A stretch of 64,000 nucleotides of DNA, from NCBI GenBank assembly GCA_033030425.1, contig JAUFSD010000013.1, positions 1,469,697 through 1,533,696 of the forward strand. The letters run 5' to 3'. The first letter of the stretch is position 1. Each line of letters opens with the position of its first letter. The stretch is from Verpa conica (Eukaryota > Ascomycota > Pezizomycetes > Pezizales > Morchellaceae). This document shows, one piece after another, positions 1-64,000 of the stretch. Below the pieces are notes generated by a model. The model was not told where the DNA came from, searched no databases, and saw only the letters and a program-made list of their open reading frames with translations. Made by a program: the position numbers and the translations under genes.

Positions 1-3000
1 TTATAGAATATCTGGAAAAACATCTCCCCACCTCGTAATCTGTGTATTATTCATCTTAACGCCTATTTCTCGGCGGATATTCATACCCTTGGCGTGTAAT
101 CTGATTATCGCCCGCGCCCAATGATTCACACTTTGCCGGTTAGATACATAACTAGGCGCGCATTTCGACTGGCTGCGGACCAAACTCCAACTAATTATGG
201 AGTCGGGAGAAATAATAATAATTTAATAATAAATTCATTGCTTTACTCTATCCCCCCCCCTCAAAGTCTATATCGTGAGATTCCATATCTCGTGGCTATA
301 TGGCCTCGTGGGAAATCCCAGTACCGATCTGTTAGTTTTTCCCATACCTCCCCTCCAAAAAAGGGTACGGCCCGTCCCTGTCTCCGACATATCTACGTGG
401 ACTCAGCCTCCGCGCTATTCTCAAAGAAGGTGTAAACTATGGGGGGGCTTAGTCGCTATTGGATTATTATTTACGCAGAATGCCTGAGATGCCAGGTTAT
501 ACGAGGATGGGGTGCGTCTAGGCAACTCTCCTAACTATTAGTTAATCCTAAAATTAACCTACCTGCTCGGGTGGGTTAGGGTTGGGTTATTCTTGGCACA
601 CTGGGCATGTAAGGGGGGGAGAGTCATTCCCCTGGATACGAAACGGTCTGGCGTGGGTTTTTCTTTTCTTTTCCTTTTTTGAAACTTTAACTACGCTTGT
701 CTCGGGTCTCGGGTCCCTTATGTCAAACACTTCGGGTAGATAGAATATATATCTGTGCTGGGGATGGAGTGGGTCAAGACAGCATGCTTGAGTAGCTGAC
801 AAAAAAGAGTGATTAGGGAGAATACGTACTTTAATCTTGCCACAACAAGCCATGTCTTGGCCGGGTCAGGGCAAAGTACTCGGTCGTAGCCGAAAAAAGT
901 TCTTTTTTTTCTTTCTTTTTTTCCTTTTGCCGGGTGTGCGGGTGCTTTTACTGACGTTGTTATATACTCCCCACTCATAACCCCCTACCCACCCCCCGTC
1001 AACCAAGGATATTGTCACCTCGCTACCGCTTAGGATGCCCTTGCTAGGGCTATGCGAATGAGCTTGAAATCTAAATGCTGCTCTGGCTGGGTCGCAGCAG
1101 TGTTATCGCACTAAGTGTTGTGGCTGAATTCTTTTATTATAACTTTAATTGAGGGGCTACTATCGGTGTAGTGGTTAGGTTCCAGGCTGAGGGTTCTTTG
1201 AGTAATCATTAAAGTATTTGTGAAAGAAAAAGAAAAAGAAAAAGAAATGCAATTGAAATAGCTAGATGGGTAGTGAGTTTCATCATAGGTGCGTAGTGTT
1301 TATGGTGCGAATTGACTTCTGTGGCTGGTATGCTAGGTGGGGTCCATGCTCTTGGTAGTGTCTGTCGGTCGGTCGGTCCTGTTTGTTATGGACCTACAGT
1401 AGTGTGGAGACTAACTAATATTTAGATGGTTCAGGCTAGGCTGGGGTTTAACCGTAGATAGGAATAGGATCTTGTTTACTGCGGTTTCTGGAATATTATT
1501 AGTGGTGGGCTAGCTAGGCGGTGCGGAATAGATAGTGTGTTTTCTCTCTCTCTCTCTAGAATATATTAAAGCGCTTCCATCTGGGACTCTTCAATTGGTT
1601 CCTTCTACCTTTATACCGGTCTCTAATGTATATATCAACTACCCATTGGGTCTTCTTCAAGGATTATAGCTGGTGGATGAGTGATCAACCCAAGTGTACG
1701 TAATTGTCGGGAGGATCTGGGGAAACGAACCCCCCAATTAGATCTGGTGTGAGTACTATAGCCGGAAGGCTGTATGTATAAATCAATAAACCACCCCCAA
1801 TCGGGTGCATCAGGTACTATCACTCGGTAGGATAAGCGTTGAATTTTTTTTTTTTTAAATAACAACAATACCTCATACTCTCGGGGTTATATTATTGCGT
1901 TATATCAACCACATATGAACCGTTTCCCGAAGGAATACTATATATTGTAGTCAAGATAGTAAAAGGCTGCATACATATAATCCAGCGAATCGCGTTTGCT
2001 TTCAAACCGCACCAAACATGTTATTGGCCTCACATCTAGGCTGCCATTACTTATCTTTAGCCAAACTGAGATGTCCAAACAAGGCAACAGTGTAAGAAGG
2101 AGAAAAAAAAAAAGGAATATTCACACCAATCACCAAACAGCTGTAGTGAAATATTTTTATACCCGCCGTCAGCGGCCATGACGGTGTGGTCGCGTCGGCC
2201 AAGACGGGCAACGACCGGGTATCTTTATAAAGAGATGATATTTAATCTCTAGGGTCGGGGATACAAAGAAACTTGATAGCCTTGGTGAGGGGATTCCGGG
2301 CTTATTCAGAGTACCAATTGAGGGGTGACTGTGAACCGGATATTACAACTAAAAAAGAATACCGACCTTTGAGACCTAGACAAGTGTTTGAGGGGGGTTC
2401 TTTTTTTTTTTTTTTTTTTTTTTTTCCTTTCGAGGAATGGGTTCTAGTTCTAGAGTTGGGTTTGTCATAGGAATGTACTCTACATGCAAGTTCCTGAGGA
2501 CTGGTAAATGCCTTATATTGAAAGGCTGTGAGATAAAGAGATAACGATAGTAAATGGCCAGTGGACTACAAGACGAAAGTCTGTAGAGGAGCTCTGCAGC
2601 TCTGCAGCGCCGGGTCCATGCATGCAGCTGCTAATCAGCGAATCCGGTCATAATTATTGCACTCTCGACGGGAACACGCGACCAACCAGGCTGTGAGCGT
2701 GCAAGCGAATCAAAGAGAGTGAGCCGTCCAAGTTCTACGATGAGCTGAATATATTATGTCACGTTAACGGCAGAAGGACAACGTGGGCATCAAAGGGGCT
2801 CCGTAGAAGAGTGGTGGGAGGGGAGATTCATGTAGGATGATGTAGGCCAAATCGACGATTGCTGGGCGTCCCAGGACTGCAGAGGTGCAGAGCTGCAGAG
2901 CTGCAGAGGATGCAGACTCGCGTATGAAGTGTAAGATCAAAGGGGGTCACACAGGGAGCAATGACGCCTGAGGCGTGAAGTACGAGTGGAGGGATACGCG

Positions 3001-3180
3001 GGGAGAGGTGGGAGGTGGGGGGGGATATTCGGGCAGGCGGTCGTCAGGATGATAAGCTGCGGGCGGCCAGTCTTGGCGACAGTGTTGGCGAATGGCTGGG
3101 GATTCATGTACCATGTATCATGTACTTGGGAGGGACACACATAGTCATACTACGTACGCAGATGTAATTGCAGTGTCATC
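1..3180. other. No gene recognised; AT-rich, simple repeats
   Basis: Only short unconvincing reading frames occur here. Visible features are a (GAAAAA)n-like run near 1210-1245, a CT run near 1540-1556, a poly-T run at about 2401-2425, and two clusters of the palindromic word CTGCAG (near 2590-2630 and 2876-2915). A telomere-like GGGTTAGGGTTGGG lies at about 572-586. Nothing supports a protein or RNA gene. Confidence 0.6.
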
Positions 3181-3189
3181 TCCAGATGT

Positions 3190-3663
3190 CACTCGGTTAT
3201 CAACGCTTTGCGGGGCGGGAAGGGAGAGGGGAATGGGGGGGGGAGGAAGGAAGGGAGGGAAGGGAAGAGGGAAGGGAAATGGAAAGGGAAGTGGAAAGGG
3301 AAGGGACACGGTAAAAGTTTCCTTGTCGGTGGTAGGCACAGTTAGGATATGCAGCATCTGCCATCACGCGCTGAGGGACAGGCGGCGGCGGTGGCTTTCG
3401 GGGTGGCACGGGGTGTGAGGGGAGGGGGCTGACAAGGGGGGATGGGTTAGTTGAGCCGTTTCAAGAGTATGCGGGTTGGCCGGGTTGGCCGTGTTGCCGC
3501 AGGTGAGGAGCGGGTGAGGAGGGAGGGGAGGGAAGGGAGGGAAGGGAGGGGAGGGAGGGGAGGGAAGGGAGGGAAGGGAGGGGAGGGAGGGGAGGGAAGG
3601 GAAGGGAAGGGAAGGGAGGGAAGGGAAGGGAGAGGGAGAGAGGAGGGAGAGAGGAGAGAGGAG

Positions 3664-3696
<33 letters not shown>

Positions 3697-4248
3697 AATA
3701 GAATAGAGGATAACAGAGAATAGGCTAGAGTAGAGAGAAGAGAGTACAAGAGAGTATACACAGTACAATAGAGAATAGACTACATGTAGACATAGAACAC
3801 GGAACAGACAGACAGACCAGGACAGGCACAGGCACAGGCACAGAGAGAGACCAACACCCACTAACCGCTCCACTCCACTCCACCCACTCCACTCGCCCTC
3901 ACCCACTCCACTCACCCACCCACCCACTCACCCTCACCCACCCTCCCCTTCCCAGCGCTTCGCCGCACATTCCCAGGCTGCACGGCTTGTTGGACCTGCT
4001 CCGCCCAAGGACGCCCGGCCGCTCTTTTTCCGCCCCCCCGCTCTGTCTTGCCCGTCTCTCTTTCTCTTTCCTTCCCTCTTTCCTTCTATCCTCTCTTTCT
4101 TCTCTTCTCTATCCTCTCTATCCTCTCTTTCTTCTCTCTCCTCTCCCTTCCCTTCTTCATTCCCTTCCTTCTCATACTCTCTGCACTCTCCACACACTCT
4201 CTACACCCTACTCTCTCTCTACTCCATCATCCTTATATCCCCTCCACT
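3190..4248. repeat. Polypurine then polypyrimidine tracts upstream of TF gene
   Basis: From about 3220-3310 and 3505-3730 the + strand is almost pure purine, made of GGGA and GGGGA units that degrade to GAGAGA. From about 4040-4230 it is almost pure pyrimidine (CTCTTTC and TCCCTTCC units) and runs up to the start codon of the zinc-cluster gene. The G-runs could form G-quadruplexes, and the mirror-like composition could support H-DNA or a large imperfect hairpin. CT-rich leaders are common just upstream of fungal start codons, so the second tract is probably promoter/5'UTR. Reading frames within these tracts are compositional artefacts. Confidence 0.7.
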
Positions 4249-6747
4249 ATGGCCGCTAGCCCGACATCCCCTCCTGCCCCCGCCCTGAATTCAATCACCG
4301 TTGGTACTCCCCACAACATCCACTCTTCTTCAATCCCCGCAAAACGTCCACTCGAGAGCTCGACGTCATCCATCACAACAACTGCCACAAACGGTTTCCA
4401 GTCCTCTTCCTCTTCCTCCTCTTCCTCATCCTCCGTCTCCTCCTCCGCAGTCCCGGTATCCACTCCCCAGACTAAAAAGGTCCTCGAACGTAACCAGGCC
4501 TGTCTTTCGTGTCGCTCAAGAAAGCGCAAGTGTGATGTTTGTCTCCATCCCTCATCACTCTCCCTCCCCCTCCCCACTGACCATTGTAGGGCGGCAAACC
4601 AACGTGCAGTGCATGCGAACGTCTCGAGAGGCGGTGCGTCTACTCGAGTGGTGGTCTCTCTACCGTGACCAAAATACACTCGTCCTCTTTTCATGCTCAG
4701 AGTATGTATAAGTGGCTGGGGTGTGGCTGCCCTTTCGTGCACATAATTGTTGACGTGAGGTGCAGAAACCAACAACACTACCCCAAACACCGCTTCCTCG
4801 CGCTGGCCGGCAACGCCCTCCGCAAGTGTAAACGCGGAGGATCCCCATCCATTGCCCATCCATGGCCCCCCCCCACGCACCGCTCAGACTCCCCCAAACG
4901 TCTTGACGGCCCAGTCCTCGGCATCCACCGCGACAAATTCCTCCCAGACCACCTTTACGCCAATCAACCAGGGTTCCACTTCACCCACGGCAATCAACAG
5001 CAACCCGAGCCTACAGAATGGTGCCCGCTCCCTATACGAGTCCTCTCCCTCGAAAAGACTGGAACCCCCCGGCTTTGACGCTGGTCTATTTACCGCGCAG
5101 TTTCTCCAGGCTTCCCCGTTTGTCGGTCTCGACACCATCGATCTGTCATGGTCGGAAATGGGCGGAGCGGGTAGTGACGGCTGGTCAAAGAAGGCAGATT
5201 CACCACGCTTAATGGACACACCCGAGAGTACAAACACTCTGGCATACAGTAATGACGGCTGTGGATACGCGGAGGACCTCCCATCACCGGAGACACTAGC
5301 GGAGCTCGTCGAGCTCTTTTTTGAACAGATTCACCCCTTTCTCCCGTGTCTCTACCGAAAACAGGTGCTGGCGGACATTGCGGGGGGTTCACTGTCGAGA
5401 CCATGCCCTCTCACCTACTCTATGGCTGCGCTGGCATCCTACATCCACCCTGATCCCGCCCTCAACGAGCGATCTATCCGCTGGCATGCCGCCGCCAAAC
5501 GTGGCTTCGACATGGCCGTGACCCGAGGCCAGTACTCTCTACACAATGTCCAGGCATCAATCTACATTTGTCTCTACGGGTTTGTCACGTCGGAGATGGC
5601 CGAGCTGTGGGTGTTTCTTGCAAAAGCGTACCGCATGTGCAATCCCCTTGGACTGCACCAGATTGACTCCCCCCGACGCAATCGATTCGCAGGCTTTCTA
5701 CCACATCCAAAATCCGAGCAGGATCTGGAGGAGCGACGGCGGGCGGCATGGGGTATCTATGTGCTCAACAGTCTTTTGTCGTTTTCTTCCGGTTGGCCGC
5801 TGGTGATCAATGATCGTGATTTTTGTGTCAATTTCCCTGTCGATGAGGAGGTTTTCCAGAGCGGTGAAATTGAGGTAGGTCTCCCCCCCCCAGTATGTAC
5901 CGGGTTTTATTTCATTTGACTTACTTTTTAATTGTTATAGAAAATGTCACACATTGTCGTCGAACCATTTGCACATAATCTTGAAGATCTGATAACTCCG
6001 GTTGCGACTTCTGCACCTGTCCGTGGTCCTTACCACTACATACGCAAGCTTTCTGTGCTCCTCGGACGGATAGTAGCCTACAACAACTCCCCGGTTCTGC
6101 CTATAGATGCTCAGGAATTTGAATCCCTCGAGACCACACTCGCCCGCTTCCGTCTTTCTATTCCGCGAAAATACCGGGGCTTTGTTGGGCTAGCTCCGAG
6201 GGATCTCACCCACGTTACGCAATTGAATCTCCTACTCCACGTGTGCACCATCCTGCTCCACCACCCGACTGTTCCAATATCCTCCCAGCAAGACCGTCAA
6301 GACGGCCGGGAATCACCATCATCGTCCTCTGCTGTAGATGACGGCGCAAACGACCAATCCGCATTTGCCCGCTGTCTTTCCGCGGTCGGTAATATCCTGA
6401 GTTCGCTCAAAACGCTCATCAACACGGCATCTGAGCCTTCCACATCACTTGTTGCGATCGACGCGCTACAGAATCCATTCATCACCAGTGCACTATTTCT
6501 ATCCGCTAGGATATTGACTGTGAGGTGGTTAGAAAGTGGGAGGGACAAGGCGACCAAGGGGGAGATTGATCTAGTACTTGATGTGTTTGAGAGATCAAGG
6601 GAGTGCTGGCCTGAATTGGCCGGAAAGTATAAAGAAATTCTCATGTTTGATATGAAGAGGGAGAGGGAGTCTGCATCGGGGATAAAAAGTGGGGCTGGGG
6701 GGTACATTGGGAAGGAGTGTGCACAGATTTATATCGGAGCGGCGTAG
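4249..6747 (+). CDS. Zn2Cys6 fungal transcription factor
   Basis: A nuclear DNA-binding regulator with a binuclear zinc cluster. Exons 4249-4536, 4590-4701, 4766-5874 and 5941-6747 join in frame to 771 aa. The first intron splits the zinc cluster: CLSCRSRKRKC lies in exon 1 and CSACERLERRC in exon 2, giving CX2CX6CX6CX2CX6C at about residues 85-112. Before it is a Ser-rich low-complexity stretch; after it a Pro/Ser/Thr linker. From about residue 304 the LPSPETLAELVELFFEQIHP stretch begins the fungal-specific transcription factor middle homology region, which continues through the ERRRAAWGIY motif. The ATG at 4249 follows a CT-rich leader and is the first in frame after it. Introns are 53, 64 and 66 bp with GT-AG ends. 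Target genes cannot be inferred; no metabolic cluster lies beside it. Confidence 0.9.
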
Positions 6748-7584
6748 TTATGGCGTTAGAAGAGTATTTGCCATATTGTAAGTTTTGAATTTTGCGGGTG
6801 GGGAGGGTGTTGTTTTTGCTTCTGTTCAATGGATTTGTTTTTTTTTCTTTTCATTTACAGGACAGGCTTTTGTTTCCTTTGGGATATAATTCGGGTTTCT
6901 TTCTTTTTCGTTTGATTCTTTTGCAGGCTGGAGTGGACATGGCTTGGTTTTGGTTTTTGGGTGGGTTATGAATGATGTTTGGGGAGCATTGTACTTTTAG
7001 TGATGAGACTTTATTTCAACCGGTTCAAGATGCATGATTATCGTGGGTCAAATTTTTACGTACTCTACAGGTATTGGAAGTAATGTGCCTTCTCGGTTTA
7101 TACCCCGCTTATAGGTTTCCTTGATTGGACTCCTTGTGTACCCTCTTCTAGCCATATACCTGCATGGTACTCTATTGGGAGAGCGGTCGAGTGATGTGCC
7201 GTGATGCGGATGATAGTGGAATGCCGGTTACCGGAGACAAAGTAACCGCTACTAAGCACCTCGAGTGTGAAGATTGGAGGGTTTGTGGTAATCTTGCTCA
7301 AAAAGTGATTCTGGTGGAGGTTGATTGATTTGATTTGAACTAGTTCCCAATCATTGGCCCTACTGCTAAGAGTGAATCATAGGATTGTTTGGTCTGGAAG
7401 ATGATGGTATAAATAGTTGATACTAATATAAATCTAGAAAAATGAAAAATGAAGAAAAAATAACACACTCCGTGTAATAGCTCTGAAACACCCTATCCTG
7501 TAGAAGTAGAAAAGGAAAAGGACTAGAAAAATGCTAAATATCCACCACTCAGGGCTGTTTGGTATCGCTCCCTGAAGGAGTACT
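6748..7584. other. Intergenic, convergent 3' ends
   Basis: Between the 3' end of the zinc-cluster gene (+) and the 3' end of the TPR/CorA gene (-). It is T-rich just after the stop at 6747, as expected for a 3'UTR. No coding feature is seen. Confidence 0.6.
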
Positions 7585-10500
7585 TCATCCCCTTTTTTGC
7601 TTACGGGAAAGTGCAGCAATCCATAGCTGGAGAGGGTTGCTGTTGGTATTACCGGGGATGTCCTTGGCTCCCATCTCGAGATCTCTATCAGTACTAAAAG
7701 GAGGGGTTTCACGCCTGATCTGCCACTGCCACCTTTCTTGGGCCTGTTTCCCCCAATTCTTTGTTTCATACTTCAAGTATCTCTGGGTCTGTGCATCACA
7801 CCGGTCAGTATCTTTTTGTGAGCCCACAAGGTGTCAAGGAGCTTCATAATAGTCGTCCTACATACCTGGTACCATTTGAAAAAATACCAAACGAGCATAA
7901 CGAGTGCTAGAGAAGGGAGACCGATGGCTGCATACACCCACAAATGTGGATTTTTTTCGTCTTTCGATAAGACGTCCACGTTCATTCCGAATAGGGACTA
8001 AAAGGTATTAGTCTCATGACCCTTAATATAGGGATTTTCCTCTAGGATACCAACCGCGATAAATAGTAATGGTAGAAATATAAACTAGTAGGTACGAAAA
8101 ATTAGGATATCAGTGGAGGTAATATGTATATAGAGATACTTACTGTAATCCAACTCAAGCGCCCCATGCTTATTGCCGACCTCGTTGAAATATGGGCGTC
8201 ATTGATCGATGACAGATTAAACTCCTAGAGGGGCATTTAGCAGGCTACGACGGTTTTATTTTTTGGCTGGCTCAAGTGTATTAATACCAACTGGACAGAT
8301 CTCTCTGTCCCCTGTTCAAGCTCTTTAAATATACGCATTTTTAGGTTTTCAAGTCTGTTTCCAACATTCTCCATCCTATCTTGTATATTTCTCATACGGT
8401 GAATCTCAATCTCTCTAAAGAGAGTACTTGAGGAAAAAAGTCTCATAAGCTCCTGGTGACTACTAATATGTGAGTTTATTATCTCTCTCCACTTGTTCCA
8501 CGTTTTTGCGTCCCGTAGTATATCCATGATTAATGTCTCACTCGTGCCGTGGTCGCGTAAGATCTTATCGTTCTAGGCGTAATATTTAGTTTCCGTAAAG
8601 ATTTATATTAATCGTGTGTGGGGGATTACAATATCTTCTAGGTAAAGATTGCTCTCTGAAATGATACGATCCCACTCTCTGGACAAGGACTCGAAATTAG
8701 CGACTACAAAGTCGGCAGCCGATTCAGGATAGCCGATATCGTTGTTCACTGAAAAGAGTACGGATGCTTTGAGATATTTCTTGTCTTCGGTTTCGCCGGA
8801 ACCCCCGGTTTGTTGGCCTTTTTTTGGTACCTTTTGAGGAATAGGTTCTGGTTCCATGGCCCAGCAAAATACTCTCTCTTTGAGATTGAGATTATCAGGG
8901 TAGAGTTGGGCATCTAAAAAAATGTCAGCTCTTTTCAAAATAGTAATAATGGGCTCATGGGGATCCAAACCTCTCAAATTCCCAGAAGATGGTATGAAAT
9001 GAGATATAGAGAAACGGAGACTTGCTGTTTAATCCCATTAGCAAACATATAGTATTAGAGCCACTGGGCCTCGGGGGTCCTGAACTTACCGCCGCTCTGT
9101 GCTTGTGAGATTTCTCTTGCTGTTGGTATTTCGTACGACATGCGAGGGAGACGATATATGTGTTTGTCCATATACTCCCACACACATGAGTGGGTCCAAT
9201 AGGAGGGGGTACTCAGTCTCTCTATGCAGGGAGTTACCTGGGAGATTTTACATCGATCTGTGAAGCCAAATGCATTGCTTAAACTTTGGTGCACCCAGCT
9301 GGGGAATTTGTTATTGTTGAAGGTGAAACTAAATGCTATTAGATTAATGGTATGAAATATCGTATACGCCAGCTACTTACAACATTCTTGGTGTCTTGCT
9401 ATTGTACTTATTTAGGGATCTAAGGTCCCCTAAATGGTCTGCGCCTGCGCCTACGTCTTCGTATGGTTGGAATGATAGTTGGTCGTTCTGATCGCGGAAA
9501 AGTAAGTAGAGTTTGTGTGTTTTATCTTCAGCTTCGTAGGATTTTATGAATAGTTCAGATGCAAGGTCTCTGACAGGCAGGTCCTCCCCGACATCCAAGT
9601 GGACCTTGGCTAGTTTGTCGATAAGGTCTAGCGGTTTTGAAAGATTCCACCTCTTTAGTTTCTTGAACTCGTGTAGTGCCTCAAGATAGCGATTTTTAGC
9701 ACTAGGGGCATCTCCTTCTTCGTAGTTTATATCACCCATCCTGATTACCACCTTCAATAAGCTTTTGTGTTTGGTACTCCATGGAGCGTCACCCTGTCGT
9801 TTCAATATTTCTTGGAGTGTACGTTTAGCATGGTCTTTCTTCTCAAGGCCTAAGAAGACACCTGCTAAGTGGAACATGCTCTCCAGGGTACTCGGGTGGT
9901 GCTTGCCAATTACTGTCTCTCGTACTTTGATAGTACGGGATCCATATTTTTCTGCATCCGTTAGTTTACCCCACTTCCGGTATGTCGATGCTAGTTTTGC
10001 TATAGCCGTGAGAGTGTCTGGATGGTTCTCTCCCAGTATCTTCGTTCTTTCCTCGATAACTTTAGAGTCGAGGTTTACTGCTTTCTCGAATAGACCTTGT
10101 CTCCGGTATATTGATGCTATGCCTAATACGCTCGTGAGGTAGTCCGGATGATCCTTCCCCAGTACATCCTCCCTCGCCTCCATGGTCTTTGACGCTAATT
10201 TTTCTGCTTCATCTAATCGACCCTGCTTTCGGTATATTGATGCTAGGATTTCCTTACTCGTAAGAGTATCTGGGTGGTCCTCCCCTAGTGCCGTCTTCCT
10301 CAACTCAGCTGCTTTTAACGCCAGTACTCCAGCCTCCTCTAACCGACCTTGCTTCACGTATGTCGATGCCATATTTGATATGGCCTCTATGGCTAGAATG
10401 GAATCAATATTACTTTGCGTTTCATGGAGGGCCTTTAAGCCTAGCCACTCGGACTCTTTCAAGTCACCATGGTTTCGTTGTGCGGTTGACATTCCAATAA

Positions 10501-10957
10501 GTGTTTCTTGCGTGGCCGTATTACTGAGTAAAGGAAACTTCCTCCTGCCGGTTAGTGCCTGCTGATAATAGTCGATCGCATCCTTGAAAAGGCCTTGTTT
10601 GTTGAGGACTATGCCAATATTATGGATTATGGATAACCTCCGGGGGTTACCCTCGTCTGGGTATTTCTTTAGGATTTCTTTGTAGTATTCAAGCGCTTCT
10701 TTACCATACTGGGTTTGTCCGGCGTAGACCTTAGCGAAATTACTGGCCGCATCTAACATCCGGGGGTCTTCTGCGTCGGAACTGTTTGCTTGGTGTTCTA
10801 GGACTCGAAACAACGGATCCAGTGCCTTGCTGTACTGACCCTTGCTGAGCAAGTCCATAGCATCATTGTAGAGAGTTTCGATCGGCGATCCGCTCGCGGC
10901 GCTTTCTGATACGGATAGCGTCTGCAGCACTTCCTCGTGCTTTTCTTGGTTACCCAT
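7585..10957 (-). CDS. TPR-repeat protein with C-terminal CorA-like two-helix membrane domain
   Basis: Eight exons join in frame to 980 aa: 10957-9381, 9328-9090, 9024-8630, 8572-8288, 8224-8144, 8084-8055, 7997-7866 and 7788-7585. Residues ~30-420 are kinesin-light-chain-type tetratricopeptide repeats; the motifs GEDHPDTLTS, GKDHPDYLTS and GENHPDTLTA recur every 42 residues. The last third matches the CorA-like fungal membrane domain. There, LSWITFIFLPLLFIA forms helix 1, followed by SLFGMNVDVL with the GMN signature (residues ~873-875), then helix 2 from about 889. The tiny 30-nt exon 8084-8055 lies within helix 1. An in-frame TAG sits just upstream of the ATG at 10957, and a possible 40-bp 5'UTR intron lies at about 10969-11008. 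TPRs mediate protein contacts, and CorA proteins are pentameric divalent-cation channels. In fungi this membrane tail is usually fused to ankyrin or other sensor domains, so a membrane-anchored receptor-like role is possible. Exon 8 is the least certain. Confidence 0.8.
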
Positions 10958-12483
10958 CTATGGTCTCCTGTTAGTTAAAAACCTGTACATATCAGATTAA
11001 GACTTACTTGTTCTAGCCAAATCCGTAAATAAAACCTGATACTGGGTCGAGGGTGAGGGCGAGGGGTAAGAAGTTTAAAATCTTCTAAAGCAGATGTAAA
11101 GCTCTCAACTTCTGGACGAGGCTTTCTCTGCGGGGAGTGGGTGAGATTTTGGGTGGGTAATATTAATCAAGGCTTCAGATTACGGCGGGCCGCTAGTTCG
11201 TCTATTTACAGTAAGATTTTACCAGTACCATGGGACGGTCTCGTGCCGGGAAATGGGTATGGAGCGCTACATAGGGTCTGGGGTAATAAATCTCGGAAAG
11301 CCTCGAAACGCTCGGGGTCACTGGGGGTTCGGGGCCCCAATAGCTCCAAGAGTCTTCTGAAATACAAAGATACTTAGGGTTATGTGGAGACAACATAAAT
11401 GTAAGTACAAAATTCTATCTGCTGGGGTCCGTAAACTGCCGAGGCGCAACTCCCCCCTAAGAGCCACCAGGGTCAAAATATATGCCCCAAAAAGTAATTC
11501 CCCCATTCGGAGAGGTGACTACTCAGCCCCTCCGGTTCTTGTGATAAGAAAGAGACCACCACGTGGGACTTTGACTAGGATTAAGTGTACCCCGCACGCG
11601 CAATACCGATTGGGAAGACATGCGCAGAGCTTATAGCCTGGATTGAGCTTTTACCCTATTTGAGGCTGGTACGCCGCATCCAAATTGTTACTGAGGCTTA
11701 ATGTAGAAGTGATATACCCAAGCTCAAGGGATCTCAAGTTCAGTGAGATATCCCAGAAAACCCTAATCGTCGACCCTTGTTTCGTGGTCTTTGAGCCAGG
11801 TACTATAATTTTGCTATTGTGCTCTTAGTATGAGTCGGGGGGTGGAGCCTCTTGGTGAGCCTGTCTTTGACAGTGATAAAGTGATCACAAATTCTGATGG
11901 GTATAGTGTAACGTTAAACTTATAGTGTGAAATACCATCCTAGAGAAGTATTTCTGAGACTAGGTAATGGACTTAATTGTTATACTGCGGAAATCCCGGA
12001 AGGTAATTAACTCCCTGTAGCCTGGAAATAAACCTAGGCCTTTCTAAATGTAAAAGGCGTAGGGGATAGATATGACAATAAGCTGTGCCCCGGAAATATT
12101 AAATTCAGTATATTGTTATGTTTCGTCGGTTCGTGAATTTGCTAGCTAACTACTTTTGAGAGCTGTCTAATAGCCAATCGTCTCATCACTGAACCTAATC
12201 CCAATGTGGGTAGGTCCTAGAATCTAGTATGCAAGGTTTATTAGCTGGTGCTCCGAAGTTTCCACCACCCTAATTAACTATGCCTCTGTATAGGGGGTTG
12301 AATAAATCTTTGTGCTTCATGATATTTTTACCGACTAGCTCTAGCTCTTCTTATTGTATGAGACTTGGGCGGACTGGCCGGAATCGAGTGACTTCTGATG
12401 TATCTTGTATTACGCATCCACTTACGTATGTATATACACCTCTGACCAAGAAAACCTCTTGGGGAGGCTGTTAGGAGTAGGTT
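10958..12483. other. Intergenic, no gene recognised
   Basis: This stretch is the promoter side of the TPR/CorA gene and the left flank of the Copia element. Short frames exist, but none shows a recognisable motif or splice-supported extension. A possible 5'UTR intron of the TPR gene lies at about 10969-11008. Confidence 0.55.
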
Positions 12484-12488
12484 AGTTT

Positions 12489-12813
12489 TGTTGGAATGAG
12501 TGACACTCTGTGAAGTTAAGTGTGGCGAATACGGGGTGTGGCAACACCGGAGGAATAGAATCCCGGATGGTCCGGCAGGGTAACCAAGCGGGGGAATAGT
12601 ATAACCGACGGAAGGAAATTCTATCCGAGCATCGGAAGAATTGTATGGTAACGGATTGGCTTTTACTTTGTATTGGGATTACGGAATGTTTTTTATGTTA
12701 GCGGATTTGTAACTATATAAGCAGGCTTCTCCTGCGTCTTTCTTTAGGTATCAATCAAGTTTGTTCTTTAGTTATATCTGTCCTACAGTTTACTCTTAGC
12801 CTATTGTTTAAAA
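12489..12813 (+). repeat. Copia 5' LTR
   Basis: Starts TGTTGGAATG and ends TGTTTAAAA. It matches 17984-18309 closely. It contains a TATA-like ACTATATAAGCAG about 100 bp before the end, a plausible promoter. The end is not the usual CA; the boundary rests on the 5-bp flanking duplication and on the primer site beginning at the next base. Confidence 0.9.
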
Positions 12814-12830
12814 GGTTATGAGCCCGGCTC
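12814..12830 (+). other. Primer-binding site (tRNA-iMet anticodon-arm type)
   Basis: The sequence GGTTATGAGCCCGGCTC begins directly after the 5' LTR. It is complementary to the anticodon stem-loop region of a eukaryotic initiator tRNA-Met (…GGGCUCAUAACC) rather than to the tRNA 3' end. Drosophila copia and yeast Ty5 are known to prime with such half-tRNAs, so this element most likely does too. Confidence 0.8.
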
Positions 12831-15800
12831 GATAAAAAGCTTCCACTACGCACAAACAATAAGCAACAAGAATATCTATTTGATCCATACCGTTTGAAAA
12901 CACTTCGAAACGATGTCCGACAACGAAAGCAACCCCAGCCGTATTCCAACTCTTGCTAAGAAACTCACTGGCAAAGACAACTATCGCAAATGGAGGTTCG
13001 AAGCCGAAGTCGCACTTAAATACTACCGTACGATTGACCTCGTCAAAGGCACCGCCAAAGAACCGGTCGACCCAGGAACGTACGACTCCACCTCCGAAAC
13101 ATCTGCGGCGGATCACTTAGCGAGTCAGAAAGCCTACAAAAAGGCGTACCGAAAGTGGGAAGGCAAGACCAACTGGGCAGTCTCCTTCATTCTCAACAAC
13201 ATTGACGAAGAAGTCAAAGATGTGATCCCCCAAGATGGGAACCCGGCAGTCCTATGGAAAGCACTGGAAGAACAGTTTGATCTTCAAACTGTCACCACAC
13301 TCTTCATGACGTTTGCCAACCTCACGAGCCTACAATACTCACCCGAGATTTCGCTCAAAGATCACCTCACCACCTTTGCCAATATATGGCGAACAGTCGT
13401 ACAACAATGTGCGGGAGCCCAGAAGGACGACGCGGACGATTTTGCCTGGCATCTGAAGAACATGACCAAGTCTAACATGTCCAAAAAGAACTTCCTACTT
13501 CAAACTCTCAGACACGAAAGTCTTGCAAACGTAGTCGAAAACGTCCTCAGCAAAGAGTCCATCACGTTCGCTGAAATACACGACAAACTCATGGCCATTG
13601 CCCAAAATCGGGAAATCTCAGGCCCGGATGCAGGATCTTTCAACGTCAAAAATGGCCAAAAACCGGCGGGAGGAAAACCACCTAGTAGGGATCCTACCAA
13701 AGAGTGCAGCTACTGCAAGAAAAACGGCGACTATTACAAAAACCATACTACGAAGGAATGCAACAAGAAAAAGAAGGCAAAAAAGGAAGCCAAGCAAAAT
13801 TCAGCCAATATAAGCGAAATAACAGTAGCATGTTGGGTCATCACTACACCATACGCCTCCTTCATAGATCAATGCTTTATTGACACCGAATACCCCGAAT
13901 TCTCCCCCAAGATCAGCGCACCGGAATACGCCAATGAATGGACAGATATGAACTGGGAAAGACCTGCCGACCCCCTAATGGTCACCAAACAAAACAATCA
14001 CTGCCTCACAACAACCACTGGAAGACAAGATCAGTGGATCTTCGATACAGGAGCCACCGACCATATGTCAGGAAGAACCTTTGGACCGGTAACAACACAA
14101 ACAGGGATGGTCAACGCGGCAGGACACAATATTCCAATTTCCGGAAACAGCACGGCTCGCATTGAGGGATCCATAATGCCAATAGTGCTAACCAAAGTAC
14201 TTCACGTACCCAAACTTGGCAGTACTAATCTTATATCGTGGAGAAGGTTAGCCGAAAAGGGGTTCACAATGGAAGGAAAAGGGAAAGAAATACGCATAAT
14301 AAAGGACGGGGTAGTCCAAGGAAAAGTAACCCTAGACGAGCAAAGCCGTCTATACACGCTGGATCAAGCCAAAGTCACGGCAACGGCACTAACAGTTAAC
14401 AAATCCTCTCTCTGGCATCAACGACTCGGCCACCTCCCATCAGACGGGCTAAGGAAGATAAAAAGAATGGTACAAGATCCTCAACTCCTGCCCGACAAGT
14501 TTGAAGGGTGTACAGCCTGTCAGCTAGGGAAAGCCACCAAGTTACCACGAATCCCTAGTACGTCCAAAACATCCAGAATACTGGAGCTAGTCCATTCAGA
14601 TCTTAGTGGAAAGCAGTCAACTCAGGCACCAGGGGGGTATCATTACTTTATGTCCCTAATTGATGATTTCTCACGGTTTACCGTAGTCGTTCTACTCAAA
14701 AACAAAAGTGACGCACCAGAAGCCATCAGAAAGTATATCCTAGCAGTAGAAACACAAACAGGCCTAACCGTACAAAGACTTCGAACGGATAATGGGGGAG
14801 AGTATGTCAACGCCACCCTCAAAGAACTGTTCAGTCAAAAAGGAATCAAACACGAAACAACCGTTCCCTACTCCCATGAGTCAAATGGAGTAGCAGAAAG
14901 ATTCAACCGAACCATACAAGACCTAGTCCGAACCGCGGGAGTCAGCTCGGGATTACCACCAAGCCTATGGGGGGAAGCAGTGGCAATGCTAACTCATGTA
15001 AAAAATCGTCTACCACACTCGTCACTGGAAAGACAAACCCCCTTCGAAGCATATTACAAACGAAAACCAACAATAGGACATCTTCGCTACTTCGGAGAAA
15101 CGGCCTATGTTTTTTGTCCACCAGAAACGAGGAAACCAGGGACCAAATTATCCCCAAGAGCAGAAGAGGGTAAAATCTGTGGTTTCGGAGAAAGCCAACA
15201 AGAATACAGGGTCTATATACCTGCCAGAAAACAGATAGTTCGAAGCAGAGACGTCCGTTTTGAGAAACCTATGGCAAGAAGCAAAGAAGTCACGAATGGC
15301 TTCTTTCCAGCACGACCCTTCTCCTCCTCCTCCTCCTCCTTCTCCTCCTCCTCCTCATCGTCCGAATCGTCATCAGACTCGGAAGAAGAAAAAGAAGCAA
15401 CCGAACCGAGGCAAGAAGAACTGATGAACGCCCCTCAGTTCTCTGATCAAGAATTACCACCTTTACCATCATTAAAACCCGTCAACTTTCCGGGGAGTTT
15501 TAGGGAAAAACAAGAAACGTCAGACGAATCCTCCGAAAGTGACAAAGGAGAAGAAGAAGGGGAAATAACCATGACTTTCGAAGATGAGGATATGGAAGAC
15601 ATGGGACAAGGACCCTCCACTCCCCCACGGTGGCCACTCGGATCGGAACCACCAAGCGCACCGAGTCACCCGAATAAATGGGTTAAACCAAAAGATGCCG
15701 ACATTCCCCTAGTCAGAAGAAAAGGACAAAGAGAAATTAAGAAACCTGCCCGGCTCGTGGAAGAACTCTTGACAGTTACCTCCTGTCCTACGACCTTCAA

Positions 15801-16352
15801 AGAAGCCATAAATGGCGAAAATAAAGAAGAATGGAAACAAGCCATGGAGGAAGAATACGAGGCACTAATTCTCAACGAAGTATGGGAAGTAGTTCCAAGA
15901 CCGCCTCAACCAAAAAAGGTAGTCAAAAGCAGATGGGTGTTTACCACAAAATTGGGACCAAACGGAGAGATCACTCGATACAAGGCACGGTTCGTGGCTA
16001 AAGGATTCTCTCAAATATACGGAATCGACTACGAAGAAACTTTCTCCCCGGTTTTTCGGTATGAGTCCCTAAGAATGCTATTCGCGATTATGGCATCCCA
16101 CTCAGCTAAGTGGGACACACGACAAAGCGACGTAAAAAATGCCTTCTTGAATGGAAAACTAAAAGAAGAAGTATATGTCGAACAACCACTAGGGTACGAA
16201 GTAAAGGGGGGACAAGTACTAAAACTTCGAAAAACCCTCTACGGACTAAAACAGTCACCTCGAGAATGGCACGCCGTGCTATTCAAAGAACTCGAAACTT
16301 TAGGACTGAAACGAAGCTCCTTCGACCCAAGCGTGTTCATAAATCAAAGTGG

Positions 16353-17002
16353 AACCCTGTGGCGGGGCGGTTGGGATGGTACGGTGAAGCCTAGGCAACG
16401 GAACGGTGACAGCGACTAAGACGGCGACAATGAACGGTGTTACGACAAAAGATATTACAAGTGAAAAACTCTGTAATATTTCTTTACTAAACAATATAAA
16501 CAAGACGTTGCGTGCCTAAGAAAATCCTCGGGGCGAGGCCCCTCCTTATATGTTCCCCCTCTTTTCCTGCCTACAAAATAACTTTTACACCAAAGAAAAC
16601 TTCTCGCTCCGATTCCAAAATCCCCCACTATTTCTGTTGGATATGCCATATCCAACAGAAAGGTATCTTTCCCATACAAACCGCATACAAAGTGTACAAA
16701 AGGACTTTGGGGGCTCCCGGCAACGTTACGTAAAATCCAAAACTAACAGAATGGGCCGTCGGCCCGAAAAACTTTATTGACAAATACGTTTATCGTTATC
16801 TACCTCGGGTGCGCGAACATAAGCCTTCCCGCGCCTATTATTGCCTGTTTGTAAAAACGTCCCCTCCGCGCGCACTTAATCGACTCGATCGTCTAGTGGG
16901 GGCGAGGTCGAAGGTGACCCTCTTACGGAGGTGTGATCCGGTTTTGGCCTTGTTTCGTGTGACGGTGGCGTGGGTATCCTTGGAGCTGCCCGCGACAAAC
17001 CC
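16353..17002. mobile_element. Solo LTR (640 bp) inserted in Copia pol
   Basis: The insert 16358-16997 begins TGTGGCGGG and ends CCCGCGACA: TG...CA termini in short imperfect inverted repeat. It is flanked by a 5-bp duplication AACCC (16353-16357, 16998-17002). It encodes nothing of length and has no internal region. TG/CA ends plus 5-bp duplication are the hallmark of an LTR left by recombination between the two LTRs of a later insertion. A 12-bp-arm palindrome built on TGTTGGATATG lies inside near 16638-16662. The LTR family is not identifiable. Confidence 0.75.
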
Positions 17003-17973
17003 TAATTATAGCCGCCTTCGTCGACGACCTAGGGACTTTCTTCTGCGATATGGCAGAAGACAAGCGAGTGGCCTCGCACTTAGCCAAAACATTTCGAATG
17101 ACAGATGGGGGAAAAATAAACTGGATAGTTGGGATAAAAGTAACGGTCTCCGAACAACAAATAGCTCTGAGCCAATCAGCCTACATCCAACAAGTCCTCG
17201 AACGGTTTGATATGATGGAATGCCGAACGGTCACCACTCCCTTCGAGAATCATGGCTTAATAGCGGCAGAACCAGGAACAGCTACCAGCCTGGAAATAGC
17301 ACACTATCAGGCAATAGTAGGGTCGTTAATGTACGCCGCACTAGGCACTCGACCAGACATAGCATTTGCGGTAACCTTTCTGTCACAATTCTCGTCTAAT
17401 CCAGGACCCGAACACACAGTAGCATTGCAAAGAGTACTCCGTTATTTGCGAGGGACTATTCATCAAGCGCTAGTATACCCACGAGCAACCAGCCAGGACA
17501 TGTCGCTAAAAGGATTCGCTGATGCAAGCCACGCCTCCGACATGGACTCCCGAAGATCTTTTTCTGGCAACTGTTTTGTACTCAACGACTGTCTGATCAC
17601 ATGGAAAACCGAGAAACAAAAATCAGTAGCCATCTCGTCAACAGAAGCGGAATACATGGCATTATCGGAGGCTGCCAGACAGATGATGTGGCTAAAAAGA
17701 GGACTCGACGAACTAGCACTCTGGTCAGAACAAAAACGCATTTACGAACTGTTCGGCGATAACACCGGGTCACTAGCTCTCACCAGAAATCCAGTCTTTC
17801 ATCGTCGATCGAAACATATCGAAACGCATTTTCACTATATTCGAGAAAGGTATTTAGCCGGGGATTTTTTACTTTCATATGTACCAACTGCGGACAATGC
17901 AGCAGATTTATTTACTAAGGGACTGGGGCGTTTGAAACATGTAACTTTTCTTAAACAACTTAACTGTCTTGAG

Positions 17974-17983
17974 CAAGGGAGGG
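17974..17983 (+). other. Copia polypurine tract
   Basis: CAAGGGAGGG immediately precedes the 3' LTR (TGTTGG). Its position and composition fit the plus-strand priming site. Confidence 0.7.
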
Positions 17984-18309
17984 TGTTGGAATGAGTGACA
18001 CTCTGTGAAGTTAAGTGTGGCGAATACAGGGTGTGGCAACACCGGAGGAATAGAATCCCGGATGGTCCGGCAGGGTAACCAAACGGGGGAATAGTATGAC
18101 CGACGGAAGGAAATTCTATCCGAGCATCGGAAGAATTGTATGGTAACGGATTGGCTTTTACTTTGTATTGGGATTACGGGATGTTTTTCTATGTTAGCGG
18201 ATTTGTAACTATATAAGCAGGCTTCTCCTGCGTCTTTCTTTAGGTATCAATCAAGTTTGTTCTTTAGTTATATCTGTCCTCCAGTTTACTCTTAGCCTAT
18301 TGTTTAAAA
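17984..18309 (+). repeat. Copia 3' LTR
   Basis: Near-identical to 12489-12813. Differences include G/A at the AATACRGGG position, CCAAGCG/CCAAACG and a one-base indel in the T-run near 18186. AGTTT follows it as the right target duplication. Confidence 0.9.
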
Positions 18310-18314
18310 AGTTT

Positions 18315-19878
18315 TACTAAAATCTTGGGGAGCGTAATAAAGGTTTGTGACTGTATAAAAATAAGAACACTTACAAACCACTTCTCTTGCACTAGAATGG
18401 TTCATTACCGGGTTACATAGGACGAAGCCCCGGTTCTAACTATATCAAATTAGGCTGGATGCCAAGGGCTAGTTTATACAGCACAATGTCTCTATAAGAA
18501 TTATAAGGATATACTGCCAGACCCGACCAAGGGTTACTCTTATGTGTAACAGCTAGTCCCTTCCTATAAGGGCAAATACTTTATGATTATATAGCATTAT
18601 GCCAAAACCATATTCTTATGGAATGATTAAACTATAATAGTTATAGACCACCGGAGATCAAGAGCAACGGGGGAATGAACCACCGAACAAGGCAAGATAA
18701 CTAGTATAATGTAGAAAGGGGGATCACTAAGACAAGATAATACTAAAGTATCCGAATAAGATTAAATAAATTGGGCTTGTGGCTTCGTGCTTTTCTGTTG
18801 TTTATACGGGGGACTTGGCTGCCAGCGTGTTTATTTAATGCACTGCTATAATTTAAGTCTAGGACTGAGTGGAATTAAACAGAGGTACTACGAGAGTGAG
18901 AAGAAATGCAATTCCCTTGATATTTTGATAAAAGAAGTTGCTTTTATATAGCTAATCATAATCTTTAATATACTCGCTAATGTAAACTCATGCCTCACTA
19001 GATCATCGTATCGTGCTTTATATTACACTGGACTAGTTGCCGATGCTGACTCAGCTCTTCAGACCTAACATCATGATTCTCCCTAGTTATATATTTTCAG
19101 TATTAAAACATTTTTAGTACCAGTAAGTGCATCGAGACCCAGATACGGGCAAGTAGTATTGTCGGAGGACATAAATAACCGCCCCCCATATGACAACCAG
19201 GAGCTATGTAGCTCCACATAAACATAACACTTTCTCCATTATATAAGTTGGTAGTATATAAATTAACACTTATTTCCTTTATTATTCAATTTTCTATTCT
19301 TATTAATTATTATTGTAGTGCCTAGTTGGGGTTGGAATTGGGGTATAACTGTCATAGGTGGGCGGTTATTTTTGTCCCCCCAAAATACATATAAGTTCTT
19401 CCGCGGTAGTCTTACCGGGAACTAGATATTGAGTCCCTAACCAGCGAGTCAAATATCATGTTATCTGTTGGGATATGGCCCACGGCAGTCAATCCATGAG
19501 GTTATAAGCGTGTAGGGAATGAGGTTGGTCTTGCCCTCCTCCTTCAGGAGTATCATCGAACTATCATTCTATTACTCGCACCTGTGCTTTCATATTACCG
19601 ATTCTGAATTGCTATATACACGATCTCTCAAACCCAAAGAGCAGTATGAATTATTATTCTATGTGCATTACATTATACCTACCACTGGCTTGCTAACTGT
19701 AAAAACGTAATAAAGAGTAACCATATAACAAGAACAATACTACCCCAAAGCATACATACAAGGCCCGCTGCAGTCCACTAAAAGTTTTGGAACCCTATAG
19801 TATGCTTACTTAATATAGAGGCCCAAGGATCTCCTCTAAAAAGCGGCCAGCGCTTTATGAGCCAGGAATATCGAACAA
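18315..19878. other. Intergenic, no gene recognised
   Basis: AT-rich DNA with stop codons in all frames at short intervals. The short frame 19519-19710 has no motif. The 3' end of the CFEM-like gene lies at its right edge. Confidence 0.55.
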
Positions 19879-21895
19879 CTAAGAAATAAATTCGTAAAAC
19901 GTAATAATCCCGAAGAACGACCCGAATGAGAGCAGAAAGGTCATGGCAAAGTTGAGCCCGGGTGACATCGGCTGCCTGAGGAAATAAGCCCTATCACTGG
20001 GTGACCACACTGCTGTATTGCCGGTTGCCTCGCTGGGTGGGGGCGCGACTACGGTTCCGGGGACGTTCGTTTGGGTTTGATCGAGCGCGGTAATCGTTCT
20101 TGTGGAATAGATCGCGGTGGTGGCGGTTGTTGTAATTACGGAGGTACTAGGCAGGGGGTCGGTAGGACTGGGTAAAGTACTTGGTGATTGCTCGGCCGTT
20201 GTAGTAATTGTTCTTGTAGCATAAACAGTTGTAGCAGAGATTAATGTTTCGTAGACTGTAGTGGGCTCGATTATGGACTCGGTAACAGTGGTGGGCGAGG
20301 ATTCTGTAGTGGTTGTCATAATAACTAGAGTGCTGGGCGAGGGCTTTATCGTACTCAAAGAGGTCTCCGTAATGGTGTTTGTAATCACTATGGTACTGAG
20401 AAAAGACTCTGTAGCGCTGTTTATGATTACAATAGTGCTAGGCAAGTGCTCTATAGTACCAAGTGAGGTCTCTGTAGTGGTATCTACGATCACTATAGTA
20501 CTAAACGAGGACTCTGTAGTGGTATCTGTGAGAACTATAGTGCTGGGTGGGTGCTCTATAGTGCTGAGTATGGTGTCTGTAGTGGTGTCTGTGAACACTA
20601 TAGTGCTGGGTGGATGCTCTATAGTGCTGAATGAGGTATCTGTAAAGGTATCTATGATTACAATAGTGCTGGGTGAATGTTCTATAGTGCTGAGTGAAGA
20701 CTCTGTAGTGGTGTTTATGATCACTACAGTACTGGGAGAGGGTTTTATAGTGCTGAGTGAGGTCTCTGTAGTGGTTGTTGTGATAGTGTTGGGTGGGTGC
20801 TCTATAGTGTAATATGAAGGCTCGATGCTGGGGTGTGATACGCTAGGTTTTATGATAATGGTAGGCGTGGGCACTATATCACTAGTTGATGGAGTTGTAG
20901 TGCATGGTTGCGACTCATTATCGCTAGGTAAAGAGGTACTGGATCCTGTTTCAATGGCCTCGGTAATGGTAGGTATGGTAGTGCTCAATGTGGTACATGT
21001 AGTACTAGGCAGAGATTCTGTGTTGGCTAAATCCCATGTACTGAGTATTGATTCCGTAGGGTTGGGTTGAGAGTCGGGTGTACTGTGTTTGTGCTTAACC
21101 TGTGGAGACCAGAAAGTGTCAGAATTATACTAGGGTTAGGGTTATACTGTGAATATGTTGACAGTAGTGAATTATGAAGTCCTGTGTATAGGGAGAATTA
21201 CCTCCCTAATAGCAATAGGGTATTCCTTCGGGGTCATCCACGATAGCAGTGAGCTCTCCGTAGTCATAGGCGCTAGGGCTATTGTGCTTCCCACTGACTC
21301 CGGCTCACAGTCGCGCATAGAAGTGTACCACTCTCTGGCTTGCGCATATTCGGGGTCACTGCAAAAGCCGTCGACATACTGTAGAACCTCCGATTCAGGC
21401 GTGTCACAGAAGCAGCTCTGAGACAGAGCGTAGCACCCCCTCTGAAGACTACCGGACACTATGGCGTCCCGGGCACATTTCGAGAGGGATACGAAATTCA
21501 CGGTAACTACCTCTGAGCAGGTCTCTCGGAACCTATAGAGGGCCGAAATCCCCGGTTAGTAAAAATTTATATGAATATAATGAGAAAAGACCGCTTTTAC
21601 TTACCACTCTTCGATAATTTCGCTTTAGAAAATGCCATTAGTCTACTAGTTATAGTGAATCAGTAAAGGACCCTTACCGGCTTTCTGTTGAACAACCCGA
21701 AGCCCATGGAAATGGCATAGCAGAACCACAGATGGAGTCTCTTGGGGCTGTAGTTTTTACTACAGTCACACAATCCGGGAGCCCATGGAAGTCCACCTCT
21801 TGCTCAATACTTGTCCCAGCGGAATGCGCCACTGCCAGAGAACAAAGAAATAGAAAAGAGATAGCTCGGTGCATAGTATCCATGCTTGGCTTCAA
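19879..21895 (-). CDS. CFEM-like, Ser/Thr-rich cell-surface protein
   Basis: Four exons (21895-21678, 21622-21605, 21532-21202, 21099-19879) join in phase to 595 aa; the 18-nt second exon is the least certain. Residues 1-27 form a secretion signal (AISFLFLCSLAVAHSAG). A Cys-rich region follows. It has a first cluster with LPDC near residue 40. A second cluster in exon 3 (KCARD, GCYALSQSCFCD, VDGFCSDPEY) resembles the CFEM eight-cysteine fold of fungal surface proteins, some of which bind heme. Residues ~190-540 are imperfect Ser/Thr/Pro repeats around STIEHPPSTIVI, expected to be heavily O-glycosylated. A hydrophobic stretch near the C terminus (FAMTFLLSFGSFFGIITF) suggests membrane or GPI anchoring. 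It is likely a wall or plasma-membrane adhesin-type protein. Confidence 0.7.
19999..20820 (-). repeat. Degenerate tandem repeat in surface-protein gene
   Basis: The coding DNA repeats a unit of roughly 50-60 bp encoding STIEHPPSTIVI(T/I)DTTTE(T/S)S. About eight to ten imperfect units are present. Copy number of such glycosylated spacer repeats often varies between strains. Confidence 0.75.
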
Positions 21896-23841
21896 CTGTC
21901 TGCGCAGGTATGTTGGAGGAAGGAGTGTGCTTGAGAGGCGGTATACGAGGCACTTTTATCGGGAAGCGCCCTCAATATCTGTAGCTTTTTTTTTGGGGGG
22001 GGGGGGGAGGTTACTTTAGTCAAAGATTGTGCACGCCGCTGAGACAGTGCTATGTAACATCTACCGTAGGCACACTGCATGACCAACAGTGCAGAAATTG
22101 TCTAAAGAGGTAACTAGGTTAATAACATGAAATCCAGTCGAAATTCATTCTTACACTTATGAGTGGCTAAGGACGTTCCTCAAGAATTTTAACTGATATG
22201 TTAGGCTGGATACAAGAGGTTTTTTTTTGCGAGCTAAGTTTTTGTCGTTTTTCTGTTTTCGCATTTTTTTTGCCGGGAGTTACTTTCTCTCTAGCTCTGA
22301 TACCGTACACTGGAGGGGCAATTGAGGGGTGGCTTGTATGGTTACTGCGCAACCCATGCGCAGATGGTCCATGCACATGGGTCTCTTCGGCCAGATTTGA
22401 GTATCCCGGGTACTAATCCAAGCTTGGAAACTAATCCTAAGAGACACATAATAAGTGGATCTTCCCAAGGGTGTCACAGGAAAGGGTCGCCAGCTTGAGA
22501 TGGGCAGCGCGCTGGAATACAGGTCGGCGATCTGGGAGTGACGTGTTGTTATGCAGCAGAACAGAATTGTCACTCGCATTCTGGCTAATTCAGCTTAGGA
22601 CTTTGAACCGAATTTTATGATAACGATCACTTATATTCCCTTCAAGAGTAAATGTTTCGACGGAAAGACCTTTTTAGCCTCTCGTTTCTTGTTTTGCAGA
22701 TTGGCGAATTGAGAATACGCCGTCTGCGATGCTCCCCAATCGGTCAGTGCCCGGCGTTAGGCGAGACTACTGTCTCTGGTAAAACAGATCGGAACCAGGG
22801 GTCAACACTATCGATAAACCCGCCAAGAGTGCCAAGGGCCAATTGGTCAAGGCCTTAAATATAGGGCTCTACGCTTTGTGAACTTTCCTACCTGAGGCTT
22901 TATGCAATGACACAAAATGAGCTGAAAAGGTACCATACAAATGAGGAAGTCTAGAATTTAGCCAATGGTTTATGAGTTTGTGCGGTTATACCGGCTCCAC
23001 CTTTTGCCCACCCTGTCGGATAACTACCACCTATGTGACTTCTCTTGGTCTTCTGTTTGGCTTATCGTGTTATCTTACGAAATTCGGGCTGCTATGGTAG
23101 GGGTTGTGAAGCAATTATTAACACAAAAAAAATAAAAAAATAACTAGTTTTACTCTGTATCAGTACAAGTATGCATCTTACTTGCCCAGTGTTAGGAGTT
23201 TCCGCGGCTTCTAACTACTGCCCCGACCGCAGCGAGTCGGACTTCATAACATAATACTGTAAGACTATCCCTATCCCTGGACTGAATCAGCGGACAGTCT
23301 CGGTCTCTAGTTGGTTGGTGCGGCTGAACCTGGACAGCAAGGATAAAGCTTGACGCGTAAAAGCCAGCGAGCTGTAACACATGGAGATCTTACGCTCAGG
23401 GCATCCACTACATTCTTAACAGAGAACATACCCGGGCAAGTCTTATTCTCACCAATCGGTAGACTACTCTACTTACAGAAGACACCCTTTAGGAAAGAAG
23501 TCTGTCTGAGACCTGCATTATCGGGTACAGCGGTATGGGGCGGCCCTCGATTGACTGCAGCCAGTTTAGTGATTATGCGTAGGTCTTAATAGTTATAAGA
23601 AGTTTGCCGAGCGCAGCTAGAACACCACTAACCAGATGTCAAGAAAAAGTGCAGCCCCCGCCGATGCATCGGAATTGTGCTCCACACAGGCTTGGCAAAG
23701 ATAGATCTTTGACAGTCCATTAAGTCACTTATAGACCTCCTTGGTATCGGTAAAGAACTTCTAACGCTTAGCGATATCCAACTTCACTTTCGAGCAGAAA
23801 TATCTCCTCGCTCTCTACTCTCAAAATATCTAACCCTTCCG
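21896..23841. other. Intergenic, no gene recognised
   Basis: It carries a T-run then G-run near 21988-22009. A weak relative of the 29.6-kb MITE family lies at about 23430-23545, with the words CAAGTCTTATTCTCACCAAT and TGCATTATCGGGTAC. Short frames lack motifs. Confidence 0.5.
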
Positions 23842-25119
23842 ATGACGACTTTATATGGATGCCGTGAAACAAATAGTACCGGTTTCGATGTGGATGATGT
23901 TTGTCAGGTCCCTGGCTACCCATGTTCGATCAGAGGGCAGAGCGATATCTACGGATTAGGGATAAGGGTCGGTTTGTATGTGCAATGGTACTGTACAACG
24001 CTAGCCTATATCTATGACCCGAAGGAAGCGACCAATTTCACAATCGCAAACTACTGTTTTTCTATTGCTGTCGCAGTCGCCTCAATAGTGCATCGTGCAG
24101 AAATCTACAATCATGAAGTAATGATTATAGCGGTTTTGTTGATGCTCCCGCCAACAATTATAGTGGTAACCGCGCTTGACAATTTGGTACGCCTCATCCG
24201 ACAAATGCGAGAGAAATCGGTACCAGTTGAGCACACACGGGGCGGGACGGCACAGAGTGAACGGCTACCAGAGCTACTAAGATCAGATGGACCGGCACAG
24301 GAATCGTTTAAGCCGGATGGGCCGGTACAGGAGTCGTTCAAACCAGACGGGCCGGTACAAGAATCATTCAAACCGGATGGGCCGGTACAGGAATCATTCA
24401 GACCAGATGGTTCGATACGGGATGAGTCGATACGGGAGGAGCCGATAGCGGAAACGCCAAAACCTTATACCCTCATGAAGTGGCTACGGGATTGTGTAGG
24501 AATGCTCTCTACAGCGTTTCTGTTGTCCGTATCGGTATGGGAACTTTTCGATGGAGTGAAGGATGGCAAGGACGCCCCAGGCTGCCTGCCAGAGTTTATC
24601 AAGTCCTTCTATATCGATGGTCGGTATGAGGTAGGAGTAAAAGTGGTTGCAATTATGTTTGCGGTTCTTGGCCCAATGTTCCACATTTGTCTCATGATCA
24701 GGAGAATTCTATCTCAGAATGGGGTCCGTCAAAATGTAGGCTCAGTATTCCTCAGTTCTTAGATATAGAGGATTGCACGAACTAAATTCTTTTACGAGAA
24801 GCAGGAAGTAGACCCACAATCACGACCTTTGAGACCCCATCGGGTGCATTCATTCGATAGCATTTCTATGCCGTTCCGATCTACGAGACGTGTATTAGGG
24901 ATCTTTAAAATCCGCTCCTGTGTGGCCTTGTTGTGGGGCATGGTGGCGTCTTTCGTCATCGCTAAGATCGAGACAATCATTAAACAAAACGAAATTCAGG
25001 ACATGATGGATCCATTATCGGCGGGACAACTTATCCCTCTTATTGTCGGGTTTCTGCAGTTCTGTATTGTGACTTTCCACTTTATGCATAAGGCAAAGGA
25101 GTCAAAGGTCGGTACTTGA
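23842..25119 (+). CDS. Fungal multi-pass membrane protein, unknown function
   Basis: The N-terminal DIYGLGIRVGLYVQWY motif is typical of a large ascomycete family of uncharacterised membrane proteins that begin (S/D)(L/I)YGLGIR(I/V)G. Several hydrophobic segments follow: residues ~40-55, ~75-90, ~92-115, ~220-235, ~265-290, and two more in the second exon, which ends with the GQLIPLIVGF segment. Between helices is a charged loop with four copies of the decapeptide PDGPVQESFK. Exon 1 begins at 23842 and exon 2 ends at 25119. The intron ends at 24768 and starts at 24736 (33 bp) or 24724 (45 bp); both keep the frame, giving 414 or 410 aa. Function is unknown. Confidence 0.7.
24285..24420 (+). 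repeat. 30-bp coding tandem repeat
   Basis: Four near-identical 30-bp units encode (R/K)PDGPVQESF in the hydrophilic loop of the membrane protein. Silent differences between units show some age. Confidence 0.8.
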
Positions 25120-27304
25120 TATTCAACTTCTATTTACAGGGATGTCGCTAATGAATATTTGTCCTAAGAATGCTCGGCTCAACTCTAGGAGTGATAAAGC
25201 GCCAGTTGGACATCTCGAGAAATAATATTGATATCTGTGAAATGTGAATAGCATGGTCAGAACCGCTCAGCGGTATTGCGAGTCATCTTTGGCTATGACA
25301 CAACTGAAGGACGTCGGTAATATATAGTTGTACGATAGTTGCCATTGGGTAATCGTAATCTTCATGACTGTATAGATTGTCTATATTTGATTAAAGATGT
25401 AGTTACTATATTTTTAAATCTCTAGATCCTATACTATAAACCTTTTTAAGCGTTTTATGCGGCCGTAGGGGCTCTGTACCAGTAGTTTTATGAATATCAC
25501 TCGGCCTGTTCACTTTCTGTTGAAGGTCATTTTTGTTTAATTTATTCTACCAGTGATCTTAAGTACTCTATGGACTATTTTTATGGATTCTTGGGGATAG
25601 CAACCCCATGCTGCTATTAAGGTTCTCGGGGGGCTTCAAAAACAACCACTGTCTAAGCATATGTTTCTAATGTAAGGATATACTGGAATTGTCTATAGGT
25701 AAGGGTGGTAATCTCGAGAGGAGTGAGTTCGGGGAGGGATTCCAAGTATTAGTTTCGCCCATTATCCCCTTCACCACCATTACAGTAGACTTCCGTTGTA
25801 AGAATACCCGTTATAAAATAACCGCTCTGTAAGTGATGGTATATCGGATACATAATCAGTTTATGGTAGAATATATGAGTTTGCTATAAGACCGAGCGGT
25901 CTATGAAGATATGAAATATTTGTCCCAAGCATACTTGTGGCAAGATTAATCACCCGGATCGAGTGTAGTAGCTATGAGCCTCAAAATTCATGCTTTCGTA
26001 CATCTATAGCACAAAATCAATGCATTTCTGGCAGAGAAGGGCAGGAACTTGTTCCAAGGCTTATAAATATATTTTTTATCCAGGAGTTCCTGAGTTCCTG
26101 GGTAACATTTCTCTTTTTATTGTGGTGTTTGGTTCAAGTTGTAATCCAGGTAGTTAATTTCGCCCCAAGTATTGTTATCAAGGAAGTTTTCTGCACTGAC
26201 GTGAATAACCCGGCTAGCCCAATCACTATCATCGTACGAATCATTATAAGGTACATCCAGGATAGAGACACGTAGATACTATCCGTAGATTGAAAATGGG
26301 GTCTCCCTGATGGTAGAATTATGGAGAATGTTCTCTTTAAGTGAGTGTCGTTTTTTTTCTTCCTCACTAGTCACATGAGCCCTGAGGCTATGGTGTTGTG
26401 GGGGAGCTGTGATAGTTGGATAAAGTTATATAGCTTAAAAGCACGTCCTTAGAATCTATGTGCGTTCATACATACTAAAGGTTCAAAACACTATCATTAA
26501 AATATTCTTCACACCAGATGAACCGGGTTCCACAGTGACGTCTTTTTTATTTTTATTTTCTTAAACCAAGGAGTTTTATTTGTTCTGGGTACAAAACCAT
26601 GGTATGTAGTTAAGAACTATAACCTAAAAATTCCCCTTCCGTTCCACAGTGACAACTATGTAGCGGGTCGATAAACCACGTGACTAATATACCTTTCGGC
26701 CCCGCTATTATATATGGGTCTATATGAACTGTAGTAGAGGTACTCGCCCACAAATAAAATCTGAAGATTGATGATGTACCAGTACATACATATGGGGCGA
26801 AACTAATACCCAAAGCCTCGTTAAGGTGATATTTGAACAAATATTACCCTTTCTACTGAGGAGCCTAGAAATAACCTTTGGTAGTTCTTTAATTTGTTTA
26901 ATAATTTCCTCTCAAAAAATCCTTTCCTAGTATATAGCTACATAAGCGATCGTCAGACTATATTTTTGGGGAGTAGGGCACGGACTCGCGGGATCCCGGG
27001 AGTCAGGGTTAGGGTTGTCAGACTTGCGCTTTATCACGAGGCCTGTAGCGGGGCCTCTACGGAGGTCTCTATGGGGCCCGGTATAGCCTTGCAGCGCCAG
27101 CGCGCAGGCATGTATTTGTACGAGGTTTTTCTGTTATCACGCCAAGACTTGCCAAAGGTGTGCTCTCATACAAATCACTATGGGAGAATAGGAGAGCAAT
27201 GAAAATTAAAACCGTACCCGCCGCTTCAGACTGAGTCAAAGTTTAGATATGTAGGCTATCTCGCTATATATATTGGATACTACACTTCCCCCACGTTCGG
27301 GTTA
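25120..27304. other. Intergenic, no gene recognised
   Basis: Longest frame 25937-26275 (+) has one hydrophobic stretch but no family motif, and I do not call it. A telomere-like GGGTTAGGGTTG occurs near 27004. Otherwise AT-rich with no visible structure. Confidence 0.5.
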
Positions 27305-27589
27305 CTAAATTATTATCTCATCGTCATCCTCATCCGCTTTTATTTCCTCCACAACTACATCCACAACCCCTTTTGTATCCTCCGTCTGTACCCCATCAAG
27401 TGTTATCTCCTCATCCTCTTCCTCCTCCTGTATCGGTACGCCTTTGTGCTTTAACCCATTGCTTTCCTTCTTATCATCCTCCTCTTCATCATTGAAATTA
27501 ATCTGTCGACAGTCAGCCAAACTATAGAGCACTCGAAGGGGTAATATTCTTACAGCCTTGACGATTGCTCCGAGGAGCAGCTTTGTCAA
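27305..27589 (-). other. Possible 3' exons of the vWA gene (LLLGAI plus acidic tail)
   Basis: The frame reads TKLLLGAIVKA, then after a candidate 51-bp intron (GTAAGA...CGACAG) INFNDEEEDDKK and a Glu/Asp-rich tail ending at 27305. Fungal vWA proteins of this type commonly end with a (K)xLLGAI segment followed by an acidic tail. It may therefore be the true C terminus of the neighbouring gene, but I could not find a clean splice path from exon 4. Confidence 0.4.
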
Positions 27590-27719
27590 CTATTATGCGT
27601 CAGAATGTCATGTCCCTGATGAGGCACCATAGAGGGGAAACATACAACATTCCACTTTGACACATTTCCCTTATGTTTTACTGCGTTAATTGCATATTCA
27701 GCTAGAGCTATGTCAGTGC

Positions 27720-28748
27720 TTATATCAGATACGACTTTAACTCTAGTTCATTACCTCTCACATAGTCCACGTTCGGGTAACTCGCGTCAAGCGATTTGAG
27801 AAATTCCTCGCCATTCTTGTTGTTCCCGACTCGTGAAAAATGGAAGGCAACAGCTATTGTGGGCATCAATGATATATATCCGAGGGGTGTAAAAGTTTAG
27901 CCAGGATTTGACTGACCGTCTTTGCCGCGATTGGGATCCGCGCCCAACTCTTCTATACAGTTTTCGATAACCGTCTTGACATAATCCGGTGACTCACCCT
28001 CAGCCTATATACATAGTACATGAGCATATCTATTCGAGCGAATCTCCTGATCTCTTAAACGTACCTCTCCATCAGTGATGGTCATGATGAGCAACGGCCT
28101 TTTCATCGTATCCTTGAAAACAAAATTATCAAGGACCTTTTTCTGTAGAGCACAGCCAATCTGTGTTATTCCCCAATATGTCCGGTTCCTCATCACGTAG
28201 CTTACACGCTGCTGGTCAATATTTTTATACCCCTTCATCGCGTTGATGAACTTGACGGAGAGCAATCCATTTGGGTTTGCCATATCATAGACACCTGTTA
28301 TCTCGTTAATCGTATCTTCGAGAGTCTTTATACGGTTCCCACTCTCCTCATCACTCATAGATGAGGAGTCATCTAAGGTGGTTAGTTCAAGGTCTTAAGG
28401 GTCAAGGGTTAAGTAAGACATACCAATCAGCATGACAATGTCGTAGAGACACAGGATCGAAAGCTGCTTAGAAGTTTCCTTGCTACAACCCTTACTGCGG
28501 AGTTTATCTACCATTGTCGCAGCTACTTTTGCCCGCTTGTCGAGCGCTGCGTCATCGTAGAAGATACGTAAGTCATTCTTTTCTGATTTGATGAACTTTT
28601 CGAAGTTGCGTAAACAGTCATCCGAACTAATCGGCTCGTATTCCAAGATAGAATTGTGTGTATTGGTTGAGTCCTTAAAATGTGACGCCTCAGGTATATT
28701 GCTCCGGGAAACAATCTTTGCCCCCGTATTTGCGGCGTTGGAGCTCAT
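27720..28748 (-). CDS. von Willebrand factor A-domain protein
   Basis: Exons 28748-28424, 28372-28065, 28004-27917 and 27853-27720 join in frame to 284 aa. The N-terminal helix-rich part leads into LCLYDIVMLI, and the first intron splits it from DDSSSM. That is the DxSxS metal-ion-dependent adhesion site (MIDAS) at residues ~110-114. A central Thr lies in GITQIG, and MTITDGE gives the distal Asp. Exons 3-4 complete the fold with SPDYVKTVIENCIEELG and VAFHFSRVGNNKNGEEFLKSLD. This is the cytosolic fungal vWA family, often found as dozens of paralogues. The start chosen is ATG 28748; the frame stays open upstream to 28955, so a longer N terminus cannot be excluded. The 3' end is uncertain (see 27305-27589). 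Confidence 0.75.
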
Positions 28749-29595
28749 GGTAAGGTAAGTTGTAAGGCCTGTGGAAGTGATAGAAAGTGGTGAGAAAAGT
28801 AAGATACATACCGTACAGACTGGTGAGTACACCCATGGGCTTATAACATATTTGTGAACGAAATTATAAGAGGGAGGTGCTCTATCTAGCCAGTCAAACA
28901 CACCAGGCTTCTGGGGTGCCTGCTGTGTCAGGAACTTAAGATGATCCCCCGCCATGCAATAGTTTGTCAGTATACTGGAGGTGGTATGGTTCTGATACTG
29001 GATCAGGTTGTTCCCTTTGGCTTGCTAGTGGGAGATCGAGTGCCTAGAAAATAGTGTTCTTAATAAAAGGTCTTTCAAAAATAATAAACCTACTGGCCCT
29101 ATCTCGTAGCGTAGTATTCGATCACCTTAAACGACCTACAGCCCTTCAGTTCATCTATGCAAACACGCCTAGAGAGGTCATTGGAGGCTCTCGACGGAGA
29201 TGGAGATTGAGAAGGCAACTACCAACTGCTTCCAGTGTAATCACTCTGGCGGAAGCCCGACCTCTAGTGTAATCACGCGCAGGCCTTTAGTTGACCATTT
29301 AGAGAACTACACATCTTTACAATGTCATCCTGCATATCTTAGAGATCAGTGCGGGGTAGGACTAGAGATAGCAATGCTGAGAAATTATCATTCGCCAACT
29401 AAAAAAACTAACGTGCGCAGGATGTTTCTTTTCTTGTATTATCGATTATCAAATATTTTTCCTCATAGAATATCGCTAAGTCTTCAAAATTACTCAAGAG
29501 CGCGTCATGGCGCAGTTAATTCTACAGCTCAATGATTAAATATTGCATGACCCAAGGGAATGGTTCCTGAGCGATCGGTCGATGCTATTTCGAAT
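28749..29595. other. Intergenic; upstream region of vWA gene
   Basis: The vWA reading frame stays open to 28955 and may include a non-initiating or alternative 5' exon. A candidate 43-bp intron (GTATGT...CCACAG) lies at about 28770-28812, but removing it breaks the frame, so it would be 5'UTR. No other gene is recognised. Confidence 0.5.
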
Positions 29596-29845
29596 ACTCG
29601 TAAAACGCTGATGTTTGTACTCGGAGCAGGCAAGAAGTACCCGACAATGCAAGTCTTATTCTTACCAATCGATAGGCGTATTTTGCTCACTAGAGAGGTT
29701 TCCTCAAATAAAGAGCCCTTGCCCAAGACTTCCATTATCGGGTACTTATTGCCTGCCCCGAGTAGAATCGACTGCTATTAATTGCATACCATACAAAATC
29801 ATAGCGGCACATTATGCAGACGTCAGTGGTTTACGTGTAGACGAT
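29596..29845. mobile_element. Degenerate MITE-1 copy carrying nested MITE-2
   Basis: The left part TACTCGTAAAACGCTGATGT starts at 29599. The right part (GCATACCATACAAAATCATA, then GACGTCAGTGGTTTACG) ends near 29840; these are the two ends of the MITE-1 palindrome. Between them lies a second element at about 29619-29764. Confidence 0.6.
29619..29764. mobile_element. MITE-2, ~146 bp with ~37-bp terminal inverted repeats
   Basis: The left end is TACTCGGAGCAGGCAAGAAG followed by TACCCGACAATG. The right end read on the minus strand is TACTCGGGGCAGGCAATAAG followed by TACCCGATAATG. About 33 of 37 positions match. Both ends begin with TA, so a TA target duplication (Tc1/mariner type) with CTCGG termini is likely. 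Related, more decayed pieces lie near 31445-31490 and 23430-23545. Confidence 0.75.
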
Positions 29846-29884
29846 TTCAAATTGAACCAGCTTGGTCGGTAATGCGGTAATGCG

Positions 29885-30010
29885 TACTCGTAAAAAGCTG
29901 GCGTTTATAGAATAGACTGCTATTGCATACCACACAAAACGGCGCCAAGTCTATGATTTTATAAGGTATGCAGTATCAGCCCGTTCCAAAACGTCAGCTT
30001 TCTACGAGTA
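29885..30010. mobile_element. MITE-1 copy A (palindromic)
   Basis: Begins TACTCGTAAAAAGCTGGCGT and ends with its inverse (ACGTCAGCTTTCTACGAGTA). Almost the whole ~126 bp is an imperfect hairpin containing the word CTGCTATTGCATACC and its complement. TA lies at both ends. Confidence 0.8.
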
Positions 30011-30135
30011 CTCATAATGCCCTGACGTTTCCGGAATGGACTGCTATTGCATACCATAGAAAACTATGCCAAGTCTATGATTTTGTATGATATGCAATAG
30101 CAGTCCATTCTGGAAACGTCAGGGCATTACGAGTA
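30009..30135. mobile_element. MITE-1 copy B (near-perfect hairpin)
   Basis: Arms of about 55 bp with only about four mismatches: TAATGCCCTGACGTTTCC at the left and GGAAACGTCAGGGCATTA at the right, then CTGCTATTGCATA and its complement. It overlaps copy A by the shared TA, so the two sit head to tail at one TA dinucleotide. Confidence 0.85.
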
Positions 30136-30157
30136 CTATACGTGGGGTGCGTATGTA

Positions 30158-30300
30158 TACTCGTAAAGTGCTGACTTTTTTGGAACGGACTGCTATTGCA
30201 CACCATACAAATGAGTAAAACAAAACAAAAAATAGATTTGGTACCTTTTGTACGGTATGCAATAGCAGTTCATTTTACAAACGCTAGCGATTTACGAGTA
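30158..30300. mobile_element. MITE-1 copy C
   Basis: Begins TACTCGTAAAGTGCTGAC and ends GCGATTTACGAGTA. The inner arms GGAACGGACTGCTATTGCA and TGCAATAGCAGTTCATT pair. The centre is AT-rich. Confidence 0.8.
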
Positions 30301-31783
30301 GACAAGTTCGCAGTTTCGATTTTATTGTTACTGCAACCACCTAACATACTTCAGAATCCATAAAAAGGAAAATAATACTGGAGTTTTATGAATTAAATTA
30401 AACTATATGGAAATAAGGTAAAGGAGCCTAAGCTAAGACTAAGAACCTTGTTGTATTGATATCATTAACAGATTTTAAGAAAGATGTATTTCTCTTGACT
30501 TTGTGGCTTTTGTAGTTGTTATCGCTATTGTGAGTATCTTCCCAAACAGGTAACTTTAAATTAGCTAGGCGTATTCCTATCCCTATGGGCAGCCTTTTAC
30601 TGTGTCAATTAACTTTACAAAACATGTGATCTCCCATTTCTCAATGAATCAAAAATATGAGAATGTATTTCAAGGCTGGTAAAGTGTCTCTATATTATAT
30701 TCTCTCTAAAGAACCCAGTTTTGTAAGGCCCAAATCATAGTTATGTTTGGTTGTGACCCGCAAAAATTAAAACTGCGAACGGTCTATACGCGCCCCCGTA
30801 ATAAACGTGTCTACCGAATTTTGAAGATAGTTTAAATGGAGTCAGACAAGGTCTTGCACCACCCTCCTGTCGGAAATGCGTCTAGCCACATAAAACCACG
30901 TCAAGTGTATGACGTTTTATGGTATGTAATGGTAGTTCCTTCTATAAACGATATATTTCTACGAGTAGCTCCTAGACAGGGTTTCCTTTACTCGTAGTCG
31001 TCAAGCGTTGCCGGAATATGGTAATGGGGAGGGCGACATGCCTAGCTTAGCAGCTCGCATCGTGTGCTTCTACTACTCGCTAAATCTAAGGATTATCTTT
31101 CTTTAACCTCCGATTCAACAAATCACTATGGTCTTTTCACCCTACACCTCGTGTGTTTTATGGATCTCAGTGAGCGACATGGCGTTCCCAGTTACCCTAT
31201 TCTATAAACGCTTGACAGCAACGATTATACCTTGGGACTATCCCATATGCTGCCTATTTTCGTGGGGACCAAAGTGGTGTGTCTAGGCCCAGATTTTACG
31301 CTTCTTGATAGGCCATTATACATTGGGCTCACCGCCACTTAGGGGGTACAGAATTTTTCACCAACTTATGGGATAAGCAAGGTTGGTGCGCATTGTGCAT
31401 ATAAAATAAATTACAGTAGGTCCCATCTTTTGAGCACCAGTACCCAGGGCAGGCAAGTACCCGAAAATGCAAGTCCCGGACAAGAGGGCCTTGATTCGAT
31501 GTGATAGTGTCTAGAAATAAGTGTACCGTATGTTCTGGGCCACTCGCCAATTCCGCAATTTCGCGAATGGACTGCCCCCATATATTTATAGTGGAAAATA
31601 ATAAGATAGATGCTCTAAATTGTTGCGTATATATATTGGTGTCTTCTCTAAGCTATTAGGGCTGATGGCAGCAGGCTATTGACGAATGGACCGGGTCCAT
31701 TCGCGAAATCATGGAGTCGAGGAGCGGCCAAGAATATCTCTATCCAATAGATGTTTCCTATATCAGAGAACTGCACTTCCGAG
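30301..31783. other. Intergenic with MITE fragments
   Basis: No gene recognised. A half copy of MITE-1 ends at about 30967 (ATTTCTACGAGTA), with ATGACGTTTTATGGTATGTA inside it. Near 31445-31490 is a fragment of MITE-2 (GGCAGGCAAGTACCCGAAAA). Confidence 0.5.
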
Positions 31784-31981
31784 TACTCGTAAATTGCTGA
31801 CGTTTGTGGAATGGACTTATTGCATACCATACAAAAGTGTGTCTCGGCCGCTGTTTCGAAGAAGTCTAAAGCAAAGGTATTGGCTCTACACTGCGTATGG
31901 GAACTTTTGTATACTTAGGTAGGTCATCTGTGCTTACATGCAGACCTGGTTGATTCTACAAACGTCAACGGTTTATGAGTA
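31784..31981. mobile_element. MITE-1 copy D, ~198 bp
   Basis: Left end TACTCGTAAATTGCTGACGT then TTGCATACCATACAAAA; right end ACAAACGTCAACGGTTTATG then AGTA. The centre is longer and less palindromic than in copies A-C, suggesting that A-C are internally deleted derivatives. Confidence 0.75.
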
Positions 31982-34099
31982 CAGGAGAAGGTTGCTATAA
32001 GAATACACTCGGGACTGGAATCCGGTACTTTATAAAGCGGATATTCTTATAGGTAGCGCGAGTTTAATGGGACGAAATTTTTCTTTATTTTATTTTATTT
32101 TATTTTTTTTGGGGGGGGGGGCGAGATGCATATTCTTATCGAGAACTTCTCCTGCACTTATTACCTCTCACGAGCACCGCAGACTGCAGCTCTCAGAAGT
32201 GCAAGTATTCTTTATACTGATAAGCGCCCAGGTCAAATAAAAAGAACCAGAATATCAGAATTCAATTCCTCCAATAGAAAGAAGAAGACACCGCATCTAC
32301 TAGCGGCAAACGACCGACGGGAACTACGCTTGTGCACTCTGATTCTTCTTTCGTAGCCTGAGTCTTGGATAATGTAAATCTTGGGCTATAAGCAGGACAG
32401 TTGCTTTACGATACTGGTTAATAGAAACCTACTTAATACCTATTGATAATTGCTGATAGGTGGAAGATGCACCTTTCCTCCCTATATTGCACACTCACTT
32501 AATTATTCATTCTTAGTCAAAGGCAGAGTATCAAGTTGGAGAGTTTTCGGTTAATTCATCTCTCCTGGTGTTTGGTGGCACATCAATACCACCCTCGCCT
32601 CTTCCTCAGCAGAATTTTTTTTTTGGTCACTTAGTGACAGGGCTTATACTGATATAGATGGACCTTGCTCCTCTTTTTCGTGACTTACGCGAATGAACTC
32701 CGGATGTAGCAGCTCTAATTTTGAAGCCAAGCAGCAAATGGGCTATGATAAAATAGGAATGGTATTGTTCCTGCTCTTAGGTTTCGGGAATGTCTACTTG
32801 GGTTGCAATAGACCCACTAAGATTCACTCAAAACCTGGCGCAAAAAACTCTAAAATAGCGGAGGGAAGGCTAGCAATACTTTCTTCACTGTATCTGATAT
32901 ATCTGGTTATCGCTATTGTACTATGTAGCAGGAGATCTCGCTTTTGTTACCTCATAACCGTATAATTTTTAGTGTCATGCGTGGTTGCAACCCCAATCTG
33001 AATATCTCAGGTGGAATGGGCATACAGTCTCTGGTAGAATTAATGCGGAAATGCGCCACGCAGGACTCAGGTCTGATTGGCACTTGGTGTCATCAACGAA
33101 GATTCTAGTAGTGAGCACTGGCCACAAAACCCTTGCCCGCTTACCCCTGTTTTCGCAATAATTCGACCGGAGACTGTACTTCGGGGGTGGGGGAAAGTCT
33201 GTCCCCATGTGGCAGTGGTGACGCCTATTTCGGGTAGGAAATATTCTCACTAGCCACAGTATTTGAACTGCCTGGGGACAGTGGCAGTGGTGGCACCAGT
33301 TCCCACACGAAATTATTGGCTATGACCCAGGAAAAACATGTGCCACCACAGCCAGCTGTCGACAGACTTACCCCCGCACCCGTAGTACTAGGGTACGAGG
33401 GTAAGTGATCAGAACTGCCTCCGGTTGGGCAGACCGCTAGTGGAGGGTTGTGGTTGGCCTGGGGGTGCCATGCTGGCCTGCTTTTGGGTTTATATCAACT
33501 GTGTGCCCCAAGAGAATTCCCCACCTTCACAACACAAAATTTGACCCTGATTTATGCTGTTTTCTGTAAAAAGTCAAGGTTAGAGGCCTGAAATATTAAT
33601 AAAAAATATCTAGAGGAAGCACAGAAGAACCACAATACTGTAGCAATTTACTAGGGATTTTTAAGATTTTTTTTTTGTCTTTTAAACAAGAGTATTAGAA
33701 AAGTTCTGATGATTATTTTCCCCTGTATAAAGCCTGGACTTCTTAGGTGCACTATTGGCTCAATGGTGTGGCGCACGCAATTTTTGAGCCTATCGGTGTC
33801 GAGTTCTGATCACTTTTGTTCACACCCTAGTACTTCTTGCCTGCCGTGAGTGACGCAAGACTATGATTTTGTACGGTATGCAATATCAACCCGTTCCGGC
33901 GACGAAGATCGAGTTTAGGGTTTCTATTGGTCTTCTGGCCTTGTGAGAAATTTCCCAGCGATTGCACTAGTTATAGGCCCCTACCCGCTTACACTAGTTT
34001 CTCGATCTTTCTTGCCGGGGATTATATTCATTGCACCTCATCCCTTACAACCCTGGCTTACAGCTCGTCTCCAATTCCCCTAGAAATTCCTTGTCAATT
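31982..34099. other. Intergenic, no gene recognised
   Basis: A TTTTA run then a G-run lies near 32085-32122. The phrase GGCAGTGGTGGCACC and a variant occur near 33215 and 33285. A right half of MITE-1 (TATGATTTTGTACGGTATGC) lies near 33860-33905. Short frames at 32126-32356 and 32693-32965 show no motif. Confidence 0.5.
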
Positions 34100-35188
34100 A
34101 TGGCATCATCTTCTGGCCCAGCAGCCCATGACACCAATGACACCGCCGATACAACCACCGTACCCCGCGCGATCCCTATGCCACCTATCACAGAATCATT
34201 TTGCCTCCTCTCCCCCTCTACCCTTCCTAAACTGGAGAACATTTCGGACAATTTCATATCTCTCAAGTACCCTGTTGCACGGCTCGGTAACCAGCGTGAC
34301 AGTGCGGTGGATTTACACCCTGGCGGAGGGGGAATCTCCCGGAGTAACACGATGGAACTTGAGGACGCAGTGGGGACCTATGAGGTGCTGCTAGCGTTGA
34401 ATAACCTGAGTGAGTTAACAGAGGAGAATCTCTGGGGAAAGGCGGATGATACTCATGTTAATATTGTGTGCGCTATGTCCCCATCCATCACGAGCCCCCG
34501 TCAACGTATCTGATCCACACGCATGTGTAGTTATGTCCAGAGTCTCGAAGAAAAGTTTATAAAGGTACTTCGGCTTCTTATTTTCGGCTGACGTATTGCA
34601 CTAACCCCTCCCAGGCTGTTCTTACAGCCACCGTACCTGAATCACTTAATGCTGAAGTCTTAGAGCATTGCGATAATAAATTAACCACTGGCCTCCGCCT
34701 CCGGTACGACTACCGCAGCCCTAAACACGTCATCCTCTTCGTCGGCATGCCCTACCTCGGTAGCTCCCCTATATCCCCTACCACCAAAGACTTTCTCACG
34801 CTGCCTAATTATCGCGGTTTGGAGGCTGGTTCTTTAGATAGCGGGGTTCGTGTCTGGCAGGCGTGGCACATCCTCTTCAGCAATAGTACCTGCCTCGCTC
34901 CTCCTACCCCTGCAAAACTAACACATACCAGGTAGAATCGCACTCTTTAAATCCCGATCGGACCAATTCTCGTCCTCCGCCCCACTATTTCCATTCCAAC
35001 AGCGTCTCGGTGCAATTCTCACCCTCGCCCAGCTTCTCGGTAATCTCTTCTTATATGAAAGCACCGCTCTCTCCGCTTTCAGGGAGTCTGTCAATAAGCT
35101 ACAGGACCGAATCCTTTATAATAAGGATAAGCTCCTCAAAATGCAGGCGGAGCCCTATTATAGGGCGAAAATGCGTGTCAAGCCTTAG
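34100..35188 (+). CDS. Four-exon gene, unknown function
   Basis: Exons 34100-34467, 34531-34564, 34615-34885 and 34932-35188 join in phase to 309 aa. Introns are 63, 50 and 46 bp; the last has a canonical ACTAAC branch site. The ATG 34100 opens MASSSGPAAHD; upstream in-frame residues look non-coding. The product is soluble, with a Thr/Pro-rich N terminus, VQSLEEKFIKAV, LRLRYDYRSPKHVILFVGMP and a C-terminal amphipathic helix region (AFRESVNKLQDRILYNKDKL). I recognise no family. Its stop codon lies about 65 bp before the CTCCCGGNCGGGAG palindromes. Confidence 0.65.
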
Positions 35189-35254
35189 GGCTATGGCTAG
35201 AAACTCGCTTTTTTACTTAAAGCAGTCCTCTGACTCCCGCCATAGAGTGGTCGA

Positions 35255-35393
35255 CTCCCGGCCGGGAGTAACACGGTGTGGCTCCCGGTCGGGAGCATAG
35301 AACCCACCCGAGTAGTCTTTTTATACTTTTTACTGCTAGGCTACTCCCGGACGGGAGTCCTCTGCTGCTGCTTTGCCCACTCCCGGGCGGGAG
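35255..35393. repeat. Four CTCCCGGNCGGGAG palindromes
   Basis: Fourteen-base palindromes at 35255, 35282, 35344 and 35380. The central base is C, T, A and G respectively, while both arms are invariant. A half-site ACTCCCGCC lies at about 35232. Intervals are 27, 62 and 36 bp. The flank block at 35396 follows immediately, as it does after the TGTCG palindromes at 38216. Confidence 0.85.
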
Positions 35394-35395
35394 TA

Positions 35396-35912
35396 CCCCA
35401 TATAGACCCCCCCTGCGCTGCAGCCCTACCCCCCACCTGCCTGTGTGCTTGCTGCAGACGCTGCTGTGGCGTTGCTTCTGCGCAGCCGTGGTTTTCCGCT
35501 GGGAGCGAGATTTTGGCGACTTTGTAGTCCCCTGTGTATTTTTATTTCTAGAGAGGGGCAATCAGACAAGGTCTTGGCGGTCATAAGCTCTCTCTTTATG
35601 TACCTGGAGATGGTCGGGTACTTCCTCGCTTGCCTCCCGCCTGCGCGCCGCTGCAGGTTGCCCGATCACCTTGAGCTCTCGACCACGGCGCGCAATGCAG
35701 CGCTGTATATTGACTTGCACGACGCCTTGCTACCCCCCTACCTGCCTGGAGTTTCTCTCTGATGTCTCTATGGCATCGCCTGCTTGCCTGCTTGCTTGCT
35801 TATTGCCTGCCTGGTTGCGCTGTCGCACGAGTCACGAGATATCACTCGGTCCATGTCACGATTTCGATTCTTGAGTGGGGGGGTGCAGTCTTTTTTCACT
35901 CTGGAGACTGAC
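35396..35912. repeat. Flank block D, copy 1
   Basis: About 520 bp, closely similar to 38240-38763. Shared landmarks in order: CCCATATAGAC, CTGCGCTGCAGCCCTACCCC, ATTTCTAGAGAGG, GGCGGTCATAAGCTCTCTCT, CACCTTGAGCTCT, ATATCACTCGGTCCATGTCA. It opens directly after a palindrome cluster in both places. No coding potential is evident. Confidence 0.85.
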
Positions 35913-36790
35913 TGATAGTAGAGAAGATGTCTTGAGATCTTTTATATGCACTTCCTCTTGTCCAGGTACTTTTGTCTCGGCACCTGGACCTCTCTCCTGG
36001 CCACGGCGCAACTCTCGTTCGTGACTTCGCTGACTGCTGACAAGCTGCGCCCTACCCCTACCCCCCTACCCCAGGCACCCCACGTCTGCCCCAGCACCGC
36101 CTGACTGCCTGCAGTCGCTGTGGCGCTGCTCCTAGGCTTGCTTGCTTGCTGCGCTTGGTGGGGGGGAGCGCGACTGCGCGAATCATGAGAAATCACTCGG
36201 TTTTTGTCGCGGTTTCGTTTCTTGAGTGAGAGAGTGCAGTCCTTTTTCACAGTGGGACCTAGCTGACAGTGGTCTAAATGTCCTGTAACTTCTCTTTTCT
36301 ACTTTTGCTTGTCCAGGTACTTCTCTCTCGGCACCCGGACCTCGGCCCTCGCCACGGTACGGTTCTCGTCTAGGCCTTCGCTGACTGCTGACAACCTGCG
36401 CCCTACCCCCTACCCCCCTGCGCCCTAAACCCCTGCCCTAGGCACCCCACGTCTGCCCCAGCACCGCTTGCCTGCTTGCTTGCTGCGCTTGGTGGTGGGG
36501 AGGCGACTGCGCGAGTCATGGAAAATCACTCGGTTTTTGTCGCGGTTTCGTTTTTTGAGTAGGGGAGTGCAGTCTGTTTTCTTTGTGGGACCTTGCTGAC
36601 AGTGGAGTTGATGTCCTGTGACTTCTCTTCTTTACTTTTGCCTGTCCAGGTACTTCTCTCTCGGCGCCTGGACGTCGACCCTCGCCACGGCACGGTTCCC
36701 ACCTAGGCGTTCGCTGACTGCCAGCAACCTGCGCCCTGCCCCTACCCCTACCCCCACCCCCCCTGCGCCAGAGACCCCATGTCTGCCCTA
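35842..36790. repeat. Tandem ~335-bp repeats
   Basis: Units are marked by TCACTCGG at 35842, 36193 and 36526. Each carries GTCGCGGTTTCG, a GAGTGCAGTC box, TGTCCAGGTACTT with TCTCGG, CGCTGACTGCTGACAA and a CTTGCTTGC run. The right end of block D belongs to the same family. More copies are at 55.9-56.7 kb. These look like a satellite or minisatellite-type family; no genes are seen. Confidence 0.8.
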
Positions 36791-36963
36791 GCACCCCCTA
36801 CCTGCCTGCTTGCTGTTAAAGTGGGGAGAAGAGTATATCTTCTATGTATTGGATGGGGGAAGGAGTATAGAGTACTTGCGCTGATAAAGCTTCTTGTAGT
36901 ATTACAAGAAAGGCGTTTTCGTATAATTTCTATACTCTTCAGTCAGCGAAGGGGGGGTATATA

Positions 36964-37006
36964 TTATACCCTTTTTGCCTGGTCTGTAGCCTGGGTTAGG
37001 GTCAAC
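36964..37006. repeat. 43-bp leader of palindrome array 1
   Basis: Begins TTATACCCTTTTTGC and ends GGGTTAGGGTCAAC, immediately before the first palindrome. It differs by about three bases from 39351-39393, which precedes array 2. It is exactly one array period long but lacks the palindrome. Confidence 0.85.
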
Positions 37007-38216
37007 TGTCGCTCAACAAAAAGACCAGTGTTGGCGTCAATAATAGCTGTCGGGCAACAGGTTCTCTCTCTCTATGTCTGTAGCTTTCTGTCGCTCGACC
37101 GTACTGGACCTGCGCTGGGCTGCTGCTCTCTGTAAAGCGACAAGAACCTCTCCTCCCAGAAGTGTCAGACATTGTTGCTCGACAGCTATTTGTGGCTTTG
37201 GGGGCTGCGGATTGGTGTCGAGCGACAAGAACCTCTTCCCCCCAGAGGTGTCAGATATTGTTGCCCGACAGCTATCTGGGTCTTTGCTTCATCTGTCTGC
37301 TTGTCGCACAACAGCTTTTTGTGGCATTAGGGGCTGTAGATTACTGTCGGGCCACAACATATAGAGACTTCTCTGGCACCTGCTTTCTGTCGAGCGACAA
37401 GAACCTCTTCCCCACAGAAGTGTCAGATATTGTCGCCCGACAGCTATATGGCTTCTTCTGTGGCCTGCCTGACTGTTGCTCAACAGCAATTGGGGACTTT
37501 GCTGCTTGTACCTAGTTGTTGCACGACAGCTTTTATGGCCTTGGGGGGCTGCAGATTACTGTCGAGCGACAAGAACCTCTTCCCTCCAGAGGTGTCAGAT
37601 ATTGTCGCCCGACAGCTATCTGGGTCTTTGCTGGATATGGGTAATTGTCGTCCGACAGCTATATGGCTTCTGCTGTGGCCTGCCTGACTGTCGCACGCCA
37701 GCAATTGGGGACTTTGCTGCCTGTACCTGGTTGTCGCACGACGGCTTTTATGGCTTTAGGAGGCTGCAGGTTACTGTCGAGCGACAACATATGGGGATAT
37801 CTCTGGCACTTGCTTCTCGTCGAGCGACAGCAATTGCAGCCCCCTGGGATTACAGTTACTTGTTGCACGACAGCTATTCAGGCCTTTGCTGGGTACGGGT
37901 AATTGTCGCCCGACAGGTATATGACTTCTCTTGTGGCCTGCCTGACTGTCGCTCGACAGCAATTGGGGACTTTGTTGCTTGTACCTAGTTGTCGCCCGAC
38001 AGCTATCTGGGCCTTTGCTAGGCGCAGCTGTTTGTCGCTCGACAGCCTTTCTTGACAACTCTGGCACTTGCTTCTTGTCGGGCGACAGGTATTGCAGCCC
38101 CCTGGGACCTACAGTAACCTGTCACACGACAGAAAATGGACCACTCTAGCCCCACACCTAAACTGTCGCACGACGGGTTTTCTTTACCTGGCGCTGCAGC
38201 TTACTGTTGCTCGACA
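37007..38216. repeat. Palindrome array 1: 29 copies of TGTCGNNCGACA at 43-bp period
   Basis: Starts at 37007, 37048, 37089, 37131, 37173, 37216, 37259 and onward in steps of exactly 43 bp to 38076 (21 consecutive identical steps), then 38120, 38164 and 38205. The 12-base repeat is palindromic with a variable central pair (CT, AG, CC, GG, CA, TC). At least 12 copies are perfect and most others differ at one or two bases. Spacers are 31 bp and fall into about seven sequence families that recur in shuffled order. There is no open reading frame of note across it. The geometry is CRISPR-like, but the repeat is far shorter than any CRISPR repeat and no cas-like gene is present. Four helical turns are about 42 bp, so all sites lie on nearly the same DNA face. 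Confidence 0.92.
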
Positions 38217-38239
38217 CCCATAGACCCCCCATATGGACT

Positions 38240-38763
38240 CCCCATATAGACTCCCCTGCGCTGCAGCCCTACCCCCACCTGCCTGGGCGCCTGCTGCAGA
38301 CGTCGCTGTGACGTTGCTTCGGCGCAGCGCTGGGACCTGCTTGATCCACGGCGCGATCCATGGTGGTTTTCGGCTGGGAGCGAGGTTTTGGCGACTTTTG
38401 TAGTCTCTTGTGTATCTTTATTTCTAGAGAGGGACAATCAGACAGTGTCTTGGCGGTCATAAGCTCTCTCTCTATGTACCTGGACATTGTCGAGTACTTC
38501 CTCGCTTGCCTCTCGCCTGCGCGCTGCTGCAGGTTGCTCAATCACCTTGAGCTCTGGACCACGGCGCGCGGTGCAGTACTGCATATTGACCTGCTCGACG
38601 CCTTGCAGCTTGCCTAGCTACCTGGGGCCTGTTCCTGGCGTCGCTGCCTGCTTGTCTGCCTGCTTGCCTGCTGCTGCGCAGTCCCACGAGTCACGAGATA
38701 TCACTCGGTCCATGTCACGATTTCAATTCTTGAGTGGGGGAGTGCAGTCTTTTTTCACTCTAT
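38240..38763. repeat. Flank block D, copy 2
   Basis: Copy of 35396-35912, separated from the last palindrome of array 1 (38205-38216) by only ~24 bp that read like a partial duplication of its own start (ATAGACCCCCC, ATATGGACTCC). It ends with TCACTCGG (38701) and GAGTGCAGTC as in copy 1. Confidence 0.85.
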
Positions 38764-39350
38764 ACTCCGCACCGTGGCTAGACCAAAATCGTGGCTAGGC
38801 GACAACACAACAACCACAAAGAAAGTATTTATAATTAAAGAAGTATAGACTAAAGAGCACCTGGAGAATCGATTGCAATAAAAAAAAGGCGAATACAGGG
38901 GGTTGTGGCTGTGTTGCTATGGGGCTGCTACATGGGACTTTTGTAGTGTATATCTGGTCATGACTTTTGCGTTATTCTACACCAAAAACAGGGGACTTTT
39001 GCGTTAGTCTAGCGAATATCTCAGTACTAGTAAATATACTATAATGGCGGAAAAGTCACAGTTAGTCCTTGTATGTCGTGGGGTTTTCCGAGCGCTGAAA
39101 GCAGGGATCGATAGAGAAAAGGAAGGCGAATCGACCCATACATTTAGAATCGCTAAACTCCATGATTTTTACATCCATATATCCAGTAGAAGGGGTGGTC
39201 ATTTTCCGTGGGGGAGCGCCAAGCGCTGCCGAGACCAGCAGCACCTGCCTTATCTGGCAGCGCCACCAAGCACGCCATAATTAAAAGCGACTTTATAGAT
39301 GGCGCCATAATTAAAAGCGACTCTATAGACGCATGCACAAATCTGACCAA
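38764..39350. other. Gap between block D and array 2
   Basis: No gene recognised; the frame 39044-39280 has no motif. A 28-bp direct repeat built on GCGCCATAATTAAAAGCGACT occurs twice at about 39279-39330. The leader of array 2 begins at 39351. Confidence 0.5.
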
Positions 39351-39393
39351 TTATACCCTTTTTTGCTGGTCTGTGGCCTGGGTTAGGGTCAAC
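39351..39393. repeat. 43-bp leader of palindrome array 2
   Basis: Near-identical to 36964-37006 and in the same position relative to the first palindrome (39394). Confidence 0.85.
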
Positions 39394-41501
39394 TGTCGCT
39401 CGACAAAAAGACCGGAATTGGCGTCGATAAAAGCTGTCGGACGACAGATTCTCTCTCCCTTTCCCTGCAGTCTTCTGTCGCTCGACTACGCTAGACCTAG
39501 GCTGTGCTATTGTTATCTGTCGCACGACAAGAATCCCCCCACTTGAGAGATGCAGAAGTTGTCGCCCGACAGCCCTAGGGGCTTTTTCGGCTGCTACTTC
39601 CTGTCGGGCGACAAGGATCTCCTCCCACCAGAGGTGTCAAATATTGTCGCCCGACAGCTATCCAAGCCTTTGGTGGGTATGATTACTTGTCGCCCGACAG
39701 CAATACCACATTTCCTGCGGCCCAGCTGCCTGTCGCACGATAGCTTCACTGACGCGGCGGTTAGGAGTTAGGGTAGCTAACTGGCTAACTGTTGTCCGAG
39801 AATATGTCGGACAACAGTTAGCCAGTTAGCTACCACGGCATGAAATTATCGAACGATACAATATTCTTTTAGTTTCTAATTTGTTTCGTTACACGATTGT
39901 TCTTTTATAACCATTTTAATAATATCTTATCGCTCGACAGCTAGTAATCAGTGGATCTCAGAAAATCTTGTCGCACGACATGGTGACCTCTCATAGCATA
40001 AAAACAATTCATCGCACAACTATTGTATAGAGCTAATAAGCTGCTTATTTCCGTCGTACGATACTTCAGAACCCAGTCTATTAATCATTTCTTATCGCTC
40101 GACAACCTCTAGTATTAATATTTACTCTTAGGTTGTCGTTCGATATGCTTTGAGAATATATTATATGGACTAGAATGTCGTTCGATACTATTTATAGTTA
40201 TTATGAATTGTTTTCATTGTCGCTCGAGAAATATTAATATAAAACCATACGTGAATTTTGTCGCCCGACATCTTCTCTGTATGGGTATTTCCTATCATTC
40301 TATCGTACGATAAGATTCCCCTCTACTCATTCGCTATTCATATTATCATTCGACAATGGTATCGTTAGTTCCGTTTCTCCATTTTCGTCGCTCGATCATA
40401 CCTTTCTTATTTAGTTCTTCGAAACCATATCGTTCGACAGACATTATCCGTTTCCTCACTTCATAGACTCTATCGCTCGATAGCATTTTGCTTATTTCTT
40501 CCCCCTATAAATCTATCGTTCGACATGTTTTCATCTTCTTTCCATCCTCCTATCCCGTCGCTCGACAAGCTTTATTCTATTTCCTCTTCTTCTACCTTGT
40601 CGCTCGATAGCACTATCTCCTTTTTCCTCATTTTTTTCCTTGTCGCTCGATAGCTTTGCTCCCATTTATTCTTCTTGATCTTTATCGCTTAACAGTATTT
40701 TTCTTTCTTCCCTTTCTCTCATCTTGTCGCTCGATAACATTTTTCTCTCTTTCCTCTTCTTTTGTTTTGTCGCTCGATACTCTTTGTTCTAATCCCTCCT
40801 CTTTAATTTTATCGCTCGACAAGTTTTTTCTCTAATTCCTATCTTACATCTTGTCGCTCGACAGGTCTTTGTTCTAATTCCTTCTCTTAGATTTTATCGC
40901 TCGACAAGTTTTTGTTCTAATTCCTTTCTTACATCTTGTTGCTCGACAGGTTTCTGTTTTATTTCCTCTTCTTCATTTTTATCGCTCGACAAGTTTTTGT
41001 TACAATTCCTCCTTTTAGATTTTATCGCTCGACAGTATTTTCCTCTCATTCCTTTCTTACATCTTGTCGCTCGACAGGTTTCTGTTTTATTTCCCCTTCT
41101 TCAATTTTATCGCTCGACAGGTTTTCTTCTCTTTTGCTTTTCTTCTATCTCATCGCTCGACAGTATCTTCCTCTTATTTTCTTCTTCTATTTTGTCGCTC
41201 GATAGCTTCTTATCCTATTTTCTCTCCTTCGCTTTCATCGCCCGACAGCTTTTCCTCTGTTTTCCCTCTTTCAATTTCATCGCTCGACAGCTTTTTTCGC
41301 TCCCTCGGCGCTCCTGATTTTGTCGCTCGACAGCTTTTTTCGCTGCCTCGGCACTCCTGACTTTGTCGCTCGACAGCTTTTTTCGCTACCCCAGCAATCC
41401 TGATTCTGTCGCTCGACAGCTTTCCCCACCCACCCACACATTTCTTTTATCGCCCGACAGGATTTAAAATACCATGACCCTCCTGATTCTGTCGCTCGAC
41501 A
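39394..41501. repeat. Palindrome array 2: ~49 copies of T(G/A)TCGNNCGA(C/T)A at 41-43 bp
   Basis: Positions start 39394, 39435, 39476, 39518, 39560, 39602, 39645, 39688, 39731. After a large hairpin they continue 39847, (39888 degenerate), 39928, 39969, 40010, 40052 and so on to 41490 at 41-43 bp. The first steps (41, 41, 42, 42) repeat those of array 1. From ~39.85 kb the spacers turn AT-rich and the outer palindrome bases often become TATCG or CGATA; from ~40.5 kb the spacers are pyrimidine-rich. The inner TCG-NN-CGA is kept almost throughout. Spacers show little similarity to one another after the first nine. The last palindrome ends about 155 bp before the start codon at 41656. Confidence 0.9.
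39772..39834. repeat. Perfect 28-bp-arm hairpin inside array 2
   Basis: Left arm 39772-39799 (GGTAGCTAACTGGCTAACTG then TTGTCCGA) is the exact complement of right arm 39807-39834, with loop GAATATG. It includes the word TGTCGGACAACA, related to the array palindrome, and sits where the unit after 39731 is expected. Confidence 0.9.
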
Positions 41502-41655
41502 GCTTTCCCCTACCCCTAACCCTACTCCAATTTCTCACCCCCTCACATCATCGCCGCACCACCACTCTAAGCTACTAAAATCATATACTTTCTTCCCGAG
41601 ACGTCTTTACATCATCTTCTAGATTCCCCTCGATTCCCTTCTTATAAACCAAATC

Positions 41656-42864
41656 ATGAGCCAGCTTTCGGTTACGTATTCAGAGGTCCCGACCGAGCGA
41701 GATCCCCCTGAGATCGCAGCTCGCTTCGGAGATCGCGAGCGGAGGCGAGAGCGGTTTCTATCAAACTACCAACAGTACCATCCTACGGAGAATGTAATGG
41801 CACTAGCAAACGATGTGTTCGAGTTCAAGGAGACTACCGCGACTTTACTTCAGGAGTGGCGGTCAGTGGACAGGACTGTCTCGAATATAGAGAGGACGAT
41901 TGCGAGGCAGGAGTCTTTATTGCAAAGTTTATCTACCGGACAGGCGAATTTGGATACCAACCTCGCTAATAGCATTACTCATGTTACGTCCGTCCTTAGC
42001 CAGATGAATAGTATCTATTCAAAGATGGGAGATCTTGACCGTTCAGTTCTGCAAGCCAACACTAGTCTAACTACTGTTGATCGTCAGGCTACTGTCCTCA
42101 AAACTTTAGAAGCCAATACACAGAAATTACTAGAGATCAGTGGGGGGTTAGTGATCCGTATAAACGGCCTCGAGGATCATGCCGGTAGTTCTGAAGAGCG
42201 GATGGAAGAGCTACGGACTACAATATCGTCGGTCGGGACAAAGATCGGAGGGTTAGAGGAGCACATCGACAGGTTCGATGGGCATATGAATGGGTTGGTG
42301 CGGAGAATGGGAGGGCTAGAAGAGTATATGGATAGGTTCGATCAGAGGATGGGAGGACTTGATGAGCATATAAACAAGCTCGATGGGCGTATGGATGGGT
42401 TGGAGGGGAGGATGGGGGGTCTAGAGAAGCATATGGGCAACCTCGATGGGCGTATGGATGGGATGGAGGGGAGGATGGGGGGTCTAGAGAAGCATATGGG
42501 CAACCTCGATGGGCGTATGCATGGGATGGAGGGGAGGATGGGGGGTCTAGAGAAGCATATGGGCAACCTCGAAGGGCGTATGGATGGGTTGGAGGGGAGG
42601 ATGGGGGATCTAGAGAAGCATATGGGCAACCTCGATGGGCGTATGGATGGGTTGGAGGGGAGGATGGGGGATCTAGAGAAGCATATGGGCAACCTCGATG
42701 GGCGTTTGAATGGGATGGAGGGGAGTATGGAAAAATTAAATAATCGTATGGAGACGCTAGAAAGCAGTGTTGCTTCCCTCAAGCAGTCTTTTGATCAGTT
42801 TGGACCCAGTCAGATGATGCTCTCGTCGAAACTAGACCTGCTTCTTGAGAGATTCCCGGGATGA
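41656..42864 (+). CDS. Repeat coiled-coil protein, unknown function
   Basis: An intronless 402-aa frame from ATG 41656. Residues 1-50 are charged (GDRERRRERF). Residues ~50-200 are heptad-rich with SNIERTIARQ and similar. Residues ~200-375 consist of a 21-aa unit (three heptads) GRMDGLEGRMGGLEKHMGNLD repeated about six times almost exactly, after earlier divergent units. The C terminus returns to ordinary coiled coil. No signal, membrane segment or enzymatic motif. A long parallel coiled coil that oligomerises is the likely structure. It lies immediately downstream of palindrome array 2, whose CT-rich end must contain its promoter, so regulation through the palindromes is possible. Confidence 0.75.
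   Translation: MSQLSVTYSEVPTERDPPEIAARFGDRERRRERFLSNYQQYHPTENVMALANDVFEFKETTATLLQEWRSVDRTVSNIERTIARQESLLQSLSTGQANLDTNLANSITHVTSVLSQMNSIYSKMGDLDRSVLQANTSLTTVDRQATVLKTLEANTQKLLEISGGLVIRINGLEDHAGSSEERMEELRTTISSVGTKIGGLEEHIDRFDGHMNGLVRRMGGLEEYMDRFDQRMGGLDEHINKLDGRMDGLEGRMGGLEKHMGNLDGRMDGMEGRMGGLEKHMGNLDGRMHGMEGRMGGLEKHMGNLEGRMDGLEGRMGDLEKHMGNLDGRMDGLEGRMGDLEKHMGNLDGRLNGMEGSMEKLNNRMETLESSVASLKQSFDQFGPSQMMLSSKLDLLLERFPG
42380..42720 (+). repeat. 63-bp coding tandem repeat
   Basis: About five and a half units of 63 bp with the words GGTCTAGAGAAGCATATGGG and CAACCTCGATGGGCGTATGG. Units differ at only a few positions, so homogenisation is recent and length variation is expected. Confidence 0.9.
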
Positions 42865-44971
42865 TGAGGAAAGAAATTTTTAGTGAGTTATCCGATACTT
42901 CATTAGGCTTACTGTACTTACGTTTATAGATTCATTGTCCGCCGCTCTTTTTTCCCTACATCGCTTCCCACTACAATTATCGGCCGCCAAACGAAGTGTT
43001 CGCCTATCGTTTTTGTTTTTGTTTCTGTTCTTTTTCTTTTAGGGGGGGTACAGTAGTATAGACTTGTATTGCAGTACATTTTGATTTTTTTCCCATCGTT
43101 TTGTAGTTTTTCTGTTTTGTTTATGTTCTCTCTTGTCTATTTTTCACCCCTATTCTTTTTTTTTCTTTTAGGATTCTCGGTCTCTTGTTAAGGTGTAGTA
43201 TGGTTTCAATATCTAGATAAAATTATTCAGGTGTCTAATATCTACAACTTGAGCCGCAGCATTACTAGTAGTCAGCACCCAAGCGCCAATTGAATGATCG
43301 GATAACTTCGATGCCAACACATACCAGTCGAATCTTGCCTTAAAACCGTTCAAGAATATTGTAAAAAAAAAAGTTACCCGATCATAGTGTTACAATAATT
43401 AAATACCCTTTTTTCTACGGTAATCAAACACTTTATTGCTGCGTTAGGGGGCTCTTGTGTGCCAGAAAAATAACGATAATCTGATAAGATCGTACTAAGA
43501 ATTTATCAGATCCTCGTCAACACCCATTACAACCGAGCCTCATTGATAACTACCGAGAACCTCATCCCCCTAGTTAATACTTGGGTCATAAGATTTTGTA
43601 ATCCCCTAAGAGAAATCTCCTGAGTAATTTGGGATATCATATCTTCTTGAAAACTTTTTTATCCGTATTTTATACTCGTACATTGATTCAATTGGGGGGG
43701 AGGAAAGCTTAGTTCACAATAGATCACTCGCAAACCCTCTGGATATCTTTGATTGAGTTTCCCGTCGAATGTACCATAATCGACTAAGAGATGGACTAAA
43801 ACTCAGAAGGCTCTTGACTAGGCTCGAGAATCGCTTTGATACGACTATACTATTTATATGTAGTTCTATGTAATGTGTTACAATTAGGACTCGTTGGGTG
43901 CGGCTATATCGTAGATATTGGGACCAAGTAGAAAAGCGAGAAAAATTTACGCACCAACAAGACTATATCCCCCTCGTTTATACGATTCATCTCTTCTAAG
44001 TAGCTCTCTCATATAAAACAGACGGGTCACTTCTACGGGATTTATATAAATTTTACTAAGGCGTTAATTAGGTAGCTGGAGTTAGAGTAGTGACAATAGA
44101 AGACCACGAGAAAATAAACAAGGCCGAGTTAGAATCCACCTAATAATTGTTATAGCAGCGGTCATTTTTTACTCCTTTCATAGCTATTTCCTTTGTAATT
44201 GCTCTATCACACGAGGTGTTGGGCTATCCACGGTCGGAAGAATTCTCATTATTTAATAAACCCCAAGTATGGTATTCTCATATGTATAATAATTTATATC
44301 TCGCGGCGGAAAATATATTTTCTTTCGTTTTGCCAAAAATTATTGTAGTGCCAGACGGGCGGCACGGACACTACGTGTGGGGGTGGTTTTTCCGCTAGGC
44401 CCACTTCTTCTTGCGTGTTACGTAGTTCCGTGGGGCCGTTGTCCCGCCCACACCTCCACGCCTACTGGAACTGCGAGAACTTCCTCGCGATCGGAACACA
44501 AAATCATTCGTAGATCTTATTTTCATGTCTAATATATGAGTATATATTGGGTTTTAATATTCTACTGTTGTCATTTGTTATTTGTTGTAATAAATTTAGG
44601 TGGGATAAACTACTGCGAGCGTGATCGAACTTATCTCGCGAAGCTCTTGGCTGGGGTTAATTTTCCTGAAAGGTTTCAAGTCACTTTTGGCATATATTAG
44701 GTCAAGTACTTTCGTGAGTTATTAGTGTTTAGCAAGCGTGGAGTTAAGACGACGGAGGTTATTTTATATGTTAACTTCTATAACTTAGTGTCTTGTACGT
44801 CCCACCTTCACCCCCGGTCCGGTCACAAACCCAATCCCTTATTCTCAGGTCTCTCTAGTCAAGACTGGGTCTGAGTGGAGCTGCAGCCGCTATCTCTTCT
44901 TCTCATCTAGAGCCTTCTTGTAGTTAGTATAATTATCGACCAGCTAAAACTTGCGTCTAGATTTGTGTATA
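42865..44971. other. Intergenic, no gene recognised
   Basis: T-rich 3' flank of the coiled-coil gene, then AT-rich DNA. A frame at 44216-44398 has no motif. No repeat structure is obvious. Confidence 0.55.
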
Positions 44972-45541
44972 TTACGTACTATCCAACTCGTGCTTCGAAA
45001 GACCATGAATTTCGTTGAGAGTATTCCTAAAGTAATCGAGTTCTCTTTCGAGAGTTTTTATGTGTTCTAGATTCGCTTTTAGAGCGTCTTTTGCTTCTTC
45101 AAGCAGGGTGTGGAAGTGCCCTGCGATATCCCGGAGAAGAACGTTTTCGGCCTCTGTCTCTTTTAATTGTTCCAGAGTCATGTCCTTTGTTCTTTCTCGT
45201 GCCTCTTGTAGCTCTGTCATCAGCTCATCGGGCTCTTCTTCAGGGCATTTTTGCTGTTTTCTAACCGGCCCATCGTCCACTTCGTCCGAAAAATTTGCGG
45301 GTCGCTTCTTGGGTGTGGAGGGGTCGGTATCGTTGGGGCCGGGGCTGCTGTGTTTATTGATCGTAGAATCGGAATTTTCTGCTGCATCGGATATGATTAT
45401 CATTGAAGTTTCTGGACTTGAGGGGAGTACGATCCGCCTGTGATATTTAGTCACTTTCTCTTTATTATCGACCTCCTCATCCTTCCAAATCGGTTGGTTG
45501 TTATCTTCGTTATCATCGATCTGACGCTCGACCACACTCAT
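44972..45541 (-). CDS. Small coiled-coil protein, unknown function
   Basis: 189 aa from ATG 45541. The first half is acidic and disordered (Ser/Pro/Asp-rich), including TPKKRPANF and GPVRKQQKCPEE, which could act as nuclear signals. The second half is a predicted coiled coil (DMTLEQLKETEAENVLLRD, LEHIKTLERELDYFRN). An open stretch 45768-45544 lies just upstream in another frame, but no consistent splice joins it. It is transcribed divergently from the large gene at 45901; the shared ~360-bp region likely holds both promoters. No family recognised. Confidence 0.55.
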   Translation of the reverse strand: MSVVERQIDDNEDNNQPIWKDEEVDNKEKVTKYHRRIVLPSSPETSMIIISDAAENSDSTINKHSSPGPNDTDPSTPKKRPANFSDEVDDGPVRKQQKCPEEEPDELMTELQEARERTKDMTLEQLKETEAENVLLRDIAGHFHTLLEEAKDALKANLEHIKTLERELDYFRNTLNEIHGLSKHELDST

Positions 45542-45900
45542 CTTCACTGCTGTACTTCTTTATTAGCGGTGTTTTTCTTGTAGTATACGATGATTTGTGG
45601 GACAAGAATTTCTGTGTAGTTTTGTGATGAGACGTAGATTTTTCCTGGCTGTTCATACAAACTTAGGTGGGGGGCTCTACGAGTTCTTTTGTTCATAGCT
45701 CTCTGTGGAAGTGAGTATGATACTCTGTCTGAAGGGGGGCTTAACATACATTCTAAGCAGTCACGCACTCAAAGAGATCTTTTTTTGTTAAGTTCTTTTG
45801 AGTTCTGTCTGTTTCTCTCTTTCGAAAGCGGCGTCCTACCAACATCACGAGAAGTAATTTTGACGGCTCCGTTGTTTTATATCAGCTTAGATAAATAGCC

Positions 45901-48900
45901 ATGGATGAGGTAACTGGCGTCACATCTCGCCTTGATCTGGGTTTTGGAGGTATCCAGTCGCAGGATAATATCAGGTATTTCACACAGTGGTATTTTGGGT
46001 TCATTGATACACGCTGCGATATACGGCTGTGTGGAGGCAATGAGGACAAGTACTAACGTTGTCAATTACAGCAATCGAGCCGGGGAAGTCCAACCAGACG
46101 AGCTGGTTGAATTATCAAATAACGGAAGGTTTGTATATCTGTTTTAAGCCATGGGTTGATTGTTTTTCTTAACGTTTTTTTCGGTTCTAATTTTGTCGAT
46201 ACTTTTAGATCCGGCAACGACCAACCCCGGGAACAAGAACTAAATGAAATAACTATATCATCGAATAGTGAAGGGTTTGTATATCTATCTTAGCTTATCG
46301 GGTTTCTTCCCCTCTGGTTCTAACTTTGTCGATACCTTTAGACCCCCGAGAACTCAACGCCGTCAGGCTTTGCCAAACGAAGACGATGACAATTTTCCGG
46401 TTAAAGATATAACTATGCTAGAGCCCAGCCTGGCTGTTCTGGAAGCATCGGGTAAGACCTCGATCGATGAAGATATCCTTGAGGAGTTTGAGAAACAGAA
46501 GGAAGCGGGGTTCGTACACCTCGACGGAGAAGAGGAAGATCGATTCCTTGATGAATCTGATAATTATGAAAATTCTCGCTCCAGTCGGATCAGGGAAAAC
46601 TCCTCAATTGAAAAAACTTCGGTCGGGGAATTACGGATGAAACGAGCGTCTCTAAAAGATCTTACGCCCCAACAGCAAGAGTACCATGTAGGGAAAATGT
46701 TGAATACTCGAATGGGTATCGACTGGGCGGAAGAAAATGAGGACCACTGCGTGCAAGGCGCTTTTATGGATCGAATAAAGCTGACGTATCACATTGACTA
46801 TACTTCTGCCGATGCCGCCCCGTTTAAGGCACTGACAGGTCCAGAGGCAACTTCACAGAATGTTAATGTTCGAATCACGTTTGCGGCGTGGAATCAGGCA
46901 TACCAGTCAGTACGAGGCCGGTGCATTAACTTTTCGGTTTATGAAAGATGTTTCGCGTTTGGAAAAATCGGAGAGGTCAAAGTTTTCCTTGTGATGCAGC
47001 CAAGATCAGGGGACATCGCAAACTCGGCGAATTATGATGTTACTCCTGCAAAAGCATCGTCGCAAGCTGCACTAATACCTGCCCATGCGCGTCAGTTATT
47101 CGCATACCTACTGGATGTTGCTTTATCTGTCCCATGCGTTAGCCGTAGAGGTTTTACCGAGGAAATGAAGTTATGGGGGAAAGAAGAAGTATCATTGGAT
47201 CTCGCAGACTGGAAAGCCTACCAAGAGGCAATTATGGTGCGCTGGCCAACGTTCGTTACCAGCAACCCGGAGTCATTCTGGACGGACCACATCCCCACGA
47301 TCCACGCCTATCATTATGGGCAAGACACAACATTTCTTCGCTCAGAACTTCAAACCGGAAAGATGGCTGATGATATGAGTGAACTGTATAATCCGGAAAC
47401 AATCCAGGATTTTACCTTCGCACTTGCCACGATGGTTGAATATTCAACTATTAATCCGACACACGTAAATAATGCTTTTATGTCAGAAAAACCGCCGCAG
47501 CAGGGAGAGCCTTTCCTCGAGACAATGGGTGTTGCATTTGATACCCGAAATATCACAGCGGAGTACGACAATCCTCGCGCTTCTAAGTTACGAATATTTC
47601 CCGTTGGATTTTCTCCTACGGTATGTTCATTTCAAGCAAACTGTGCACCTCTGTCATACCGGAGGTTCGTTTTAGACCCACTGAATCGTAAACTTGCCGA
47701 AGAAAACGGTCTCTCCCCCCACCAGACTGTTGTTAAAGATGGAATATTCCAAGGGTACTTGGGGATTACTGCGCATATCAGAAAACGTCAATGGACATTT
47801 GAGATAGGCAAAGGAAAGAATGTCGCCTCACTCTGTTCACCGAAAGAGATGAGTGCCGCGCATACAACCAAGAGAAAAGGATTCATATCCGAGGTTACTG
47901 AAAATAAGCCATTTACGGTATTCGATAAAGCCCTTAAACGGGCCCGTAAAAACCACCGTGTGGGAGTTAGGATTGAACCGGTTATCTCCATTGAAATTCC
48001 TCTCTTGAAAGCTGAAAACAGGACGTGGGATTATATTTGTACTAATATAATCCATCCACTTACATACTGGTTCAAAGGTGGCCGAGCTATCTTAGACCGG
48101 TGGACTCGGATGTACTACACGGATGTCTTCCCCCAAGTCCTTCATGAGTTTTCGTGGATCTTTATGGTTTCGCTTCGATCTATGAGAAGACAGTGGTCTT
48201 TAAACCGCCGTCAGTTAGGACTTGTGGGATCAGAAGCAGTTTCGACATTAGAAAGACTAGCGGCGTATATGTTTACGGGAAACAAGGCGCATATACCCAA
48301 GACGCTCTGGAATTACCTTCAACTATATGAATCCCTGGAATCCTTCGGCTGGCCTTTCATCGATCCGCAGCGTATTGATCTGACATCAATCCCAAGTCCA
48401 TCTGCGAAATCAGAATGGTTGCAAGCTGGAGATGACGACTTCACGCTTGTGTTAACACACTTAAAAGGTCTATCATTTCATTTTGGACATGAAACTGCGT
48501 CTAGAAGAGCTCTGCAAATGTCACTGCTGAGCTCGAATAGTATTGATGGCCCAACAGGTGCCGCTACAAGAGTAAGACAGATTCTTGCAACCATGTTTAT
48601 TCCTGAAATGGTTGAAGTGACCTGTTTTGGCCTTAAAAACACCCATACAACCCTGACAACGACACAATGGACAGCCATTAAGGATCCTAATAACGAGGCG
48701 GAGGTCGACAGTGTTGAGGCGCTCATTCCTGCGAGGGAAATGGCTATGTACCGCTGGAAGGAGGAAGTTAACCCTTTCGAGTTGGAAACGATGGACAGGA
48801 TTATAACTATGTTTTATCGTTCGACTGTACTGGGCGCTAAAATCACCGAGTTCCCACGCAGTGCCATACCTTTTTTGAAGCCCAACGAGTTTGCTGGACT

Positions 48901-49952
48901 AATTATGCAGTGGGCCAAAGAAGACTCCATTAAGAATGGGACTACTGCAGCAGGTAAGCCGAAGGCGTCTTTCAGCCGACCCAGCCATGCGTGGCTTCCA
49001 GCTCTTTTGGGTTTGGTTGATCCCGGCTCGAGTGACATATCTGCAGATGTTTGGGCCCTGGCAATATCTAGTGGATTACGTGACCTCAGGATAGACATAA
49101 TTCCTGGGCCGTATAATCAGAAGTTGTCATCAGTCCGGTTCACAAGATTACAGGATTACATTAGCACGTCAGAGAAACCCGTTGTTCTGGACGCAAACTT
49201 TAATAGCTCTACATCCGCCTATGCTCTTTTAAAAGTACAATCATCAATCAGAAAGATGCCATTCCCATTCCCATTCCCAACCCTACCTCCATTACTCACA
49301 GAAGGGTATCGGAAGGTTATGGATAATCTGAGGAACAAAGAAGATAATGTGTCTTCAGGACTTACTTCACTAGATTTGCAGTTATTCTTTGGAGCTTCAT
49401 ATGCACTATTGGACCTGAGTAGCCATGCACACCAGTATATCATGATTGTAGGGTGGTGCTTATCAGCCCTTCCTTCTCCTCCGGTCGGCACAAGGTGGTT
49501 TGGCGACAGCCGCGATTATAAATTATCTCCAGGCTCGAAATCGTGCGCTCATCGAGGTTCATGGTACTTCTTATTTGTAGCACGATGTCTGCTGCATACC
49601 GAGCCGTCTTTAGCCCACCACAACCTTAAGCTAATTATTAAAGTAATTGGTGCGTTTATTATCCTTTGCTCCCCTTTTTGATATATATGCCGGGGGTATT
49701 TTAACAAGTTTATTAGAGCACCGTAAAATCAATTCACGTTTGATTGAAGCGCTTCGTATCGTTGTGCGTAAACCCGGCTGTCGCCGCCCTCATGCATGGA
49801 TCGATGATCTCGATTCGAATACGAGACGCTTCTTCATAGAGGAGGTTGAAAGAGTGGAGGAGTGCTGGGGTCAAGGGTTAAAATCCGTCCTAAGCCTATG
49901 GCTCTCGGACAATATGTTATCTCTTGCTTTTGCATCTATTGTTGCTGATTAG
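45901..49952 (+). CDS. Large protein of unknown family (1246 aa)
   Basis: Exons 45901-45974, 46072-46128, 46209-46274, 46342-49649 and 49717-49952 join with consistent phase. The three 5' introns are all phase 2; two begin GTTTGTATATCT, and the first has a perfect TACTAAC branch. Small 5' exons encode an acidic N terminus (NRAGEVQPDELVELSN and SGNDQPREQELNEITI). A cluster of acid residues runs to about residue 200. The long body is globular, with conserved-looking segments KMLNTRMGIDWAEENEDH, LPRVL-like FPQVLHEFSWIF, ERLAAYMFTG and SHAWLPALLG. No catalytic motif, zinc finger or membrane span is evident. The ERLxxYxFTG and LHEF patterns vaguely recall uncharacterised expanded fungal families. 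It sits 630 bp upstream of, and in the same direction as, the DUF3723-like gene. Confidence 0.7.
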
Positions 49953-50298
49953 TGGTTCGCGGGTAACGCCTTACTTCATTCCGGGAGTGTATGAGGAGGT
50001 ATCAAAATAGGATAAATGTTCTAGTTCGTTGGAGTTAGTCTATATGTACTTTCTTCAGGTGACGATTTAATAAAATGAATTTTTTTCTTCTGGGATCGAT
50101 CGAGGTAAAAGAAATCAGGAATAAAGAAATAGTTTGTCTAGCTGTTTGGGTAAGTAAGTTTTTGTTCACGCTGCAGCTGTATCATATACTATGTGATATA
50201 ATAACAATTATTCTTATTTTTTACATATAAAGAACAATTCTAAAGGGAAAGGTCTCGCCAGTAGGACTTTCGGGGTGTGTAGAGTCAAAGGCGCGTTA

Positions 50299-50335
<37 letters not shown>

Positions 50336-50585
50336 CATGAGGCTCTGCTCGGTGGTTTGAGGCTCTGCTTGGTTGAGGCTCCGCTTGGTTGTTTGAGGCT
50401 CTGCTGACTCAGTGTCTACCACCTCTTGATCTCCCCTCACCTAGCGTTTGAACTCCACACAACAGCACTACAACACCCTTCAGAAGAAGTCTTATTGATC
50501 ATTTGATTAGAGACTACCTATCGGGACCAGTTATATATCACAAAATTCATATACGTCTTCTTCTTTCCTGCCCTAATAATTCCAG
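49953..50585. promoter_or_regulatory. Upstream region of DUF3723-like gene
   Basis: It has a pure T-run of ~28 at about 50307-50335. About four imperfect ~20-bp repeats of GTTTGAGGCTCTGCT follow, between 50337 and 50410. CT- and CA-rich leader sequence precedes ATG 50586. It is inferred to hold the promoter. Confidence 0.5.
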
Positions 50586-53500
50586 ATGCCAAAGAAACGC
50601 GAAGCACCGGGCGCGTCCCAGGAGGATCATGGCAAGAAGAAAGTAAAAACAACTAAGAAGGTAATGGCTCTGGTGGCGTGTGCAAGGATATATAGCTAAT
50701 ATTTGCGCCAAAGGCTCCTTCCAGACCCGGAGATATCGACGTTGAGTCTCAGGTCAAGGGTAGGGAGGTTGATAGCATGAAGATGGAGCTTCTAAAGAAG
50801 CAATTTTTTCTCGGTACCTATAGAATTTCTATATCTAATCTTGACTTCGAATGGAAAGGCGGGGACAATACAACCCAGCGACCCGTAGACCAAATACATG
50901 TACGGACACTGCAGAATGATTTCGCCTCAAGTGGTTTACGACGCGTCCATCCCCGTAATCATATTGCTGCCCTTGTACCCCGCAAAGTATTCGATGAAGC
51001 TGTCCAATTTACTATCAAACACGATGGTGCAGACCCTTTTGAAATCCAGAACAACCGATCCCGCCCCGACGAAAACGATCCACAATGGCAAGTTGGTCAC
51101 TTAGACTCCACGCGAACTGACGAAGATGGTTTAACCGACCTTGATCGCGCTTTAAACAAGCTTTTTGGTGTTCCGCGGTTGCTCTTTTCAGCAGGTGTAC
51201 TGCTGGAGGCTCAGTCGGGCCAGCACCGTATTCATGCTCTCCGGGGTATGTTTGCCTCGGAGAAGGATAAATGGTGGGTTGTTGCTTTGTATTCTGATGG
51301 TAAGGCATTCTCTCCTGATATATTCACAAATTACTAATTGTTGAATAGGTCTACCTGCTGCTGCAAAAGAGGATCTTAGGCTAAATTTGACCGAGTTACA
51401 TCGACCCCCGAGTTTTGCAGAGATATGGTTAAACTTGAGAAAATACGAAGAGCAAGGGGCAGATCAGCACGTACGTGCTTCAATTGAAGGTGCCGCAAAA
51501 GGAAAAGCCAAAATGCAGCAACTCTATGGTTACAAGTCATACCACTCTGCTCTTACGGATGTCCTCGAGTACAGGGGGTTCTGGCCACAGTTTGTTCCTG
51601 GGCTGTTATCCCGCATGCTGCCTCTACGCTGCATCGACGAAAATGTCAGGTATCTTCGCAGGATTCATCAAATTTGGTCTAATATCGGTTATGGAATTCC
51701 GTACTTCCAAGCGTTAGTGGATGAAAAAACTGTTAAGCAGATTCAAGGCCTGGCCCCTGCACGGTTCGCTGACGATGCCGACACTGTTATTACTGGAATG
51801 CGGGAGAACTTCCTTTTTCCGAAAATCGTTGATAAAGAATTCCGATCATCTATATTGAGTAGACTACTTCTCATAGATTACCGCATTTTATCCCTGGATA
51901 CCTACGCCGATGACACTAAGTCCATGCAATTTTTCTCACGCGTCATGAGTGATGTTGCTACCTGGTGCTCCGTCGACTTCCTCCCCTCCGTAAAAACAAA
52001 AACAAAACAGGCTAAGTCAGGAAGAGATCACACACCTCGGACGATATCAACTTCTATAATGTCCTCATGGGACCTCACAAAGGACAAGAACTATCAACAG
52101 TATTATCTTGACGGCGATGATCTAATGCCGCTACAGAATCGACTTAGCGATCAAATATACGCCACCGGTTGTTACCGACAGCTGTGGTACTTTGTTATAC
52201 GTAATATCTGGCAACTACGTCAGATTTACCCGCCAAACCGCGAACTTCCGGAAGTTCAATCACTCCCGTGGGTTCCGGAAAAGGACTATACGCCTATTAC
52301 ACTCGATCGCATAGATGAGGAAGCGACAATTGTCTATAACAATCGCTTTTCTGTATATGCTTGGAGGAAATTGTGGGAAATCGTCCATACATTTGGCTTC
52401 ACGACGCCAAATGCTGAGTCCTTTGGTTTAGGGCCTGAATTTTGTAAGCAGGAGGGAATTTCTGCAATGGACCCGAAATTGAAGGGTGGGGTAGAGGATG
52501 CATCTGTCTTACAGAAGGCCGTGGAGACGCTTAGGCCTTCTCTAACTCAAGATGACATTTCTGTTACGGTTCGACGTCTGTTAGCGATTTTACCTAGCCG
52601 AACGAGTAGGGAATTGGAGGCTCTCGCTGAGGTCTGCCCGCAGACAAGCCAACCGCAGAGAAGAACAGGTACTATGGGTGAGATTTGGTTGCCTGGCTTT
52701 AATACTTGTGTTCCCCACATAAATTATGGTTTGGTATCACGTTCACTATGTCCTTCGCCGGGAAGCATGACTCCAATTGAGGAAGATGAGGTTATAGCAA
52801 GTGTAACGTGGTTTGTTAAGCGTGACTGGATATTCACATATTTGCACACGTTTAAAGACGGTGCTCCCTTGTTTGGACCTCGGAAGGGTCCTTGGCCTCC
52901 GCCTATGTCAGATGAAGACGCGGGGAGGACCTTTATCGCATTTTCCCAGGAGTTAGATGAAATTTCCCTTGAGAGGGAGATCAATGTTGGCTTTGGTGGA
53001 TCTACTAATAGGGTCTCGGCCCCCGGGGATGCGCAAGCGGTGTCAATGAGTATAAGTCTTCCTTCTGCTTCTCGGTCGGAGGAACAAAACATAATCTCCC
53101 CCAAGCCACCGACTCAACATCATGGTAGTAGCTCCCAACTCGTACTTACGCCTTTAATTGAGGCCGGAAGCCGTAAGCTAGCCCAAATTGTGTTGTAATT
53201 TCATCTATTGATAGAACACATGCTAACTTAGCTTATTTTACCGGAACTTGGTAAGGGGTTGAAAAGCCGGATGTCAGAATTCCTACGTCTCCTGTGGGTC
53301 TTGAGGCCGTCATTCAAGAGCGCAAGGTTTTGAGTACCGGCAGTTTTACAAATGACAGCGGTGATGGCATAGCTTCTGCTATGTGTCGCAAGGAGCTTGT
53401 TTCTTGCGCACGTGGAAGTTCCCCCGGAGATACCGAGTGCTTAACGGTGATGGATATGGATGATGAAGATCTCAATATCCCCGATACGGCCCTTGGGGAT

Positions 53501-54892
53501 GATGAGGATCCCATTAATGCCGGTAAGTCCCACTGTGTTTTTCCTCGGCTCAACGACATATTCTAGGTATTTGACTTATAGTTTCTAGATGACGTAGTTG
53601 CCGGATATGGCGATGTTGACTGCCACAGCGTTGGTACAACCGCAAGAGGTGGTAAGTATCCCCAGTCTTTCACAACAACTCAGAAGCTAAAGACACTGCC
53701 GAAAGAATAGGCTCATCACCAGGATATGATGCTGACCAAGAAGAACTTGCAGCAAAAATGCCACGTGTATCTTTTTTGACCAAACATATATCTCCGGTAA
53801 AGATGACTCAATATCTCTTATTCAACTTCACCCATTATTAGAAAGAGCTAATGTGAATTTTATTTGTTAAGTTTTCAAACACTTCCGGACGAGTCGGATC
53901 CGCAGAGGATAATAGTAGTGAACCAGTCGCTGGGGGTGTTGGATATAAGGATTCTGGGGCAAGTGATAATCCGTTGCAGCCTAAAAGAGTTACATTGGCC
54001 GTAATTGGTGATTCACTGCCGATAGGTGGATCAACAGGCTCACATTACGATCTAAGTGGGATTGCAGGTGGTACGTTTCTACTTTTATCGCTTTCATTAG
54101 CGTGTCTGAAGATTTTAACTAAGGTATTTTATAGTGCGGGCGGATATTTCTAGGGATGGAGGATTGCTGCTACCCCACAAGACCTCGGTGGGGCCTTCCA
54201 CTAATAATCGGCTTGGCGACGACGATGAGGGGGGGGAGGAAGAGCGGGGGGCGGTATCTACTTCTCAAATGACCGATGTTCAACAGGAGAAAAAAGTCAA
54301 AGCCAAAATCAAAGTTAAAGCCAAACCCAACGAGAAGGTGAATGACAGCATATCTTCGTTAAAGCAGAAAGGCTATCGTGCTCCCGGCGAGGGTAGAACG
54401 CCTGAAGAAGAGCAGGGCGTGGAGGACAAGGTGAAATCGGGTCGTCGTAAGCCGCCTGGCGGACCTAAGCGTAAGCCATCCAGCGCCCCAAAAAGAAGAA
54501 TTAGAAATGTGTCTTCATTGCCTGGCCCCTCTGGAACTACATCAGACGATTCCGGCGGTCCTCCGTTGAGAGACACCCAACTCTCTTTGCAACCCATTTC
54601 AAAAACACAGCCCGAGTTCGGATCAGACTCTGGTGATTCCATCGAAGAAGCTGCAAGCTACCAGGATCCAGTGCGAGGATCTTCTGAACACGTCCGTGTG
54701 CCACAGACACCTCAGGCATCACTTAATAGACGTAGTGCTCGTATCAGCATCTCTCCCGATACCGATGTTCATAAATCTGGTGGTTATATTGTTAAACCAA
54801 CAGCTGCAACTTATAACTCTGCTTTAGGCGTACCGGCCGCACCAGGCGGGTTTAGTACCAAGGATAATGATGATCCATGGGTAAGGGAATAA
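50586..54892 (+). CDS. DUF3723/ParB-like domain protein with long basic tail (~1287 aa)
   Basis: Exons 50586-50660, 50714-51299, 51349-53189, 53267-53522, 53589-53651, 53711-53796, 53872-54070 and 54135-54892 join in phase; the 53189/53267 junction is the weakest. Residues 1-25 are a basic NLS-like start (MPKKREAP, KKKVKTTKK). Residues ~55-250 match the DUF3723 pattern: RPVDQIHVRTLQ, NHIAALVPRKVF, then AQSGQHRIHALRG, KWWVVALYSDGL and LRLNLTELHRPPSFAEIW. The GQHRI-A core resembles the GxHR motif of ParB-type domains. A large helical region follows to ~835. The last 450 residues are low-complexity, ending in basic patches (KVKAKIKVKAKP, GRRKPPGGPKRK) suited to nuclear or DNA binding. DUF3723 genes are recurrent cargo in Starship giant transposons; function is unproven. 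Confidence 0.7.
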
Positions 54893-55127
54893 ATTTATTT
54901 CTTTTTGGGCCACTGGTAGTGGGTTGTAGGCTTATTTTAGCCAGCAAGGCTAAATAACTTATAACTGGGGTATGATAAGGGGGTTTAAAAGGTAAGAATA
55001 TATTGATTCTACGCGAATTAGCTAAATATTATTTGGAGCATTTAGACTAACTAATACAGGTATTCAGTGAGGTTGGAGATGTTATTTTTCTTACGGACTC
55101 TTGGATGTATTTAATCAATGTATTTTC
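54893..55127. other. 3' flank of DUF3723-like gene
   Basis: AT-rich, with no feature beyond a probable 3'UTR. Confidence 0.5.
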
Positions 55128-55412
55128 ACTTGTCTTTCATCACGTATTCTCACTTGACTTTCAATCATTTATTCTCACTCATCTTTAAGTCACATAATCT
55201 CACTCGTTTATTCTCACTCGTCTTTAAGTCATATAATCTTACTCGTTTATTAACTCACATAATCTCACTCGTCATTTCGGCCACATAATCTCACTCGTCA
55301 TTTCGGCCACATAATCTCACTCGTCTTTTCGGCCACATAATCTCACTCGTTTCTTAACTCACATAATCTCACTCGCTATTCGATCACCTAATCTCACTCG
55401 TCCTATATCATA
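55128..55412. repeat. 26-bp periodic array with CTCACTCG core
   Basis: About eleven to twelve units. The cleanest, around 55255-55345, repeat CACATAATCTCACTCG plus about ten variable bases (TCATTTCGGC, TTTCTTAACT, CTATTCGATC). The core ATAATCTCACTCG is kept while the linker varies, as in the 43-bp arrays. The CACTCG word is shared with the TCACTCGG box of the nearby ~310-bp repeats. Confidence 0.8.
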
Positions 55413-55900
55413 TATTAGCACTGGTGGTTTCCACGTGAGTAATTGTTTTTTACCTTTTTCTTTTTCGGCGCAACATTTATTTCGTAGGGTAGTTTTCTTA
55501 GCTATACTGGTGCATTTCTAGGTTTCCCTTTTACGTATCTTTCACTCCAACCGTTTGAACCATCGCTGTCGGTAGCTTTTTTGGTATGGGGTGCTTTACT
55601 TGGAGTGTTCTATTGCCTCGTCTGGAGGTTAGAATTCCCTCGCACCGTTTTCCCGGATCTAACTTTCTCGACCGTTGTTGGGTCGACTTTCCTAGCCGCT
55701 TTCCCGGAGCTACTCTTATGGGCCGAGACTTTCCTAGAGCGTTTCTCAAGCCGTGGAAAACGTCTTTCTAACCGCTCTTCTCCGGCCCCAACTCGTCAGA
55801 TTTTCCCGCGGTCATGAGATTTTCCGAGCTTCTCTTTTGGGTAACCCTAGTCTGAACTTCTCTACTTCTAGTAAGGTTTTGACGAAACCTTTGGGCCCTG
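55413..55900. other. Spacer between 26-bp array and ~310-bp repeats
   Basis: Several reading frames overlap but have no motif. Words such as TTTCCCGGA and GTTTTCCCGG recur, suggesting a decayed repeat of unknown type. Confidence 0.45.
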
Positions 55901-55904
55901 AAAT

Positions 55905-56760
55905 CCTTTATCCGCTCCCGTCATGAGAGCTCACTCGGTATTTGTCACGCTTTCTCTTGTTTCCAGTGGAGCCTGTCTGACAGTGCGCTTAATGTCCTGT
56001 GACTCCTTGTATTCACTTTTACGTTTCCCCGTACCTTTGTCTCGGTAACTGGTCCACGACCCTCGCCACCTTGCCGTTCACGCCTGGACGTTCGCTGAGT
56101 ACTTGAGACCTGCGCCCTACCCTACTCACACCCTCAGACACCCCAATTCCACTATAGCACTGCTTGTCTGCCTGCCTGTCACTTTGTGGCGCTGTTTGCT
56201 TGCTTCCCTTGAGCGCGACGGTAGGAATCATGAAAGATCACTCGGTTTTTGTCGCGGTTTCACTTTTTGAGTAGTAGAGTGTAGTCTTTTTCCACAGTTG
56301 GGCCTGGCTAACAGTCTGGTCGATGTCTTGTGATCTTTTGCTTGTACCTCTGCTTGTCCAGGTACTTCTGTCTCGGAACGTGGGCGTCGACTCTCGCCAC
56401 GGTGTGGTTAACGCCTGAACGTTCGCTGACTGCTAGTAACCATCGCCTGCGCCTAACTCCCCCCCTGCTTGCTTGCCTGCTTGTCTGACTTTCTGTGGCG
56501 CTGCTTGCTTGCAGCCCCTAGGCGCTTTGGTGGGAATCACGAAAAATCACTCGGTTCTTCTCTCGACTTCTTTTTTGAGTACTGGAGGGTGGGTGTTTTT
56601 CTCTCGGCTCGCCCCCTGACAGTACTTTGTGTGTCCAGTAACTTTCTGGGTGCCTCTGGTACCTCCCTCTGTCTGTCCTGGAACTTTTCATGCTTGCGTC
56701 ACGGGCTGTCACTCGGTCTCTTTCTCGGCGCACCTTTGCTGGGGTTTTCTCCCTCTCTGG
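55905..56760. repeat. ~310-bp tandem repeats, same family as 35.8-36.8 kb
   Basis: TCACTCGG lies at 55931, 56238 and 56547, with a further diverged one near 56709. Each unit contains GTCGCGGTTTC- or GTCACGCTTTC-like sequence, TGTCTCGG, CTCGCCAC, a CGTTCGCTGA box and a CTGCTTGCTTGC-like tail, as at 36 kb. Confidence 0.75.
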
Positions 56761-57195
56761 CGCTGGCCCTGCGCAAGGGTGAACCTCCAGGTGGGAAACC
56801 CCCCCAAAACCCGCGGCACCCCCCGTTACCCCGTGGAACCGCGTTTTTTTTGTGGTTCGCGCGAGGTTCGCGCGAGGTTAGTTTAGGGTTAGTGATTAAG
56901 AATTTATTATTAACTCCAGCTAGTAGGATAAGTACAAAGTATACACTAAGTATCACCCCTGCGATTGCGCAGAGAGAAGAGACAAGTAATTAGAGAAGCA
57001 GTAAGACAGGAGAGTAGTACGGCCAGCTGCAATCCACAAAGCAAAGAAGCTTGGCGATACGCTACCAACTCAAGCTACCACCACCAAGTCACCAGTCCTC
57101 CCCTCCACTAAGGGCAAGGTACCAAGTACAGAATACCCAGTACCAAGCACCATGCGGCCCCAGTCCTCCACACCACCCCATCAATACTAGTGTCG
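56761..57195. other. Flank of LINE 3' end
   Basis: Includes the doubled phrase GGTTCGCGCGAGGTTCGCGC near 56860 and a telomere-like TTTAGGGTTAG near 56881. The CTACCACCACC-rich stretch 57050-57190 has no coding support. Confidence 0.5.
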
Positions 57196-57659
57196 TCAAA
57201 GTAAAAGAGAACAAAACTCATAAGAGACCAGCAAAATAAAAGAAATAAAGAAATAAAAGAAATAGAGAAAATAAATAGAAGCATCCATAGTAACAAAAAA
57301 ACACAAAGACGACACAAGCACTAATCGAATAAAAAGATCAATCACTCCCGTTATTAGCAGCAGCCACACGACCAGCAACAAACATATCAGCCATTCTCTT
57401 ACTCCACTCAGCCAATATATCATACGGCACGCGCCTGGGATATTGGTAAGATAATCAATCACGGTGTATTTGGTGTCAGGCGGGTGTAACACCTTGTCGA
57501 GTTCCATCAGCTCCTTTTCTTCCTCCGTCAAAACCCCAGTCAAGATACCACTCATAGCCATACAACGAACATGTCCTCTATCCCACCGAACCCCACACAG
57601 ACAAACTCTTCCAAACCCGTAGAGTCCTCGCCTCCAATCCCACAAAGTAGTTTGCTGCT

Positions 57660-60600
57660 TACTGTTCAAAATGCCTAAACCAAAAAAGCACCCTACGGTC
57701 AGCCCCATCTCCACTCCCAGTCAAACAGCAAAAATAAAAAATAAATAAAAAATAAAAAATAAAAAATGGTCTCAAAAACAGTATTAAAAAATAAAAAAAT
57801 AAAATAAAAAAATAAAAAAATAAAAAATAAAAAAAGGTCTCAAAAACAGTATTAAAAAATAAAAAAATGAATAAAAAAATAAAAAAATAAAAAGTAAATA
57901 AGATATTAAACATACCCAGAACGGCAACCATGTCAAGGCCCTCCAGCCTACCCTCCGGCTCCACTATAGCCACCATAGTACCCGTCTTATCATCTCTCTT
58001 CCCCACCACTAAACTCTTCTCTACCGCCAAAAATCCTACCAGCTTTTCCTTCACTTTACCAGCGTCGAGTCCAACAAGCCCCACCGTCTCCTCCCTGAAC
58101 CTCCCATACAGCTTATCATAAGCCAAGTGGCCAACCAGCAATTTCTTGGACCTTCTAGCAGGGAGGGAGCCAACAATATTCCTAAGCGGGTTGCCAGCAT
58201 CCATAGTATAGAGGTGGTGTTGAAAGCTACAGCGTAGATGTTCCATACGAGGCCTGATCTCCAGGACTCCACAGAGGTTGCCTATAAGCTTGGGACGCTT
58301 GGAGGTACCACCAGCCACCCACACCATGCATTCATTCCACGCCAGCTCCAAGGGCTTGAGGAACTTGAAACAGGCACCAGCTTTGACCCAAGCATCGAAG
58401 AGAGGCAGCCCATACTCCATGATCGGTCGTAGGTAGACCTTGAAGAGATTGAGCCTGACTCGAGGAGTCCAAGAGTCTGAGCTCAGCTGGAGGAAACCTT
58501 TGAGCTTAAGGGTCTTCTCAACAATCCTGTCCCGATGGGCGTCAAAGTCTATACCATCACAGGTGACAGGGAAGCCAAGGTAGCGGTAGGTATCAACAAC
58601 TGGCAAAGGACTTCCATAGAGAGAGAGAGGAGTATGCCACCTGTTGTGCATTGTCTTGGTAGTGACAACACCACATTTTGGCACCTTGAAGCGCATGTCA
58701 TGGTCGACAGCCCACCGCTCACATATGTTAAGCAGCACCGTGGCTTTCACCCAATCCCGAGACATGAGAACCCCATCATCTGCAAAGAAGAGGCTAGAAG
58801 GAAGTCCACTGGCATCCTGTACCGTAGCATTGAGCGCCACCACAAGGGAGTTGACAAACTTGTTGAACATGACAGGAGATAGAGGAGAGCCTTGTGGAAT
58901 ACCAACAACCCGTCTATGGGAACCTGAAGAGGCACCATTGACAATCAGGCTGTAAGACATGGAAGTGAACATGAGCTGGACCACCAGCCGCACCAGCAAA
59001 GCTGGCATCCTCGAGCACGCAATTCCTCCACCAGTTTATCCTTACCAACCATATCGTATGCTGCCTCAAGATCAAGAAACACAGCTATTGGAAGAGCTTT
59101 GGTTGCCAGGGAATGGTGGAGAGTCAAGGCATGTGTGAGAGTGGAGTAGCCTTTCCGGAAGCCACCCTGTCCAGCATCAACCGTGTTGAAGGGAAGGGAG
59201 GGATCCTCAAAGCGCCGGTATTATCAGACTCTCAAAAACCCTTCTGAACATTACCAGTATGGAGATAGGTCTTGTGTTGGCGGCTGTGTACGGGAGACTG
59301 GAGTCTTTTCGGATAGGATAGAGAATAGACCTATTCCACCGTTCAGGTGTGGAGCCTGTAAGTATACAGGCTTGGAATAGAAGTGAGAGATCAGTGATGA
59401 AAGAGGTATCCAGTAAGGCTTTCATCTGCAGCGTGAATACCATCCTCGCCACAGGATTTGCTTCCTGGAAACCTAGAAATGAACTTTTTGACCCGCTTCT
59501 CAGACACCATACCTAGAAGTATGCTGGTAATCTCTGCATCATCCATCAGAGGTTCACCACATGGAATGCTGGAATCAGACCCAGAGGCACTGTTTATATC
59601 AGTCGTGGATGTGAAAGAGGGAGTAGAGCTATTGTAGACTTTCTCATACTTGGACTCGCACTCTTCCATGGGTGTACTGTTGTCCATTTCAGATAGCATA
59701 GTTTTCCCAATGGTGGAGGATCTCTGGACTCTTTTGAACAGTCCAATAGCAGAGTCAACATCCGTCGATGTTGAAAGCTTGCCGACCACCTTATCCGGAC
59801 CCCTCCGTTCCACTGTTGGCTTGACAACTCCCAAAACCTCCTCCGATATCGATTGCATCTTCCCCACCAGTAACATGTCCAACATGTCCACATCATATTC
59901 CTCTGACCCTTCCTTCCAATTGCACACATCCTGCAACAAGTCCCAAGAATCCCGAAACAATTTCCCATAGTCTTTTTTCTTCCGTCTCTTTAACCGATTC
60001 TCAGCAGCCAATCCAGCACTGCCCCTCAATCTATTTATCCGAAATCTCAAAACCCCATCATTCCTATCATCCACTTGTCCACCAGTATTACCAGCGCTTA
60101 AAATCCCAACAGCATCAATATCCACTTCCATCATATATGTATGATCGGTATATATTTTCAAATCCTGACAGGAATGGAGAGTGAGGGTACTGTTCACCAT
60201 TACTGGTGCATTTGAGATGAAAGCATGATCTGTTGTCAACTGGATCCTACCATCACCACCACCACCACCAAAACTAGGCGCCATTCTAATAAAATTCCCT
60301 CCTGCTTGCCAACGTTGAAAGACTTGTACTCTGTCTGTAGGACCAACAGGCTTCTGGCCAGGAAACCTGACATTAATGTCTCCAAGAACCAGATCAACTC
60401 CTGGAAGATTGAGTAGATGCTGTTCCATAGCTACTGTTGTCATGGAGGTCGGAGGATAATAGACACCCGCAAAAGAAAACCCTTTCAGCCTCGCCACTAT
60501 CCCATACTGATCACCCACCACACCCAGAACCTGCCCCTTCCACCTGTCTGATGCCAACAAATAAATTCCACCGCTAAACCTCCCTTTAAGATGTCGTTGA

Positions 60601-60791
60601 GCGTCGCCTCGAGTAGAGACCGTCGTCCCAATCACCGCCGTATTTGCCAGCCTGCTAGCATGCTTTGTGTACCAGTGCTCCGCAACAAAAATGAAATCAA
60701 ACCTTTTCTCCAACATCCCCAGAATGTGATAAAACTTCCCGTCCTGCAGGGAGTGCACATTCACATATCCAATTCGAAGATCCATCAACAT
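57660..60791 (-). pseudogene. LINE ORF2: endonuclease and reverse transcriptase, frameshifted
   Basis: The segment 60791-59391 opens with IGYVNVHSLQDGKF and holds exonuclease-endonuclease-phosphatase motifs (AEHWY, GVYYPP, VLGDINVRF, TDHAFIS, TDHTYMMEV). The frame shifts near 59420 to one reading MKALLDTSFITDLSLLFQAC and ANTRPIS. It shifts again near 59205 to DAGQGGFRKGYSTLTHAL and the RT motif A FLDLEAAYD. A third shift near 59010 leads into GIPQGSPLSP (motif B) and FADDG (motif C, usually YADD). From 57660-57900 the frame dissolves into the (TTTTTA)n microsatellite. No RNase H domain is recognised. Confidence 0.85.
57725..57905. repeat. (TAAAAAA)n-type microsatellite
   Basis: TAAAAAAT-rich tract in which a longer phrase beginning GTCTCAAAAACAGTATT occurs twice (about 57763 and 57837), so a ~74-bp segment has been tandemly duplicated. 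It interrupts the C-terminal part of the LINE. Confidence 0.85.
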
Positions 60792-60809
60792 TCTTCAATG
60801 GAGTAATCC

Positions 60810-61020
60810 GAGTCATGACTAGATGAGGATGAAGATAAGGAAGTAGTGGTGGCTTGCGAGAGGGGAACAGAGCGGCGGGACCAGATATTGGTACCACTAC
60901 CGCCAGGTTGACCAGAAGGTGGAGTTTTATTCCCACCACCATCATCGTCGTCGGTAGGAACTTCAATAGGTGGAGGTCGTTGTAGCAAACCATCCATGGC
61001 ACAGTCATTGTCGGAGTCAT
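60810..61020 (-). other. LINE inter-ORF region
   Basis: Ser-rich minus-strand frame (SSSSSSHDSDYSIEEC) between ORF1-like and ORF2. It may be the end of ORF1 in another frame or a spacer. Confidence 0.35.
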
Positions 61021-61044
61021 CTAGCAGTGCAGAGTAGTCAGAGC

Positions 61045-61584
61045 TTACAGTCCATTCAGGAGAGAGGGAATAGCATTACCATTATCAAGTGGACTCGATG
61101 TTTTACTCTGATGTCCTTTATTGTTTTCTCCTGAGTACTTGGTGAACTCCTTACTCCAGCCACGCCTCTCTATCCAATTTGACAAGTAAAGCTTTGTTTT
61201 ACTATTACTCGTGGTGGAAAAGGACTGGGCCAGCCGTCTGATAAATACCCTTCTCAAAGCCTGCTCCTGTGCCTTCCGTCCACCAGCAACCTTACCCTCA
61301 CCCCACTTGTAACTGTCAGGGTTTAAAGGGTCGAAGGAATCCAGTACCATAAGATTTGGATCCTTGCTTAGTTTTGTGGTGACGCTAACCACATGCTTCT
61401 CCATCACAATCATTTCCAGGATAGAGTTATCAATCCAGCTCAGATTCAACACCTGTCGCAGCTTCAGACCCAAAGTATCATGAAATACTTGTTTGAGATT
61501 ACTCAGGTTTTGCCGTTTGAAGCCTTTAACATAGAGATGCTGACAGACCGGTACCGCTTTGATGCTACCTGCTTCCTTTGACAC
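61045..61584 (-). CDS. LINE ORF1-like protein (179 aa, possibly partial)
   Basis: The segment CQHLYVKGFKRQNLSNLKQV, with NLSWIDNSILEMIV and LDSFDPLNPDSY, resembles the nucleic-acid-binding region of ORF1 products of fungal Tad-like LINEs (an RRM-like fold near the pattern G-x-R-x3-LSxLR). It lies directly upstream of the endonuclease ORF in the same direction. The reading frame may begin further upstream through an intron or frame break. Confidence 0.55.
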   Translation of the reverse strand: MSKEAGSIKAVPVCQHLYVKGFKRQNLSNLKQVFHDTLGLKLRQVLNLSWIDNSILEMIVMEKHVVSVTTKLSKDPNLMVLDSFDPLNPDSYKWGEGKVAGGRKAQEQALRRVFIRRLAQSFSTTSNSKTKLYLSNWIERRGWSKEFTKYSGENNKGHQSKTSSPLDNGNAIPSLLNGL

Positions 61585-61777
61585 TTTTGAAACTGGCAGA
61601 GAATTTATAGCGTTGATGGGTCGATTATTATTATTTGGATCTACATACTGTTATTAGCAAGTATAACTTTATTACTAAACTTTATTCCATAGAGCCTACC
61701 GGATTCGTGCTGTAGTATTGGAGAGAAGCTGGCCGCTCGAGCGGATAAGGAAGATACAACGTCCCTTCATGAACCAC

Positions 61778-62694
61778 TTAGCGCTTCAGGAGAAGCGTTC
61801 CTACTATCTTCAAGTAACTCCATAGTAGCTGATGGCCTATCAACAGCTTTTCCTTCCCTTTACTTTCTCTTGACCAACGGGTGGACTTAAATAGCCTTCG
61901 GAACTCGTCCCTACTACCAACTAACTCAGTATTTCCACTATTACCGACAGTAATACCAATAGCTACCCGGCTTGTAGAAGAGGATTGCAGGCTTTCTAGA
62001 GATGACAGTGCTGTGGCAAGTAGTTTCTGCGCCGTGAGTATATCGTTTCTAATGGACTCTAGTTGCAGCCCATGGTATGGTTCCGGCTCGGTACCATTAT
62101 TACTTCTTTGGCCAGCAGGAAGGGGGGTAGTAGAGGCTGAGGGGATATTCTTGGTGGCATTTGATCGTTGGTACTTTGTAGACATACCAACGCCAATACT
62201 GGTAGAGCCACTGAAACTAAGTTTTCTCTTTTTTGTGGGAGGGTTTGTTGATGCTATGGCTAAAGAAATGATTAAATATAAAGATACCATATGAGGAGAT
62301 TGATAGCGGTGAGTTACCATTCGATGCTGGCTCAGATTGCAGCCCATCCTTAATTCTATCAACCTTCTCTTTTCCAATCCTGATGTTCCCCGAACAAAGA
62401 GCTATAAAATCAGTGGTGCTGAGTGTTTTTGTGCACCGCTTCTGGTTGGACCCCTTGGAGGCTCTGATGCTCTTAAGAGACACCATACCACCTGCACAAC
62501 AGATATAGCGGCGGTATCTCTCCCTTTATCATTCGCATTACCAGCATTACTTTTCGAAAAGTTCCAGCCTTGTTCGGTGCCTTTTGGTGGCATTGTGGGC
62601 ATGAAAGATGAATATTATACTGATTGAAAAGTGCATCGGCCAGGAGTAGACGGCCATCCTCCAAGCGTGCAGAGTGAAGTTGTCCCCTACTCAT
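61778..62694 (-). pseudogene. Zinc-finger protein gene, one frame break
   Basis: From 62694 the frame gives GRLLLADALFNQYNIHLSCP with CPQCHQK and, ~28 residues on, LLCRWYGVS. A one-base shift near 62480 is then needed to continue SLKSIRASKGSNQKRCTKTL and FIALCSGNIRIGKEKVDRIK. The Cys pairs suggest a zinc-binding fold near the N terminus. A 70-75-bp intron (GTAACT...CCATAG, about 62250-62322) joins to a part with the nuclear-type signal PTKKRKLSF and a helical region ending at 61778. Family not recognised. It may be a host gene or the 5' part of the LINE ORF1; being next to ORF1 on the same strand favours neither strongly. Confidence 0.4.
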
Positions 62695-64000
62695 TTTTTT
62701 CGGCTGTGCAGTCGTAGCTTAGACGGGCAACTACTAGTTAGTAAGCCATATAATAACAGATTCAGAGTAACCATAATCACACAACGGGTTCAAGTATAGT
62801 ATACGTATACTTACACTCAACTTTTTTGTTGCAATCGGCCAGTGTATAGGGTAAATGGAAATTTTCAGATTTGGGTTTTTGACTGTTTTTAATTCCATGT
62901 AAGTAAAATTGGCAATATCTCCACGCTTTTTAATTTTCATCGAAATATTTGTTGAATATAATATATCCAACAAAAAGTCATAAAATCATAAGGAAGGAAA
63001 CTCCACGTACCTGTACTTGGTGCTTTTAATAGAAAAAACCACTAGAGGTGGAGGGGGGTGGTGCCTTCTTATATATAAATTTTCCTTTTGGTGTAACCCT
63101 ATACTATCTATAGTACAAGTCCCAAAGATATTGATTATACTTAAACAATACCATAACACTACCTCCACCGACATGTATAATAGACAGTCTGTATACTGAT
63201 ATACGTATATTTACTCCGTTCCAGCACTTGCCATACGCCCCACTGTGCCACCCGCCACTTGGTGGTGGGGCCCCACCGAGTTGCAGAAACCCTAACAAAA
63301 ATACAAGTTTTGGACCCCAAAAATAACCCCCGAACCGTCAGGAAAATTCGTCCGTCTGAACCAAATCAGGAGGGTATATGAAACACAGACTTCAAGAATC
63401 TTCCATAAAATTACAAATCCGTTGCCATTTGACAAAGATACAATATTTTCAATGGTACCGACAATAACGATATTGTCCGTCGGTATGTAGTAGGGGTGAT
63501 ACCTGCCATGGATTACTTGTGGCTGCGTGCAATACATGTTATACAGCCGCACAGTACCCGCCTGCCCCTTGGGTCATCTATAATAGCCGCACAAAGTCCC
63601 TTGTCTCTCGTCCCTCAATTAAATAATAAAAAATTGGCACAAATAATATAGGCACCTGTCCCACATAGAAATTTAGACTATTAAGAAATTATAATTTCCC
63701 ATTTAATACACATATACACAATTAATCACTAGAGAAATACCCCTTCGGGACATATTAAACTAATACTTGGTGTAACAATAGTTGAACTTTATATAATAAG
63801 AAATTTTTTTAAAAAAAAATATTTCCCCACGCTCGAGAATTTTGAAGATTTCCGTACCTGTAAGTGCATGAATTCCTTCTATGGTTTTTTTTTATAAAGC
63901 TTGCTTGGATATATTATATCCAACTAATATTTCGAAAAAACTTAACGGTCGTGGAGTTATTGCCATTTTTTCAAATACTGATTTAAAACGCAACAGAAAT
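62695..64000. other. AT-rich region bounded by an inverted repeat
   Basis: No gene recognised; the minus frame 63292-63552 has no motif. Two inverted copies of a ~75-bp segment lie at about 62905-62975 and 63900-63985. Both have GGCAATA(T/A)CTCCACG, TCGAAATATT and the palindrome TTGGATATA/TATATCCAA. They may be terminal repeats of an element running off or ending near the window edge. Confidence 0.5.

Follow-up and report, generated by a model that had tools for sequence, protein, structure and literature searches.

The question raised by this locus is whether a row of short palindromes held at an almost constant distance is an ordinary tandem repeat or a set of selected sites and, in the latter case, what kind of element carries such a row. 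The window, that is, the whole stretch of 64,000 nucleotides that was analyzed, is the right end of contig C13 (1,533,696 bases) of an assembly of 45.8 Mb in 25 contigs. All relatives of the arrays described below belong to this one genome, and the units compared are not independent of each other.

Two palindrome arrays with different spacers

Exact matches to the palindrome TGTCGNNCGACA number 27 in the window, compared with a mean of 0.02 in shuffled sequence, which excludes a chance origin of the row. Array A (Table 1) contains 29 units with at most two mismatches to TGTCGNNCGACA, 12 of which are exact, so that the 29 copies initially reported hold for degenerate sites but not for identical ones. 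The intervals are, in order, 41, 41, 42, 42, then 43 bp 21 times, then 44, 44 and 41 bp; this unit-by-unit count bears out the 21 successive intervals of exactly 43 bp that had been noticed. The spacers of this first type are mutually related and common to several chromosome ends (mean best identity 0.932), fall into related families and vary by point change and duplication, with the order of units reshuffled between arrays. Higher-order periodicity is seen at 172, 215 and 258 bp.

The observation behind the original prediction is real, but the interval it covered (37007-38216) misses a second array at 39394-41501. The leader and the first 8 units of this array B are 98.9% identical (blastn) to the left end of C16 (L031). 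Overall, array B consists of nine units, a disturbed stretch and then, from 39928 on, 37 units at intervals of 41-43 bp except one of 83 bp (35 of the 36 intervals in this divergent part being regular). The inverted repeat inside the array ends in a palindrome half-site. The spacers of the divergent part are unlike those of the first type and largely pyrimidine-rich: when 35 of them are compared with 188 others, the mean best identity is 0.521, against 0.495 for shuffled sequences, and a genome-wide match search with the divergent part returns only itself. Two sets of spacers with almost no mutual likeness are combined here with the same palindrome and the same spacing. In the divergent part, the core of the site becomes T-x-TCG-N2-CGA-x-A, with G2 and C11 often replaced by A and T, while the CpGs stay.

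On the telomere side of array B, 155 bp beyond its last palindrome, is the ATG of an open reading frame for 402 amino acids. The predicted protein contains coiled-coil repeats encoded by 63-bp (21-aa) units, and its matches are mostly of the coiled-coil type. Elsewhere in the genome there are two weaker matches to it; the better one (C2:55410-55646) is an N-terminal relative and covers 79 residues. The search of the genome for site pairs lists no array pair near this C2:55 kb relative, and a gene family with an array in front of each member was rejected for that reason.

Table 1. Features of the palindrome-bearing region (window coordinates)
Feature	Positions	Strand	Basis
Head type 2, ATTATAGGGCGAAAA..., four CTCCCG-N2-CGGGAG at 35255, 35282, 35344, 35380	35157..35395	+	genome copies
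Body following head type 2, with some two 333-bp repeats (36139-36815)	35396..36815	+	repeat scan, blastn
Type 1 leader, 44 bp, ATTATAC...CCTGGGTTAGGGTCAAC, sharp left boundary	36963..37006	+	20 genome copies
Array A, 29 units TGTCG-N2-CGACA at 41-44 bp	37007..38216	+	motif scan and interval count
Common downstream body, starting with CATAGACCCC/CATATAGACTCC repeats, also behind other heads	38217..38760	+	blastn among contig ends, junctions
Type 1 leader, second copy	39350..39393	+	junction reading, boundary comparison
Array B, first 9 units	39394..39742	+	units and blastn among contig ends
Perfect 28-bp inverted repeat, 7-nt center, inside array B	39772..39834	.	single locus in genome
Array B, remaining units, mostly T[GA]TCG-N2-CGA[CT]A	39847..41501	+	unique in genome
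402-aa coiled-coil ORF	41656..42864	+	ORF list, coiled-coil matches, genome search

The arrays as heads of a telomere-oriented element

Palindrome pairs at 41-44 bp, for which a genome scan had been proposed originally, are found almost only near contig ends. The exact palindrome occurs 162 times in the genome compared with 31 occurrences of the reversed control pattern, and among the matches listed (50 of the 162), 46 belong to clusters near contig ends. A two-site pattern (41-44 bp apart, first center CT) yields 63 rows and none in the control; 62 of these rows are located at most 28 kb from a contig end, on 15 ends. The leader of the array (type 1) is present in 20 copies in the genome, all of which are within 39 kb of an end, and 18 of which point telomere-ward, the two inward ones being at the right ends of C5 and C20. 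In the 14 copies fetched, the 40 bp downstream of the leader boundary are 0.91 identical and the 40 bp upstream 0.25; a single pair of upstream flanks out of 91 (L018 and L031, close to the boundary) exceeds an identity of 0.6, and array A and L020 share sequence further upstream of the leader.

The far ends of the arrays are ragged. The leaders of L144, L145 and L146 are followed by one to three clear sites only, truncated arrays abut the next head directly in L031 and L033, and the truncated array at the left end of C1 (L016) runs into sequence beside an RNase H ORF. This ORF, a retroelement piece at 1847-3355 of L016, lies just telomere-ward of the array. The array on the C15 right end (L143) breaks off within the spacer of its sixth unit and is followed by telomere repeats up to the contig end. 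These repeats are an irregular mix of TTAGTTTAGGG and TTTAGTTAGGG type units, and the same mix is seen at the left ends of C2, C3, C6 and C19 (L017, L018, L021 and L034, respectively). The TATA-like sequence ATATAGAC is found at most 61 bp behind the last palindrome in all 6 full type 1 arrays, but not in array B; of the 10 type 2 heads that were checked, 8 contain it.

Type 2 heads begin with ATTATAGGGCGAAAA, carry up to four CTCCCG-N2-CGGGAG palindromes and continue into the same CATATAGACCCC body. At up to 3 mismatches, 34 copies are found, every one of them oriented telomere-ward and the farthest 70 kb from an end; the palindrome itself occurs 106 times genome-wide (50 of the 106 listed) against once for the control. 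Among 12 fetched copies of the 34, the start is 0.95 identical and the flank 0.26, with none of 66 pairs above 0.6. In nine of these twelve copies (three deleted, divergent or cut ones being left out), the palindrome arms are slightly better kept than the rest (0.073 vs. 0.096 differences), with CpG columns elsewhere at 0.27. The N2 of this palindrome is GC, which is self-complementary. Other upstream sequences precede the body elsewhere in the genome, and because these as well as a second N2 palindrome head stand before the same body, the heads look exchangeable. A possible third head, ATTATACCCTTTTTACCTACC with a GTAATACG-N3-CGTATTAC palindrome, is located at 5816 of L018 (telomere-ward numbering). 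The only listed ORF of at least 150 aa in 35157-41501 (37476-37988) has no Pfam match, and no coding part for the element was found in this region. The array forms the centromere-proximal head of a subtelomeric element that is present in repeated copies, most of them oriented toward the telomere.

Several other genes and elements are located near the same ends. A LINE on the minus strand of the window (56854-57000 and 57196-62400, RVT_1) looks telomere-targeted because its 3' side adjoins a telomere-repeat remnant, GGTTAGTTTAGGGTTAGT. The left ends of both C8 and C9 contain sequences closely matching this LINE. DUF3723 genes are found near two contig ends (50777-53198 of the window and 5085-6770 of L026). 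Gene content of this kind, which also includes HET and copia-type ORFs, indicates a fungal host, in line with the label of the original prediction. HNH_2 ORFs and ORFs with ankyrin repeats are encoded centromere-ward of the arrays on three ends (L018 4347-6071, L031 4588-5574 and L032 5431-7548).

Site conservation, spacer drift and alternative explanations

Conservation was assessed at 202 sites from 12 arrays, a set that excludes the divergent units of array B. Mutual-best unit pairs with at least 55% identity (552 pairs, which are not independent) were sorted by spacer likeness into four classes, over which the spacer differences per site rise from 0.039 through 0.116 and 0.189 to 0.308. 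Over the same classes, the non-CpG core positions T1, G2, T3 and A10 differ at 0.013, 0.011, 0.005 and 0.011, and the four CpG positions of the site at 0.115, 0.139, 0.175 and 0.113; the CpG positions mutate fast without accumulating change. Six array-by-array comparisons of core and spacer gave P values from 0.0003 to 0.78, three of them below 0.01. The original prediction had named spacers conserved to the same extent as the palindrome as the mark of an ordinary minisatellite, and within this genome the two are far apart (0.039-0.308 for spacers, 0.005-0.013 for the core). The array is no ordinary minisatellite, because the core differs at about 0.01 against up to 0.31 in the spacers and because array B keeps the site amid unrelated spacers.

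Intervals of 41-44 bp account for 188 of 190 in the counted arrays other than the divergent part, a count favored by the acceptance of sites with 3 mismatches only at 40-45 bp from a better site; it excludes the disturbed positions 39790-39847 in array B and the rearranged distal portion of the C3 array (past 7100 in L018, telomere-ward numbering), where intervals such as 17, 30, 47, 84 and 558 bp occur. The two-fold symmetry extends beyond the palindrome, with Y before the site in 200 of 202 units and R after it in 193 of 202. The central N2 is self-complementary in none of the 188 counted units of the first set and in 2 of the 37 divergent units of array B; one exact CG-centered site is present in the omitted stretch of L018, the only one among 164 sites with at most 1 mismatch at the fetched ends. 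The observed/expected ratio of CpG is 0.17 in the first-type spacers (145 units), 1.68 in their palindromes, 0.80 in positions 1-34000 of the window and 0.71-0.85 in the neighboring repeat modules, and the loss is less marked in the divergent spacers of array B (0.53). RIP indices show no uniform rise. Past methylation would be consistent with the CpG loss seen in spacers of the first type.

These data bear unequally on the explanations that can be put forward. Inheritance of both period and palindrome from one ancestral unit, without function, would account for the higher-order periods and related spacer families, which are what ordinary tandem growth produces, but it leaves aside the contrast between core and spacers, the kept site and spacing amid the unrelated spacers of array B, and the retention of CpG in palindromes whose first-type spacers are CpG-poor, and we regard it as quite improbable. 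A transcribed array in which each palindrome folds is very improbable indeed. The array DNA does fold better than dinucleotide shuffles (z of -7.3 and -5.3, 20 shuffles each), and when the control sequences retain the palindromes, 12 of 14 z-scores remain negative, with three lower than -2; however, most of the excess is gone in these controls (z from -3.3 to +0.3, 16 shuffles each), unit order has no consistent effect on folding, and local flanks pair worse than swapped ones (-8.09 vs. -8.78). There is no compensatory pattern; wobble-compatible changes favor opposite strands in the two arrays (51:29 and 11:22), and pairing counts for the flanking pair reveal no Watson-Crick coupling and few paired double changes, so that a DNA site rather than a hairpin is expected. 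Rfam at gathering scores and a tRNA scan gave no match in the window. The suggestion of a CRISPR-like memory is not supported, because the first-type spacers are relatives of each other and the divergent part of array B has no genomic match other than itself; the two common spacer strings tried, two in all, have no exact match in viral contigs.

Two further explanations invoke mobility or exchange. The unit could belong to a selfish subtelomeric satellite that spreads by tandem duplication and by exchange between ends; a nuclease or recombinase would then break or exchange the DNA preferentially at the palindrome, with N2 as the 2-bp overlap. The crossover dinucleotides of serine recombinases are non-self-complementary, as N2 nearly always is here, units are reshuffled between arrays, and linkage is lower across palindromes (0.505) than within spacers (0.666), at unmatched distances. 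Against this possibility, which we hold to be unlikely, the genome yields no match to the serine recombinase profile PF00239 (the control being positive in 10 of 14 genomes), which speaks against the serine-recombinase form of the recombination platform considered earlier; an exact CG-centered site exists, the head type 2 N2 is self-complementary, spacers judged by eye to be chimeric place exchange inside spacers too, and, the units being related by descent, the N2 rule rests on few independent changes. A non-coding telomere-end retroelement, with an RNA ending ...TATAAT-3', reverse transcription primed at the chromosome end and palindromes serving as 3'-UTR hairpins or RT signals, is likewise doubtful. 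It predicts that copies all start with ATTATA, grow outward and end raggedly on the far side, and the 26 fetched heads indeed have one boundary, with the upstream 40 bp 0.25-0.26 identical and one of 157 pairs above 0.6; telomere-ward orientation is the rule for both head types (34/34 for type 2, 18/20 for type 1), truncated arrays run into the next head or into telomere repeats, and possible partners, namely the RNase H ORF and the LINE at the window end, are present at such ends. On the other hand, no coding part of its own is found among the ORFs of the region, a role of the palindromes at the RNA level has little support from the fold controls and covariation, two type 1 heads point inward, and some flanks are related (L018 and L031; array A and L020). 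Mobility is also compatible with a DNA-binding array, so that this explanation competes with the hairpin part more than with the anatomy. A scan of 8 long contig-end ORFs identified one RT, in a separate LINE (L023), and one RNase H (L016); an RT for the element could be supplied by a partner.

Proposed role and relation to known systems

The explanation that we favor, at somewhat better than even probability, is that this is a telomere-oriented repeat element whose head would present phased binding sites to a dimeric DNA-binding protein and serve as an upstream regulatory or silencing array. The number of sites per head ranges from one or a few to about 49. They have the two-fold symmetric form Y-TGTCG-N2-CGACA-R and recur at 41-44 bp, a spacing that is close to four helical turns and would place them on nearly one face of the helix. 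A putative dimeric, sequence-specific protein would occupy each site, and the row might function as a cooperative upstream array at chromosome ends that either activates or silences what lies telomere-ward of it, namely a body without coding function in those full type 1 copies that were read, and the 402-aa ORF behind array B. A row of dimer sites fits because of the two-fold symmetry, the spacing of about four turns, the loss of spacers with the site kept, the Y/R flanks and the lack of RNA-type covariation, and the clustered operator on one helix face is the best supported among the options of the original prediction. The upstream regulatory array would fit the position of the head before a body with the TATA-like ATATAGAC, or 155 bp before the ATG of the ORF, and we lean slightly towards a regulatory role (promoter or silencer) over a purely structural one.

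Some observations run counter to the site reading. Even the most similar units show a difference of 0.115 at the CpG positions of the site, which means that individual sites are free to decay; the CpG loss in spacers is not general, given the ratio in array B, and the type 2 palindromes are barely better kept than their surroundings. Duplication or conversion within an array could keep sites alike without selection, but this leaves the divergent spacers with kept sites unexplained. A broader scheme, in which a non-coding element repeatedly adds itself outward to chromosome ends beside simple-repeat telomeres, with exchangeable heads that each consist of a phased palindrome row for a dimeric factor of their own and precede a shared body, and thereby constitutes a back-up or anchoring system, is a speculative possibility to which we assign a rather low probability. 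Subtelomeres are where many fungi keep fast-changing genes, and to our knowledge their organizers are poorly known. With a precise site and spacing marked by evolution at many ends, the presumed protein should be fishable with one 43-bp probe, and outward growth from a constant start means that strains of a single fungus would allow a test of whether a non-coding repeat is added to chromosome ends.

Such an array is not described in the telomere-motif and subtelomere literature searched, which covered few subscription papers. The pair pattern has no match in viral contigs. In prokaryote genomes it occurs in 105 stretches (80 listed). Seven matches in Burkholderia and Paraburkholderia contain nearly the same pair inside or overlapping reading frames and were taken as chance in coding DNA. 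Most of the 13 others examined are arrays, some short and some long, of the same palindrome with a period of 21, 22 or 41-44 bp and different spacers; we take them to be convergent because the search itself selected for the motif. These bacterial arrays include L043, L078 (Planctomycetaceae MAG), L088 (Treponema MAG) and L106 (Spirochaetaceae MAG), and arrays of the same palindrome are present on many contigs of the Acidobacteriota MAGs OFTM223 and OFTM268 (several of L039-L117).

Among eukaryotic and viral systems, the Family of Repeats bound by EBNA1 of Epstein-Barr virus is a row of palindromic dimer sites with less conserved spacers and 30-bp spacing that functions in plasmid maintenance. 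The fungal array resembles it as a row of palindromes, with a putative dimer and less conserved spacers, and differs in that the viral spacing is 30 bp. HeT-A and TART are telomeric non-LTR retrotransposons, and the hallmark of this group, a constant end, telomere-ward orientation and truncation at the far end, is seen here, with two of 54 heads inward. The head junctions, however, are not set in telomere repeats: telomere-like repeats within 60 bp upstream are found in one of 26 head flanks (L032). The telomeric non-LTR retrotransposons FoTeR and MoTeR, as far as described in the source cited, share with the fungal element confinement to chromosome ends, fixed orientation, ragged truncation and non-coding tandem repeats, but encode RT and sit in telomere repeats (PMC12857005); in the fungal element no RT ORF was found, and its repeats, unlike theirs, are phased palindromes. 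Human TERRA promoters (61-29-37 repeats) are likewise reported to be CpG-bearing subtelomeric tandem repeats upstream of telomere-ward DNA, with two predicted NRF1 sites per 29-bp unit upstream of telomere-ward transcription (PMC6600276). In contrast, the fungal first-type spacers are CpG-poor and do not form a CpG island, and the motif and period are different.

In the way the element would work, the closest analogue is PfSIP2/SPE2 of Plasmodium falciparum. In the account given of that system, 94% of 777 predicted SPE2 sites cluster in subtelomeric domains; each end has on average 18 in TARE2/3, which are mostly separated by 120 bp (PMC2829057). Both systems have many two-part sites in non-coding telomere-associated repeats, in conserved orientation and at roughly regular spacing (PMC2829057), and in both the site is almost confined to the subtelomeres of many ends (62 of 63 rows on 15 ends in the fungus). 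SPE2 differs in being bipartite with a 4-5 bp gap, spaced at 12 or mostly 120 bp and bound by an ApiAP2 protein (PMC2829057), whereas the fungal site is a palindrome with an N2 center repeated at 41-44 bp. The fungal element, which fits none of these families on present tests, is probably best viewed as a subtelomeric binding-site array, a new form of that known class.
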